From assembly GCA_950295325.1 (NCBI GenBank), contig OX485803.1, forward strand, positions 10,044,001 to 10,108,000: a stretch of 64,000 bases of DNA, read 5' to 3'. This DNA is from Polytrichum commune. Lineage: Eukaryota; Streptophyta; Polytrichopsida; Polytrichales; Polytrichaceae. The notes beneath the pieces are model-generated. The model was not told the DNA's origin, did not search any database, and saw only the letters and a program-made list of their open reading frames with translations. Below, in pieces: positions 1 to 64,000 of this stretch. Numbering within the stretch: position 1 is the stretch's first letter; every line of letters begins with the position of its first letter. Made by a program: the position numbers and the translations under genes.

Positions 1-485
1 TAGTTCTGGTTCTAGTATTCTAGCCCCCCTGAAGTATGGCATCATAAATCACACTTAAAAGAGGCCGAGCAGAGACCAGCCATGCAGCTGTCGCGTTCCT
101 ATTGGCGCATGATGACACTTGTCATTCACGGAGAAAAATTATGGGTGTTTCTTCCTCCCTTTTTCCCACTTTACAGAGTGCCAATGTAGTTAGTACATGT
201 AGTTCGATCGATTCACCATTAAATGCAAGCAGCCTGGAGGTCGGATGAGTCAAATGAATGTGTGTTGACCCTATCTGCAGTCGACCAACCACGTGGTGAC
301 AAGTAAGCCTGAGCTGATAAGTTATCGCTGATGTGGCCTTTGTCATTGTCCCTATCATCATCTCCAGAGTGGGAGTTGCCGCTATTGTATTGATCAACTA
401 CCCCCGTGCTTCCACCCAATCAGCAATGTACACTGATTATTCTATGTGCGATCGGGTTGCCTCTGAGAAGGAAAGAGAAGAGAAG

Positions 486-713
486 GGAGAGAGAGAGAAT
501 CTCTCATCCATCCAACGTAATACAAACTTGGCTTCCTAGAGGTTTGTTGTCGATTCGTCTCGAATGACCTCGAGTACTCTAATTTGGGATCTTTGAAGTT
601 GATTATGGTGTTGAATTAACATCAAAAGGGTGATGTCCAGGTTGCATACCTATTTCAGGGGGTTTTCTTTTGGGTGAATGAGAGGTATGCTTGTAGACGA
701 CAATTCCCGCTCT
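486..713. mobile_element. MITE family C, copy 1 (TACCTCTCATCCATCC termini)
   Basis: The left end reads ATCTCTCATCCATCCAAC and the right end carries the inverted counterpart (GAATGAGAGGTATGCTTGTA followed by an AATTCCC box). The same ends, in the order GAGGGAATT, a TATACAAG-like box, then TACCTCTCATYCATCCAACAT, recur at least seven more times in this window with a 140-240 bp body. No target duplication was resolved here. The family is defined only by comparing copies within the window. Confidence 0.6.
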
Positions 714-1114
714 ATTCTTTCTTTTACCCATGCAAACTACCTTGGGTTGAAATCGGATTGACATCACAAACAAATTGAGGTACAAAACCGACTCATGCGT
801 AACAATGCGAATTGGATTCTGGAGGTGATCCAAGAGAGCGGAGTTGGCATAAGGTGAGTTTCCATGTAGGCCACTCGCCCGCCAGTGGGTGGGGGGGACA
901 ATGCCCGGTACTGCCCAAATTGCTCACAAACTTTGTCTTCTTATTCTATTCCAAATTCCGTCCACAAGCTTATACATAGTAACCAATTGGAGTGGGCGCA
1001 TGGCCCACCACTCGCGCGGCTCATCACCCACTGTCCTCTTGTTGGGTTATCTACTCCATTCACCATAACCCACGTAAATCAATGTCCGAGGATTCTGAAG
1101 AGACAACATCGTGA

Positions 1115-1186
1115 GCGTCCGTAGTCCAACGGTTAGGATAATTGCCTTCCAAGCAATAGACCCGGGTTCGACTCCCGGCGGACGCA
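1115..1186 (+). tRNA. tRNA-Gly-UCC: tRNA-Gly (anticodon UCC), copy 1
   Basis: The 72 nt fold into a complete cloverleaf. The acceptor stem is GCGTCCG/CGGACGC with discriminator A, the anticodon stem is ATTGC/GCAAT around loop CTTCCAA (anticodon TCC), and the T-arm is CCCGG-GTTCGACT-CCCGG. The CCA end is not encoded and there is no intron, as usual for a nuclear tRNA-Gly. A CAA triplet 9-11 bp upstream (1104-1106) fits the plant Pol III start context. The first T4 run downstream is at 1240-1243, so a long trailer is expected. Confidence 0.97.
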
Positions 1187-1415
1187 TGTGCGGGACAATA
1201 ATACTGCCCAAATTGCTCACAAACTTTGTCTTCTTATTCTTTTCCAAATTCCGTCCACAAGCGTATCAATTAGAACTAAAAAAACTACTCGAATGGGCAC
1301 ATGGTCCACCACTCCCGCGGCTCATCACCCACTCTCCTCTTGTTGGGTTATCTAGTCCATTCATCATGACCCACCTAAATCAATGTCCAAGGATTCCGAG
1401 GAGTCAACATCGTGA

Positions 1416-1487
1416 GCGTCCGTAGTCCAACGGTTAGGATAATTGCCTTCCAAGCAATAGACCCGGGTTCGACTCCCGGCGGACGCA
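1416..1487 (+). tRNA. tRNA-Gly-UCC: tRNA-Gly (anticodon UCC), copy 2
   Basis: It is identical over all 72 nt to the copy at 1115 and has the same upstream CAACATCGTGA flank, so it arose by duplication of the surrounding unit. Acceptor, anticodon (TCC) and T-arm pairings are all intact. There is no T4 run between this gene and the tRNA-Asn that starts 37 nt downstream, so read-through into the next tRNA is possible. Confidence 0.97.
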
Positions 1488-1524
1488 TGTGCACTTGATG
1501 AATGCCACAAAGTGCTCCAAACAT

Positions 1525-1541
1525 GTTGGAATAGCTCAGTT

Positions 1542-1574
<33 letters not shown>

Positions 1575-1598
1575 GAGGTTCGACCCCTCCTTCTAGCG
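1525..1598 (+). tRNA. tRNA-Asn-GUU: tRNA-Asn (anticodon GUU)
   Basis: The 74 nt form a full cloverleaf. The acceptor is GTTGGAA/TTCTAGC with discriminator G, the D-arm is GCTC/GAGC, the anticodon stem is TGTGG/CCACA around CTGTTAA (anticodon GTT), and the T-arm is GGAGG-TTCGACC-CCTCC. Positions 2-71 pair as T-G, where the usual plant tRNA-Asn has C-G; this is tolerated. A Pol III terminator TTTT follows at 1611-1614, the first one after the upstream tRNA-Gly. Confidence 0.96.
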
Positions 1599-1888
1599 GT
1601 GCAACAACCCTTTTAAAATTCCATTTACTAATCATAATTTACTTTTGCATCAATGAATAAAATGGGGAGACAATGCTCGGTACTGCACAAATTGCTCACA
1701 AACTTTGTCTTTGTATTCTTTTCCAGATACCATCCGTCCATAAGCTTATCAATCATACATAGTAACCCACTGGAGTGGGCACATGGCCCACCACTCCCGC
1801 GGCTCATCACCCACTCTCCTCTTGTTGGGTTGTCTAGTCCATTCACCATAGCCCACCTAAATCAATGTCCAAGGTTTCTAGTGAAACA

Positions 1889-3582
1889 ACAAGGCTTTGT
1901 TATTGGAATGGACTTTTGGACACATCTCAAGTTCACAACTTGTTCACACATATTGGGAACCCAAGGTTCTCATGGTGTAATGGGCTAAGTGGCAAGGTAG
2001 GGAGATCGGCTAGCTTATGAGGTTCTACATTCCTAGCAATAGAGGGGACGGCATCATTACCAATTCTTATTTCATTCGTGGGCACTTTGTGGGGTCGGAC
2101 CTTTCTCATGTGCAACTCAAACTATGCATTAGCTTTGAGGACATCAGGAAGTCTTCTTTTAAATAGGATGTCTCACACCTTAGTGGGGGCTACCAGAGGA
2201 ACTTAGGCAGAAGTGGGGAAGCCTTCCTAGAGAGGCCTCATTTTTCTTCAAACTCGTGCAATTCTCTAGGATGTTTAGATGTTGTAGTAAACGTAAAAGC
2301 AAAGGAGAGCAAGAAGGAAGAAATGGATGTCCAAGGTAAATTGGAAACTACCACTAGCACCCTCCATGACAATGTCTACAACATTGCCAAGCAAAGTAGA
2401 GTCAACAAACTCAACATGAGAATGGAGGACATTGAAACTAGGAAAGCCAAAGTTGCAATTGAGTCTAGGGTTGAGTGGAAGAAAGTAGGTGACAGATGGT
2501 CCAAAGTAAATCTCTTTAACAATTTAAAACTATAATTATAGGTCAATATCCTATGAACTAAGGCATAAAAATGGGAGAAGCTTCACTGATAAGCAAAACT
2601 TGGGAAGAATTCGTTATGACTTTTTATCATGATTCATAGAAAAGTAAGGAACACATGACACATTGGAGGAAGCAAAGGTTGAGGTCTTCGAGGACTTAAT
2701 CTTTGAAAGCTTAGGTTGGTGGATATTCTCAAAACTAATAAGTACTCATAGTGCAAAATTTCAAGGTTTTCTTTTTAGGCGGAATGTTAATATATCATTA
2801 TGGGCAGCAGTTGCAATTTCTATTGTGGCACCCACACAATCCAACAACCCACATTGATTGTATGAGCATCATATGACACCTCAAATCCATTGGGCAGTTA
2901 AAGAGGTTGTCAAATGACAGTTGATGCTACATGTAATGTCGTGAACACCACTCTAATTAATCCCTAAAACCCGAGGCATGCATTTTTGTCCACCAACCGT
3001 CAATACCAAAGTACATATTCACGCTATAATCTTATGAATTTGAACACACAAACAATTGAAAAATACTAACTTCACAAAGATGCCATCCACAGAGTCAACT
3101 CTACCATAAGAGGTGTCGAAATTCTTCAGTAAGTTCTTGCATCGGACTAAACTCTCTTCGACAATTTTGGGGAGATTTTGCTTCGGCCTTCAGCACACCA
3201 AGTTTAATGCCACACTAACTAAAACTGCATATTTAGTGGACTCATCACACATACTTATGAGTTTCAAAGAAAACCAATTAACTAATATATATACATATAT
3301 GTCTAATTACTAGACCTGGGACTTAATTACCTTATTAGTGGCCCTCACTCCTAAGCACAAAGTGGCCACGTGTAGAAGAAGCCTGAAGCACATAGTTGCC
3401 ATCTCCTACTCATTATGCCACATGTGATAACTGAATAATAAGTATATTAAATCGCCTACTTCCATAAGGCCACGTGACCCATCACTAGAGTGAAGCACAC
3501 ATGATTACCAAACAACATTAAAATATACAAGTCCACGTGAAGGGGTAGGTCACTAGATTAGCTGAGCCATGTCCCCTATAAT
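1889..3582. other. No intact gene; possible decayed coding stretch
   Basis: The + strand at 2323-2535 reads as an open Lys/Glu-rich frame, and 2580-2720 contains peptide-like runs (for example WEEFVMTFYHDS) separated by stops. The look is that of a decayed retroelement gag-like frame, but no family is recognisable. The remainder to 3582 is AT-rich with several CACGTG-type words and no structure I can assign. Confidence 0.3.

Positions 3583-3620
<38 letters not shown>
3583..3620 (+). repeat. (CAT)n microsatellite
   Basis: About twelve uninterrupted ATC/CAT triplets. Confidence 0.95.
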
Positions 3621-4156
3621 GAGTATTATTTTTATTCCTTGTTTCTTATTTTTTATTTCTTTTATTAAATTCATTGCCTAGAGAGTCCCCCCTCATGATG
3701 GCAACCACATTATTTTGAACTAAACAAACCCCCCCGCCCCATTCGAGGTGCCTCCTTCCCATGGGCAAGGAGCTTGGGACCAAGATCCTTCCAAAGTTTT
3801 CCGGCTCCGTTCGTCACCCATCCTCATTGATGATGATGATGATGGCCCATGCACCAACAAGGGTCATATGATGTAACATAGTACACCGTTTTGAATGCCC
3901 GCCCCATGGGCATCCCTTGCACCGCCGCCAAGTGGCGAAAGGGGCTTGTGGAGTTTTAACTAGGCGTGGGGTGGCTTCAACATGACACCAATGGGTCGCT
4001 TTGCATGAGAACACACACTCGAGTGGTACCTTGCCTTGCCTTGCCTTGCCTTACCCCGGGGAGTAGACATTTTTTGCATGCTTCGGTTATAATTACCCCA
4101 AAAACGTTCATCCGGCGCCATTGAACGGGGAAGGGGAGGGGGAAGGGGTGACCGGA
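3621..4156. other. No gene seen
   Basis: Mixed-composition sequence with a CCTTG pentamer run near 4030-4055 and a short GAT repeat near 3830-3845. No plausible coding frame. Confidence 0.5.
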
Positions 4157-4377
4157 ACACTAAATATGATATTAAGTGTGGTTTGCTATTTGGAATTACA
4201 CAATGCTATATATATTTCATGTACATCTCGTATTTTACCAACAAATGTTGAATTGGTAGTTTGGACATTCTAAAACATTCACAATTTTACTTGGTAGAAA
4301 ATTATATCAATAGTAAAAGGATACATAGCACCGTGTGAATCCAAATAGTAAGTCATACTAAATATCGTATTTGGTGT
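4157..4377. mobile_element. MITE family D, copy 1
   Basis: The left end (ACACTAAATATGATATT, then GCTATTTGGAATTACACAATGC) is matched in inverted orientation on the right (ATCCAAATAGTA, then AATATCGTATTTGGTGT), giving ~50 bp imperfect inverted repeats around an AT-rich core. Related copies lie at 5759-5975 and 27146-27343. No convincing target duplication was found, so the superfamily is left open. Confidence 0.65.
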
Positions 4378-5758
4378 AGTTGCGGATGAACCGGTGGAGT
4401 TTGAGAAATGACCGGTTGAAGCGCTCGAGGCTTGAGGTGGAATCTCCGATCGTTTTGGAGGAATCTATTGAATATGCTTCAATTCAATAAAGAAAGATTG
4501 CGACATTTAACCGGTTGGACTTGGAAACACCAGGATTTGGATCACTTGTGCTCAAAAATCTCCCCCATACACACTAGTCGTATGTACAGTCTCCCAATGA
4601 GGCACAAGACCATGGGTTCCGTCCCTCTTTGCGATAACTTTCCTATTAAGAGCTCGTTAGCTCCGTCAGACATAGGAGCCAATTTTTTGAAGGTTGGGTG
4701 AAACTTTTGGGACCTCCTCTTTCCACCTCTCAAACTTTAAGGAGAGAGTTTTTATGATCTAAAATAGGGTATGTGCATGGCACATGCTGGCCTAAATCTT
4801 GGATCAGCCCATGCAAGGCCAACTTAGCCCACCCATCCCAATAAGACAAGTTAGAAAGCCATTTTCAACAGCCCGACACCACTCTCTTTGTGTATGGTAA
4901 TTTAAGTGTTAAGGAAACTTGGATGACGTTGTGTTAATTCTCGTAAGCTTGGGAGTAAACACATTTCCTTTGGTTTCATCTCCTCTACTTTACAAATAAC
5001 TCTACTGCTCGGCGGGAATCCAAAATAGATAGAATACCAAACAAGTGGGACCCGCCGTGAAGGCTATATAGTGGGGTCCACCCTCTTGCCAGGTAGACAA
5101 TTCTCTACATTGGTGGGGCCATTTGGGGCAGCTAGCTACACGTATTGGGTAGTAGGTACTAACTGGGTATGTGTGTGTGTAAAAAATCTGGATAGCATTC
5201 CATTTTTGCATAATAGGGCATAAGTTTGTTTATATTTGAAGTTCGAAATTTAGTAGGGGGAATATACACGTGAGCCGTTCTATCTTCAAATGATTGTGCA
5301 CCCGTATACCTTGTCTATTTAGAGTCGATATGTTGCCTTTTTCCCTTCCCTATATAAGTCACCCAAAATCAAGGTGAAATGGCACCAAATCGTAAGTCAA
5401 TAGCTCATATGATTCTACCCTAACCCTTTAATTGGAAATGGAATGTGGGAAGATGATGTCATGCGCTCTCTACTATTTACAACCAAGTTTTTAACATTGA
5501 AAATCACTCGGAGTGATCGCCCCATCCACATTTTATGGTCAACTTGCGGTAAGAAGTAATCTTGTGTAAGCAAAGGTGACGCAGAAAATTCCATCCAAAG
5601 TTGATCATAGCTTTTTATAACTAGGAAGTGTACGTGGAATTTGATGAGGATAGAGGCCGAGCGGAATTTCCAAGCTCCTTCGAGCCTCATAACAAATGAG
5701 AGGGAGAAAGAGAGAGAGGTGAGACCTTTGATTGGTTGGTTAAGCAAGATGTATGACT
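4378..5758. other. No gene; diverged dispersed repeat at 4378-4500
   Basis: The stretch TGCGGATGAACCGGTGGAGTTTG onwards resembles 17670-17720 and then 17900-18000 (GGATGAAATGGTGGAGTTTG), so it is a dispersed repeat. The rest holds only short chance frames and pyrimidine-rich tracts. Confidence 0.5.
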
Positions 5759-5975
5759 ACACTAAGTATGGTATTTAGTGTCAACTTACTAGTTGGAATT
5801 AGGCAATGCATTAACTATTTATTGTATATATATATTTTTTAATTTTTTTGCCAACAAAGATCAAGTTGGTTGTTTAGACACTACAAAAGATTTGCATCTT
5901 TAAATGGTTAGGAGTTTACATTAATATTAAGAAGATATAACATTGTGTAACTCCATATAGTAATTAAGTAGGATG
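5759..5975. mobile_element. MITE family D, copy 2
   Basis: It begins ACACTAAGTATGGTATTTAG, continues TAGTTGGAATTAGGCAATGC, and ends with the inverted ATTGTGTAACTCCATATAGT block. The AT-rich core shares CCAACAAA..TTGGTTGTTTAGACA with copy 1. The right terminus is eroded. Confidence 0.55.
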
Positions 5976-6862
5976 GATCAAGCTTGATAGATAAAAGCAT
6001 CAATGGGCAATTTGAGATGTCTCAATGTCCAAGTTCATTGAACCTGAGACCATTTCCGTTCAATGTATGTGGTCATGTAATGGGGACGTAGGACGGACCA
6101 TATGACATTGTGACATAGGGGCTCTCATGTGAGGTAAATGAGCACCATTTGTAAAGTGGTCACAATCTTCTAGAACTTAGCATATATCCTTTTATTTTAA
6201 GAAAATAACTACATATATAGGAAGTAGGTTGTATACATGGGGAACCCACTTAGAAAGAGGTTTGTTTTGTGCTCATGTGTTGTAAGTAATCATACGTTTT
6301 GTTAAATTTATCTTTAGGTATAGGTACATCATGATATTTCAACAAGTACTCTCAAAATGAGCAAGGAGTTCAAGTTACACTAACTATCATGAGGGATAAT
6401 AGTGTGCTTACACTAAATAGGCTCATTATGATTAGTGTTGCCTTTGCATAGTGTGACCTCTTGTGTTGATTTGCGGTTTAAAGTTATCGAGATGAAGTTG
6501 TTTCACTCACTACATCATTTTAGGGTATTTGATGTTACTTATCATAAGTTTGAAGTTACAAATTACTATGGCTCTTTATTTAGCATGAAACCTTTTTATT
6601 GCCAGATAAATTCCTTTGTGTTATGGAGTGCCCAATAAACTATTTGTACTTGTTTGTGAAAATTGAAATTCATTGTATCACATTATAGCATCCTGTGGTT
6701 TCAAATGGTAAGTGACATTAAATACCACAAACAATGTAAGATGTGAAGACATGTAGTATTGTGTGAGTTTGTTGATCAACTACTTGGCAATATCATTATT
6801 CCTACTAATGTATTAAAAATTATTTACTTCCTACAACAATCATGGTCCAACATTACAAAGAG
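5976..6862. other. No gene seen
   Basis: AT-rich sequence without a coding frame longer than chance and without recognisable repeats. Confidence 0.5.
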
Positions 6863-7085
6863 AGAGGGAATACTACATCCGAGCATACCTCCCATTCATC
6901 CAACATAAAAACTTGATCATTGTATGGTTGTGGCCGATTCATCCCAATTGACTTAGACTAGATTGATTCAAGGTTTTCAAAGCTAAATTTCAATGCCAGT
7001 TCAATCTTGAAAGAGAACCTCTGGGATGTATGCTATTTATAGATGCTTAGTATGGATGAATGAAAAGTACACACATATGCTCTCT
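6863..7085. mobile_element. MITE family C, copy 2
   Basis: The left end reads GAGGGAATACTACATCCGAG then CATACCTCCCATTCATCCAAC. The right end carries the inverted GGATGAATGAAAAGTACACA and a CT-rich tail. The internal CGATTCATCCCAATTGACTTAGACTA block matches other family C copies. Confidence 0.6.
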
Positions 7086-7570
7086 CTCTCTCTCTGCCAC
7101 ACTGCTACATAAAGAGTAACAAACGTCCCAAATAATATTGAACCCACCATGGACAACCCATCAAGCCACCTACCCAATGACCACCCCCAAGCCACCAAGT
7201 AATTAACCAAAGTGGCAAACTACCTACATAAATTGATGTTTCTAATTCCAAGTGATTATGAAATTTGTCATGTCTATAAAGGACATTCTTAGCACCCCAA
7301 GTTTTGTCGAAGCATTTGAAGAGGGCTTCAACTAAACAAGCATTAATCTTAACATACTTAACCACCTTCTCCCAAGTGACCTTGGCATACATACGGAGAT
7401 CATTCTAAATGAGATGTTTGACCTTGGATTCATGCCATTGTTCTTGGTTGAACACCCGGTCGCATCGCTCAATCCATATAGTCCAAAGAGTAATGCCCTG
7501 GAGAAGGTGCCAAATCTTCATTTTCTTGACAAACTTCTGAGGAATCCTCTCCCAAAACGGGTTTGATTCC
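7086..7570 (-). pseudogene. Decayed LINE reverse-transcriptase C-terminal region (zf-RVT)
   Basis: On the minus strand the sequence reads as the C-terminal zinc-binding tail of a plant LINE ORF2. It runs from a WHLLQGITLWTIWIERCDRV core through an in-frame stop to DLRMYAKVTWEKVVKY and FDKTWGAKNVL. The last part matches the LINE fragment at 18473-18894 (DLILYAKLAWKRVLKY, FDKTWGARNVL) position for position. At least one stop codon interrupts it and no upstream RT domain is present, so it is a dead 5'-truncated fragment. I found no poly(A) or target duplication. Confidence 0.75.
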
Positions 7571-8441
7571 AAGGAAAACTAACGTAATGACTACTAGGTC
7601 TTGAGCATTCTCCACTCAAAAAATCCATGCGCTCCTTAGTTGGTTCTCCTTTACTCGTGAGGGAAATGCTTGATGAAGGGGTTGGGCTATCCAAGTCCAC
7701 TGCTATTAGCATTCGCCTATGTATCTTAGATATGGGAAGGGGACTACCCTAGTTTTCTTATCCACTTTTCAAGTCAATATTATGGGTTTATTGGATTAAC
7801 TCTTTGTGGCTTGTGTTCTTTGTTTCAGCCTCAACCTCTTCTAATCTTGCATCTATGCTAAGCATGTCTTCGTCCGGTTTTGCCCTACTTTGGTTTTTAG
7901 AACTTTCTCATACCACCTCGCCTGCTTTGTTCCCAATTATTGTTGTGGCCACCATTGGGTCATCGGCTCTTGGCTCCTTCGTAATGGCAACCACCTGCTC
8001 TTCATTACCCTCTCTCTCTTCATCTTCCTCCACTTCTCATGCTTCCCCTTCTTCTTTTTCCTCTTCTCCCTTTGCTTCTCTTCCTTACTCCTCTTCCAAT
8101 TTGTCTTGACCTTCCTCTTCATCATTTGCATCCACCTCTCCCGTACACGTGTCACTTTCCCTACATTCATCAATGTCGTGCTCATGCCCACTGAATTCCC
8201 GTGGGGACCATTGCTTGCTCCAAGACAACGTTTTGGCGTGTGCACCTCTACATTTTTTCCTATCATGTAATCCCCCAGGCTTCCTCTACCAACCGTTTCT
8301 ATCAAGGTTGTGTTTAGCGCATTATGGGGATGAACAAAACAAATCATCACTACCATAAACCCCGATGCATCTCCATGAACACTTTCACGTCGGGACCGAG
8401 ATTCCTCCCTTTCGCGGCTCTGGTTTCTACGGAACTCTTCC
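7571..8441. other. No intact gene; low-complexity Ser/Lys-rich frames
   Basis: A TCTTC-rich stretch (7980-8110) gives Ser-rich frames on + and Lys/Arg-rich frames on - (open 7937-8443). Composition alone explains these frames. It may be part of the decayed LINE, but no domain can be seen. Confidence 0.35.
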
Positions 8442-8455
8442 ATCCTCCTCCCTTT

Positions 8456-8588
8456 TTTTCTCTCTCTCTCTTCTTAGACAGAAGGCCAACAAAGCCAACG
8501 CCAAGTGCATTAAAAACCAGGAAAACACGTCCACACCAAGGGGAGTAGGCGGGGGCCCTCGGACGCAGAACACCTTTCTCAACATGTA
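8456..8588 (-). mobile_element. 5'-truncated LINE insertion with 14 bp target duplication
   Basis: The 133 bp body is bounded by the direct repeat ATCCTCCTCCCTTT (8442-8455 and 8589-8602). Read on the minus strand it ends in TTGGCGTTGGCTTTGTTGGC then CTTCTGTCT and a degenerate A/G tail. That is the same 3' end as the LINE at 18473-18894, and the CCCTCGGACGC block is shared too. It is a short 3' fragment inserted by target-primed reverse transcription. Confidence 0.85.
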
Positions 8589-8602
8589 ATCCTCCTCCCT
8601 TT

Positions 8603-9186
8603 CTAAACAATGCAAAGAAGTTAGGAACAAGGTTTACATTATGTAGGTGGCCCTTGCATTAATGCTAAGTCACCTGTCATTATGGACACCCACCAAGAAT
8701 TTGGGCAGCTTGGCTGCAGGTACCTACTGCTTAGTACATAGCAGCTACTTGGTGGTATTAATTAGAGGCGGAAACAGAATGGTTAATTAGGACTTCCTGA
8801 CGAGGCTGGTTGTTAATTATGTTAGTATAACTTAGGTGAGTTAATTAATTAAGTGATGAGTCAAGTGGAGAACACGCTTGCTAAATTTAGGCCAGCACCA
8901 TCTCCTCACGTGAACATCTACCCCTCACTCCTCTGACACACAGGCTCACTCACTCCTCATTAACTTGAAGGTAACTTAATTAATTACTTCATTCCTTCTA
9001 TTCAGCTGGTCCAAATTTTAACTTGACTACTGCAGGCTAGCTAGCTGAAACATCCTGCAACTTACCTCCATCCATCCCACACTTCAAGGCCCACACAAAA
9101 CCTCATAATTATGATCAGCTTCCCACCCACAGATCATCTCATCATCTGCACTAATTAACTAATACCCCACCCACACTTCCTGGTAC
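8603..9186. other. No gene seen
   Basis: TTAATTAA-rich spacer with no repeats or frames that can be assigned. Confidence 0.5.
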
Positions 9187-9296
9187 GGGCCACCAGTGAA
9201 CGATTTCTACCAGCAAGGGCCACTTTTACAGCCGGTTTAGCTAGTGAGAGCCACTGGTTGCATCCAGTGTTGGTACTCACCGTTCACTGGTGGCTC
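9187..9296. mobile_element. 110 bp foldback MITE (GGGCCACCAGTGAACG ends)
   Basis: The ends GGGCCACCAGTGAACG and CGTTCACTGGTGGCTC are inverted copies with one mismatch. A diverged relative lies at 21639-21753, sharing GGGCCACTTTTA, GGTTTAGCTAGTGAGAGCCA and TTCAYTGGTGGC. No target duplication was resolved. Confidence 0.65.
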
Positions 9297-9319
9297 ACAC
9301 TAAGTTAAACAATGTCCAA

Positions 9320-9560
9320 GGATATTTTTGGGCACAATCGGTCAAACTCCTGTTGATTCCAAGTCCCACCGGTTATGTGTTGTGATCTTTCGGTTTTTCT
9401 TATGTTAATTTAAGATTTTTTTCGTAGATTCCTCTAAAATGATGGGTAATTTTCATGAAGTCTTGAACCTCAACCTGTTGTTTCTCAAACTCAACCGGTA
9501 GATCTTTGACTAGCAGTCGGTTCTCCCCATTCATTGAGATTAGAGGTTTGTGGGTTTTAT
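9320..9560 (+). repeat. Dispersed repeat family E, copy 1
   Basis: It has the order GGTCAAACTCC, CCAAGTCCCACCGGTT, TTCCTCTAAAATGATGGGTA, GTCTTGAAC, CTCAAACTCAACCGGT, GGTTCTCCCCATTCATTG. The same order recurs at 44680-44885, 48075-48490 and 56390-56621. It has no coding potential. Confidence 0.7.
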
Positions 9561-9734
9561 TCGGTTTATTTTTTCATGTTCTCCAACTCGTACCCATTAG
9601 CACAACAAACTTGTGTTGCATTGGCAAATCTACGATGAAGCGTTGGCAAAAATCGGATCTCCCATGAATTATTTATGGTTATTGGAAGTGCATGTTTGTT
9701 GGAATTCTTAACTACAACATAGGTCCTCCCAATG

Positions 9735-9960
9735 TTATTCACTATTGAGTGTAGCCCAATCTCTTTTAAACATCATATGTTTTTTATGGTGTTTGTTCTT
9801 TGATCCTCATCAAACCACACGTCAATCAAATATTGGGGTCCGATCAAAAAAAGTTAACCGAATAACACCCACATACCTTACCATAAGTGTGCATTTGAAT
9901 CTTCAAAGTAGAATTGTAGTCATCGACCTTGGAATGATACTATGTACACGGTGATAGCCC
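9735..9960 (-). pseudogene. Decayed copy of an unrecognised coding module (FEWH module), copy a
   Basis: The minus strand reads VIRLTFFDRTPIFD, then GSKNKHHKKHMMFKRDW with stops. This aligns with better-kept copies at 10135-10400, 47440-47690 and 60575-60770. I do not recognise the ancestral protein. Confidence 0.45.
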
Positions 9961-10134
9961 GTGATAGGTAAATGGGTCTTAAATGGTTACTTTCTTTGAC
10001 TAAGTCCACTTATCCTAGGATAGGAAACATGTGCTCAGTACAAGATGGTTAGCAAAACCAAGTCAAGGCCATGGCCACTTTCTTCATAATTTCTAGAGCT
10101 CATATGAACGTCTTTCTCATTATCAATTGAAGAT

Positions 10135-10400
10135 TCTCATGCCCATCAAGTGGTCATAAAGGTACCCCCAATTGTGTTGACTACCTATTGAACCTAGAAT
10201 AACTATCATATTTTGAGCACTTAGTCCAATCTCTTGAAACACATGTCTACCTATCTGGTGTTTGTTCTTAGAGCCGCACCAAACCACATACCACTCAAAT
10301 ATAGGTGTTCTAGAAAAAAAAAGTAATCAAATAAGGATTGTCTATCTTACCCCAAAACCAACACATGACCTGCAAACCAACAATATGTACCACAATCGAG
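10135..10400 (-). pseudogene. Decayed copy of the FEWH module, copy b
   Basis: The minus strand is open for about 60 codons: FEWYVVWCGSKNKH, then VFQEIGLSAQNMIVILGSIG, then GYLYDHLMGMRIF. It then hits stops. It matches copy c (IFEWCVVRCESKN, CLERNGL, DLHDHLMSTRIL) over the same order of blocks. This points to a real but unidentified ancestral protein, probably carried by a repeat. Confidence 0.5.
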
Positions 10401-11653
10401 CATTTGAAGCCCTTCTGACCTATCTAGAATCACATGCAAAACCTTATACAAGTTAATCCATGCAACCACCTCTTCAAGGCCCATACAATCACATAATCCA
10501 TGTTGTCAATTCCGTCTAAAATCATACAAATCTTTGTCCATGTTGATCATCTGCACTAATCAAGTTACCACAAGTATGAATATGGAACTTCAAAGCAACA
10601 TATCAAGTCATAGACTACCTAGATAGGGATGACCCATAAGATAGGCATACCCAAAATGTATACATAACCTAAAACCAACACTATGTATAACACAAGCAAA
10701 CACTTAAAAGCCCTCAAATGTACGACCGTGATACACAATGTTGGTTTTAGGTTATGTGTTGGTTTTGAATATCATGCATTAGAAACCACATTAAGATGAA
10801 TTTAAAAGTGCAACTCTTAAAGTCAAATTTGTTAAAATATGGTGCATTGTTGAGGTTCTTTGAAGGTTCATGAAACTTGGAACCCCCTATCAAAAGAAAA
10901 GAAAAGAAAAAAGAAAAAAACCGCACATGCACATACCTACCTCAAGTGGAGGTTAGACACGCTGGAAATGGAAGGTTTTCATTAAAATCATGTCTTGCAC
11001 TGGAGGGGTGCAATTGGATGTTTTGAAACTTGTGGTCACACTACATGTGCAAATGAGCTGCCATTTTCATTAGTTTAGTGACATGTGGTGGGCTGAAGAG
11101 CTATAGGGTCCCACACACCTCAAAGTTAATTAATTGACAATCTCATCAAAATATTAATTTAAACACATAAGACCCAACGTGGCGTTCTCATTGGCTCTTG
11201 AAATGAAGGATTGTATTTCCCCCCCACCGTTTTTCAAGATTTGACAGTGTCAAGAGAAGGCAAACCCCCATTCCCAACAACCAGTTCACTAGGGAATAAT
11301 CTTCCATTGTTATTCCCCTAAAAGCTTGAAGGTGGCTACCACCACAAGAAACTGGTAGTTCTTGGCCTTGTGTGGCCTCCCCTTCACAAGTAGTAACAAA
11401 TTATCCAATTTACAAAGTAGAAATTTTCTTTTAGAAAAATCACATTTGTATATTTGTGATTGTTTGGAATATCGAGTGAGGTAGTGCATATATAACGTGA
11501 ATGAGGGCAAACACTGAATTCAAGGGACTTGATATCAGCAAGTACTTGGAGTCCTTGAACTTAGTTGCAGCTAAATTAGTGGAGGAAGTTCAGCATATGA
11601 TTGCCATTAGATGAGTCAATTCACCCACCATGCGTGCCATTTTCCTTGGACTA
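10401..11653. other. No gene; repeat-like AT-rich sequence
   Basis: Around 10650-10760 an inverted pair (AACCTAAAACCAACA and TGTTGGTTTTAGGTTATGTG) suggests another small foldback. Otherwise there is nothing that can be assigned. Confidence 0.4.
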
Positions 11654-12158
11654 AGGGCCACTTCACACACGAGCCAAGAGCCATGACCATGAAATTTGTG
11701 AGAGCCCAAAAGAAAGTGCCCAAAGGCCATCTCCCAACACCTCCACACTCGTGTAGTGTGGCCACATGCCCTCAAGCGTAGTGTGAAGTCATATACAACT
11801 AGGCTCTCAACCAAATGCAATTTCAATGGATTTCTATTCATGCAGGGTCCTCACACATGATAAAATAAAATAAATCAACCGTTTTAAGATTTCGGAGTGG
11901 CATAGTCTCTCTTGGTTATGTGCTAGGCCAATCTCCAAGAGATGGTTTTTGAAAATACTCCAAGTGACCGTAAAACATGATCCATTTGATGCCATGTAGG
12001 AATCCATGCAAAATTTACATCCTTCTTGCATTCACATACTCCGTTGGTCCCCCAAATGTAGTGTGAAGTGAACTTGGACTGGCTCCGCCTTTTCCACCAA
12101 TGAGAGTGCTTGAACTGCAATGGTGATGGGCCCTCAGTCTCGTGTGTGAAGTGGCCCT
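11654..12158. mobile_element. TIR element family G (AGGGCCACTTCACACACGAG), copy 1
   Basis: The two ends are inverted copies: AGGGCCACTTCACACACGAG on the left, CTCGTGTGTGAAGTGGCCCT on the right. The 505 bp body has no ORF of note. Copies lie at 31424-31777 (internally deleted) and 55476-55976 (opposite orientation). The length and lack of coding mark it as a non-autonomous DNA transposon; no target duplication was clear. Confidence 0.8.
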
Positions 12159-13739
12159 AGCTCACTTACCTAAATAAGTTTGGTCCGTGCAATGAGATTT
12201 GTCTATGTGCTCAGAATATAAACACCGTTCTAGTGCTCAACTAAACACGGTTAGTGGAGGACCTATGAGATCAATGGCTTTCCGCTTTCACCTCTTACAA
12301 CTTTTGCATCTCAACCTCAAGTTCAAAACTGAAAATGACAAACCTCAAGATTCATCACGCGATCACCAAGCGAATGAAACAGTCCCCAAACCAATCCAAC
12401 GGTCGTATGCGTTTTATGAAGTTTGAAAGCCACGTACCTTACAACCTCAAGTCAACGAAATGAAAACATTTTTAACCTACGAGAATCCAAAAAGCTTATG
12501 ATACCAAAACGCACATCAAGATAACCAGAAGACTAATTCCCTCGAATACCGAAATGCAATGACCTTCGTGAGATAGAGGCTAATATCAACTTTGGGGGTG
12601 GGGGGGCACCAATTTTCATGCACGATTTTGTCTCGTGTTTGAGAATGTGGTCAAGAATGTGAAAAGAAAAAGAATCGAGTCATCATCAAATGTGGCTTTA
12701 TTTGCGCCGTTATATACATGAGCGGAACTAGTCTAGCTACAATGGATATACATTAGATTAGAATTTGTCTTCAAGTTGACCAAGCCACGTCACGGTAACA
12801 TAGGAAGTTGTGTGGTTATCATCACCAAATTGTCAGATCATGGGTGTGGTGTTATATAAGTACAACAAGTCCTCCTCCTCCTCCCATGCATTGCCCTTGA
12901 AGAAACTGCACATTGATCACACAACTTAAAGTTACACTTTGAATATTAAACATATGCGACACGAAACCCAATAACCTGATGCCACTTGTCCAATACCGCC
13001 GGTTGTAGTACTGCAGTGCCGCTCTCGATGTTCAGTAATTTAATGAATTTCTTTCTTTCTTTCTTTCTGTTCTTTCCTTTTTCCTTTTACTGTCGGAGTG
13101 ATTTGATCATCGTGAGGTCATTTTTGAAGCACAAGGTTTACTCCTTTACCATTGTAGTTGAAGCACAAGGTTCACAATCAATCATTTTGAGGCACAAGGT
13201 GTGCTAACTTATCATTCACTGCTGATGATACGACACTTGTATGTCGTAAGTCATTATTTGCGTAAGCGCTCTTTTGTATGGCCACGGCTAGATGTCTTGC
13301 TCTTTGGTAACTACTGCAATGCAATTTGAGGTAATTGTCAATTTATCCCGAAGAATGTAAATTTGTGTTATAATACATTTGATCACGTTTTCACTTTGAG
13401 TGAGATTAGTGGTTAAACCAAGACAATTCTAGTTTACATTTTGATTTAGTGTGGCGTGCATTATTCATCATGGATCCACACCAAAAATTTAAAGGTGACA
13501 ATTAAAGAATGTGACATGAAATCGAAGCCTAATAGTGCGTTCATGCATTAAATAAAAGCCTAAATGTGACAAATAAAGAGAGCGGCATTTAGAGATGATG
13601 TTATATGACACTCTAAGGGTGGGTTTTCATGTCTATTATTGACCCAATAAATTCTAGATAACAGTCGGTTGGATGTGTTCTCATGAAGATAATAACAACA
13701 ACCAAACAACCACATTTTGGGTGCCTTTCATAATGTGAA
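12159..13739. other. No gene seen
   Basis: A pyrimidine-rich TTTC stretch at 13045-13090 and a threefold GAAGCACAAGG..TTTA motif near 13125-13200 are the only patterns. No credible coding frame. Confidence 0.45.
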
Positions 13740-14010
13740 GGGCCATGACCGGGGGCCATTGAACTTCCATGCACCTACTAGACACTTTTCAACTTACAAC
13801 TATCCCATCATCGAAGGATTAGAGACCGGTTGTTACAAGTAACAGTCGAGGCTAATCCAAAACTCCATCACTGGTGACCCAGAGGAGTAGTAGGCTAGTA
13901 GGTGAACCTGGATTGAAGAAGATAACATTGGTTGGTTGGCCCATACAAACCCTACCCCACCAGATTTCATCTACATTCGTCCTTATTACGATGGGCAAGC
14001 ATCATACCCC
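13740..14010 (+). repeat. Dispersed repeat shared with 41620-41860
   Basis: The order GGGCCRYT, CAACTTACAA, ATCGAAGGATT, GGTTGGTTGGCCCATACAAACCC, TACCCCACYAGATT, CTACATT, GTCCTTATT is kept between the two places with point changes. Function unknown; probably part of a larger old element. Confidence 0.55.
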
Positions 14011-14992
14011 TAAACCCACCCTAATTAACATGGCACGCCAACTTTTAATGCCACATTATATAAAACGGTCATTATTCCTACGGCCTCTTTGTATTTGAAA
14101 TGTCTTGATGCGAAAGTGATATATTTTCACATACCTCTCTTTCCAAAGTACTAGTTGGTGATGCAAACTTGAAATTTGGTGATGCGAGACTCACGTATGC
14201 CTCCCAATATGAAATTGTATACATTTGAATTTGGGAATGCTACGGGGGACTTCCACTTCACCTTAATTACGAAGTCCCTCGCTCCTTCCCCCAAACTTCA
14301 TAACTCTCACTTCATAGCCAACTATAGCAGTTTAGAATCTATTCTAACATCCAATTTTAAGACCTTCTGCCAACGTAGCACATGGGGGTAGTAAAGTTTA
14401 CCGATTTTGTATAGAGTTTTGTATAAGGTACCTCTAGCGAAATGAAGGTTGGACTACGAGCGGACACTTCCCTACCAATTGTCGACACTTGTTCTACTAT
14501 CTAAAAACATAGCCAACCCGTGGATGATGTTGCTATATTATGACATTAGTCCTTGTTACTGTAGTGTTCAAGTGAAGGAGTGCGTCACTTCACTATACAT
14601 GCACACATATTTATAGTCTACACAATCATTTGAGGATATACGATAGATTAGGCCTTTGAATTTGATACCCGCAATTGCTATTTTCATATTTCAACTTAAA
14701 GGGATGTACTTATGATAGAATGCGGAGGGAGGGAGGGAAGTATCATATGCAGTCCCACCTGTTTAATATGACACGTTTGGGAACTAAGAAAAGCGTCGTA
14801 TTATCAAGGTGTCGCGTATTCAATGATATGACAAATTGGTCCTCTTTGTCACAATAACGAGGTATTTTATGGGGAAAAATATTATAAATCTTGTCACATA
14901 TACAAAATAAATGTTTTTTCAAAATGTTTTTATAAGTATGAAAACTTCTCTCATTATATTGTGGTTGTCATATTATCAAGTGTCGTATTGAA
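14011..14992. other. No gene seen
   Basis: AT-rich sequence without recognisable repeats or a credible frame. Confidence 0.45.
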
Positions 14993-15218
14993 GAGATAGG
15001 ATTGTACGAGCGTACCTCTCATCCATCCAACATACATTTTTTTGACCCCTTATAAGTTTGTTGTTGATTCATCTGAATGATTTTGAAACTAATTCGGGGT
15101 TTTGAAGGCTAATTTCGGTGTCAAATCGTTTACTGCAAGTAATCTCTGGGTCACGTAGTATGTTAGGGTTTTCTTTTGTTGTAAATGAGATGTACACTTG
15201 TATATGATAATTCCCTCT
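14993..15218. mobile_element. MITE family C, copy 3
   Basis: The left end is GTACGAGCGTACCTCTCATC followed by CATCCAACATAC. The right end is the inverted AATGAGATGTACACTTGTAT then GATAATTCCCTC. The internal GATTCATCTGAATGATTTTG block is shared with other copies. Confidence 0.65.
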
Positions 15219-15292
15219 TTCCAATGGACAGTACGAGGTGGTTTATATTGCTTGTAAGAATGGGTAACGATGGCATCATAACTTTTCATTTC

Positions 15293-16060
15293 TTTTTCTT
15301 TTGTGAGACATAGTGCCAAAGGCCCATGAAGAACCATAAAGAGAAGCCCCGCTTGGAGGGGAAATGGAATCCCCTAAGTGAATTTGTTTTCACAATATTT
15401 ATCGAGGGAAAAGTTGTTTCAAATGATGATCTTTAGGTTTGTTCCTTATTCATCCTCATTTAAGTTCACTTGGCTAGTTCGGGGGATTTTGATGCCAATT
15501 TAGGGTTAGGTTTATTATTAACAATATACATGCTCTACAATAGTAATCAATATATACATCATCCCTTCCCCTAGTTCAACCTCCCTTTTGGGAAGGTGTT
15601 GTGAATGTTCGCCCCACTCAAGCTTGTGACGCCGCCATGTAAAAGAGATTAATTGAAAATTATTAAATATAAACCAAAGAATCAAACATACCAAATTGAG
15701 GAGAAACATGAGACACGATCCACATGCAATCCACCCAACATCCTAGTGTGAGGGGTTCAATTTCATTGATGGTTAATTTGGCTCCGGACAAAGAACATCC
15801 CTAACACCCCAACAATTGATCAATTCCGTTCTCAAATATGGTCTCCGTTGAGAACGGCTCGATCTTGAACACATGCTTGCAAGCAATCTTGCCACAAATG
15901 AATTGTTCATCTCATATGAGATCCTCACTAGGCAGTTGGGCCATTGTTATAGATTAAAAGCCGTGTCATTATTCTCAATCCAAATACTCCAAAAAGTAAT
16001 GCCCTTCAAGAGCTACAAGATGGTTCCTACTACATGCGTGATTGGTTTGCAAGTGGCATT
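15293..16060 (-). pseudogene. Decayed LINE 3' region, interrupted
   Basis: On the minus strand 15870-16050 reads LLKGITFWSIWIENNDTAFN, the same zf-RVT core as at 7480-7520. Nearer the 3' end, CGCCATGTAAAAGAGA (about 15631-15646) and the GAGACATAGTGCC..AAGGCCC block (about 15305) correspond to CGCCACGTAAAAGAGA and the 3' tail of the LINE at 18473-18894. Stops and insertions break it throughout, and part of a family C-like repeat sits within. Confidence 0.55.
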
Positions 16061-16217
16061 TTAGAGACTACCTATGGGTTTTCCAGGTGTTTAATGGGAG
16101 ACTAGTGGGCCACAAGCATCTAACATTGAGAATTAACATCCATGTTGAGAATTGTGACGACCTAGTTGCCATGTTCGACTAGATTAAAAAAGAAACTAAA
16201 ACCGCCATTCGCATCCC

Positions 16218-16219
<2 letters not shown>

Positions 16220-16292
<73 letters not shown>
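16220..16292 (+). repeat. (TC)n microsatellite
   Basis: About 36 perfect TC units, the longest simple repeat in the window. It lies directly next to the foldback element at 16346. Confidence 0.97.
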
Positions 16293-16296
<4 letters not shown>

Positions 16297-16345
16297 GGAC
16301 CAACTCTTGGTACAACTTGTCAGATGGTAACCAAGACTCCTACGA

Positions 16346-16601
16346 GGGCTACACCGGGGTTCCCATCGGCCCCTAGCCAGCCCGGGGGGGGGGGGGCTGA
16401 AATGTATGTCGGCCATTCAACAAGGATGGGACAAGCTCCCATCCAACACCGGCTCAATGGATGCAAGGTGGGGAGTTCTGCATCCAACGAGCCGGTGTTG
16501 GATGGGAGCTTGTCCCATCCTTGTTGGATGGGCGACACACATCCCCCCCCCACTCCCCGCGGGTTGGTTGGGGGCCGGCTGGACCCCCTGGTGTGGCTAC
16601 C
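16346..16601. mobile_element. GC-rich foldback element with 53 bp hairpin core
   Basis: The centre is a near-perfect hairpin: arm 16413-16465 pairs with 16480-16532 around a 14 nt loop with three mismatches. Outside it, poly-G/poly-C blocks (G run at 16384-16396, C run near 16543-16551) and imperfect GGCTACACC/GGTGTGGCTACC ends continue the symmetry. It has no ORF of its own; the frames across it mirror each other because of the palindrome. It is best called a foldback MITE of unknown superfamily. Confidence 0.7.
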
Positions 16602-17099
16602 ATACCCTATAGATGCGTGGCTTATTCAACCTAAATTAACCTCACTAGACTAATTCAAACTTTTTGCTTCCGATTTCGATACAAACATGACACCCTAAAC
16701 AATATACACAAGCAATCCACGATCTCCCCACCACCTCACCTCGCACCCCTTCCTTCTCGAAGGCGCTCCAATACATGACCCTAAACCCGTCACAAGGATG
16801 TGGTCATCACCGGACGGTTGGGGCCAAAATGCGGTCCACGTCAAGAATGCACCGGGCCACATCAACAAAATGTCTCCATATATATATGCACACACCCACT
16901 TGTCTGCGCTTTGGAAACTCCTCCAGCTCTATCTAGTATATAGGGTGGCTTGGCTTGCTTGCTTGCTTGCTTGAAGGAAAAAAGACTGTAGGGGCGGGTG
17001 TGGCATGGAGAATGTGACTCGACTCTGCCTGCCCGTGGGATGAATGAGCTCATGTCATGAACTTCCCACACCACACGGACTACAATGTATGTGTGGGAC

Positions 17100-17200
17100 C
17101 AGTCAACAAAGCAAGCTGTTTATATATACACACACACACATATATATGTATATATATATGTGTGTGTGTATACGTGTGTGTGTGTATATTATTGGCTCGT
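17100..17200. repeat. Alternating CA/TA/TG simple repeats
   Basis: Blocks of CACACA, TATATA and TGTGTG produce the Thr-His-Ile-Tyr frames seen on the minus strand here, so they should not be read as protein. Confidence 0.9.
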
Positions 17201-17749
17201 GATCCTGACTGATCTCCCAATATAAGTACTGTGGAGTTCTGGGCGTTGTGGATTCGGGAGTTGCACATTTATAGTAACACTTATACTGGGCTTCAAGGGT
17301 ATTATATGTTGTGAGTGGGGAGGAGCCCTCATATTGTGGGTATGTGTGTATATACACTCGTGGGGCCGACCCATTGCGCATGGATGACCCTCAATCTTGG
17401 GACAACACAAACTCTCTTGCTACTTGGTAGGTGGTAGCTTAGCTAGAGCTCCGAATTTGGAGTGCCCTTGATTCATGCCTCCCGAGAGGGGCCTCATCAG
17501 TCAGATTTGCGGAAGAAACTTGCATGAGGAGGAGGGAGTGACATGCTTTGGACTCTCCTTTTCCTTTTCCTTTTTCATTTTCTTCTCTCTTTTTGGCGGT
17601 AATTCTAGGGAATGTAATAAAAGAAAGAGCCCGCGTGGACAATTGAATGGGGTCAACCGACTGACCGCTAAGTTACGGATGAAATGGTGGAGTTTGAAAA
17701 TGATCGTTTGGAGTTTAAGACTTGAGGACGTAACATTACTATGCAGTTG

Positions 17750-17853
17750 TGGGCCCCTAGGAATATAACCATGGGATGATGGGAGCTCGATCTAAATTTG
17801 GGTCTCCTTGTGCAAGGTTTGTGCATCCCATGGTTATATTCTCAAGGCCCACG
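17750..17853. mobile_element. 104 bp inverted-repeat element
   Basis: Arms GTGGGCCCC-TAGGAATATAACCATGGGAT (from 17750) and its inverted match ending GGCCCAC (17853) flank a ~45 bp spacer. It lies within sequence related to the dispersed repeat at 4378-4500, so it looks like a small insertion. No clear target duplication. Confidence 0.5.
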
Positions 17854-18427
17854 TAACGAACACACAATGTTTAGTGATGTTGTGGAAAACTACCCATCGT
17901 TTAGAGGAATCTTACATCAATATGAGAATGCAAAACCGATAGATCATAGAATGTAATCGATTGGACTTGAAGACACTGGGATCTTGCCTAATAATGCCCA
18001 AGAAACTCCCCAGACACTTAGCGTGGAGCTTTTCAACTCATTTGTAAAATTGTATGTACCCATTGCATGCCCATGAGGGATTGATCACACCGGCCACTTC
18101 TGACATCATCCTTCAACTATAATAGTGTGAGAAGTGATGGGCCAACATCTATTTCTCAACATAATCCCTAGTAATTTCATGGGTGGAACCGGAAGAAAAC
18201 GTTGGTGTGAACGGGGCATGAGTGGGGTGTAAGGCGGGGGCTAATCATAGAAGGCGAATGCCAAACTGCATGTAGGAGAGATAGAGAGAGGGAGGATAAT
18301 GAATAATAATGCATCACTGCTCAGGCTTCATTGTAATTATGTGTCCACTTGTATCTTTATCTTTTCAAATGTGACACGTGATCCCACCATGCATGCAGCT
18401 ATTGTGGACACAACATTTGTGCAATCG

Positions 18428-19150
18428 CCTATCTTTACTCATCTTTATTCTCAAGGAACCGGCTCTTCTCTTTTCTTTTTTTTGAGACAGAAGGCCAACC
18501 GAGCCAACGCCAAATGAATTGAAACCAAAAGGAAAAAAGGCGCGCCCTCACAGAGGGGAGGCGGAACCCCTCGGACGCGACACACCGCCACGTAAAAGAG
18601 ACCAACAGACGACTACCACCGAAGACTACCCACCAAGACCACCCAACCAAGGACCACCCCCGCCCCACCAACCAAGGACAACCCCCAAACCACCAAGCCC
18701 TCCCACCCCCTACCTAGTGCCGAATTGTCTTTTCCAGTTCCATTCGACATGAAGATTGTGCCGCTTACAAAGCACATTCCTCGCGCCCCAGGTTTTGTCA
18801 AAATTCTCGAGCAAAGTGACCGCCGTGAAGGGGCTAATCTCCATGTATTTGAGCACCCGTTTCCATGCCAGTTTGGCGTAGAGAATGAGGTCGTAACCGG
18901 CTCTTCTCTTACATAGGTAACATTGATAAGCCACAAGTACCGTGTGTTTTTCTTTCTAAAAAAATTAACTTCAGAATACGAATAAACATTCACAACAGTT
19001 ACCGAGTACAATCAGCCATCTTCACTCATCCATATCCTCAAGAAATCAGCCCTTTTCTTACATATTATTACTTATTAGCAAGGACCATGTGTTCTTTTTC
19101 TAAGAAAGTAAACTTCAGAGTACGGGTAAAGTGTTCACAACACCTACCGA
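18428..19150 (+). repeat. Two-copy ~150 bp tandem duplication, first copy split by a LINE
   Basis: Unit 2 (about 19016-19150) reads CATCTTCACTCATC, CTCAAGAAATCAGCCC, TTTTCTTACAT, then AACTTCAGAGTACG and CACCTACCGAG. Unit 1 (from about 18428) has the same order, but the block AACCGGCTCTTCTCTT is duplicated and separated by the LINE insertion. Unit 2 is thus an unoccupied paralogue of the insertion site. Confidence 0.8.
18473..18894 (-). mobile_element. 5'-truncated LINE insertion with 16 bp target duplication
   Basis: The direct repeat AACCGGCTCTTCTCTT flanks the body (18457-18472 and 18895-18910). On the minus strand the body starts within the ORF2 C-terminal tail (KLAWKRVLKY, FDKTWGARNVLC). 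It then enters a GGT/GGG-rich 3' region and ends TTTGGCGTTGGCTCGGTTGG then CCTTCTGTCTC and poly(A), seen as T8 on the plus strand. A target-site duplication, a 3' poly(A) and a 5' truncation are the marks of target-primed reverse transcription. There is no RT domain, so it cannot move by itself. Confidence 0.92.
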
Positions 19151-20242
19151 GTGGGAGGGTGAAAATGTTGATCGTTATGTAGAGTCTGGAGATTATTATT
19201 TTTAGCTAAATTAACCCCTAAATTGGTTTCTTTTTCTCTTCCCAAAATCTTCGTAAAACAATCTGACGTTATTGGCCCATTGACATGGAGTTTGTGCCTC
19301 TTATAACTCATAACCATTGTCAATTGTTAAAAACATTTGTCAAGATAGATCACAATATTCACCCAATAGGTAGCAGCTAGGTTGTTGACTTATGGATGTT
19401 GGTTAGCCTTGGCCTTGTTATGACCAAATTCAACATTTGATATGGGCTAGAGAGCAACTTTCTTGGAAATTGCCTACTTTGTTCTTGGGCCCCACATAGC
19501 CAAAGGTTGAAGCTTAGTAATGTTATGTGAGGGCATGCATCTTCAAATTATATGCTTGTATTTTCATTTTCATTTTTTGGCAAAAAAAAAGAAGTGAATA
19601 TAGAAAATCAAAGGACAACACAAGGCTAAGACGTGTTTTATCGTTGTTATGTCAAGAGAGAATCCTCTAAGGCATCAAGACAAGGAGGGTTCAACTTGTA
19701 TTGAACCTGACAAGAATCACCTGCACCGGTGCACCAAATTCTTACAAACTTGGTTTCAGTAATCGTTTGGACTTTTGCACTTCTAAACTGGACACGCTTC
19801 ATGACTTGATTGTCATCAACCATCACATCATAGATGTTGTCATTCAAGTTAATGACACAACTATAGGGCTACAATGCTACATTGTTGACATATCCAATAG
19901 TAGAATGGGAATAGAAGTGATACCATTCCTAACCACTTTAATTTTCTTATGTTTGGCATATTGAGTTTGTCCCAAGATGCCTTTGACATTTCAAAAGCAA
20001 ATGCTCTACGTTTTTGCAATGGAGGATGCAAAAAAAGGACACGCCTCCTACACCAAACAGGGTCACTAGCGTGACCTCTTGAATAGAGTGACTTACTAAG
20101 TTGACTCATGGTTTTTAAGTTACTAAGATGTAGTCAATTTCACTATTTTGACATGTGGAGTTTTGTGAGTGTTGTCTTCTTACTTATTCAATGCAATACT
20201 TTATTTTTCTTCCAGTAATCTTGGTTCATTGTTACAATCGCT
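19151..20242. other. No gene seen
   Basis: AT-rich sequence. Frames on both strands at 19650-20110 are short and resemble no family I know. Confidence 0.45.
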
Positions 20243-20269
20243 ATAATAATAATAATAATAATAATAATA
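20243..20269 (+). repeat. (ATA)n microsatellite
   Basis: Nine ATA/AAT triplets. Confidence 0.95.
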
Positions 20270-20773
20270 GAAGTAAGTATTACAGATCTTTATGAAATTT
20301 CAAAGGAATTAATGCTAGTCACGCCGATGATGCTATTTAGGGTAGAAGCAACGATCACATTATAGGCACCTGTGAGGGAGGCTCCTCTCCACGCTAGGAA
20401 GAAACTTCATTGAAACAGACACCCCGATTCATTTTGGCTGTAATTAAATCAAAACTAGTTGTTATGTTTGGCTGATTATGAGCACATCCTCTGGTGCTTG
20501 CTGAGAAATTTCCAATTGTAGTTCTACCAATTACGGTTGAAAACATGAGGTATATTCATACATGATACTCCCTCAAAAGTCAATAACTTAAGTGGATCTC
20601 CAAAAGGATCAGCATTATTTCTCTTCACAAAATTCAACTGTAAATCATGCAGCCGTTTGCCCCCGAGATCACGTGACGGGAGTACGTGTAGAAACGAGGA
20701 GCCACATACCTATAAGTAAGGCGAAGACTTAATAGCATCATCAACCGACAACCACAGTGGTTGCCAGAGAGCG

Positions 20774-20975
20774 AGAGAGGGATTTATTGCATATAAGCGT
20801 ACCTCTCATCCATTCAACATGCAAACTTGATCTCCTACATATTTGTGTTCAATTCATCTCAAATGGCTTGGACTAAACTAATGCATGTGTTTTTTTTGAA
20901 CTCGTTTCGGTGTCAAGTGAACTAAATAGCAACTTCTGGGTTGCATACCACTTCAAGGCTTTTATGATGGACGAC
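20774..20975. mobile_element. MITE family C, copy 4 (right end eroded)
   Basis: The left end is GAGGGATTTATTGCATATAA then GCGTACCTCTCATCCATTCA. The inner AATTCATCTCAAATGGCTTGGAC and TTTCGGTGTCAA blocks match other copies. The inverted right end is lost after CTTTTATGATGG. Confidence 0.6.
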
Positions 20976-23195
20976 TTCCAAGATATGTGATGATCTTCTC
21001 ATTTGGTTCAACTTCGATTGATTGTTTTGGGAAGGGATTTGCTACGTGTCATCTTTGCATTGCAAAACCCTGTGAAATTTTCACCCTTATATCAAGTTTC
21101 AACAATCAAAAGTGGTAACCACACAACTCTCTATGGTAGTAGGAATATGAAGTCCTTTGGACACACATGGTCACTAGTAGGGAACGCGGTCCTAACAAAC
21201 AACAATTTCCATACAACTATGTGCTCGATCAATGTGCCGAATTGAGACCCCTCATAGATTGGTAGCGCCAAATCTACGATCATATTATTGAAAACCGTGT
21301 CAATCAATACCACAATGTTTTTACTAACGATTTTGACACAAAAATGTGGTGTTGTTGACAAGACCTAGATGATAATGTATCAAAATGGGCCATGTTGAAA
21401 AGACCCCTTTTCCTACTAGTGTGTTAATACTAAACCAACGCGACACTCATCTAGCAATTCTACACAAAAACAACCCGGGGACCAAGAATTGGCATAACTT
21501 GAATAACCTTCAACTTTCACGCCTTGTTCCCGACTTCCATCTTTGTTATGATGTTGGTAATTCATACATTGTTTTGTTGCAAGATAGCACAATTCAATAG
21601 AACAATATGCCTAACTTATAGCATGTCCACACTTACTCGTATGGGCAAGCAGAGAACAACACCTATCAGCAGGGGCCACTTTTAGAGTTGGTTTAGCTAG
21701 TGAGAGCCATTGGATGTAACCAATGCTAGTAGGAACTATTCATTGGTGGCACGCACCAGTTTGTGTGGGTGGGCTATTAGCAACAATCTACCAATCCATG
21801 AAGCTCATGAACCAACAAGACACTTTCCTTCTTGTATGCGTATCATTAATTGTAACATATTATTAAGTTACTTCATTTGAGGATATTTATTCGGCAACCC
21901 AAATCAATTGGGTGGAAAGATAAAAGAAAAAAGAAAAAAAATAACGAATCGCACCAAGTCCGTCCTATGAAAATACACTCTAACTTCCCTAATATTATGC
22001 TTGTGACAACCAAAGTGCACTTGATATCAAGGAGGTCTACAATGTTAACATGGATGTGTGATAATAGAGAAATAGTGTAGCATGTGACATTATGGAATAA
22101 CGTAAAATCAACAATGCAATGACGGCAATAATGAAAATGATAACAACATGATGCGAGCAAGTGTGTGGCTTGAAGTCTTTGGTGGATTATTTTTATGTCA
22201 AAACCCATGACATATGAGAAGGAAATGTGAAAACAAGGAGGGAGATTTAGACTAAGCACATCCATTCCCCAGGGTTTAGGGATATAAGAGAGGGGGTGAC
22301 ATTATGGAGGCTAGGGTGTAGTATGTTTCTAAAGAATGGGGCAAGATGGAGCTCACTCATTGTCCATACAGTGCCATCATGCATTCATACATTTGTTGGG
22401 TATAGTTTAGCCTTTAGTGTCCAAATAGATGGGGGCATTAGGGTTTCATCCAATTTACTTAATCCTAAGTCTTGGTTTTGTTGAATTTCAATCATGGATG
22501 GCGGGGCTATGCAAAGTGCGATAGTTTAATGCTCATATTAGGAAGACTCTATTATACAAGTAGGGGGTTTGACTTACTTGCCTCTATGAAAAAATGTAAC
22601 TAATTATTTACACGGAATTAAATTATGAAACGACTTGAATTCCTCATCATTTCCTCTACTCCATCTTTGAGAAACATTGCACAAACTCAAACCACCCTTT
22701 CTTGCGGAATCAACTTATTTTTCACCGTTTTCCGTATTTCTAGGTCTTAGATTGATCAATGGGTTCCCGCATTCATTTTGAAGAGCCATCTTTTGCTCCC
22801 GTTTGGTGGGATATCCGGAGGCATGTATATGCATATGTGTTGTTTGTTTATGGGAGAATGCAACGGATAATTGAATGTAGAAAGTCATCGGTAATCCTTT
22901 GCCGTCGGATTTTTTATTTTTATTTTTATTTTTATTTTTTGTACTGACAAACATCAGTTGTTTGGAGTGGCTAGTGTGGGCCTACTTTTGCAACACAAAG
23001 AGAATTTACCTTGTGTGACTTATAGTCCTACATGTGGGTAATTTGTTTTTTGACACATATCATAGGGGATACCTAGTGTAATGAAACCCTTGACTAAAAA
23101 AGGTGGTCGTTGTTTTCACTAGAGGTCCTCTCATCCCCATTACCTATTGCACACAAACCCTAAGTCCTCACATTCAATAACCATACACAACAAAG
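20976..23195. other. No gene; contains a diverged 110 bp MITE relative at 21639-21753
   Basis: Apart from the relative of the 9187-9296 element, there are only chance frames (for example 21873-22265 minus, 130 codons, hydrophobic, no recognisable domain). A TTTTTA run lies at 22915-22940. Confidence 0.45.
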
Positions 23196-23198
23196 TTA

Positions 23199-23679
23199 GG
23201 GGCAGTTTACACTATGGACCATGAAGTTGTCCCACGGCCGTCTAAGCGATGTGATTGGACGTTGAAGTCGTCCCGGGACGACTTGGGTTTACACCAAGGA
23301 AAAAATGGCAGAGTGACCACGGAGGTTGAGGTCCACAAATTTGTTTTTTTAAGCCTACTCTATCCACTGCCATGGTCCAATGGGTTTTCCGTTGGGACAA
23401 GCAAAAGAGGTGGTCTAGGAAAAATAGCAAGGGCCCATGTCAGAAAAATGCCGTTTTAATGATTTTTTTGGATTTTTTTAATGATTTTTTCCAACTTAGT
23501 TAATGACTCCACTTTTTGGTGCATGGTCATTCTTCATGGTCCACATTCAGTTTACACCTAGTGAAGGGCCCACGAACCATGAAAACTAATATTTTAGTAA
23601 CTCGGACCATGGAAGTCGTCCCACGCAAAATAGGCCTCTTACGTGGGACGACTTCATGGTCCATAGTGTAAACCGCCCC
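23199..23679. mobile_element. Harbinger/Tourist-type MITE, TTA target duplication
   Basis: The ends GGGGCAGTTTACACTATGGA and, inverted, GGGGCGGTTTACACTATGGA continue as matching arms for about 40 bp (ATGGACCATGAAGT, GTCCCACG). TTA flanks both sides (23196-23198 and 23680-23682). The length of 481 bp, the TTA duplication and the absence of coding fit a PIF/Harbinger-class MITE. Its termini differ from the autonomous element at 48931. Confidence 0.88.
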
Positions 23680-23682
23680 TTA

Positions 23683-25685
23683 GTACGATGATTATTTCAA
23701 CTACTTAAGAAAAAGAACAACAAATTACTCAGCCTCTCACCGTTGCTCCCTTTCTAAACAGGAAGTGAACAATGAGAGGTTGTCATAATTTCTAGAAACA
23801 TGGCTACTTATGTTTGCCACCCAAATTGTGGTATTTGCAACGAAGGCAACTAACTTGCATGACATGGTGCCAATGTGAGTATTGTTTTACTTCGAAAAAC
23901 ACATCTAGCTAATAAGCCGGTGACAACCGTTAGTAAGAGCTTCATGCAGTGAACAAAAATCGCGCAAATTGATTGGAGTTCAAAAAGGGGAGAAAAAATA
24001 AATAAACAAAATGCAATACATGTGGGATTCCCAAACCAAACCCATGGTGCAGTGCCCCACAACTTACTTAATAATGTTATGTACTCAATCAAGTGTCATC
24101 ATCACATTATTCAAATTTATAATAATGTTCAATGGAATTGACAATATTCCATGGACTACCGTCAATCCCACATAACACTGCTATGGATCTAAATAATGTT
24201 ATGACATATCGGTCCCATGTGTTTGTTATGGATCTAAATAATGTTATGACATATCAATCCCATGTGTTTGTTATGGATCTAAATAATGTTATGACATCTC
24301 AGTCCCATGTGTTTGTCACATCCAAATTCTAGTTTGTTGTAGTGCATGCTTCTATGTTCATGGGTTATGTATTTGGAAGATATAGCAAAAACGATGCACA
24401 CGAATATCCGATGTAAAGAGACCCGCAAGAGAAGAACCAACGAATGTGAATAATGGCGATCCCATTCAGTTAACAACCTCTTTGTTCCCAAAAACTTGAC
24501 TTGAGCTCCTCCATTCACATCATGATGAACATAAATTGATGCACGGTTTGTTATCATGTAGAATCAATGTGCAATTTACTTTCTATGTACTGCTTTTGAT
24601 ACCTAATGTGCCGTTTTCATCTATTCTCCATAAATAACTGGCCATGGTACTCTCTCTCTCTCTCTCTCTCTCTAGTTTTGGATTATAGCCAAGTGTTCAA
24701 TCTAAGCTCATGAACCTTCACTTTATACACCTTGCCAATACGGATTTGTTTGTTATAAATATAATAATCAAAAAGACGAACGTGGAATCATGAAATTTAT
24801 CTTACATACATGGAAAGCAAATGCAATTACCATGTGAAGACATTTTTCATGGGTGTGGATGAATGGAGCAAAGTAACCCGGGTTAAGGAAGGGGAACGCG
24901 TCTTTAACCCATGGTAAACTTAGGGTTTGACAGAACTTACCACGGGTAAGATCTTCAATATAAACCCTCAAACCCTAATGGAAGCTCTTTTTTACCATTC
25001 ACACAAGATTGTTGCGGTGACTTAGTACACACTTACTGGGATACTAGATACGTGTGTTAAGTAAAGGATTCTAGAGCTATTTACCAAGCGGAGTATCCTA
25101 CTTGTGGTGTTACACACATGGCTAAGGCACAGGTTTGAGCACTCATTTGATGTTGTGTAATGAGTGTTATTATTTGAAGTACTATTGTGCATTTGATGTA
25201 AGTTTATGTGTGCGACATGGATAACAACTGGGTTCTGCTGCTATTTACCTCGTGTACGTAACTAATCCTCAATTATTTGTTGGTTGGTTGCATGGGCACA
25301 GGTGAGGCAGACCCTTCACACTCTCAATACAATGGTGTATTGTGACTATGACATATTATGCATTTCATTTGGTTAAGACTACTAGGCGCATACCCTGGTA
25401 TGTATTCCATATGTATAGTAGTTAGGTTACTTATATGTTGGAGCAAGGCATGAAGATAGGTGGTTAAATCTACCAAGGTATGGAATAGTCAGCTACAATT
25501 TGTTAAATGGTACTTGTGAACAATATATGAATACCTTGAGTATAATGCACATACTTTTGAAGCACAGTATGACATAACATAGCACATTTATGTGGTTTAC
25601 ATACAATCAGACATGGACACAAATACTGTACATTGTGCATTCATAGCATTAAGGTATAGTATAGGAAGGTTATGGTTTGAAGGAC
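23683..25685. other. No gene; includes the 45 bp minisatellite
   Basis: Besides the minisatellite at 24183-24317 and a (CT)n run near 24653-24675, I see no repeat or coding signal. Confidence 0.45.
24183..24317 (+). repeat. Minisatellite, 3 x 45 bp
   Basis: Three copies of ATGGATCTAAATAATGTTAT then GACATMTC..TCCCATGTGTTTGTT start at 24183, 24228 and 24273 with a few substitutions. Because 45 is a multiple of three, one frame repeats MDLNNVMT; there is no other sign of coding. Confidence 0.92.
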
Positions 25686-25688
25686 TTA

Positions 25689-26221
25689 TGCCCCCTTCCC
25701 ACTTGACTTTAGTTAAGACCCAAAGTATTTCCTAAAAACCGGGTAAAGCTCCCTCGGTTATAGCGGAGGCATCCGACTATCCCAATGCACCTACAAGAAC
25801 TTGCTCCGGAGATTTTCAAGTAGGTTTTAGTTAAGTAGCTTTCACACATGTTCATGGTTTTATCTACCAAGCAATGAATGTTGGGTAGTTTTTGTCCCAT
25901 CCCCAAATGCCTTTTACTACTCACCTATCTTACCATCGGTTTTTGTTAATGAAGCTCCTCGTGCCCTCATAGCTAAGACTAAAAAGCAACCAATCACAAG
26001 GGTGGGAGGCGACACTTTTAAAGTTCCTATATTCTTGCCTTATGTTTAGGTACCGATGGGAGGGTCGGTGGTTGAGGCTTAAAACCTCCACTTTTAAGCC
26101 ATGCCACGTCATTTGCCACCTAGGCTCGGCACTAAAAAGAGCCGTATGTGTGAACCCTAGATAACTAAAACCGCTTTTAGACTAAAACTACTTCTAACTA
26201 ATGTCAGGTGGGAATGCCCCA
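25689..26221 (-). mobile_element. Harbinger-type MITE family H, copy 1 (TTA duplication)
   Basis: The left end is TGCCCCCTTCCCACTTGACT. The right end, inverted, is TGGGGCATTCCCACCTGAC. TTA flanks both sides (25686-25688 and 26222-26224). The 533 bp interior matches the copy at 40854-41375 in opposite orientation over its whole length. The conserved short frames (for example GASSCRCIGI) only reflect that relationship. Confidence 0.88.
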
Positions 26222-26985
26222 TTAGTTGTGAGAGGGTTCCCACCCACCCACCCTTGCAAAGCAATGAGGAAGATATTGAAGGATTAGGCCTCTGAAAGGA
26301 GGAAGTTCATGCTTTGCATAAAGCATTGAAAAGTCAGCTCTCTCTCTCTCACGGCTTCCTTGAACATTACCTTACTTCCAGGTTCTTATTGCACGCTCCC
26401 GAAATTCCAAATGATAACCATGATTCCCAAATATACATAACATTGTAAAGAGGGTGTGATGTTGATCCCGATAAAAATTGGCATCGTTATGCAAGTTGCC
26501 AAAATATGGAGGAAATCATACCGTGAATAATAAAGCCACCGCTTAGTACATATCATACTCAACCTTAAGACTAGCTGCTAGGGTGACTCATTATTCTTAT
26601 GTTTGTGGCCAAAGTATCCCATCATTGGGGTTGATCAATGTGTGTATATATATATATATATATATATTGCGGGGGGGGGGGAACAAATATATTACATCCA
26701 TGCTTCACATGAAGACAACCATCAAAGATAACAAAGTCTTGTTGTGCACATTTTGGATTTTCTTCACAAAGTCTACTCATCATGATAGTTCGGAACCTCC
26801 CATTGAAGAATCTTAAACAACCGTTTTATTTTATTTTGTTTAGTATTCTTTTCTCTCTTTCCTTTTTCAAAAACATATATAACATAGTTTCAAGAGTGTG
26901 ATGCCGACCTTTTGATAGAATTGGAATCCTTACACAAGCTGACACGTATGAAGAAAAATAAAACTTTGCCGCAAAGACACCCCGG
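26222..26985. other. No gene; (TA)n and G-run simple repeats at 26645-26680
   Basis: TATATA (26645-26667) is followed by a run of ten G. No coding signal. Confidence 0.5.
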
Positions 26986-27145
26986 GCTAAATCACATCTG
27001 TGTTCGGTTGGGCCCCACGCCTCCTTCACTGTTCAGTCTTCATGTGCGCACCTATGTGGGAACTCCTCCTCGTTGGGAACCAATGTGACAATACCCGGTC
27101 AAAATTACAAATATTCAAGTTGACATCACTTTCATTATTCCCAAA
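26986..27145. mobile_element. Half copy of the foldback element found at 56622-56980
   Basis: It shares CGGGCTAAATCACATCT, CTCCTTCACTGTTCAGTCTT, GTGGGAACTC, CCTCGTTGGGAACCAATGTG and CAAATATTCAAGTTGACATC with the left arm and centre of that element. It stops where MITE family D copy 3 begins, and the right arm is absent. Confidence 0.65.
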
Positions 27146-27343
27146 CTACAATGATATCCCAATTAGTGTGTGTTACTACTTGGAGTTATGCAATGCTATA
27201 ATTTTTTAACGAGAATGTGAAATTTTACCAAGAAAAATAATTTTTGTTCTATAATATCTGAACAACCTATTGAACTATAGCTAATAGAAATTGCACTACA
27301 TAACTCCAAATAGTAACACACACTAATTGGGATAATCAGTGTA
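27146..27343. mobile_element. MITE family D, copy 3
   Basis: The left end (ATCCCAATTAGTGTGTGTTA, then CTTGGAGTTATGCAATGC) is matched on the right by CATAACTCCAAATAGTAACA then CACACTAATTGGGAT, giving ~45 bp inverted repeats around an AT-rich core. This is the best preserved of the three copies, and it truncates the neighbouring foldback element. Confidence 0.75.
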
Positions 27344-30000
27344 GTGCTAAACCCATGCAATACCTACGGTGTTATTTTACCTTGTTTATTTACCACATGA
27401 AAGAAGGGTATCCTAAGATGATGAAGAATGTAATAAACCAAAAAGATAGCTTTCTTTTTCAGTTTACAAAACAAGCACCGATTTTATGGTTTCGAGCCTC
27501 TCGCGGTTTCATATTTGGAGTTGAGAAGGAGAAGGAGAAAGAGGGGTAAAAAAAATTGGTCCAATGATATTAAAAACAAACATGCGCTTCTTAACCCCTA
27601 ACTTCCCACGTCCAATTTCCCTCAAATATGCCCACGAAATGTGACCTCGATTTCAACGATTGTAGCTGAAGATTTAAAGCTTTATTGACGTATCCAACTG
27701 TATAGATGTTTGCAAGTTAGAGGTGACTACTCACAACCCAAATTTTAAACGTTGGAGTTCTAATGTGTAAGAGATTATAATAGGAATGCCAATAGTGGTC
27801 TCGAGGGGCAACAATTCATAAAATAAATTATGCTTGGTTTTTTTATCGAATTCTCACTCAAATCATCTCCAAATTACAAAATGTTACCCTCATTCAAAAG
27901 AGGGGCAATATACCTACTCAAACCAGCTCACAAATATTGAAACCATTCTTTTGTGATTTTTTGGGAAGCTTTGCAATTTGAGGCAGTGGTGTCTCAATTG
28001 CGCACCTGCCACATGGGTATACACCCACCAACACATGTCCAACTAAAAATTCCAATGATAGATGTCTAGGATATGTTGCGTTTGAGCGTCATGCAAAATT
28101 TCAAAACAATTGGGAATCATTTGCACATAGGGATCAACAAGAAAAAACCATGTTTAGGATATGTTGCCCCTACACCGTGGAGGTGACAAATGTCAAGTTT
28201 TGGTTCATGAACCAATTCTACTATAAACCAGTTGAGAGCACACTCCCATATTTGAATCAATCCAAAAATAACTAACTTTTGTCAAATCAAAATTATCCAC
28301 GTGACAAAACATAGCAGACTTGAACATGAACGAAAGCAGTAGTTGAAACAACCTAGAAACCATCTGAACCAGTGTGAAATGGGTCAGAGCGAACTGATTA
28401 CAACCAAATTATGGTCGCATAGGACATTAGGGGTTAAGGAAGCAAACACGAATGAAGAGCCTCTTTTGTCCATATGCTATTGCCGCCGTTCACAAGTGGA
28501 GGAGGGTTAGGCTAAGGTTCTACACTAGCGCCAACCAAAAATCATCGAGATTTTGTTTGGACAACATCACAAAGTGGGGCCATCTCCTCTTCCATGTGCC
28601 ATCGTGCCCTCTCCACACTCAACCCTAAATTTCACCCGAATTCCCGGCCACCTTGCTTCTTCTTCTTCCTTCTTCCTTCTTTGTTTTTCCCTTCCCTTCT
28701 GATCTGATAAGCACTGTGAGTGTGCAGCAGTACGACTTGTGAAGACGAAGAAACCATTGTTTTTTGTGTGTTCAAAGCTTGGCTACTACTCGACAAACGT
28801 TGGACACTTGGACGATTTTCATGGCCACTTTTGCGGCACCTAAGGCCTGTGGGCACCTGATTTTTCGCCCGCCCGAACTCATCCAGTTGCAGCCTTTTGG
28901 TTTATTTCAAGGCGTAAAATAATACACGGGGCATGACCCCCCCCACCACAATTTTTCGAACCTCGGGCAGCGTGCCGACAGATGGGGGGCTCTAAAAACT
29001 TTGATATGTAACTCCTTAACGTTCAGTGAAAGGTGCCGGTAGTGTGCATTCTAAAGCCCAACACACTAATTATATGTACGCTTGTATCCCCAACAAGTAA
29101 AGTAAAGTAAAGTTGAATTTTACTTGGTCTATGAGGGCTGGAACTATATTGAAGGCAGTTTTTTCTATTTCAATGAATAAAATGAAAATGATGCTAACAT
29201 ACCGTAGAAGGCAAAAATTGACATGTACCAGTAAGTGTGGGCTGCTCGATTGTAGTTTTCACGTGGGATTCAATTGTTTTGCCAAAATGTGGAGCCACTT
29301 ACATCAACTATCCTTCATTGGAAGAATCCGATTAACAAACAAGTTATTGACTGGTGGGACCACTTTTTGACATTTCGAACCAAAAAAAACAACAACAATC
29401 GATTCTGAACATCTTCATATGATGTCTTGAATCCCATGAGGGACTTCTTGAACCTTCAAGGGCTAACACTCACGGCTTAGATAAACAGATCAGACAAGAG
29501 TGGATGATGAGCTGCGGGAACGATGAAACATCCACCTACTTAAGTTGGTTACCAAACATATGGATGAACTTATGGACAAAATATGCAGACCGTATTACAA
29601 ATGACACCGTTCCTCCATGAACGAAGTGTTGTTGGGATGAGTTCCAATGATACCTCTTGTTGGTTTATGGATTTTCTCCAATGGCGACCCCCAAAAGAAC
29701 CACCCGGGTGCATACATACTAGGGGCACTTGATCTTGGGACCCAAAATTTTAGTGAGTAGATTAATGCATGTACGGGGTAGGCCTCATAATACGATGATG
29801 CGCTTCGCATGGGGATTTGTGCCCGGCTTGTGTCACGAAACTCCGCCCAAAGGCATCGGGCAACTGTAGCAAATTCGGTTTCCGGACTAGGGACGGGAAT
29901 AATATCGTCAATTTGGCAGCCTTTTGTGCAATTGGGGGCCCTTTTGTTTCATTGAGGGTGGGGTCAAGAGACTCCATATGTCAGTACTATGATCAAGTTG
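27344..30000. other. No gene seen
   Basis: AT-rich with a TTCTTCC-rich patch at 28650-28690. No coding frame of note and no repeat I could match elsewhere in the window. Confidence 0.45.
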
Positions 30001-31160
30001 AGGATACTAGAGCTTCGTGTCGTATGCTTGTCAAATGACAGCCCCATGGTGATTGTGGTGGGCCGCATGCATGGTGGGGTCTATGGGAAGATCGATTGGC
30101 GATGGTAATATTGTTGTTCATTTCGATCTTGTGAGGTGAATCCCGTCGTTGTAATCTTTACACCATCACCACACAATTTTACCCAGTAGATAGTATGGTG
30201 TCAAATATATTTTACCCAGTAGATAACATGGTATGAAACGACACGTTTCAAATGATTGTTTTGTTTAATCAAAATGTCCAATCGAGACCCTCCACCTCAA
30301 AGAATAGGAGGGAGACTGGATGGGTACTTCCAAATTGAGAAGAGTTATTGGAGACGCGTTGCCACGTAAATCTGAAGCCGGTGATGGGGAGCTTCGTGTC
30401 GTGTGCTTATGAAACGATAGCCCTGTAGTAATTGGGGGCGCCTGGTGGGGTCTATAGGGAGATTGTTTTGCGGTGGCAATGTTGTTGTCAATTTCCATCT
30501 TATGAGATGAAACCCATTGTCATTTATAAATTACTACAATGTAATTTACCTAGTAGAAAACACAATCTCAAACAACACGCTTCAAATAACTGTTGTATTT
30601 TCTCCACATGTCCAATCTGGACCCTTCACTACAAAGAAAGAGGGGAAGGGGGGGGGAGGGGGACTAGATGGTACTTCCCAATTGAGAAGAGTTACAAGAG
30701 ACATATCGCTTTGTAAGTATCAAGTTGATGATGGGAAGCTTCGTGTTGTATGCTTGTCAAATGACAACCTTGTAGTTGGGGTGCTTGGTAGGGGTCTATG
30801 GGGAGATTATTTTGCGGTGGCGATATTGTTGTGAGGTGAACCCCGTTGTAACTTATAGACTGCTACTGTGTAATTTACCTGGTAGGAAACATGACCCCAA
30901 ATATAATTTACCCAATAGATAACATGGTCCCAAACAAACATGGTTTTAATAATTGTTTTGTTTAATTAACGTGTCCAATCGAGACCCTCCACAACAAAGG
31001 ATAGGAGGGTGGACTAGATGATGCTTTTTAATCGAGAAGAGTTAAAGGAGATGTGTCACTATGTAAGTATCAAGTTGATGATGGGGAGCTTCATGTCATA
31101 TGCTTATGAAACAACAACCATGTAATAATTGGGGTGCTTGATGGGGTCTATGAGATCCAT
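30001..31160 (+). repeat. Degenerate tandem array, four ~350-380 bp units
   Basis: The landmark GCTTCGTGTYGTATGCTTRT begins at 30012, 30391, 30738 and 31088 (periods 379, 347, 350). Each unit also holds GGGGTCTATRGGGAGAT, AATTTACCYAGTAGA, CGTGTCCAATCGAGACCCTC and AATTGAGAAGAGTTA. There is no coding frame across units. Confidence 0.88.
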
Positions 31161-31423
31161 GGTGTCAAAGTTGAAGGTGTCGTATGAATTATGATAATGA
31201 AAAATCACACAAGTGAATGAAGCACACTACGGTAGTATTTAACAGACAGAATGGCCAATTAGCCAATGCCAAGAATAAATTAAACCGAAGACCAATGCAC
31301 TCGGTTGAAAGGGAGACGGATTGGGGGGGGGGGGCTAGGAGAGCAACGCATTCAAAAAAAAAAACATTGCTTTGAGTGCATACGAGACGTTGGAGATATT
31401 GCATGTGAATTAAGTTACAATTT

Positions 31424-31777
31424 AGGGCCACTTCACACATAAGCCAAGGACTGCGACCATGTAGTCGTGAGGACCCTTGACTCTCATCCAAAGGCCATAC
31501 CATACATGCAACTCATATGCTTTGTCAGAATTTGCATTAGGTTTACCTTTTGGAGGTGAACATGACGCAAATTCCAGCATACCATGACACATCGTCCATA
31601 GTTTGCCACGTAAGAATCCATAGACTAGACTTTTCATCCATGATTACTTTCTTAGGACCCTTGGACTTGCACCTTCTAGCGTGAAGTGATCTTGGACGGT
31701 CTTGGCCTTTTGGACCAATGGAAGATCTTAGAATGCAATGGTCACGGGCCTTCAACTCTCGTGTGTGAAGAGGCCCT
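31424..31777. mobile_element. TIR element family G, copy 2 (internally deleted)
   Basis: The ends AGGGCCACTTCACACATAAG and CTCGTGTGTGAAGAGGCCCT are as in the 505 bp copy at 11654, but the body is only 354 bp. The tracts around CATGTAGTCGTGAG and GGTCACGGGCC are shared. Confidence 0.75.
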
Positions 31778-32187
31778 CATTGATGCTTACGAACCCATTG
31801 TAAACTTAGTTTGAATGTTGGGTGAGGTCTTTGACACGGGGACCTTCAATAAGTTTTATACAATGCTCTCGCATCCGCTCACGAGTCATCGGCACATGTT
31901 CCGTCTGCTTATAAACACACATGTAATCCGGTCTCAGCTTTGATCTTGAGAATTGTCTGCAATCATTCACTAAGCTTACGTCAATGCAGTGGCGATGGGT
32001 CTGACTACCATTTTTCGATAAGATACAAATACTTATTTTAACGAGACTGGCAATCATGGGAACCCTATGATGAATTTTATTTGCAACAAGTCTCGGAATA
32101 GCACAGATTTGGTGGCAGATCGTTCGTCCTCCCCATTAGTAATTTTCCATCTCCTTTCTATTGCATCCACACTTGCTCGGTGACTTT
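31778..32187. other. No gene seen
   Basis: Only chance frames; its right edge is the target duplication of the SINE. Confidence 0.4.
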
Positions 32188-32374
32188 TTTCTTTTCTATT
32201 TTGAGACAGAAGGCCGACAGGCCAGCGCCAAAGCACAGGAGGCAGTTGACCACCTGGCAAGTTTTCCGTCAAGTAGAGAGGAGATTTCACAGCCGGGATT
32301 TGAACCGCCAACCTCTTCCTTGAGATTTGGGTATCTCTCCACCATCATCCCGTAGTTTAAGGTCATCTCGGACC
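32188..32374 (-). mobile_element. tRNA-derived SINE with 16 bp target duplication
   Basis: The 187 bp body is flanked by CTTGCTCGGTGACTTT (32172-32187 and 32375-32390). On the minus strand it has a Pol III B box, GGTTCAAATCC (32296-32306), and upstream of it an A-box-like TGGTGGAGAGA (32334-32344). It ends CTTTGGCGCTGGCCTGTCGG then CCTTCTGTCTC and an A-rich tail. That 3' end is almost the same as the LINE 3' end at 18473-18520. An internal Pol III promoter, a short length, a tail and a target duplication make a SINE the best reading. Confidence 0.88.
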
Positions 32375-32390
32375 CTTGCTCGGTGACTTT

Positions 32391-33130
32391 AAAATTCAAG
32401 AGAATGACGTCCCCCTTTGTTGAAATGAATGCCATTTAAAAAGGATAAACTCTCAAAAGTCTATGACACTTCTTGAATGTAACGCTTCTCATAACGTTAT
32501 CCAGCTACGAGTACAGGTTGGGTGGGTCGGGAATGAGTCGTATATACTATTCAGAGATAGACCGTATTTATTCTTTCTTACCACCATGTCCAACTTGATA
32601 AGCTCGGGTGAAGCATTGTGATTGATATGATTAGAATGGGATGGTCAATAGTAATTAAATAGTGTTATGCCAAAACATGGATGTGACATGTGTCATAGAT
32701 GAACGTAGTAAAATCATTCACATTTAACGATGCAAGATCCAACAACCAACCCACACTCTTACCATGTGGTGGTTGACTCTCCCTATCTCTAGAGATAACA
32801 AGTTTTGTCACTTTTGGTCTTACTACAATGCAATTGAAACTGAGGTCCACTTTGTGTTGGAATGTCCCTTCTATAATCCCAATAAAGATAAGTTTTCATC
32901 ATTGTTTATGAATTAGGGAGCCTCGTGTCTTTCTTTCAATTGGACCATCAAGTTGACATTAGTTTTTATCTCACAAAGGCTACCATACTCCACCAGTCTA
33001 GAGAATTGGCCGGTTTGAAACCCAACATGACATACTCTTTAGCCCATTAGCCTTTTGACTTCCCAAACTTTAAAATCAATTTCATTTCATTTCATGCACC
33101 ACAGATCTATGCATTGCTTAGATTGCATTT
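32391..33130. other. No gene seen
   Basis: AT-rich spacer between the SINE and the tandem array upstream of the DUF506 gene. Confidence 0.45.
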
Positions 33131-34880
33131 TGCTCAGCTTATCTACCAGGAAGGGAGGGAGTATAAGCCATTGGGAATATTCCCCCACTGCCTTTGGTAA
33201 ATTGCTTCACAAATCACTACTCCAATTTAGATTCCCAGTATATTTGAAAAACATCACTCACTCTCAAAAGTATGAGCTTAAGAGCGGTATCCAAATCTAA
33301 AAGAAAGGAGGGAGTATATCCCAATATTCCATTTGGGACTATCGCGGCACATATGTAGAGCTTTGTAGAACTCATTAATTCCTAAGAAAATTGCTCAATT
33401 CTTCCAATAATGATACAACGTAGTGTTGACCATCTTAGATATCACTCACGTGTTGCATCTTCATCGGACACAAGCGTAACAATCATTTAGATGAGTGGTT
33501 ATAGGTTAACCTATAGATCAACTATGTGTTAACCTAACTTACCGCTTCAAAAATTGTCACAACTTCCATATTCATGAAAAATAATTAATTTGTTTTGACA
33601 CTCTCCTTAGAATTCGTTTCCCTTTGCAAAAAAAATAATGCTCCCACTATTACTCCTCCTAAACACATGCAAACTCTCTTATTTTATCGGTTATAGATGC
33701 CTCAACCCTAGCATATAACAAAGAGTACCCAAATAAGGCCCATCTACCTTCATCTAGACTTCCTAAACTTATGGGTGTGAGTACAGACTTAGTTCTTTCA
33801 CCCCAGGATGTAACTACGAATTTACAAGGGAATCCAGGAGAATGGGGAAGAGTATAAGCCAATATACTGTTTGGGAATATCCTAGTAGGTACATGCTTCG
33901 TATTGAAACTCCACGTCAATTACTGCGAAATTCTCTTTATTAATTACTCCAATCATTACATTATGTACATTTCAGAAAACCCAAAAACCCAGTGGCCGCC
34001 GGTGTATACACTGGGTCTCTCTCCACTCCATTATGAAACGTTGAATGTACAAGTCCCAGAATCTACGGCCGGCGTAGATTTCAGAACGAGTGTAGGAGGA
34101 CAGGGTATAACCCAATATGCCGTTTGGGAAGATCCTATTACTGGCTCAGTAAAACTCCTCAGTTACTGTGAAAACCTTTTACTTACTTCACTCTTGCTTT
34201 GAAAAACATATGAATTTCAGGAAACAAAATACACCTGGACTATAGTGATACATGTGCATGCATTTGGGTCTCCAACCCACAATGTGAAGTACGAAATTAC
34301 AAATATTACAATCTTCATCGTTTGTAGGTTTAGGAGATAATCTAGGAGAGTGGGGGAGGGCATAATCCAATATACCGTTTTAGGCATATCCTATTCACAG
34401 GCTTTGTCACACATCAGTTACTGCCAAACTCTCTTGTGTTATACTCCGATTTAGATTTCCGAAAACAAACAAACAAACAAACAAACAAACCAGGAGTAAA
34501 GTGACGTGTGTGTTAGAAGTCTTAGGATCTAGAGTGTTCGTAGATTCTAGCAATAACACAGGAGGACGGAGCATGGCATAAGCCAATATGCCATTTGGGA
34601 ATATGCTACATAGCATTCTCGCTTCGTAACACACATTCATTACTACTGCGAAAGGTGTGTGAAAAAACTCACCACTTATTTTGCTCCGATGTAGATGTAG
34701 GGGTAAATAAATAAAAAAACCAAGGACTATAGTGACGTGTGCACACACCGGGTCTCCAGTCCAGCTTTCACAAAATTACCAGATCCCCAGAATCCACAGC
34801 AGTTGTAGATTTTAGGAAATTATCTTGGGGAACGGGGAATGGCACAAGGCAATATACCGTTTGGGAATATACCGGAAGCA
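33131..34880 (+). repeat. Degenerate tandem array upstream of the DUF506 gene
   Basis: The landmark CCAATATRCCRTTTGGGAAT recurs at about 33325, 33865, 34111, 34366, 34586 and 34849, with a weaker one near 33167. The well-aligned units are 220-263 bp apart. Most also contain GGAG(A/G)..GGG(A/T)ATAA, a TTACTGCGAAA-like box and CTATAGTGAYRTGTG. A (AAAC)n run at 34462-34490 lies in one unit. The last unit merges into the GC-rich promoter zone of the gene. Confidence 0.8.
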
Positions 34881-34899
34881 CCGGCTGGGTTACCGCATG

Positions 34900-35040
34900 C
34901 TGAAGAGGGGGCCACGTGGCCCCAACGCATATCCGGTGACGGGCCCGGCACATCACACCCGGTGAAAAACCGGGTGGCATGGCCCGGCCCGAGATTGGGG
35001 TCGCCTCTTATAGGTCGCCCCCTCCCCTGCACTCTCGCTA
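34900..35040 (+). promoter_or_regulatory. GC-rich promoter-like zone with palindromic G-box
   Basis: A perfect 16 bp palindrome, GGGGCCACGTGGCCCC (34908-34923), centres on CACGTG, the plant G-box bound by bZIP and bHLH factors. CTTATAGG at 35007-35014 is a weak TATA candidate, followed by CT-rich sequence (CCCCTCCCCTGCACTCTCGC) typical of plant start regions. The sharp rise in GC relative to the surroundings and the downstream gene on the same strand support a promoter. The start site itself is inferred. Confidence 0.45.
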
Positions 35041-35944
35041 CACTTGCTCATCGGTCACTTCCCTCGGGCCTCTCTCCCATTCTCTCCTCTTAATATCTAT
35101 TCCTTCCTGAGCATTGCACTCCAACAGCAATCTGTAAATATAGCATTGCATCCAACCCCGGACAAGCCTCCTCTTATTTCTTGAGTCTGAAGCTTCCCGT
35201 AGTGTGTTTCCACGCTGCATTTGGTGCGGAACCGTGTCTGGGGACTCCATATTTGTTGCAAGCAACTTAGCTTCCCATTGAAGCCTGCTCGGAGGGAGTT
35301 GACAGAGTTAAGAAGAGTTGCGAGCGATTACATAATACAGTGTCTCTTCTCTTCTCTTCTTTGAGAGTGCAGCGTACAGAATTTGAGGTTTTCTGTTGAG
35401 GAGGGGCAGGTTCATTGCAATACAGAGTTGGAAGGAGGAGGGAGTATCATCTTGTTGAGAAATTGGTTCTTCCTCGATTGATAGGATTTTTGCGGACAGA
35501 CATAAAGGGAGTGGCGTGCACGAACAGGTTATGGTGACGCAAGGAGAAAAGCTAGCAATATAAGAAAGAGGGGCGAGTACGTTGGTGTGTCGGGGCAGAA
35601 AAAGGTTCCGGAGCAGCAGGTTGTGAGAAAAGAAAAAAGTGAAAAGAACAGAAAAACAAATTGTGGGAGTGGAGCCTTAGTGTGTAAGGAGGAGTTGTTC
35701 CAAGTTTTCGGAGGCACAGGGGTGATTGATTTGATTGACTGAAGAAAGTAATTCGGTTGGGTTTTGTTTGTGTCAATGGACGTGGCTACTACGTCGGAGG
35801 CTGACAATACTCTATAGCATTGGCTGAACACGGTGTTGGTGAGCAGAGGAGTTTTTGAGTGAGGAGTTTGGGAGTATAACAGAAGAGTTCCCGAGAGTTA
35901 CAGGAAGTTCTAGAGGGTGAGAGAGAGAGAGAGAGAGAAAAAAG
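35041..35944 (+). promoter_or_regulatory. Probable 5' leader of the DUF506 gene with two short uORFs and GA tract
   Basis: If transcription starts near 35040 the leader is about 900 nt. It holds two short uORFs opening with ATG: 35531-35563 (MVTQGEKLAI) and 35776-35817 (MDVATTSEADNTL). A GA tract at 35919-35938 ends six bases before the start codon. GA tracts in plant leaders are known targets of BBR/BPC factors. A spliced 5' UTR intron is possible and would remove one or both uORFs. Confidence 0.4.
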
Positions 35945-37327
35945 ATGCCTGGACTATTAACAATGAGACCGGTAGGGACGGCCTCGAAGGCGACTCGCAG
36001 CTCTCGAGGATTAGCGAGGCCGAAGCCAGAGAAGGCGACATGGGAGGAGAAAGGTCCTGCACCTCCAACGACGCTTGTGCGAGTGCCGTCGTTGACCACG
36101 TCCGGATTCACATCCTCACAGCTGCAAACCAACGGGCCAGCAGGAGGAGCGAGAAGCAAGAAGGACTCGGTGACGGAGAACATTAAAATCAAACTCCTCG
36201 GCACAACCGGAGGAGCTGGTCAGCTGGACAAATCAGGCAACGAGTACAGCAGCAGCGGAAGCGAGCACGAGCCGAGCTCCATCTGCTTAGCAGCCATGGT
36301 GGACGAGTTCATGGAGCACGAGACAACAGAGAATAGCAACAATTTCGGACGCTCTCGCGGCAACGACGATGATGACGACGACTCGAAGTCGTCTCTTGGC
36401 GGAGAGCTTTCCGAGATTCTCCAAGGTCTGGTTCCTTGTGCTAATGCCACCGAGAGAATCTTGCTCAGCGAGGTTAGCAAAGCGCTTGCCAAGGAAGCTG
36501 GAGTTTCGAACTTTTTGAGACGTCAAGTGATGAAGCATCTTCGATCGGCAGGTTATAACGCTGCGATTTGTAAGTCGCGCTGGGACCACGCGGGTGGGTT
36601 TCCCGGAGGAGATTATGAGTACATCGATGTGGTGTTCGGAGGTGCAACTGGGAAGAGCGAGAGGATTGTTATTGACGTGGAATTCAAAGCCCAGTTCGAG
36701 ATTGCGCGACCTACCGCGAGGTATAATGCTGTTGTGCAAGTTTTACCCACCATCTTCGTGGGTAAGGCGGACCGGCTGCAGCAGATCGTGAACGTCATGT
36801 CGGATGCGGTGAAACTTTCGCTGAAGAAGCGTGGCATGCATTTGCCACCCTGGAGGAAGCCTGAGTACATTCGTGCGAAATGGTTCTCGTCTTACAGACG
36901 GACAACTAACGGTGTTTTACATGCCAAGGATGATGAGGACGATGATGAGGTTATGATTGACATCGCTAGGATTGCTGTGCGAGGAAATGGATGGGATGCG
37001 AGGTTCACAGATGAAATGGAAGTGGATTACGAGAGAGCTGAGGCCCGACAGGCTATGAAGCAGATGGAGAGTAATGTCATTGGCAACAGGGTCATGAAGA
37101 TTAGCAGTAAACGAGTTGAGCAGAATGTTGCAGCCTACAGCGCTGTTGAGAATAGCGACTGGCAGCCTCCGTCTTTGAAGGCGAGGACATTTCAGCGTCC
37201 CGGTCCGGCTGGTCTTGCGTCGATCTTGCGAGAAGCTGGTCTGACGGCATCATTCAAGACCAGCTTGACCCATCATCAAGAGCAAGCGCTTGGTGGTCGC
37301 AGCAGAGGCATGGCGATGGCGGTATAA
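35945..37327 (+). CDS. DUF506 / PDDEXK_6 family protein (460 aa)
   Basis: This plant-specific family has a fold related to PD-(D/E)XK nucleases and mostly unknown roles; one Arabidopsis member, RXR1, was reported to repress root-hair elongation. The N-terminal 110 residues are basic, Ser/Pro-rich and probably disordered. An acidic D-run lies at 141-146. The conserved domain spans about 155-325: LRSAGYNAAICKSRWDH (199-215), YEYIDVVF (224-231), RIVIDVEFKAQFEIARPT (240-257), LPTIFVGKADRLQQIV (267-282), SLKKRGMHLPPWRKPEYIRAKW (292-313). D228, D244, E246 and K248 fall where a PD..ExK site would lie. A C-terminal WQPPSLKAR..GLASILREAG motif (406-432) is also typical. The frame is complete in one exon. 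The start is the first in-frame ATG after the GA tract, with A at -3. No close host neighbour exists. Confidence 0.93.
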   Translation: MPGLLTMRPVGTASKATRSSRGLARPKPEKATWEEKGPAPPTTLVRVPSLTTSGFTSSQLQTNGPAGGARSKKDSVTENIKIKLLGTTGGAGQLDKSGNEYSSSGSEHEPSSICLAAMVDEFMEHETTENSNNFGRSRGNDDDDDDSKSSLGGELSEILQGLVPCANATERILLSEVSKALAKEAGVSNFLRRQVMKHLRSAGYNAAICKSRWDHAGGFPGGDYEYIDVVFGGATGKSERIVIDVEFKAQFEIARPTARYNAVVQVLPTIFVGKADRLQQIVNVMSDAVKLSLKKRGMHLPPWRKPEYIRAKWFSSYRRTTNGVLHAKDDEDDDEVMIDIARIAVRGNGWDARFTDEMEVDYERAEARQAMKQMESNVIGNRVMKISSKRVEQNVAAYSAVENSDWQPPSLKARTFQRPGPAGLASILREAGLTASFKTSLTHHQEQALGGRSRGMAMAV

Positions 37328-40300
37328 GCAAACGCAAGAGCTACAGTAAAAGCAACGTTGCTGCCCATGCCGATGATGATCTGTAACATATACGTGTGAT
37401 ATATTTTTGCAATATCGATGTGTGCATAGATGATGTCGCCTTTTTATATATTCTTGCGACAAAATTTTACTTCTCCTTTGCCAAGGATGAAGGCGACACC
37501 AACGCCCATTTTGAGAGAAAATAGATTGTGCGAGAACTGTAGGTTTAGATAATGAAAAATCGAAAATTTTAGCGAGCATGCGCTTTGACTTCTGTGATTA
37601 GTAGAAGTGCTGGGGCGATTCAAACCCTTGAGTTGAAGAGAAAAATAGACCGTCCCTAGCTGCAGAATAAGACACTAGAGGAAGAGTGCATGGATGGATC
37701 TCGATGGTCACCGCCTCATGTAGCGAATTATTGGTGGGAGTTTTGCCGGGAAGCACATCGAAGAAAAGTTTTGTGTTGCGTTTTGAAAGTAGTTTTGTTC
37801 TATAATCCCCTTTACGAGTGGGTTTTTCCACTCACGGTATTGGATTCTTTCACGAGCCGCATAAGTGGACTCTGAGTTGAGTTGGAGTGTCCTTGCTGGC
37901 TTCCATCGCCAAAAAAGACCTGTATGGAAGTCTACTGATTGAAAAAAATAATGAAAGACAATTTTCCTTGTCTATACTGTCTGGTGCTTGCATCGGGGTT
38001 TTCACTCAATTCCAAGTTTCCTATATTCCGATGTGTCGGTTGTATCTTTCTTTCCCTTTTCCCTTCCCGTGTTGATGATTGTGAACCAAGTGCTTGATAC
38101 TCTTGTCTTGAATGATTTCCTTAGAAACTTGCAAAGTTGATATTTCTAGGTTTTCTGCCTCAGCATGAGGAACAGTGAAGGATACACTGAACACGTCAGG
38201 TCGAGAGACATGCTGATTTTTCATTATGGCTTTGGGGGCATCATACAAGGTACATGAGCTTCGACAACCATATTGTGCAATGTGCTTCCTATCTAAAATC
38301 ATCCGCAACATTCTCTGCCCGTAAATCACACAAGTTCTCCAACGTAGATGAGTTGATTTGTTCACGATCTGCTAGTATTTCAAATGTTGGATTGGTGCTA
38401 TTGTGGTATTGCTCACCCCAGTTTGAATCTGTTGCAGCTTGCAGGCCCTTATATTTCTACATATGATCTTAACATGAATGAACATAAATTTCAACGTTTT
38501 TACAGACTGATCGATATGAGCAGCTTCAGTATTTGCACCAATCTGTGTTTCACACCCCTCCCATTGTGAGTTTTCAAAGAAGCATACCAAAGAGAAGATA
38601 CCAGCATGGTTGCTGCTGGCTAACCCTGGAAAGTGTGGATCCTGATAAGAATAATCTCGAAAAAAATAACATTATCAGGGTATGTACATGATCTCTTTCT
38701 CCAAGTGGCAATGACTTATTGTTGACTTTCATTATAGCTCAATACGTGATAAGCCTTGAAATTTGTCTTCAGAGAAGATTGTTCCATTTGCCTATGTCAG
38801 ATCAGTGTATATCAAGATATAATGATATTCACAAAGGGCTCAAAATAAGGACAAGTTGTTGATCATTACATGTTTCATAATCCGGAAGATGTGTGACAGT
38901 TTAAGGTACTCTAATTTACTTCATCTGGTTCCCTCTTCTGAACTACAATATTATTGGTCAATTACATGTGTAGTAGTATTCATGATGAATTGTCAATAAG
39001 TCCTTGTCTTTCCTTACATGCATGTCTACATGTTGATAGTCTTTAGGCAGCAATAGGATTTCTCTGCAGAGCAGTTTAGGACTGCTTGTTCTTCTTTGTC
39101 CTTGTTTCTTGAGGTGCACATTTCCTCCTCTGGTTCTTTGTAGAGTTTCATGCCATTTGTAATTGACCTCTGTTTTCCTGAATTTTATGCCATTTGTAAT
39201 TAACTATTCTGGATTTCAATTTTGATCTGCACACTACTCAGAACAAGTACTCCTGCAGTACAATATACTGGTAATGTGCATTTGTGGAATCTTTCCCTTT
39301 GAAAATGCTTTGTGTAATCTTGCAGCCACTAAAGTCATGGACGAAGTACGGAAGCCGGGGTCAAAGGCACAAATAGGCACTCATGCTATGCGTTCCTTAT
39401 TTTGACCACTTGCACTAAGTAGTCCATTGGTTTTTGAAGAGAGAATGCGCACAGTTGTTTCAGTGCTAGTTCACCGTGCTCACTATGGATTCTTGATGAT
39501 CAACATCAGTTTAGAAATTGCAGGATGTTCTTGGTATCACACACAAGTGGCTCACAATAAGAAGACATTCACCAGTGTCATCTGGGTTAATGTGAACTTG
39601 TGTACCTGAACTGTTCCGGGAATGTCTCATTTTTAGGAAAGACATAAATATTTTGGTTATAATTCTGAGATCCAGTGTACTTTGTAGAAAGGATTATCTA
39701 AAGAGATTTGTGTTGATTTCAGTTTGCTATTTCACAGAAAATATCAATTGTGTCTTTTCATTGTTACTGAAGGGGACCTGCACGCTTCTAAATCTCAACT
39801 TGCTGCATGCCAGTTGGGATCTATATTTCGTCTTACGTGGCTGGCTGAGAATAACTCCCTATGTCGACTTTCTTAACAAATAGAGAAGATGCAAGAGAAA
39901 GGTGCAATAAACAGATTTAACTAATAAATGATGACTGTTATGTTGGCTTGTAGTAGAGTCAAATGATTGTTATGGGTGACGGGCAAAGTTGAAGAGCAGT
40001 CAAGTGTCTGATTACTTCTGAAAGCAGATTGATTAATTATATAGATTCCCATGTCAGCTTCATATTTGCCGAATATGAATATGTTTGCGTATGTCATTTT
40101 AATCAAATGACTTCAACCATGTGGAAAATTTGCCTCTTCTAAATGAGTCATTGCTCGTGGAAAGTCTGACCTAGCAATATGGAGCTGCCCTTGCAGTGTG
40201 AAGCTTCAGTAATAACAGCACAGCTATATCGAAATATGTGTGAAGTTACTTCAGACTGTCTTCGCCTGTGAACAGGCTTCAGAAACCCAAATTTAAAATC

Positions 40301-40518
40301 AAAAAATTGGTCCAAGAAATTGATAATGTCAATTGCAAGTAAGAAAGAAGGAATGCCCAGCATCAAGATTCGTGATGTCTTAGAACCAAGACAATGTGAA
40401 GTTCACAGAAAATTTGAGGACTGCCTGACGTGCAATCCTATATTCATAGCTCATCGATCAAGCAACCTTTTCATGGAGCACTTTGCGAACACACAAAGTA
40501 AAAGTGGCCACACACGAG

Positions 40519-40560
<42 letters not shown>

Positions 40561-40850
40561 AGAAAGCCTTTAAGTCTCTTTCAAAACATTCTGTCACATA
40601 AAGTCCCTTGGTGACAGTGGACGTGCTCTCTAAAAGATTTTGCTCCAAAACACAAAAGATATGTGAAAATACCACACACATTCCACATGCGCCCCGTGAA
40701 TGTGCACGTGCAGCAATCCATGTTTGAGTACTGAATATAGAGGAGGTGGCCAGTTTTGGGCTTGGGTTTCACAAGGTCTACGTATTCTCATTTCAAAGCA
40801 CAAGGCAAAGGACTTTCATCTTTGTGAAACGGAGTCTATTTATGTGGTTC
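37328..40850 (+). other. Repeat-poor non-coding block downstream of the DUF506 gene
   Basis: No frame looks coding. Unlike the rest of the window, it contains none of the repeat families listed here except a CAGC microsatellite. T-rich stretches, AATGAA-like words (about 37550) and TTGCAG acceptor-like sites (for example 39321-39326) would suit a long or spliced 3' UTR or a non-coding transcript. That is inference only. Confidence 0.4.
40519..40560 (+). repeat. (CAGC)n microsatellite
   Basis: About ten GCCA/CAGC tetramers. They give Ala-Gly-Trp-Leu or Ser-Gln-Pro-Ala frames that are not genes. Confidence 0.95.
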
Positions 40851-40853
40851 TAA

Positions 40854-41375
40854 TGCCACCTCCCCACCTGACTTTAGCTAAGCCTAAAAGTTGGTTCTAA
40901 AAACAAGGCCTTCACACCATCGACATTATCTAGTGCCGAGCCTAGTTGGCAAATGATGTGGCATGGTTTAGAAGTGGAGGTTTTAAGCCTCAAGCATCAA
41001 CCCTCCCATCGGTACCTAGACATGAGGCAAGAATATACGACCTTTAAAAGTGTTGCCTCCCGGCCTTGTGATTGGTTGCTTTTTAGTCTTAGCTGTGAGG
41101 GGATGAGGAGCTCCATTAACAAAAAACCAATGGTAAGATAGGTGAGTGGTAAGGCATTTGGGGATGGGACAAAAACTATCCAACATTCACTGCCTGGTAG
41201 ATAAAACCATGCACATGTGTGAAAGCTACTTAACTAAAACCTACTGGAAAATCTCCGGAGCAAGTTCTTGTAGGTGCATTGGGATAGCCGGATGCCTCCC
41301 CTATAACCGAGGGAGCTTTACCCGGTTTTTAGGAAAGACTTTGGTTATTTGGTAAAGTCAAGTGGGGAGGGGGCA
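40854..41375 (+). mobile_element. Harbinger-type MITE family H, copy 2 (TAA duplication)
   Basis: The ends are TGCCACCTCCCCACCTGACT and, inverted, TGCCCCCTCCCCACTTGACT, flanked by TAA (40851-40853 and 41376-41378). The 522 bp body is an inverted-orientation match to 25689-26221, sharing for example GGAGGTTTTAAGCCTCAA-type and ATTCACTGCCTGGTAGATAA-type tracts. Confidence 0.88.
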
Positions 41376-42180
41376 TAAGAATATCATTTTGTGCAAGATG
41401 GTCACTTGTCTAATGGCTCTTATTTTTGTCATGACTAAAGTATGGACTAATAGGTTGTTGACTTGTTATCTATATGTATAGGGTGAGTTTCCATCTAGGC
41501 TACTCGCTTACTAGATTCTAGAAAATAGTGGGTCAGAGGTGTTCGCATGTAGTTAAGCACAAGCCGCCATCCAACTAGATTCTTACAATCCGCTAGAGTG
41601 TGGAGGGTTGTGGACATGGGCCGCTAGACTTTCATGCGTCCACTAAAGAATCTTTAACTTACAAGTGCCGATCACTAAAGGATTGAATACCGGTTTTAGG
41701 AGGAGGTTTTAACCTGGAGGAGAAGGTTAGTAGGTGGTCTTGGATATGAGATGATGGGAGTAGCTAGTTGGCACACATGAACCCTACCCCACTAGATTCC
41801 CTCTACATTTGGGCGGGTTTGTCCTTATTCACACTAGAATATGGTGGGCAAGTGGCAACATGGAAACTCACCCTTATTACCCACAACTAACATCCCTCAA
41901 GTCTTAATAAGGGTAGCCATGAGCACTTCCGGTCCCACCCACCCGCAAAAGGGATTTCATAAAGGCCTTTGTGACACTCTCCTCGTCCTCTTTTGTCTAT
42001 CCTCTTGAGCCTCTTGGCGGTTGTGGCTCTGGGCTTCTAGAATATGTGTTTGTAACCCTTGGTTTGTATATGAGTTGTTTGTGGCTATTGGATTATGCTT
42101 TGAGGAGTTTTTGGTTTGTGTTCTTAGTAGTTGTGGTCCTTCATTTGCATCCTCGAAGCTTTTGTATTTAGTTTTAGAAC
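41376..42180. other. No gene; contains the dispersed repeat at 41620-41860
   Basis: GTGAGTTTCCATSTAGGCYACTCGC near 41484 is also present at 855-880, and 41620-41860 matches 13740-14010. Both are remnants of an unclassified older repeat. Confidence 0.45.
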
Positions 42181-42565
42181 CTTAGTGATCTCTTTTAATC
42201 TATTAGCCTAAAACTATTCTTGAATCTTTGTTGATTTTTCATCTCTCTCAAGTCTATCTTAAATTTTAGATGTTACTCTTAGTTTCTACACTTTGAATTA
42301 TTATTGGATCTCTCTTAATCTTCTAACAATGAAACATTATTGGATCTTTTATAGTTTCCCTAGCTTTGAATCATTATCGGATCTCTCTTAGTCTTTTATA
42401 TCTCTCGGATCTCCTTTAAGTTTTAGATTTCTCTCTTAGTTTCTTCACTTTGTATCATTATTGGATTTCTTTTAGTTGCCTTATTTTGAAGCACTATTGA
42501 GTCTCTCTTAGTTTCTTAAGTTTGAATCAAAATCGGATTTCTCTTAGTCTTTCAATTTTCTCTTG
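42180..42565 (+). repeat. Degenerate ~60-70 bp tandem repeat
   Basis: Variants of TTTGAATCATTATTGGATCT then CTCTTAGTTTCT follow each other at least six times, very AT-rich, with no coding. The tract after it (42600-42730) is rich in CAACACAA words. Confidence 0.7.
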
Positions 42566-43699
42566 GATAATTTTCTCATTAACATATATTTTGATCTTGA
42601 ACATCTCTTAGTTCTAAAACTAAACAACACAATACAACACAAAATAACATATTAACAAATAAAAATAAAAATACAACACCACATAACACATTACCAAAAA
42701 AGAACCAACACAACACAACACATTATAAAAAATTACCTAAATTTGGGCCCATAATGTTACAACATATTATTAAAATTGATACACTAACTTATGGTTAACT
42801 TATGATTTCTTATTATTATAATTTGAGGCAGGTGATAAGTATTGATGGATCTAGTTTTTTTTTATTGTATAGGACTTATAGATTAGTGTTAGAGGCCTTG
42901 GCTCATTTATTGGTAATAAATGAAAATAAAATAATGTAAAAACAATGTCAAGTTAGGGTATCAATACCGTATAGTACTTGGTTAGCATATTAGCATCGCA
43001 CTTTATATTGAAATAGAGAGCAATCATGTTATGAAGATTAGGTTAGGGTATGGAGCAGTGGGTTTCGGGTTAAGGTATCGACCTTAACACATGCTCTCAA
43101 TTGATACCTAAACCATGGCATTTAAAGCCACTTAACCACTGATATGTGAGTCCATAATTTCATATAATAATACTTTACATGACATCATGTGTCCAAATTT
43201 TATCAAAGAAGAAAAAGATAAACACCAAAAATTTCAATCAAATTATGATCAATCCAACATATGAGGTAGATTGTCAATAAAAATCACTAAATGAACAAAA
43301 AATGTTTATTGATTGCCAAATTCAAGAGAAAATACCTAAAGTCACATCATGCACACATTTCCGGTTATGCCTCAATAATTTTAGAAAATAGCAATTTGAG
43401 CTCATGTACACATGTTTTTTTTAGTAAAGAGGGGACAAGGAGGGCCTACCCACCAACTTGCTACACACCCTCTAAAACAATATCCATCCCACCCACCCGA
43501 TGAACTCATCTAGAATTTGTTACTGAACGAGCTTACATAGATGTCGTGAATCCCCAACCCCAATTTTGAGGACTACATATGACACAATAAAGGTGAATTA
43601 ACCAAAAAAAAAGGTATTGGGCCTTTATGTGGTCACTCTTCATGAGAGAGAGAGAGAGAGAGAGAGAGAGTATCACTTCCTCATAATTAGACAACCTAC
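42566..43699. other. No gene; (GA)n at 43644-43670
   Basis: AT-rich sequence and a perfect GA microsatellite. No coding signal. Confidence 0.5.
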
Positions 43700-43702
43700 A
43701 TT

Positions 43703-43853
43703 CACTACAAGGATCACGGGTCGTTAGCACTGGTTTTCGGTTGCTTGAGGTAGCTTTTAGGTGTCCAAGTCTATCGACGTAATAGACGTGGGCACCTAAA
43801 ATGTACCTCAAGTGGCCGAAAACTAGTGCTAACAACTCATGATCCTTGTGGCG
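43703..43853. mobile_element. CACTA-type MITE, 151 bp foldback, ATT duplication
   Basis: The left end CACTACAAGGATCACGGGTC has the CACTACAAG start typical of En/Spm (CACTA) elements. The inverted right end is CGCCACAAGGATCATGAGTT. Almost the whole element pairs with itself: about 70 bp arms around CTATCGACGTAATAG. ATT flanks both sides (43700-43702 and 43854-43856), the 3 bp duplication expected for CACTA. No ORF. Confidence 0.85.
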
Positions 43854-43856
43854 ATT

Positions 43857-44679
43857 AGAGTTGGTATTGGGCAAGGCTTGTATCCAAGTACGGACATAAA
43901 AAATTACATGTGTTACGATGAGGTTGGACTCCGTGGTCGAGAAGTTGTTAACCATTTCGGGCTCAATCGTTAACAACATTGGGAGGGCTCCTCCGATGAC
44001 TTGAAGAGACAGAGAATCATTTCTTTCTACTCTCACAACATTCGCATCTCAACTGTGATTGGGAAACCGAAAATGACGATTTCCATGATTCGCGATCCCC
44101 CCATCCGCTCGCTCCCGCACTCAAAATCGTGCATGGAGTTGATCGAAGCACCCCACACTTGGCAACTCCAAAACTCTCCACGGACTGTGTCTCGTGGCTT
44201 GAATTGAGCACAAAGGAAGGTACGTCAATGGTCTGGCTGGGATAACATAGCGAAAGGAAGCTTTGAATGCACTCGACTTTCCAAAGGCTTTGTCGACTGG
44301 TACATACATATGGCTTATACAATGGTCTCTCACTTATTAATGTGACACTCGACTCTCATCAGCAAGCAGCAGCAGCAGCTGCCGAGACCCAACATGACGC
44401 ACGCATGCAGTCGGAGACTATTCATGGGCTGGGCTGGGCTTTCTGCCCAAAAGTATAGTAACGCAAGAGCAAAGACCCAGCCAGTGCATGCAACTTCGCC
44501 ACAAGTATCTCTTCTCCTCTCCTCTCTTCTCTTCTCTTCTCTTCTCTGCTCTCAAATGCATCTGCTGGGGCACTCATCAGGCCTGAGACTTGGCAGCTGC
44601 TGCTGCTGCTGACGTCATGGATAAATTTGGAAACGAGGACGTCTTCAAACCAGTGTGTGTCCATGGAGATGTTTAGGGC
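43857..44679. other. No gene seen; CTTCT-rich and GCAGCA patches
   Basis: A TCTTC pentamer run lies near 44515-44545 and CAGCAGCAGC words near 44365-44380. Frames here are compositional. Confidence 0.45.
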
Positions 44680-44885
44680 ATGATTGGGGTCGAAATCCGG
44701 GTGTTCCCAAGCCCAACCGGTTGCATGGTGTGATCTTTTGGTTGTTCTTTATTGGTTTTTGACGTGTATTCCATGTTTTTTAAAAAAATTTATGATGATT
44801 GGTAATTCTCCTGAAGTCTTGAACTACGACCGATTGTTTCTCAAACTCAATCAGTTCATCTTTAATTATACTAAATCGTCATGTT
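44680..44885 (+). repeat. Dispersed repeat family E, copy 2
   Basis: It keeps GGGTCGAAATCCGGGTGTTC, CAAGCCCAACCGGTT, GTGTGATCTTTTGGTT, GTCTTGAAC and CTCAAACTCAATCAGTTCAT. The 3' end (GGTTCTCCCCGTTCATTGC) appears only at about 45220-45238, so roughly 330 bp is inserted between. Confidence 0.65.
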
Positions 44886-45660
44886 ACTGTGGGTTGTAGT
44901 GATTTTCTAGAGCCCACATCTATTCTCATTATGAGAATTGACGTGGATTGCGTTAACTTCCAACCCACTCTAAGTTTCTAGTAGAAAATGAGCGTGGGCC
45001 AGAGTAATTGTTTTTCTTAGAACGTGGTGTGGGTGATTATTTAATGTTATGCTACTTTTGTACTATAACTAATATTCAATGTGTTGGTAGGAGGTCTTCT
45101 TGAAGACTTAGGGAAAACCTGAGGTCTTGGACCCATGTTAATTCTACCTTGATTACAAAATTAGTGTGGCCCAAGCTAATTTCCCACCCACACTAATAAG
45201 ACTATTAAGTGTGGCAGTTGGTTCTCCCCGTTCATTGCTTCAAACATACTGAGTTTTTATTTCTAAGCAAAAAGGAATATCACTCACATGCCTTCTTGGA
45301 AGTTTCTACTTACAATCGGTGGAAGGAGAGAGAAGGGTTGGGCGCATGGCCCAGATGTGTTGCACTGCAACTGTTGTTAGCCGTCGGGGAGGTTGGGCAG
45401 TTGAGCGAGTGGCAGTTTAACACAACACAACAAAAAAGTGGTTGCCGCCAAGGCAAGCCACCGCGCAGGTTGTAGAATGTAGTAAAAATGCAACCTGCAT
45501 TTTACCCTAACACAATAAACACATTGCATGCGTTTTACCCAACAATCAAAATATGTGTTTTCATCACAATTTTGTATTGTCGGGTTTATATATTTTTTTG
45601 GTTTTTATTGTTGCGGCCCAGGTCCATCAATGGTTGCCCAAAGCCATGTGCCCAGCTCTA

Positions 45661-45800
45661 GAGGGAATTATTGTATACAAGCGTACCTCTCGTTCATCCA
45701 ACATAAAAACTTGACCCGCCGCTAAGGTAGATGAGGCTAATTTGGTTTGACTTCCTAGAATTGGACACCTATTTTGGCTTCTAATTGGCGGTACAGTCAA
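45661..45800. mobile_element. MITE family C, copy 5 (left part)
   Basis: The left end is the best preserved of the family: GAGGGAATTATTGTATACAA then GCGTACCTCTCGTTCATCCA. The right half has lost its inverted terminus. Confidence 0.6.
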
Positions 45801-46399
45801 TTTAATTTTGAGGGTGAGTAATACATGGTGATTTAGCTCCTGCCTTGATAATATTTGGGTTCATCACCATGGCAGAAGTCAAACTACACCCACCATCCTT
45901 TATAATGAGGAGTGTTAATCATCGAGCTATGACATGCTTGATTTTTTGTGCCCAAGGTGGGCAAAGTAGGAGGCAACATGTGGTTGTGAGGTGCCGACCA
46001 ACTTGTATTGTGGGTATTCTATAATGAAAAAAACAATTTGGCAACATTTTATGCTACATGTGACCACTTTAAAGACTTGACACAACCAATATTGGCAATA
46101 AACTTGGTTATCATTGGCAAATGACCCATGTAGAATCCGCTAATGACGTTGTCCACTTACAGAACATTGAACAATAAAAGAGTCCCCCCCCCCTTAATAA
46201 CACCACATTGGGAAGTAGAGAATCTTTTATTCGCGAGCCTAGACCAACACCTTCCTCAACTCCGATTTCAACGATTTCAAATCCTTTGATCGTGATTCAC
46301 AATTGCAAACATGCTCAAGCTCCTAATGCTCGAATCCATCGAATGGATGATTCCATAGGACTGGAGGTGTCCACATTAGCCTCATCTATCTTACTAGGT
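45801..46399. other. No gene seen
   Basis: Spacer between two family C copies; no coding signal. Confidence 0.4.
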
Positions 46400-46570
46400 T
46401 TATTACCTATAAGTTCATCTCATATGACTTCGAGGAAACTAATTCAGCGTCTTGAAAACCAATAAATTCCGGTGTCAAATAAAGGTGAAGAGGTAACCTC
46501 AAAGTTGCATACTAATTTCAGGGCTTTCATGTTGGTTGAATGAGAGGTACACTTGTATACAATGAATGCT
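46400..46570. mobile_element. MITE family C, copy 6 (right part)
   Basis: The right end is TTGAATGAGAGGTACACTTG then TATACAAT. Upstream, TTCATCTCATATGACTTCGA and TTCCGGTGTCAAATAA match inner blocks of copies 1, 3 and 4. The left terminus is missing. Confidence 0.55.
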
Positions 46571-47439
46571 TTCATTTCTCTTCTCCCAGCAAAACAGGCA
46601 ACCGGCATTTCACCTGTCGTGCTTCCAAGTGAGCATCTGTTAATTTACCAATGAGTCAGGAATATAGACAAACCTTATTCACCCATTACACCTCATTCAT
46701 TCATTCCTCCCCTAGTGCAGACCGAGATAATAATGTAACCTTTCCGGCATCAATCAATGCAAGCTGGAAGAAAGAGAAACGGAGTATATATATATATATA
46801 TATGTTTGACAAATTTTATCTGACATTCAACTACAAATCCAAAAGGTCACGTGACAATTTTGAAGTAAAAAATGAATGTTAATTGACATCTACGGTTTTT
46901 TTCTCTCTTAAATGCCACCTCAATGTCACATATCTAGTAGTACGTGCCATTTCGATTTCTAATGTGTCGATTGATGTGGGGTCTTTTTTCTTCACAAGTC
47001 ACACTACATCTCAAATTCTAGTTTGTGGGTGTCAATTGACGTGTATTGTTGTGTGTGTGTGTGTGTGTGTGTGTGCAAGTTTTTGGGTATCACGTGTCAA
47101 AACTTGTAAAAAATTGTTAGGAATACACATTGATGTTGCATAAGAGTTATCGCAAAGAAATTTTGGAGATAGGCTTACGTTAGGAGTCAAAGGAGCATTT
47201 TGTTTTGGGTAGGTAGGTAGGTAACCTATCTTTTAGTTAGTAGGCTTGATTCCTCTGCCGTAGGCAAAGAGGGCTTGCCCATTAACCCTTACAGGATGTG
47301 AGGTCTCAATAGACGGCCAATATATACACAATATTTACGGGCTTCACCAAGTTCATTAATCATGTTTTATATCTTTTGTGTTTTAAATATTATTATATAC
47401 ATTTGCCTTATATCAAGGAGAAAATTAACCACTCTCCTC
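46571..47439. other. No gene; (TA)n at ~46785-46802 and (GT)n at 47050-47075
   Basis: Two simple repeats in otherwise unremarkable sequence. Confidence 0.5.
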
Positions 47440-47690
47440 GTACTTTTTTGAGCTCTTATGAATATCTCATTCGTTATCAAAGTGAGAATTCTTGTACTCA
47501 TTAAATGGTCATGTAGGTCCCTGGCAATTATGATGACTATTGAGTCTACAATGGGTAGCATATCTTGCAACACGTAGTCCATTCCTTTCTAAACACATGT
47601 CTTTTTGGCGTCCATTCTTGGATTCACACCTAACCACACACCACTCAAATATAGGTTTCCAATTAAGATAAGCAACTACATTATGCACCA
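47440..47690 (-). pseudogene. Decayed copy of the FEWH module, copy c
   Basis: The minus strand reads NWKPIFEWCVVRCESKNGRQ and then KDMCLERNGL. After a frame change it continues QDMLPIVDSIVIIIARDLHD then HLMSTRILTLITNEI, in the same order as copy b at 10135-10400. The frameshift is required to keep the match, so the copy is broken. Confidence 0.5.
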
Positions 47691-48039
47691 TATCCTTTAG
47701 GTTTGGTGGTTTGGTGGCTTCACTTCACTCACTAATAAGATAAATGGGCCTAATTTGGTTATCCGTCTTAAATGGACATATGTATTTGAGTGGTGTGTGG
47801 CCTGTGGGCAGGTGTGGATCTATGAAGAGACACCAAAAACTCACATGTTTAAAAGAAATTGGACCACGTGCTCAAAATCTATTAACCACTTAGGTGCAAA
47901 AGTCAACTTAATTGAAAAGCATATATAATCACTTAACAAGAGAGGGAAGAAAAATTCTTCACTATGATTAATGAATAAGATTTTAATACAAACTCCAAAA
48001 ACAATTAAAATATTGGCGCTCATGGCTGTGTTCAAGGAG

Positions 48040-48066
48040 GGAGAGAGAGAGAGAGAGAGAGAGAGA
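48040..48066 (+). repeat. (GA)n microsatellite
   Basis: About thirteen GA units at the edge of dispersed repeat family E copy 3. Confidence 0.95.
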
Positions 48067-48074
48067 TGTATGTG

Positions 48075-48490
48075 GAGATTTTGGGGCAGAATTGGTCGAG
48101 ATCCTAGTGTTTCCAAGTTTAGTCGATTACATGTTGACACAACATTATTCAACTGTTATCAACCGTTCCATTCGGATAATAACAGTGACATTGCTTTACC
48201 TAAGTTTATCAGGTTGAATCTCCAAGTGCAGCGCTCTGTTGAGAGAATAAATAAAATATACTCCGAACAAAATATGGCTTATTCCTGACCCCTCCCAAGT
48301 ACAAATTTAGTTGAATGATAGATGTTATAAACATCTTTTGGCTGATTGATTTTATTGTTATTATAGTGGGATTATATTCTATAAACTCCTCTAAAATGAT
48401 GGGTAGTTTTCCTGGAGTCTTGCAACTCAACCGGGTACTGTCAAACTCAACCAGTTTATCTATAACTAACACCCAGTTCTCTCTGTGAGG
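48075..48490 (+). repeat. Dispersed repeat family E, copy 3 (interrupted)
   Basis: The 5' part (TTTTGGGGCAGAATTGGTCG, AGATCC..AGTGTTTCCAAGT) is separated by ~200 bp of unrelated AT-rich sequence from the 3' part (CTCCTCTAAAATGATGGGTA, CTCAACCGGGT, CTCAACCAGTTTAT, ACCCAGTTCTC). Confidence 0.6.
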
Positions 48491-48930
48491 GAACTGAGAG
48501 ATAAATAAAAATCAAAATAAATCAAAAAACCATCAAATGTTGGGGAGTGATGAGCATTGGATGATGACGTCTTGCTTAATGCTGCCTGCCTGCCTAGATG
48601 TGTAAGAAATTTGGGAGCCAGATTAATTTGGTGCCGTTTCGACTGTTGTGGTACTTTAATTGCAGGGAGTAATTAGTCGAGTACATTACATTACATTCGG
48701 ATCGGATCGGAGTGCAGTGTGAACGAACATGCGTGCGGGCTCATTCGAACCCACCCACCCACCTTATTACTTAATCTTTCTTAGCTAGCTAGCTAGGCTG
48801 AGTGTAAGAGTCTAAACCCAGTAGAACAGTATAGTACTTTGCCTAGCTTAGCTATTTCCACAAGGTTTTCCCCAAGATTTGGGGCCCAACAAAATCTCCC
48901 AACTCCATTGTGACTAGGAAGCAGATCTAA

Positions 48931-48962
48931 GAGCATCCGCACCCATGCTCACTATACCCGGC
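48931..48962 (+). repeat. Left terminal inverted repeat of the Harbinger element
   Basis: It pairs with 53727-53758 at 31 of 32 positions; the mismatch is at position 21 of the repeat. Confidence 0.95.
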
Positions 48963-49013
48963 TCTTCAAAGGGCCAGTAGAGGGCTCCACAAGGCTCTAG
49001 GGCCTCGCCAAAT

Positions 49014-49412
49014 ATGGCGACCCCCACCCTTCCTCCAGACCTCTCCAGAGGCCCTCGCGCTGCTTCCCGGCGCTCCCTCCCTCTCGCTGCCTCCCGCCGC
49101 TGGTCCGTCACTCCCCCGCCTGCCTGCCTGCCTCCCGCGCTGCCTGCCTCCCGGCGCTGCTCCGTCACTCCCCCGCTTGCCTGCCTGCCTCCCGGCGCGG
49201 CTTTGTCACTCCTCCCGCAGATAAAACAAATAAAGGTTGGACGAGCCACATCAGAGGCTGCGAGCAAACATAGATTTTTCGACTGTCACAGACCACCACA
49301 GACTGCCTGCAAACAGAGCTGCGAGGCTTGTTTTCTGCTCTTGAAGGAGGTTTAGGGTTGTTTGAGTTAATAGAGTTCCTCGGTTTGACATGTGTATTTT
49401 GTAGTTAATCTT
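49014..49412 (+). promoter_or_regulatory. GC-rich 5' region and probable leader/intron of the transposase gene
   Basis: GCCTGCCTGCCTCCCG-type units repeat at 49120-49200, giving a Pro/Ala/Ser-rich frame (49014-49355) that is better read as leader sequence. Just before the transposase start, GTGTATTTTGTAG|TTAATC looks like a 3' splice site, and a short ATG frame (49390) ends at that TAG. A 5' intron is therefore likely; its donor was not fixed. Confidence 0.4.
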
Positions 49413-50708
49413 ATGGATCAATGGCGGGAACGCCTTCTTGCGACTCGGGAGCTTATTTTGGAGGACGATGAGGAAGATGATTTCAATGTTAATTGGATTA
49501 TTGGATTAGGGTTGAGTGCACCGCGTGGTCACATGCCAAGCATTGTCCATGGATCACGTCCAGGGAAATCGCCCAACATTGACAGGCATAGACACGAGAT
49601 GCATGCCCGCATGATGTCTGATTATTTTGCAGATGAACCTACGTATGGCCCAAATTTTTTCCGCCGTCGATACCGTATGCGGAGGTCATTATTTTTGACC
49701 ATATTGGATAGGGTTTGTGCTAGAGACGATTACTTTGTTCAGAAACAAGATGCATGTGGTTTTTTGGGGTTGTCCCCGCATCAGAAGATCACCTCCGCTT
49801 TGAGGATGTTGTGTTACGGTTTGTGTGCCGATGCTACAGACGAATATTGCAGGACTAGTGAAACCACCGCGATGACATCTATGAAGCGAATTTGCATTGC
49901 AATTAGGTGTGAGTTTGAGGCATACCATATGAGACAACCTACTCGTGCCGATTTTGAAAAACAGTTGGCAATTAATGCTGATCGTGGATTTCCAGGCATG
50001 TTTGCCTCACTTGATTGTATGCATTACGAGTGGAAGAATTGCCCGGTTGCTTGGCAAGGGGACTTCGGTGACAAAGATGGGAAGAAGTCGATCATATTGG
50101 AGGCCGTGGCGGATGGTGGTTTGCACATATGGCATGCGTTCTTTGGGTTACCCGGTTCCAACAACGACTTGAACGTGTTGGATCGTTCACCGCTCATCCA
50201 CAACATGTTGACTAGCGAAGCTCGTGACATGCAATTCGAGGTTAACGGGTGTCAGTATGATCGATATTATCTTCTCACGGATGGTATATATCCCGAGTGG
50301 TCTTGCTTCGTGCAAAGCATCCATCAACCACAAGATGAGAAACGCAGCTATTTTGCGGAAAGACAAGAGGCCGTGCGCAAGGATGTTGAGAGATGTTTCG
50401 GGGTGTTGCAGGCCCGTTTTGCGATAATTCGCAACCCTTGCCGGCATTGGAGCATGGAAGTGATATCGAACATCATGTTCACGTGTTGTATCTTGCACAA
50501 TATGATAATTGATGACGAAGAAGGTGTTGAAGGACTAGATGATATTATTGGTGAGTTGCATGAGGGAAATGTCCCAATGCAAAGAGGTTTGTCCTTTGAT
50601 GAGTATATGGCAAGTACCGTGGACATTACCAATGCGGACACTCATTTTGGTCTCCGTGGTGATCTCATTGAGCACTTGTGGATGTTGAAAGGCACCAATT
50701 TGGCCTAA
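49413..50708 (+). CDS. PIF/Harbinger DDE transposase (431 aa)
   Basis: It cuts the element out and reinserts it at TWA targets. It belongs to the plant transposon protein / DDE_Tnp_4 group. An acidic N-terminus precedes the RRRYRMRRSLFLTIL segment (about 84-98), which is conserved before the catalytic core. The likely catalytic residues are D201 in MFASLDCMHYEWKNCP, D252 in LPGSNNDLNVLDRSPL and E326 in VRKDVERCFGVLQARF. YYLLTDGIYPEW (285-296) and CCILHNMIIDDE (358-369) are also typical. The whole core is present without stop or frameshift, and the length is normal for the family. The start is the ATG at 49413; upstream in-frame codons lack an ATG and look like the end of an intron. Its partner is the Myb-like gene on the other strand. 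Confidence 0.95.
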   Translation: MDQWRERLLATRELILEDDEEDDFNVNWIIGLGLSAPRGHMPSIVHGSRPGKSPNIDRHRHEMHARMMSDYFADEPTYGPNFFRRRYRMRRSLFLTILDRVCARDDYFVQKQDACGFLGLSPHQKITSALRMLCYGLCADATDEYCRTSETTAMTSMKRICIAIRCEFEAYHMRQPTRADFEKQLAINADRGFPGMFASLDCMHYEWKNCPVAWQGDFGDKDGKKSIILEAVADGGLHIWHAFFGLPGSNNDLNVLDRSPLIHNMLTSEARDMQFEVNGCQYDRYYLLTDGIYPEWSCFVQSIHQPQDEKRSYFAERQEAVRKDVERCFGVLQARFAIIRNPCRHWSMEVISNIMFTCCILHNMIIDDEEGVEGLDDIIGELHEGNVPMQRGLSFDEYMASTVDITNADTHFGLRGDLIEHLWMLKGTNLA

Positions 50709-50831
50709 TATATAAAGGGGTGACTAGTATCCATAAGTTTGGCCATATCAATTGCAATACATGTGAGTTTCGGAGAAAGAATGTATGCTGAAATTTTTAA
50801 ATAATATGCAAATGTGTGACTAATATCACAT

Positions 50832-51077
50832 TTATTGGAAAAAACTATGTCCAGTCAATGCTAAACCAAGTCCAATGTCATCCTCGGCGCACATGTTTTG
50901 TGAATTGTCATGATCTACCATGACATCCCATGTGGTGGGCATCCCCGGTCCAACATGCTCAATGTCATCCCACTGACCACTATCACCATGGCTATCTACA
51001 TATCTACCGGGTGCAATCCCGCCATCTTCTCGGAATCGCCGACTACAAGGATCATGCTCTTCATTCGCATGTTGTGC
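50832..51077 (-). CDS. Possible last exon of the Myb-like gene (inferred by splicing)
   Basis: An open minus-strand frame, AQHANEEHDPCSRRFREDGG..., runs to a stop at 50832. It is preceded exactly at a codon boundary by a good 3' splice site (TTTTTGATTGCAG|GCA). In the Myb-like gene a phase-0 donor candidate, TCTGAG|GTGGAT, lies at 52087/52086. Joining the two would replace the last 25 residues with about 81 acidic ones. This is an inference; the unspliced stop at 52012 is equally legal. Confidence 0.35.
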   Translation of the reverse strand, partial: AQHANEEHDPCSRRFREDGGIAPGRYVDSHGDSGQWDDIEHVGPGMPTTWDVMVDHDNSQNMCAEDDIGLGLALTGHSFFQ

Positions 51078-51469
51078 CTGCAATCAAAAACAACAAAACA
51101 GGGCTTAGGCACATTCAAGGCTTAGACACACTCAAGCTCATACACATTCAAGCACGGGCGTAATGCCACATTCGACCACAAATTGTCCATAATTGAAACA
51201 TCCACACAGAATGCATGCAGAACAGAATCATCCACACACACAAACATGCCAATGCTCGGACTCAGCCTGCCCTGCAAATCACAGTCGGCAGCAATGCTGC
51301 ATTCCATCAACCAAACTCGTTGACTGTAGACCACACAGACTGTCTGCAGAACAAAAAATTACAAAAAAACCTACATTCACACTCAGCCCTCACAGATTGC
51401 CTGCAGATAACCGAGAACTAAATAACCCCCTAAACCCCTAAACCCAAAACCTACATTCACACTCAGCCT

Positions 51470-51820
51470 TCACAGACTGCTCTCTTTTGTGCCTGCAATT
51501 AAACCAGAGCCTGTACTGCCACATACAGGGCCTGCAGAATTTAAAATTTAAAAAAAAAAAAAAAAAAACCTACACTAACACTTATAGACCTTCCCCCTGT
51601 CAAAAAGAAGCATTCAGACTGCTCTCTTTTGTGCCTGCAATCAAATCAGAGCCTAAAAATCCACATACAGGGCCTGCAGAAAAAAAAAACAAAAAAAACC
51701 TTCCCTAAACCCTTACAGACCCTCCCCCTGTCAAAAAGAAGCATTCAGACTAATCTCTTTTGTGCCTGCAATCAAATCAGAGCCTAAAAATCCACATACA
51801 GGGCCTGCAGGAAAAAAAAA
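51470..51820 (-). repeat. Internal ~131 bp tandem repeat between the two Harbinger genes
   Basis: CTCTTTTGTGCCTGCAATYA then AA(C/T)CAGAGCCT..CCACATACAGGGCCTG occurs near 51483, 51623 and 51754; the last two are 131 bp apart and nearly identical. On the minus strand each carries TTGATTGCAG|GCACA, the same acceptor-like string as the candidate splice site at 51078. A-runs of 8-18 separate the units. Confidence 0.85.
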
Positions 51821-52011
51821 AAAAACCTACATTATCCCTCATAGACTGCCTGCAGATAACCGAGAACTAAATAACTCACACAGACTGCCTGCAGGAAATT
51901 TTAAAAAAAAAACAGTCACATTCAAAGTCGGCCACAGTCTGCCCTAGAAGAGAATTAGAATTCGGACAGGGTCACAGTCGGCTCACAGAAAGTGAATCCA
52001 GCATTCACATT

Positions 52012-53514
52012 TCAAATTTTATCAAGCAGGATCACAGGCTCACAGTCAAGCAAAGTGGCTGGTTTAGTACGAGAAATTGAATCCACCTCAGAATCGAGAT
52101 CGTCTTCCTCGTCGGATTCTTGCAAATCCCCAATTTCTCTATGACCCGGATGCTCGTAATTTGATCTCATAGAGTCGAATTCCACTCGTGCATCCCGCAA
52201 TTGCCTGAGTGTTTCCTCATCTTCTTGAGATCTCTTATCCGCTTCTTCTCGTTCGCGTGCCGCCTCGGACATTTCAAAAACCTCTCGCTCTTGTTGTTCA
52301 CGCAACTCAAATGCCGCGGATTCCGCCCTTCGACGTCGTAATTTGAGCAGCTCCTCCTCACGAAGCAAACGAATAAATTCTTGAGCCTCCGGCGTGGTAA
52401 CTTGGTTCATCGGTGCGGTGAAAAGGAGTAGCATGTTGTGGTACTCCAAACTTGCCGCCTTGCGAAGTGTTGCTTCCGCCATCTTCTCGGCGGCCTTGGC
52501 TTGAGTCAAAGCCGCTCTCTCGTGCACCTTGTCAGCACGTTGGGCATCTTTTGCTGCTTTTGTGCCTCCGGGCCTCTCTCTGAATGTCATGCTTGTAGTT
52601 GCCTCACCTGTAGTATCCACAGCACTCACACCATTTTGGGTGTCCATTTGGGAACCCGATTGCGACTCGTGGTCAGAAGAACCAGACACCCTCCTAGAGG
52701 GAGTTGTTTGACGCGATGGACTAACACCGTCAGCCCAACGCGGAAAATCTTTCACCAATTCCCAACAGTGTTCAAACATGAACTCAGTGTTCTTAGCAGT
52801 TTTAGTACGATACAAATCTTTAGCCATGCGAATAATGTCAGATTCTTTACTACCACTTTTGTTTAATCTTTTGATTTGATTATAGGCTCCGATGAATTTT
52901 CCCACATCGTGTTTAATCATGCCCCATTTTGATTCCAATGATCGCGCGCCCCTATGTCCACCTGGTCTACATTGATCATAATGCAAATAAATTCGTTCCC
53001 AGAAAGCATTACCCTTTTGTTGATTCCCGCAAATTGGGTCCTGAGAGATTGCGAGAACACTCCTAGTCAACTGGCGCTCTTCCTCAGGAACAAAATTCTT
53101 ACCTTTCGCAGGCCGCACAGACCCTCCCCCACGACCCCTACCTCGGCTTCGACCAAAATCAACAGAGGGTTGAGTATGCAGGGAGAATGCTGGGTCACTC
53201 ACCTGGGCTTGATGGCCTGCTCCAGTAGTCACATCCGGCACCGAGGCCGTCGGTGCTTCGTGTTCGCCGAAACCAGTTGAATGCTGCAAGTGAATCCCCG
53301 CATGCTGGCTGCGATCGAGCCCAGTTCGCCGAGATTGCAAACCATTCGCTTCACCCACTCGCGGCGACGGCCTCCCCCGCATCAAACCCTCAAATTCGAC
53401 GTCGTCGAATCCCCGCTCACCAACCCCGAAATCAGTTGCCGCAGGCGCTCCTCGCTGCAAGCCACCGCGTCCACGGCCTCGAAGCACCGAGTGCCCACGG
53501 CCACGTCCTGCCAT
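52012..53514 (-). CDS. Harbinger Myb/SANT-like protein (ORF1, 500 aa)
   Basis: In PIF/Harbinger elements this second protein binds the element ends and helps bring the transposase into the nucleus. The N-terminus is Gly/Arg-rich (RGRGHSVLRGRGRGG, residues 4-18) with a second RGRGRGGG block near 124-131. The Myb/SANT-like trihelix region is about 141-262: FVPEEERQLTRSVLAISQDP, GNAFWERIYLHYDQ, RSLESKWGMIKHDVGKFIGA, FMFEHCWELVKDFPRW. A charged helical region with coiled-coil character follows (about 319-440), then an acidic end (ESDEEDDLDSE). Starting at 53514 gives a good context (G at -3 and +4); the upstream extension has no ATG. The frame is intact. Convergent with the transposase. An alternative spliced C-terminus is possible (see 50832-51077). 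Confidence 0.9.
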   Translation of the reverse strand: MAGRGRGHSVLRGRGRGGLQRGAPAATDFGVGERGFDDVEFEGLMRGRPSPRVGEANGLQSRRTGLDRSQHAGIHLQHSTGFGEHEAPTASVPDVTTGAGHQAQVSDPAFSLHTQPSVDFGRSRGRGRGGGSVRPAKGKNFVPEEERQLTRSVLAISQDPICGNQQKGNAFWERIYLHYDQCRPGGHRGARSLESKWGMIKHDVGKFIGAYNQIKRLNKSGSKESDIIRMAKDLYRTKTAKNTEFMFEHCWELVKDFPRWADGVSPSRQTTPSRRVSGSSDHESQSGSQMDTQNGVSAVDTTGEATTSMTFRERPGGTKAAKDAQRADKVHERAALTQAKAAEKMAEATLRKAASLEYHNMLLLFTAPMNQVTTPEAQEFIRLLREEELLKLRRRRAESAAFELREQQEREVFEMSEAAREREEADKRSQEDEETLRQLRDARVEFDSMRSNYEHPGHREIGDLQESDEEDDLDSEVDSISRTKPATLLDCEPVILLDKI

Positions 53515-53726
53515 CCCGCCAAAAATTCTCCGAACAGCGGTGCACACAAAAAATTAGAACAAAATCTTCCCTAAATCACCCGGCTTTTGGGCGCGCGCAG
53601 AGAACTCGAAGACTCTGGAAAATGGCGCGACAGGGGAAGTTTTTCACGAGCCCGCTCTTGAAAGAGCCGTTGCCCGGGTTGCGGTGGGGTGGTCATTCCT
53701 ACCCGGGCCCGCCAAAAGCCATTGAG

Positions 53727-53758
53727 GCCGGGTATAGCGAGCATGGGTGCGGATGCTC
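53727..53758 (-). repeat. Right terminal inverted repeat of the Harbinger element
   Basis: The inverted copy of 48931-48962; it ends GCGGATGCTC and is followed by the TAA duplication. Confidence 0.95.
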
Positions 53759-53784
53759 TAAGTAGCTAGCTAGGCCACACTTAA

Positions 53785-54179
53785 GAGCATCCTCAGTCGG
53801 TCTAGGTAAAGCTCACTGCAAACCAAGACCTATCTTGCTTAAAATTGCTCAAAATTTAGAGGGAGTGCACCAAATCTTGCTTAAAAATGGACAGATCCTC
53901 CCACACTCCCTCTAAATGTCAAAAATTTGGAGGGAGTGTGGGAGGATCTTTCCATTTTAAAGCAAGATTTGGTGCACTCCCTCTAAATTTTGAAAATGTG
54001 GTGTTTTCAATGAGGGATTTCACCTACGTCAAATTTTTACAATTCTTTTTTCTTGAGAAATATCTCACGTTTATTTAGGTGTGCTTCTAATGATGGTAAT
54101 TTCAGTTTCTAATTTTAGGTCAGTCAAAAGATAGGTTTTGGTTTGCAGTGAGCTTTACCTAGACCGACTGAGGATGCTC
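53785..54179. mobile_element. Harbinger-type foldback MITE next to the autonomous element
   Basis: The ends GAGCATCCTCAGTCGGTCTA continue as inverted repeats of about 50 bp with one mismatch (through GGTAAAGCTCACTGCAAACC). TAA flanks both sides (53782-53784 and 54180-54182). A second, inner inverted pair (AGAGGGAGTGCACCAAATCT, CTTCCCACACTCCCTCTAAA-type tracts) makes about two thirds of the 395 bp self-complementary. It shares the first eight bases, GAGCATCC, and the TAA preference with the Harbinger element 26 bp to its left. Confidence 0.93.
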
Positions 54180-54182
54180 TAA

Positions 54183-55475
54183 CTCATCATACGCGTCAAG
54201 GGAACCCTAGCTAAGTTACCGGCCTTCCCAACCATGTTGTCAGATTTCAGGGGAAGGGTATGAAATTGTTGATTATTGTTGTAGAGTCCATTGGTTATTG
54301 ATTATAGCCAAATTAATCCCCAAATCAAGGTTAGAAACTCCGCAATTAGTCTAGTGATTTTTAATCGGGATGAGTAAGTATCAACTTATAGGGGGTATGT
54401 TTTTACTATTGCCTCTTTTGGTAGGTGTTATAAAACCACATCCCCAATTTATGCTTCGCAACACTCATTTAGGTCTAATCTAGATTCGTTTATTATCTTC
54501 CTTTCGTCTTGAACGTTTTCTTCATAATGATTTTGAAGATGGTACATTCGAATTGTATTGTTCAGGATGAAAGGAAAACACAATGTTTAGCAATGGGGAG
54601 GGTGAAAATGCAAAATCCTACCTTGAGCCCAAAAATCAGTATTTTAAACCAAACTAACACCTAAATTGGGGTCAAAGACCCCATATCGGTCTAGCAAGTA
54701 TAAATGGGATGAACAAGCAACAAACATGTATCTAGGGAACATGTTTTTTTTTTTTATCGCATTTCTTGTAGGTTTGTTGCTTATTCATCCCAATTCAAAC
54801 TCACTACTAGACTTATTTGTGTCTTTGATTTGATTCGAGGGTTATTTTGTTTCCTTGAAATATAAATCTCTAGGCTCTACAACCATATTAATCAATAGTC
54901 TCAGTGGCTCGCTCTCCCCCTAGTAGGTGTTTTGAAGATTTGCACCTCGACAATTGAAAGACTCAATCCAAATTGTCTTGACTCCCCACTATCCAAGGGG
55001 TATTAATTAAATCACCCGACATGTCTCATATCGCATCCTTCAATATATACCCATATTAGTTATCACTTGATCCAAGATATATTTTTGAACATCTACCATT
55101 GCAAAATACTTGTGTTGCCTCCTCTTCACAAACTAATTATGGTCTACCCTCCATATTATACGACACATTTCCTGTCAACCAGATTCTCTAGTGTTAATTT
55201 ACATGCATAGTGTGACCACAATGCTCGTAACAACATTTTTCAGACTTGATTGATGTACAGAAGTGATGGACCCACATGTATTTCAAGATTCATGTGTGGT
55301 TCGTACTTTGGAACATGGAGGGGAACCTTGGAGAACGTTGTGAGCATATTTTTTCAATAAAAATGTTCTTTCAAACTTATATATCTTCACTATGTATATA
55401 AAATGAATTTCTACATCAAAATAGACCATTATGTCGAAAAACATTGATAGTGCAACATTTGAGGCCAAAATGTCA
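54183..55475. other. No gene; eroded relatives of MITE family C
   Basis: Blocks such as TTGTTGCTTATTCATCCCAA and GGTCAAAGACC (54300-54860) resemble inner parts of family C. Nothing coding was seen. Confidence 0.4.
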
Positions 55476-55976
55476 AGGGCACTTTACACACGAGACTGAG
55501 AGCCCGTGACCATTACTCTTCAAGCACTCTCATTGGTGTAAAAGGCAGAGCCGGTCCAAGTTCGCTTCACACTATGCCTGAGGGGCCAACAGAGTATGTG
55601 AATGCAAGATGGATGTAAAGTCTACATGGATTCATACATGGCATCATACAAATCATGTTTCATGGTCCCTTGGATTACTTTCAAAAAACCACCTCTTGGA
55701 GATGGGCCTAACACAAAACTAAGATACCATGGCACTCTAAACACTAACAACCGTTGATTTATTCAATTCTATCATGTATGAGAACCCACATGAACAGAAA
55801 TTCATTAAAATAACATTTGGTTGAGGGCCCGGTGACATATGACTTCACACTACACTTGAGGGTCCGTGACCACGCTACATGATTTTGGAGGTGTCTTGGG
55901 GTGGCCTTTGGACACACTTTTTTGAGCTCTCACCATTTCATGGTCACGCCTCTTGGCTCGTGTGTGAAGTGACCCT
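55476..55976. mobile_element. TIR element family G, copy 3 (inverted)
   Basis: The ends AGGGCACTTTACACACGAG and GGCTCGTGTGTGAAGTGACC then CT delimit 501 bp. Reverse-complemented it follows the copy at 11654 throughout (GTCACGGGCC.., CATGGTCACG.., CTTGGCTCGTG). Confidence 0.78.
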
Positions 55977-56389
55977 CATATTATTACCGAGAATATCGCT
56001 TGAACAAACTTGTCTTAATAAAGGTGTAGAGATTAGAATCTTAAAAAAATTGATTGCTTACATGCACTGGTACAGCATGGCATGAAGAAGAAGCTCAGAA
56101 TTTGCTGATCAAGTTAAGTTGCGGTATTGGTGGCGCATTACTTCAATCCCTCAATCTCTGCCTTGTATTGAGGTCAAATGTGAAGGAAAACTGGGCAGAT
56201 CAGAATATTGTTACGCTGTCACGACTATTAATTATAGGTCTCATAATTAAACACGGAGTTGGATTCAAAGCCAGTTTTGGGTCGTAATTAACTTATTATC
56301 TTCCTCATCAATTTGTCGGTATTTCATGTTGTGACACAATGGAGCAAGAACGCATGAAACTCACTCATGTCAGGAGGGAACTTCCTGGG
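55977..56389. other. No gene seen
   Basis: Short frames only; no recognisable repeat. Confidence 0.4.
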
Positions 56390-56621
56390 CAGATTTTGGG
56401 CACAAATTGGTCAAGATCCAAGTGTTTTCCAAGTCCAACCAGCTATATGTTGATATCTCTTTTGGTTTTCATTTATCAATTTTAAGGTATATTCTACATA
56501 TTCCTCTAAAAAGATAAGCAATTTGCATAAAGCCTTAACTTTCACTTGAAACAAGTCATTCCTCAAACTGAACTAGCCCATGATCTATCTGTAACTAGCA
56601 CCCGAATCTCCCCGTTCATAG
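56390..56621 (+). repeat. Dispersed repeat family E, copy 4
   Basis: It shows GGCAGATTTTGGGCACAAAT, TGGTCAAGATCC, CCAAGTCCAACC, TTCCTCTAAAAAGATAA, CTGTAACTAGCACCCGAATC and TCCCCGTTCATAG. Its 3' end is the target of the foldback element that follows. Confidence 0.65.
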
Positions 56622-56980
56622 CCCTAGGCAGCCGGGCTAGATCACATCTTCATTTGGCTAGGCCCTGCCCCTCGCACACCTCCTTCACTGTCCGGTCTTC
56701 CTGCCTGCACCTGCGTGGGAACTCTTCCTCGTTGGGAACCAATGTGATAATACCGGTCAAAATTACAAATATTCAAGTTGACATCACTTTCATTATTCTC
56801 AAGTTGATTGATGAAGTTCCTTCACATGCCAAAGGAGCTTAATGGCTTAAGTGACCGGGTAATGTCATATTGGTTCCCAACAAGGAAGAGTTCCCACGCA
56901 AGTGCGGGTAGGAAGACCATGCAGTGAAGGAGGCGTGGGAGATGGGGCCCAGCTGAATGAAGATGTGATCTAAGCCCGGG
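56622..56980. mobile_element. Foldback element, ~130 bp arms, 11 bp target duplication (MULE-like)
   Basis: The left arm (GGGCTAGATCACATCTTCAT .. CTCGTTGGGAACCAATGTGA) and the right arm (TATTGGTTCCCAACAAGG .. ATGAAGATGTGATCTAAGCC) pair over ~130 bp around an ~80 bp centre. The direct repeat CCCGTTCATAG flanks it (56611-56621 and 56981-56991). Long arms and a 9-11 bp duplication fit a non-autonomous Mutator-like element. The left tip has ~9 extra bases relative to the right. Half of a second copy is at 26986-27145. Confidence 0.8.
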
Positions 56981-56991
56981 CCCGTTCATAG

Positions 56992-57223
56992 GAGGGAATT
57001 ATCGCATACAAGTGTACTACCTCTCGTTCATCCAACATAAAATCCTTGAAATAGTATGCATCCCGGAGGTTATTTATTTTAGTTCATTTGCTACTAGAAT
57101 TGGTTTTAAAGACCCTAAATTGGTCTAGTCTAAGTCATTTGAGATGTATTGTTTACAAATTATTAGGAGGTCAAGTTTTTATGTGGATGGATAGGAGGTA
57201 CTGTCATATGGAGTAATTCTCTC
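56992..57223. mobile_element. MITE family C, copy 7
   Basis: The left end GAGGGAATTATCGCATACAA then GTGTACTACCTCTCGTTCAT is matched on the right by ATGGATAGGAGGTACTGTCA and GTAATTCTCTC. This is the clearest full-length member. Confidence 0.7.
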
Positions 57224-57650
57224 ACACCACGAGGGAAGGCTTGGGTTTCCAACATGCATGTAAGGAGGTCCAATAAAAACTTACCCATATAGGTAGGTTC
57301 GTGATCAAAGAGTTATTGATGCTAACTTCAAGGTCATATGAATATTTAGAAGGAAAAGTTTGGTCTTCTCAAGGGTTTCCAACATTTTCACCTTCAACTT
57401 ACATGGTCTCACAAATCCATGACAAAACTAGGAATATCATCCATGTACATTTGGGCTACTATGATGGATGGTTGGTACTGAAATTGTTGAATAGAACGTA
57501 ATAGTCAAGTAGAAGTGAGGCACTATCTTGACACTTGCTTAAATTGTGAAATATGGCATGCCTAAGTGAGAGATGGCCCACTCCAAGCATGATTTGTTTC
57601 CCTTTATTTTAAATGGAAAAAATCCCATACTCAACACACTTTGCAATGAA

Positions 57651-57800
57651 CAAGGAGATTTATTATATATGTGTGTCCCTCTCATCCATCCAAAGTAAAA
57701 ATATGTCTACTATAGGTTTGTGGTTAACTTGTTCCCTCTATACTCGTTTAAGATATTTGAACTTAATGTTGGAGTCAATTATTCTAGAAGTTGTCCATCG
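57651..57800. mobile_element. MITE family C, copy 8 (partial)
   Basis: GAGATTTATTATATATGTGT then GTCCCTCTCATCCATCCAAA marks the left end; the inner TTGTGGTTAACTTGTTCC region follows. The right end is not resolved. Confidence 0.45.
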
Positions 57801-60574
57801 TGTTGTGTTGATTTGTGTGTGTGTGTGTGTGTGTGTGTGTTATGCTACTTCATTTTATATCAAAGATAGAATGCAAACCCACCGCATCTACGGCCTCGAT
57901 TCGGATTTGTTAACCATCTTGTACTAATCACGAATTTCATATCTTAGGAGAAGTGGACTATTTTGAAAAGAAATCATTTAAGACCCATCTACCTCATATT
58001 ACATGATTTCCCATAAATCATTATTTGGAAGGGGAGGCATAACATGACTGATGTGCACGCACAACAAGTTCATTGTAAAGCACACTGTGACAAGACACAA
58101 TGACCGCATGTCCAACATAGGTATGGCCATGGATTTGTCAATTTTATGCTTCAAATTGAACCATATATAAGGTATTATAAGCAAGTATGGCATGTCAGTG
58201 ACCGCACATTCTCACAAATCTTGAGGTCCTAAGTAAGACCATAATAAAAATATCAAGACATTCTTTATCTTATACAAAAGGTGAGGCATGACCTAAATTT
58301 GAAGTGAAGGAGTGTATGAACACCCTAAAGCCTCAAATGGCAGGCTTTGTGATTCGCGATCGCTATTTGAAAGAAACAACTCTTGGTCCAATTCAATGAC
58401 CAAAATTATTTGTGGAGATAGAAGTGTCCACAATAGGGCCACCATATACCTTCTTTAAGGTATGTGGGTGTTATTTGGTTACTTTTCTTAATCTAACACC
58501 TATATGTAATTGCTATACGACGTCAAAGTTTATCAACTACTCTACACAATAGCGAACACAATTGGGAGGGCCTACACATTCAATTAAAGAATCAACAAAC
58601 ATGCACTTTCAATAAGCACAACTAAATAAGGAAAAGTCCAATTTTCAATCCGATTTTTGCTTATGCTTCATTGTATATTTGCTAATGCAACACAAGGTTC
58701 ATTGTGTACATATAATTGGTAAAAGTTAGAGAGAGACAATGCCAACCTTTGGGGCTGGCATGAATGAGGGGCGCTTCACCTTGATCATAGCCGCAAGCTC
58801 ATATGTGAACCCGGAGCGTGTTTATTAAACATAGCTACTAGACAAGTTTTATAGCCTCTTGTCAAAGGTGGTCCCTATTAGTAAGCAATGATTTGGGGGG
58901 GGGGAGGGGGACTCTAGGTCCATTAGGAGAATATAGGTTATGGTTGAGTAGTGTTGTACATCTCAAGTGTGGGTGTTATGAGGGCATGACTTGAGTTGCG
59001 TTTGATTCTCAGGGGTGTCTCTGGGCGGTTGTGCTATCCCTTAATTTGAGCTAGTTGATTGGGTTTGGGCATCATGTTCTAAGAGTCAATCTTGAGGTTT
59101 TGATGTGTGTATGTGATGTTTGGTGTTTGCTTAGGTGGGTATTACTGGTTGGTGGCGGTTTTTAAATTTGCATTTACTGAACAATGAGTAGGTGAGATAA
59201 TTGATAATGATCGGGTGAACGTGTTGCATACATGCCTGTATGAACACTAGAGGGATAGAGCATTATTTGAAAAGGTTGGTGATGTTGTTCGTGTGGATGT
59301 CTCCTGGGTTGCATGTTGTGAGGATAATGAGTGTTACATATCATCCGACATCTTCTAATGTATCAACCAGGGTTGGTATTTGAGGTATATATATACATAC
59401 CCGTTGGGTGACAGTGGTGGGGTTACAATCTTGGAAAAAAGTGACTTCAATGAACCGGAGGCTAAAAGTTGGAGAGCATGTATAACTCCGAATCACACCC
59501 ACCCACCTTCACTTACATGAATTGAAGACCTTCTTCTTACTATCGTTGACCGAGCCCACGGGACGTTGTCCTCTCCAATGATCATTGCCATTTGTCAGGT
59601 CATGGGCGTCACAAGAGCCTTAGGATCTCCCCACCAACTTGGGTGCACTGCCAGTCTTTCCCTTTACCCTTCTACACGTGTAATGTAACACTTGTCGTTT
59701 TATCAGAGACAAGCCAAATAGACATCATAACAACAACTTAAAGTAAAAATACAATAGAAATAAAATAGAAGCAATAATAATAATAATAAGCAGCAGCACG
59801 GAGGACTCGGTCGGAGTCCTAAGGAGGTACGTACTACTTATGCAACAAGGTAATGAGTGTCCTCGCCTAATCTCTGACAAACGCGGAAGTTGCAGAGAAC
59901 AAGCGTAGAAGTAAGGTAGTGGCTCATTGATGTAAGTGGTTAAAATGAAAGGAGACGGGTGACCAGAGCAGTTACAATGCCTCCCCCCTCCCTTCCATGC
60001 CCTGTGTACCTGTGTACATATTTCCCCTTGGCAGTGAACTCGTGTGGAATTGTGTAGTGAGGTAAACAGTGCTGAAACAGTCCCTTTCAATTTTTGGCTG
60101 ATTTTTTAAATTATGTTTCCGAAAATAAGTGATTCTCGATTGCAGTTTTTGACAGGGGATTCCAATGCACCAAAGGAAGTCTTATTTGAATCCCGTATGC
60201 AAAAGTTATCATGGTTTGAAGTTTTCTTTGATAGATGAGTGATCCATAATCAACATGGAAACTTGATGTTGAGGTGGTGGAACTCAATTCGCGTTGGTTG
60301 CAAGATTTTGGAGGGTTTTGATTTTGGGTGGGGCGTTGGTGTAATTAGCAATGTCTACCTTAGTGGGTACATGGTTCTATTGTGGACACTTTCAACTCCC
60401 TGCATGTGTTTGGTTGTTGGATTGGATTGGATTGGGAACTGCCTCATCCCGTCAGCAACTGTGAATCTTGAGCACTGTCATTTTAAGTTCCAGAATCATA
60501 GTTGAGATAAAGGAGTTATAAAAAAGTGAAAGTGATGATTCTCTTGCTTGATTTTCAATAATCATATACACCCC
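57801..60574. other. No gene; (GT)n at 57814-57840
   Basis: One long GT microsatellite, a G-run near 58895-58910, and otherwise no frame or repeat that I can assign. Confidence 0.45.
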
Positions 60575-61075
60575 TCCCCAAGTTTACTTATTGAACCTAG
60601 AATGGTATCCATAGCACATGGTCCAATCTCATTGCGACAAGTGTGTTTTTGGTGTTTGTTCCCAACTACAAGTCTTGTCATATGCCACTCAAATACAGGG
60701 GTCCTATCGAGAAGAGTGACCACATAACACCCACATGTTCTACTTGTCCATTTATTGAATCGAATGGCAAGTTTGATGGAGTTCCACATCCTGAGTAAAG
60801 ATCACATAGACAAAGGTGATGGTAGGATGTGTTTGGTACCATTCAATAATTATATGTTGTAGTCCAATCTTATCAAGACATATGTCTTCGTCTTTTTTGA
60901 AATGCTTGGTGGTTGTATCACAATGGTAGATTTTCATACCTCTTCCAATGACACATGACAATTGCCAAGGACTCATAGGTTGGTAGTGATGCCCATTCAT
61001 CGAACCAAATGGCAACTTTGATACAAGTTTTGAAACCCAAGTAGAGATGATAGATAGATAGATACATAGATAGAT
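60575..61075 (-). pseudogene. Two decayed FEWH modules in tandem (copy d)
   Basis: The first unit (60575-60770) reads CYVVTLLDRTPVFEWHMTRL and NKHQKHTC..IGPCAMDTILGS on the minus strand. The second (60830-61060) reads KHFKKDEDICLDKIGLQHII. Both follow the order of copies a to c. Stops and frame changes break them. The two units are ~250 bp apart. Confidence 0.45.
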
Positions 61076-63712
61076 ATAATTAGTGTGTTGGTAGCTAGAA
61101 GGATGCATTTGGTGCCACTTGGATGAAAACGGTCACATAATCACACTAATTACACTTAAGTTTGGGGCAACCACGGGTACAAAACTTGACGTCTATCCTC
61201 TAGTGCCCAAACATGAGATACTGAACAAGATTTGATGGAAATTCCCACATGCCAAACTAGTCCTTGCGAGTCTCTTTAGTTTTCGGAGTGCAATAGTACT
61301 ACTACATCCAAGCGGAGTTATGTGATTTATGAAAATCATGCAATTTATGGCTCGATATTGATGTAACATGTACTCGAAATTATGCAAATGTATATAAACC
61401 GTGGTACCTAGTGTTAGTCCATCACTCCTTTCACTCTTCCCCATGATAATAAAACTTAGGGCAAACTTGTACAAACTAGATCCATCGTTTTTTTATTGCT
61501 AGATTTCAAGTGTTTTTGGGATAAGATAACTACTAGGTACATCCTCCATTAAGCACTCCGACTGTCTCAATAAAGAGTACTAACTAAAGTAGCATGTATG
61601 TGGAAGGGGGGCAACTTCTATGAGCATCTCCACCAATGTCGTAATTTGGGTTGTTCGCCGAACTAAATTTCACTAGGTATGAGATATTATAGGGAAGAAA
61701 ATAATTCTATTGTGCATCGTAGACTTGTTTTTTTATGTGTCTCAAAAAATCCAAGTTTAGTAAGACCTTTTAGTGTTAGGGTGTGCTCTCAACTTAACAA
61801 TTCAAGATTTGCATTAATTATTGTATGCTTGTTAATTTTATTGATATCTAGTGGCACATATTATTATTTTATGCATTTTTTAATAGTGGCATGCATGGTG
61901 TGGTAAATTATATTGTATTGGTGATAGATACGCCATTGTGGTTTGCAGGGCCCTTCACCTAGTATTGTACGGGCTCCACAATCAACGATTTGGAGTAGGA
62001 AATCACTACCACCACATGAAAGTCCCACACCATTGCCATAGATTTGCAAAAAAAAAAGGTGACACAAGACGTGTTGCATGGGACTTGTATGGCATTAGTC
62101 ATAGAAGGAACATAGCTGCTTTTGGGACCACTTTCAATTGAAGAAGGGAAAAAGTCTTGTTTTGTACCAATTTGAGACCATTTCCATATGTATAATAGGT
62201 GTCTCATATGCAAAGCGCCAACACACATGACATATTTGTTTGAATGTGGTGGACTATTCTATTACACAAAAATCACACACCGCCTTACACTTGAATAGGC
62301 ACACAACATTTTTGTTCAAAGCACATGTTAACCTTGAAATGGGTCCCTTATATCTCACTTTCATGATCACTTTATGAATTGTGGACTCTTCAATTTGGTG
62401 AGAGGTCCTAGGATAATACATATTATGATTGCAAAATTCTCACCTACACTTCTCCTCATTGAGAATTGCTAGCAATATAAGTTCTTTGGCTCCATGATCC
62501 AATGGTCAAATTGATATTGGAGTAGGGAGTGCCCACAACATGTACACATACCCTCTACATACCTTGATTTTATGCCACTTTGGTGCAGATCTCTTGAAGC
62601 TCCATTGAAGTGCTTCAATATGTCCCACAAGACATAATACGTACCCAAAACTGACACAATTATGCACCACAATTATACATCAGGGGGCGTCAAATGTACG
62701 ATTGTGGTTCGTAGTGTTGGTTTTGGGTATTCCTGCCTTAATAAGAGCATTTCCATTGCTACCATCATATCTCCCTCCAACACTATTGTACAAGGAGCGG
62801 AGGCATTACTATCACCCCCATATCTCACCACATCTCCCTCTTCATTGGTCAACGTATATTCAGAGCCACCAAAATGAAGAAGGACTCTATTTTTTTTTGG
62901 GACACAAATATAGTGACTCATCTACTCTGATCGAACCTCTTTTAATGCTAGAAATTTCCCTCTTCATAACACTTCATACGTTCTCTTGAACCTTCCACGG
63001 TTACTTCATTCTTGATACCAACACATGCCCATTATTATCTTACACGTATTGGGATAATAAAATGACATATAGAGCAACAATTGATACTAGAGTGGTGTTG
63101 CCTATGCCACTATAAGTTGAAGACCTCTCCATGTAGTATTCCACAAACTCCTCTACCGCCGCTTTGGAGTAGGAATTGGAGAGAGTTGTGGGGTACCAAC
63201 GTTGGGGATGCCTGAAGATAAGTTTGAGATGTCGACTTATTTGAAAGAGCTTAACTCGCGCAACCAATGAGTGTACATGTGTGTGTCAATAGACCACTAT
63301 TACCACCAATCGATATCGTGGCGACGCTGCTCTACCACCATGACACGAAGACCTCTCCAACGGTAGTCATACTCCAACAAACCCCTCTACGACTGCCCGC
63401 CGCATTTGAAGTAGAAATTGGAGGGAGTTGTGATACCGACCGGGCGTTGGAGATCCCCAACTAGCTAGTAAGGTAATAATAAGTTGGGAGATGCTGGCCG
63501 ATTCGAAGAAGCTCTTTTAACTTACTCCACGGAGGAGTGTGTGTGTCGGTATGAATGATGCAAAATGATTGGCCGTCGTGGCGGCCAAGAACCAAGAACG
63601 AACGGGAGTCGCGGCCCATCCACACACACGGGGGAGGTCATGGGCCCATCACGTGAAGGGAGATCATCACCCCACCCCACCCCACCCAACCCAACCCGGC
63701 CCGGGCGGCGGG
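61076..63712. other. No gene seen; GAGCATYTCCA-type transposon ends without partners
   Basis: TGAGCATCTCCACCAATG (61620-61640) and TAAGAGCATTTCCATTGC (62741-62760) resemble Tourist/Harbinger tips, but I found no inverted partner for either. No coding signal. Confidence 0.35.
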
Positions 63713-64000
63713 CCTTTATAATGCCACTCTCTCTAGAAGGGCCGCCCGGGGTGGCTCCTTACTCGCCCATTATAATAATATGCAACTTGTGTGTGTGTAC
63801 TCTTGCACCCGCCGCCGTGCATTTGTAAGGTTAAAGTAAGGCAAGTGAATGTAAGAGAGAGGAGCAGCTCAAGTGATGTGTAGTGTAGTGTAGGCAACCT
63901 AGGTCTGGCCAGAGGGAGTCCGTCCATCCGTCCTTATAATGCCACTCACTCTAGAAGGCCACCCGCCCGGCCGGGCTGGCTTCTCACTCGCCCATTATTA
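63713..64000 (+). repeat. Direct repeat of ~65 bp, 219 bp apart, running off the window
   Basis: TTATAATGCCACTC(T/A)CTCTAG..AAGG..GCCCGG, then CTYACTCGCCCATTAT occurs at 63714-63774 and 63933-64000. It may be the start of a tandem array or a pair of short terminal repeats; the window ends before this can be told. Confidence 0.7.

Follow-up and report, generated by a model that had tools for sequence, protein, structure and literature searches.

A 4,828-bp element with matching ends and two genes in the genome of Polytrichum commune raises two questions: whether it is an intact member of the PIF/Harbinger superfamily of transposons that moved recently, and whether it supplies mobilising protein to nearby MITEs. 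We analysed the element in its window, a stretch of 64,000 nucleotides (GenBank assembly GCA_950295325.1, contig OX485803.1, positions 10,044,001 to 10,108,000), and searched the host assembly (407.8 Mb, 64 contigs) for related copies. Very probably, the element is one of the full-length copies of a PIF/Harbinger cut-and-paste transposon family that has amplified recently, and its service as a helper for MITEs is improbable.

The element occupies exactly positions 48931–53758 of the window (Table 1). Its boundaries are as the first-pass annotation had described them: the 32-bp terminal inverted repeats agree at 31 positions, with the single mismatch at position 21, and TAA is present at both flanks. 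A 17-base pattern consisting of TWA and 14 bp of the element end, with up to three mismatches allowed, has four matches in the window, as compared with 0.22 expected in shuffled sequences; two of these are the exact ends of the element, and the other two are the ends of an adjacent MITE. The element end, GAGCATCCG, lacks the G(N)5GTT motif of a PIF subgroup, which, in the available part of PMC2213677, is a criterion for most PIF-like elements and is carried by the selected ends of the Medicago MtPH elements. In a literature search with end fragments, which counted 348 papers, all of the 20 titles listed were unrelated.

Table 1. Features of the element and its flanks (window positions).
Feature	Position	Strand	Remarks
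Target-site duplication TAA, left	48928..48930	.	
Terminal inverted repeat, left, 32 bp	48931..48962	+	31/32 identical to right end
GC-rich tandem repeat 5′ of transposase	49057..49218	.	copies differ in repeat length
Transposase CDS, 431 aa + stop, one open frame	49413..50708	+	PF04827, PF13359
Codon 160, Ile in window copy	49890..49892	+	Phe/Trp in 21 others compared
D201, first D of DDE triad	50013..50015	+	
D290, second D	50280..50282	+	
E326	50388..50390	+	
ORF1 exon 2 (predicted), 81 aa + stop	50832..51077	-	acceptor and frame conserved in relatives
ORF1 intron (predicted), 1009 nt, GT..AG	51078..52086	-	contains 131-bp tandem repeat at 51551-51825
ORF1 exon 1, 476 aa	52087..53514	-	PF14303 NAM-associated, 3e-8; open in 7/8 youngest copies
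ORF1 conserved region, residues 138-215, putative Myb/trihelix-like DNA-binding part	52870..53103	-	not detected by Pfam
Terminal inverted repeat, right, 32 bp	53727..53758	-	31/32 identical to left end
Target-site duplication TAA, right	53759..53761	.	

The first gene encodes a DDE transposase of the plant transposon family, with Pfam matches to PF04827 (E = 6e-85) and PF13359 (E = 4e-13) that both lie above the cut-off. The DDE residues claimed for it are present: D201, D290 and E326, which from knowledge of the superfamily we take to be the catalytic triad, are invariant in seven aligned transposase sequences. A single-sequence structure prediction of this protein was poor (pLDDT 33), and a profile search against solved structures gave zero matches.

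The second gene, ORF1, requires a correction. The first-pass annotation had recorded two full-length open genes, which holds for the transposase with its one open frame; ORF1 is instead best modelled as two exons with conserved splice sites. Its stop-to-stop frame of 513 aa runs on into the predicted intron, with the donor GAG|GTG at 52087/52086 and the acceptor CAG at 51078/51077. The donor is GT in all 21 other loci in which the position could be placed, and the acceptor is AG in 17 of 20 loci, with AC or AT in L017, L020 and L021. From this conservation we infer a spliced product of 476 + 81 = 557 aa. PF14303 matches ORF1 in all eight sequences examined, and this conserved two-exon gene corresponds to the second gene of the superfamily. 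The Myb-like region that had been claimed is plausible, given that residues 138–215 are strongly conserved and are helical in a low-confidence prediction (pLDDT 52). Yet Pfam Myb models were missing from the matches listed for all eight ORF1 sequences at E ≤ 10, a listing from which the search filters remove the majority of matches above about 0.1. When the predicted ORF1 piece was compared with PDB structures by Foldseek, zero matches reached E ≤ 0.001, and the only match in a profile search of ORF1 against solved structures had E = 0.6.

Both genes carry sequence signs of purifying selection. The window copy was compared only with stop-free older copies, a choice that favours low values, and dN/dS was 0.09–0.41 in five comparisons of the transposase (L012, 0.15; L013, 0.41; L014, 0.13; L018, 0.09; L022, 0.15), two further, more distant pairs being saturated. 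For ORF1 exon 1 the five values were 0.25–0.46 (L009, 0.39; L013, 0.41; L014, 0.43; L015, 0.46; L018, 0.25). Among the young copies dN/dS was noisy, ranging from 0 to 1.0.

The host genome indeed contains several copies that exceed 98% identity and occupy different TAA/TTA sites, a finding that the first-pass annotation had named as support. Among the best 40 of 141 candidates, which makes all copy counts lower bounds, there are at least eight full-length copies at 98–100% identity, the window copy included, so that the case of only one old copy is excluded. These eight copies are dispersed over six of the seven large contigs, and are accompanied by four somewhat older copies (L009–L012), one recombinant (L013) and older relatives. 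A protein search covering the best 97 of 820 candidates gave nine rows at 99–100% identity without a stop among the 98 matches listed.

The flanks of these copies record insertion with a 3-bp duplication. Both ends were identified in 22 of 28 loci (L001–L028); the count omits L021, L023, L024 and L026, for which one end is absent from the stretch retrieved, and L027 and L028, which belong to another family. The 3-bp flanks are identical in 21 of the 22 two-ended copies, comprising 18 pairs of TAA or of TTA, one of TCA and two of TGA, and the sole discordant pair is that of L007 (TAA/TGA). Insertion at TCA is shared with an mPing reporter, for which the accessible part of PMC4561436 gives 1 of 46 insertions, so the TCA/TGA sites observed here are not new. 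With inverted repeats, duplications of this kind, a DDE transposase and a second gene, the assignment to PIF/Harbinger made from the window is borne out.

Related sequences that lack the element lend support to its boundaries. The joined flanks of L002, L009 and L017 align over the junction to such sequences, which are old repeats at 68–80% identity rather than the same site in another individual. A single triplet is found at the junction, TTA for L002 against L022, TAA for L009 against L007, and TAA for L017 against both L023 and one site in the window; thus one TTA or TAA is present in four of five such matches, and the joined flanks of L017 have CAA against a second window site. Two other joined-flank matches have a triplet different from the duplicated one, CTG for L002 against its own locus and GCA for L025 against the window. 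The joined flanks of L017 also match within the locus of L017 itself.

The high similarity of the copies might in principle reflect segmental duplication or copies created in assembly rather than transposition. Apart from that similarity itself, nothing further was found in favour of such an origin, whereas the flanks of each copy differ and the copies are dispersed over six large contigs. Flank matches between copies are repeats at 68–97% identity; the match at 97% is 29 bp long, and the longest extends over 629 columns at 75%. We therefore reject this extremely improbable origin in favour of transposition.

The differences among the eight youngest copies are star-like, which indicates a recent burst: with tandem-repeat stretches and gapped columns left out, there are 72 singletons and two shared differences over 4,230 compared sites. 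With 1.3e-8 or 7e-9 substitutions per site per year, and on the premise that singletons postdate insertion, the four singletons of the window copy correspond to about 73 or 135 thousand years, and all eight copies at both rates span 55 to 709 thousand years. Most singletons (51 of 72) are C>T or G>A, which fits methylated cytosines and thus silencing. Of the 13 close copies, 10 have an open transposase frame, nine have an open ORF1 exon 1, and eight have both genes open, namely seven of the eight youngest copies and L013. The transposase of L013 has a 15-nt in-frame deletion, and the ORF1 of L004 has a stop.

Within this burst, the window copy itself may be dead, through Ile160 or through silencing, with any movement of it relying on the proteins of sister copies; we hold this at somewhat below even chances. 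The Ile at transposase residue 160 is unique to the window copy, the other 21 sequences, which extend to about 50% identity, having Phe or Trp, and the deamination-like bias of the singletons points in the same direction. On the other hand, a change from Phe to Ile is mild and lies outside the catalytic triad, both reading frames are open, and one to three unique residues also occur in six of the eight other close copies. Such a loss in one copy is compatible with the recent amplification of the family. Because Ile160 is unique, the autonomy and competence of the window copy are putative; the description of the element as apparently intact holds for its reading frames.

The first-pass annotation had further proposed the element as a candidate supplier of mobilising protein to the MITEs nearby, and comparison of the ends did not support this proposal. 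The adjacent MITE (53785–54179), with TAA flanks and 53-bp arms, shares its first eight bases with the element end, which favours the proposal, and 11 of its first 16. In the genome, a pattern of TWA and 20 bp of the element end has 72 sites with up to three mismatches, as compared with zero in a reversed control. By coordinates, 48 of the 49 sites with up to two mismatches lie at 26 known loci, and the remaining one (C4:40081659) is probably the far end of L024; none of these 49 sites belongs to a MITE-sized element. Searches with 120 bp of the two ends, in which very common words were skipped, gave 21 and 29 matches, all of them scored and all at known loci as judged by eye. Thus, MITEs with common ends and subterminal sequence, the feature of a Tourist-like MITE–helper pair, were not found in the genome end searches. 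The family does include two internally deleted members, L019 (2,148 bp) and L025 (1,447 bp), which would be in keeping with a helper.

The 23 sites with three mismatches led to the MITE family with the nearest ends. Fourteen of them carry GAGCATCACCACCCATCCTC or a one-base variant, and of three such loci inspected (L036–L038), one is rearranged and the other two are clean MITEs, 384 and 388 bp long. A second search found 104 ends of this type, and the 100 listed form 35 pairs 350–409 bp apart and leave 30 unpaired. The end of this ~388-bp family agrees with the element end at 17 of 20 positions, equally for both element ends, which are identical to each other over 20 bp. This resemblance also speaks for a helper role, as does the precedent that mPing is acted on by Ping and Pong proteins despite their differing from each other (PMC2836001, in the part available). 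Against it stands L040, a decayed 6,061-bp element with TTA flanks and a transposase 56% identical, one end of which is closer to the 388-bp MITE (18 of 20); L040 and this MITE have a further 28 bp in common at 89%, though the opposite end of L040, compared by eye, agrees with the MITE at only 14 of 20 positions. Taken with the restriction of the closer end sites to known members, one by inference, this makes it quite unlikely that the element acts as a helper for local or genome-wide MITEs.

A further reading, possible if rather doubtful, is that the family, whose genes converge and whose ends are distinct, underwent its recent amplification in the form of full-length copies with both genes and gave rise to no MITEs, only two larger deleted derivatives having been seen, and that the plentiful MITE family with similar but not identical ends may belong to another transposase lineage. 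That L040 fits the 388-bp MITE at just one of its ends lowers the odds of this reading slightly.

The element resembles rice Ping/Pong with mPing in combining a DDE transposase with ORF1 and in its 3-bp TAA/TTA duplication. It differs from them in that the Ping/Pong genes are arranged head-to-tail whereas the genes here converge, and in that a MITE with the element's own ends was not found in the genome end searches. The ends also differ from that of mPing, which in a primer printed in PMC4561436 starts GGCCAGTCAC. As described in the accessible portion of PMC6327408, PePIF1 of Phalaenopsis is likewise about 5 kb long, with a two-exon ORF1, a TTA duplication, tens of putative autonomous copies and a transposase of 427 aa (431 aa here), but its genes are head-to-tail. 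The MtPH elements share with this family the two genes and internal tandem repeats that vary by copy, and their gene order is variable in Medicago (PMC2213677, available part). In our tblastn comparison, the transposase and ORF1 are convergent in every locus of L009–L024, L027 and L028 and divergent in the more distant L040; we do not put forward the convergent order as unprecedented.

By analogy with the superfamily, the DDE transposase and the spliced ORF1 product, presumably a DNA-binding protein, would act jointly on the 32-bp ends; the element would be excised and then inserted at TAA/TTA, or rarely at TCA/TGA, with duplication of 3 bp. The need for both proteins, the cut-and-paste chemistry and the rise in copy number would all follow this model.

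The family is a recently active and ordinary one of a known superfamily, and the element leaves the understanding of PIF/Harbinger unchanged. If the MITE-free reading is true, the burst would provide a natural contrast for the question of why some helpers give rise to MITEs. Plant transposition and its silencing are usefully studied in PIF/Harbinger families that have several near-identical copies with both genes open; this family offers a recent burst whose copies are roughly dated, together with related empty sites and an ORF1 model that has been corrected.

Judged from its sequence, the L013 copy of the element's family is a recombinant between the older and young subfamilies: its left 450–600 bp resemble the older subfamily, and the remainder is mostly 97–99% like the young one (93% in one intron block that was sampled). 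An intact TAA duplication surrounds this copy. The duplication of L007, a young copy with open genes, is mismatched (TAA versus TGA), which is most simply explained by a point mutation after insertion. Among the somewhat older copies, L009, L010 and L011 have the same stop codon at transposase codon 240, although L010 otherwise clusters with L012; the common stop may reflect recurrent mutation, exchange between copies, or a broken copy spreading in trans.

Features in the host genome assembly (G000) and the window
Feature	Location	Details
Recombinant copy (L013)	G000:C5:3404049-3408778	Element's family
Decayed PIF/Harbinger relative (L040)	G000:C7:9730930-9736990	6061 bp
Four transposase loci	G000:C1:54700751, C3:9601454, C3:21196543, C3:49745621	Protein search
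MITE adjoining the element	window 53785-54179	395 bp; TAA flanks
468-aa open frame, probable host gene	window 35921-37324	Match to PF04720 (PDDEXK_6)
tRNA cluster	window 1115-1599	Three genes: two Gly(tcc), one Asn(gtt)

A gap of 23 bp separates the adjoining MITE from the TAA on the right side of the element; the MITE has 53-bp arms that are 98% complementary. The host genome also contains a MITE family of about 388 bp, comprising L037, L038 and at least 35 paired sites among the ends listed; its end is GAGCATCACCACCCATCCTC, its flanks are TAA/TTA, and two copies are 97% identical. One end of L040, which has TTA flanks and divergent genes, is close to that of the 388-bp MITE.

The four transposase loci, 55% identical to the element's transposase in a protein search that scored 97 of 820 candidates, have identical scores and 489-aa open frames, and possibly represent a second recent burst.
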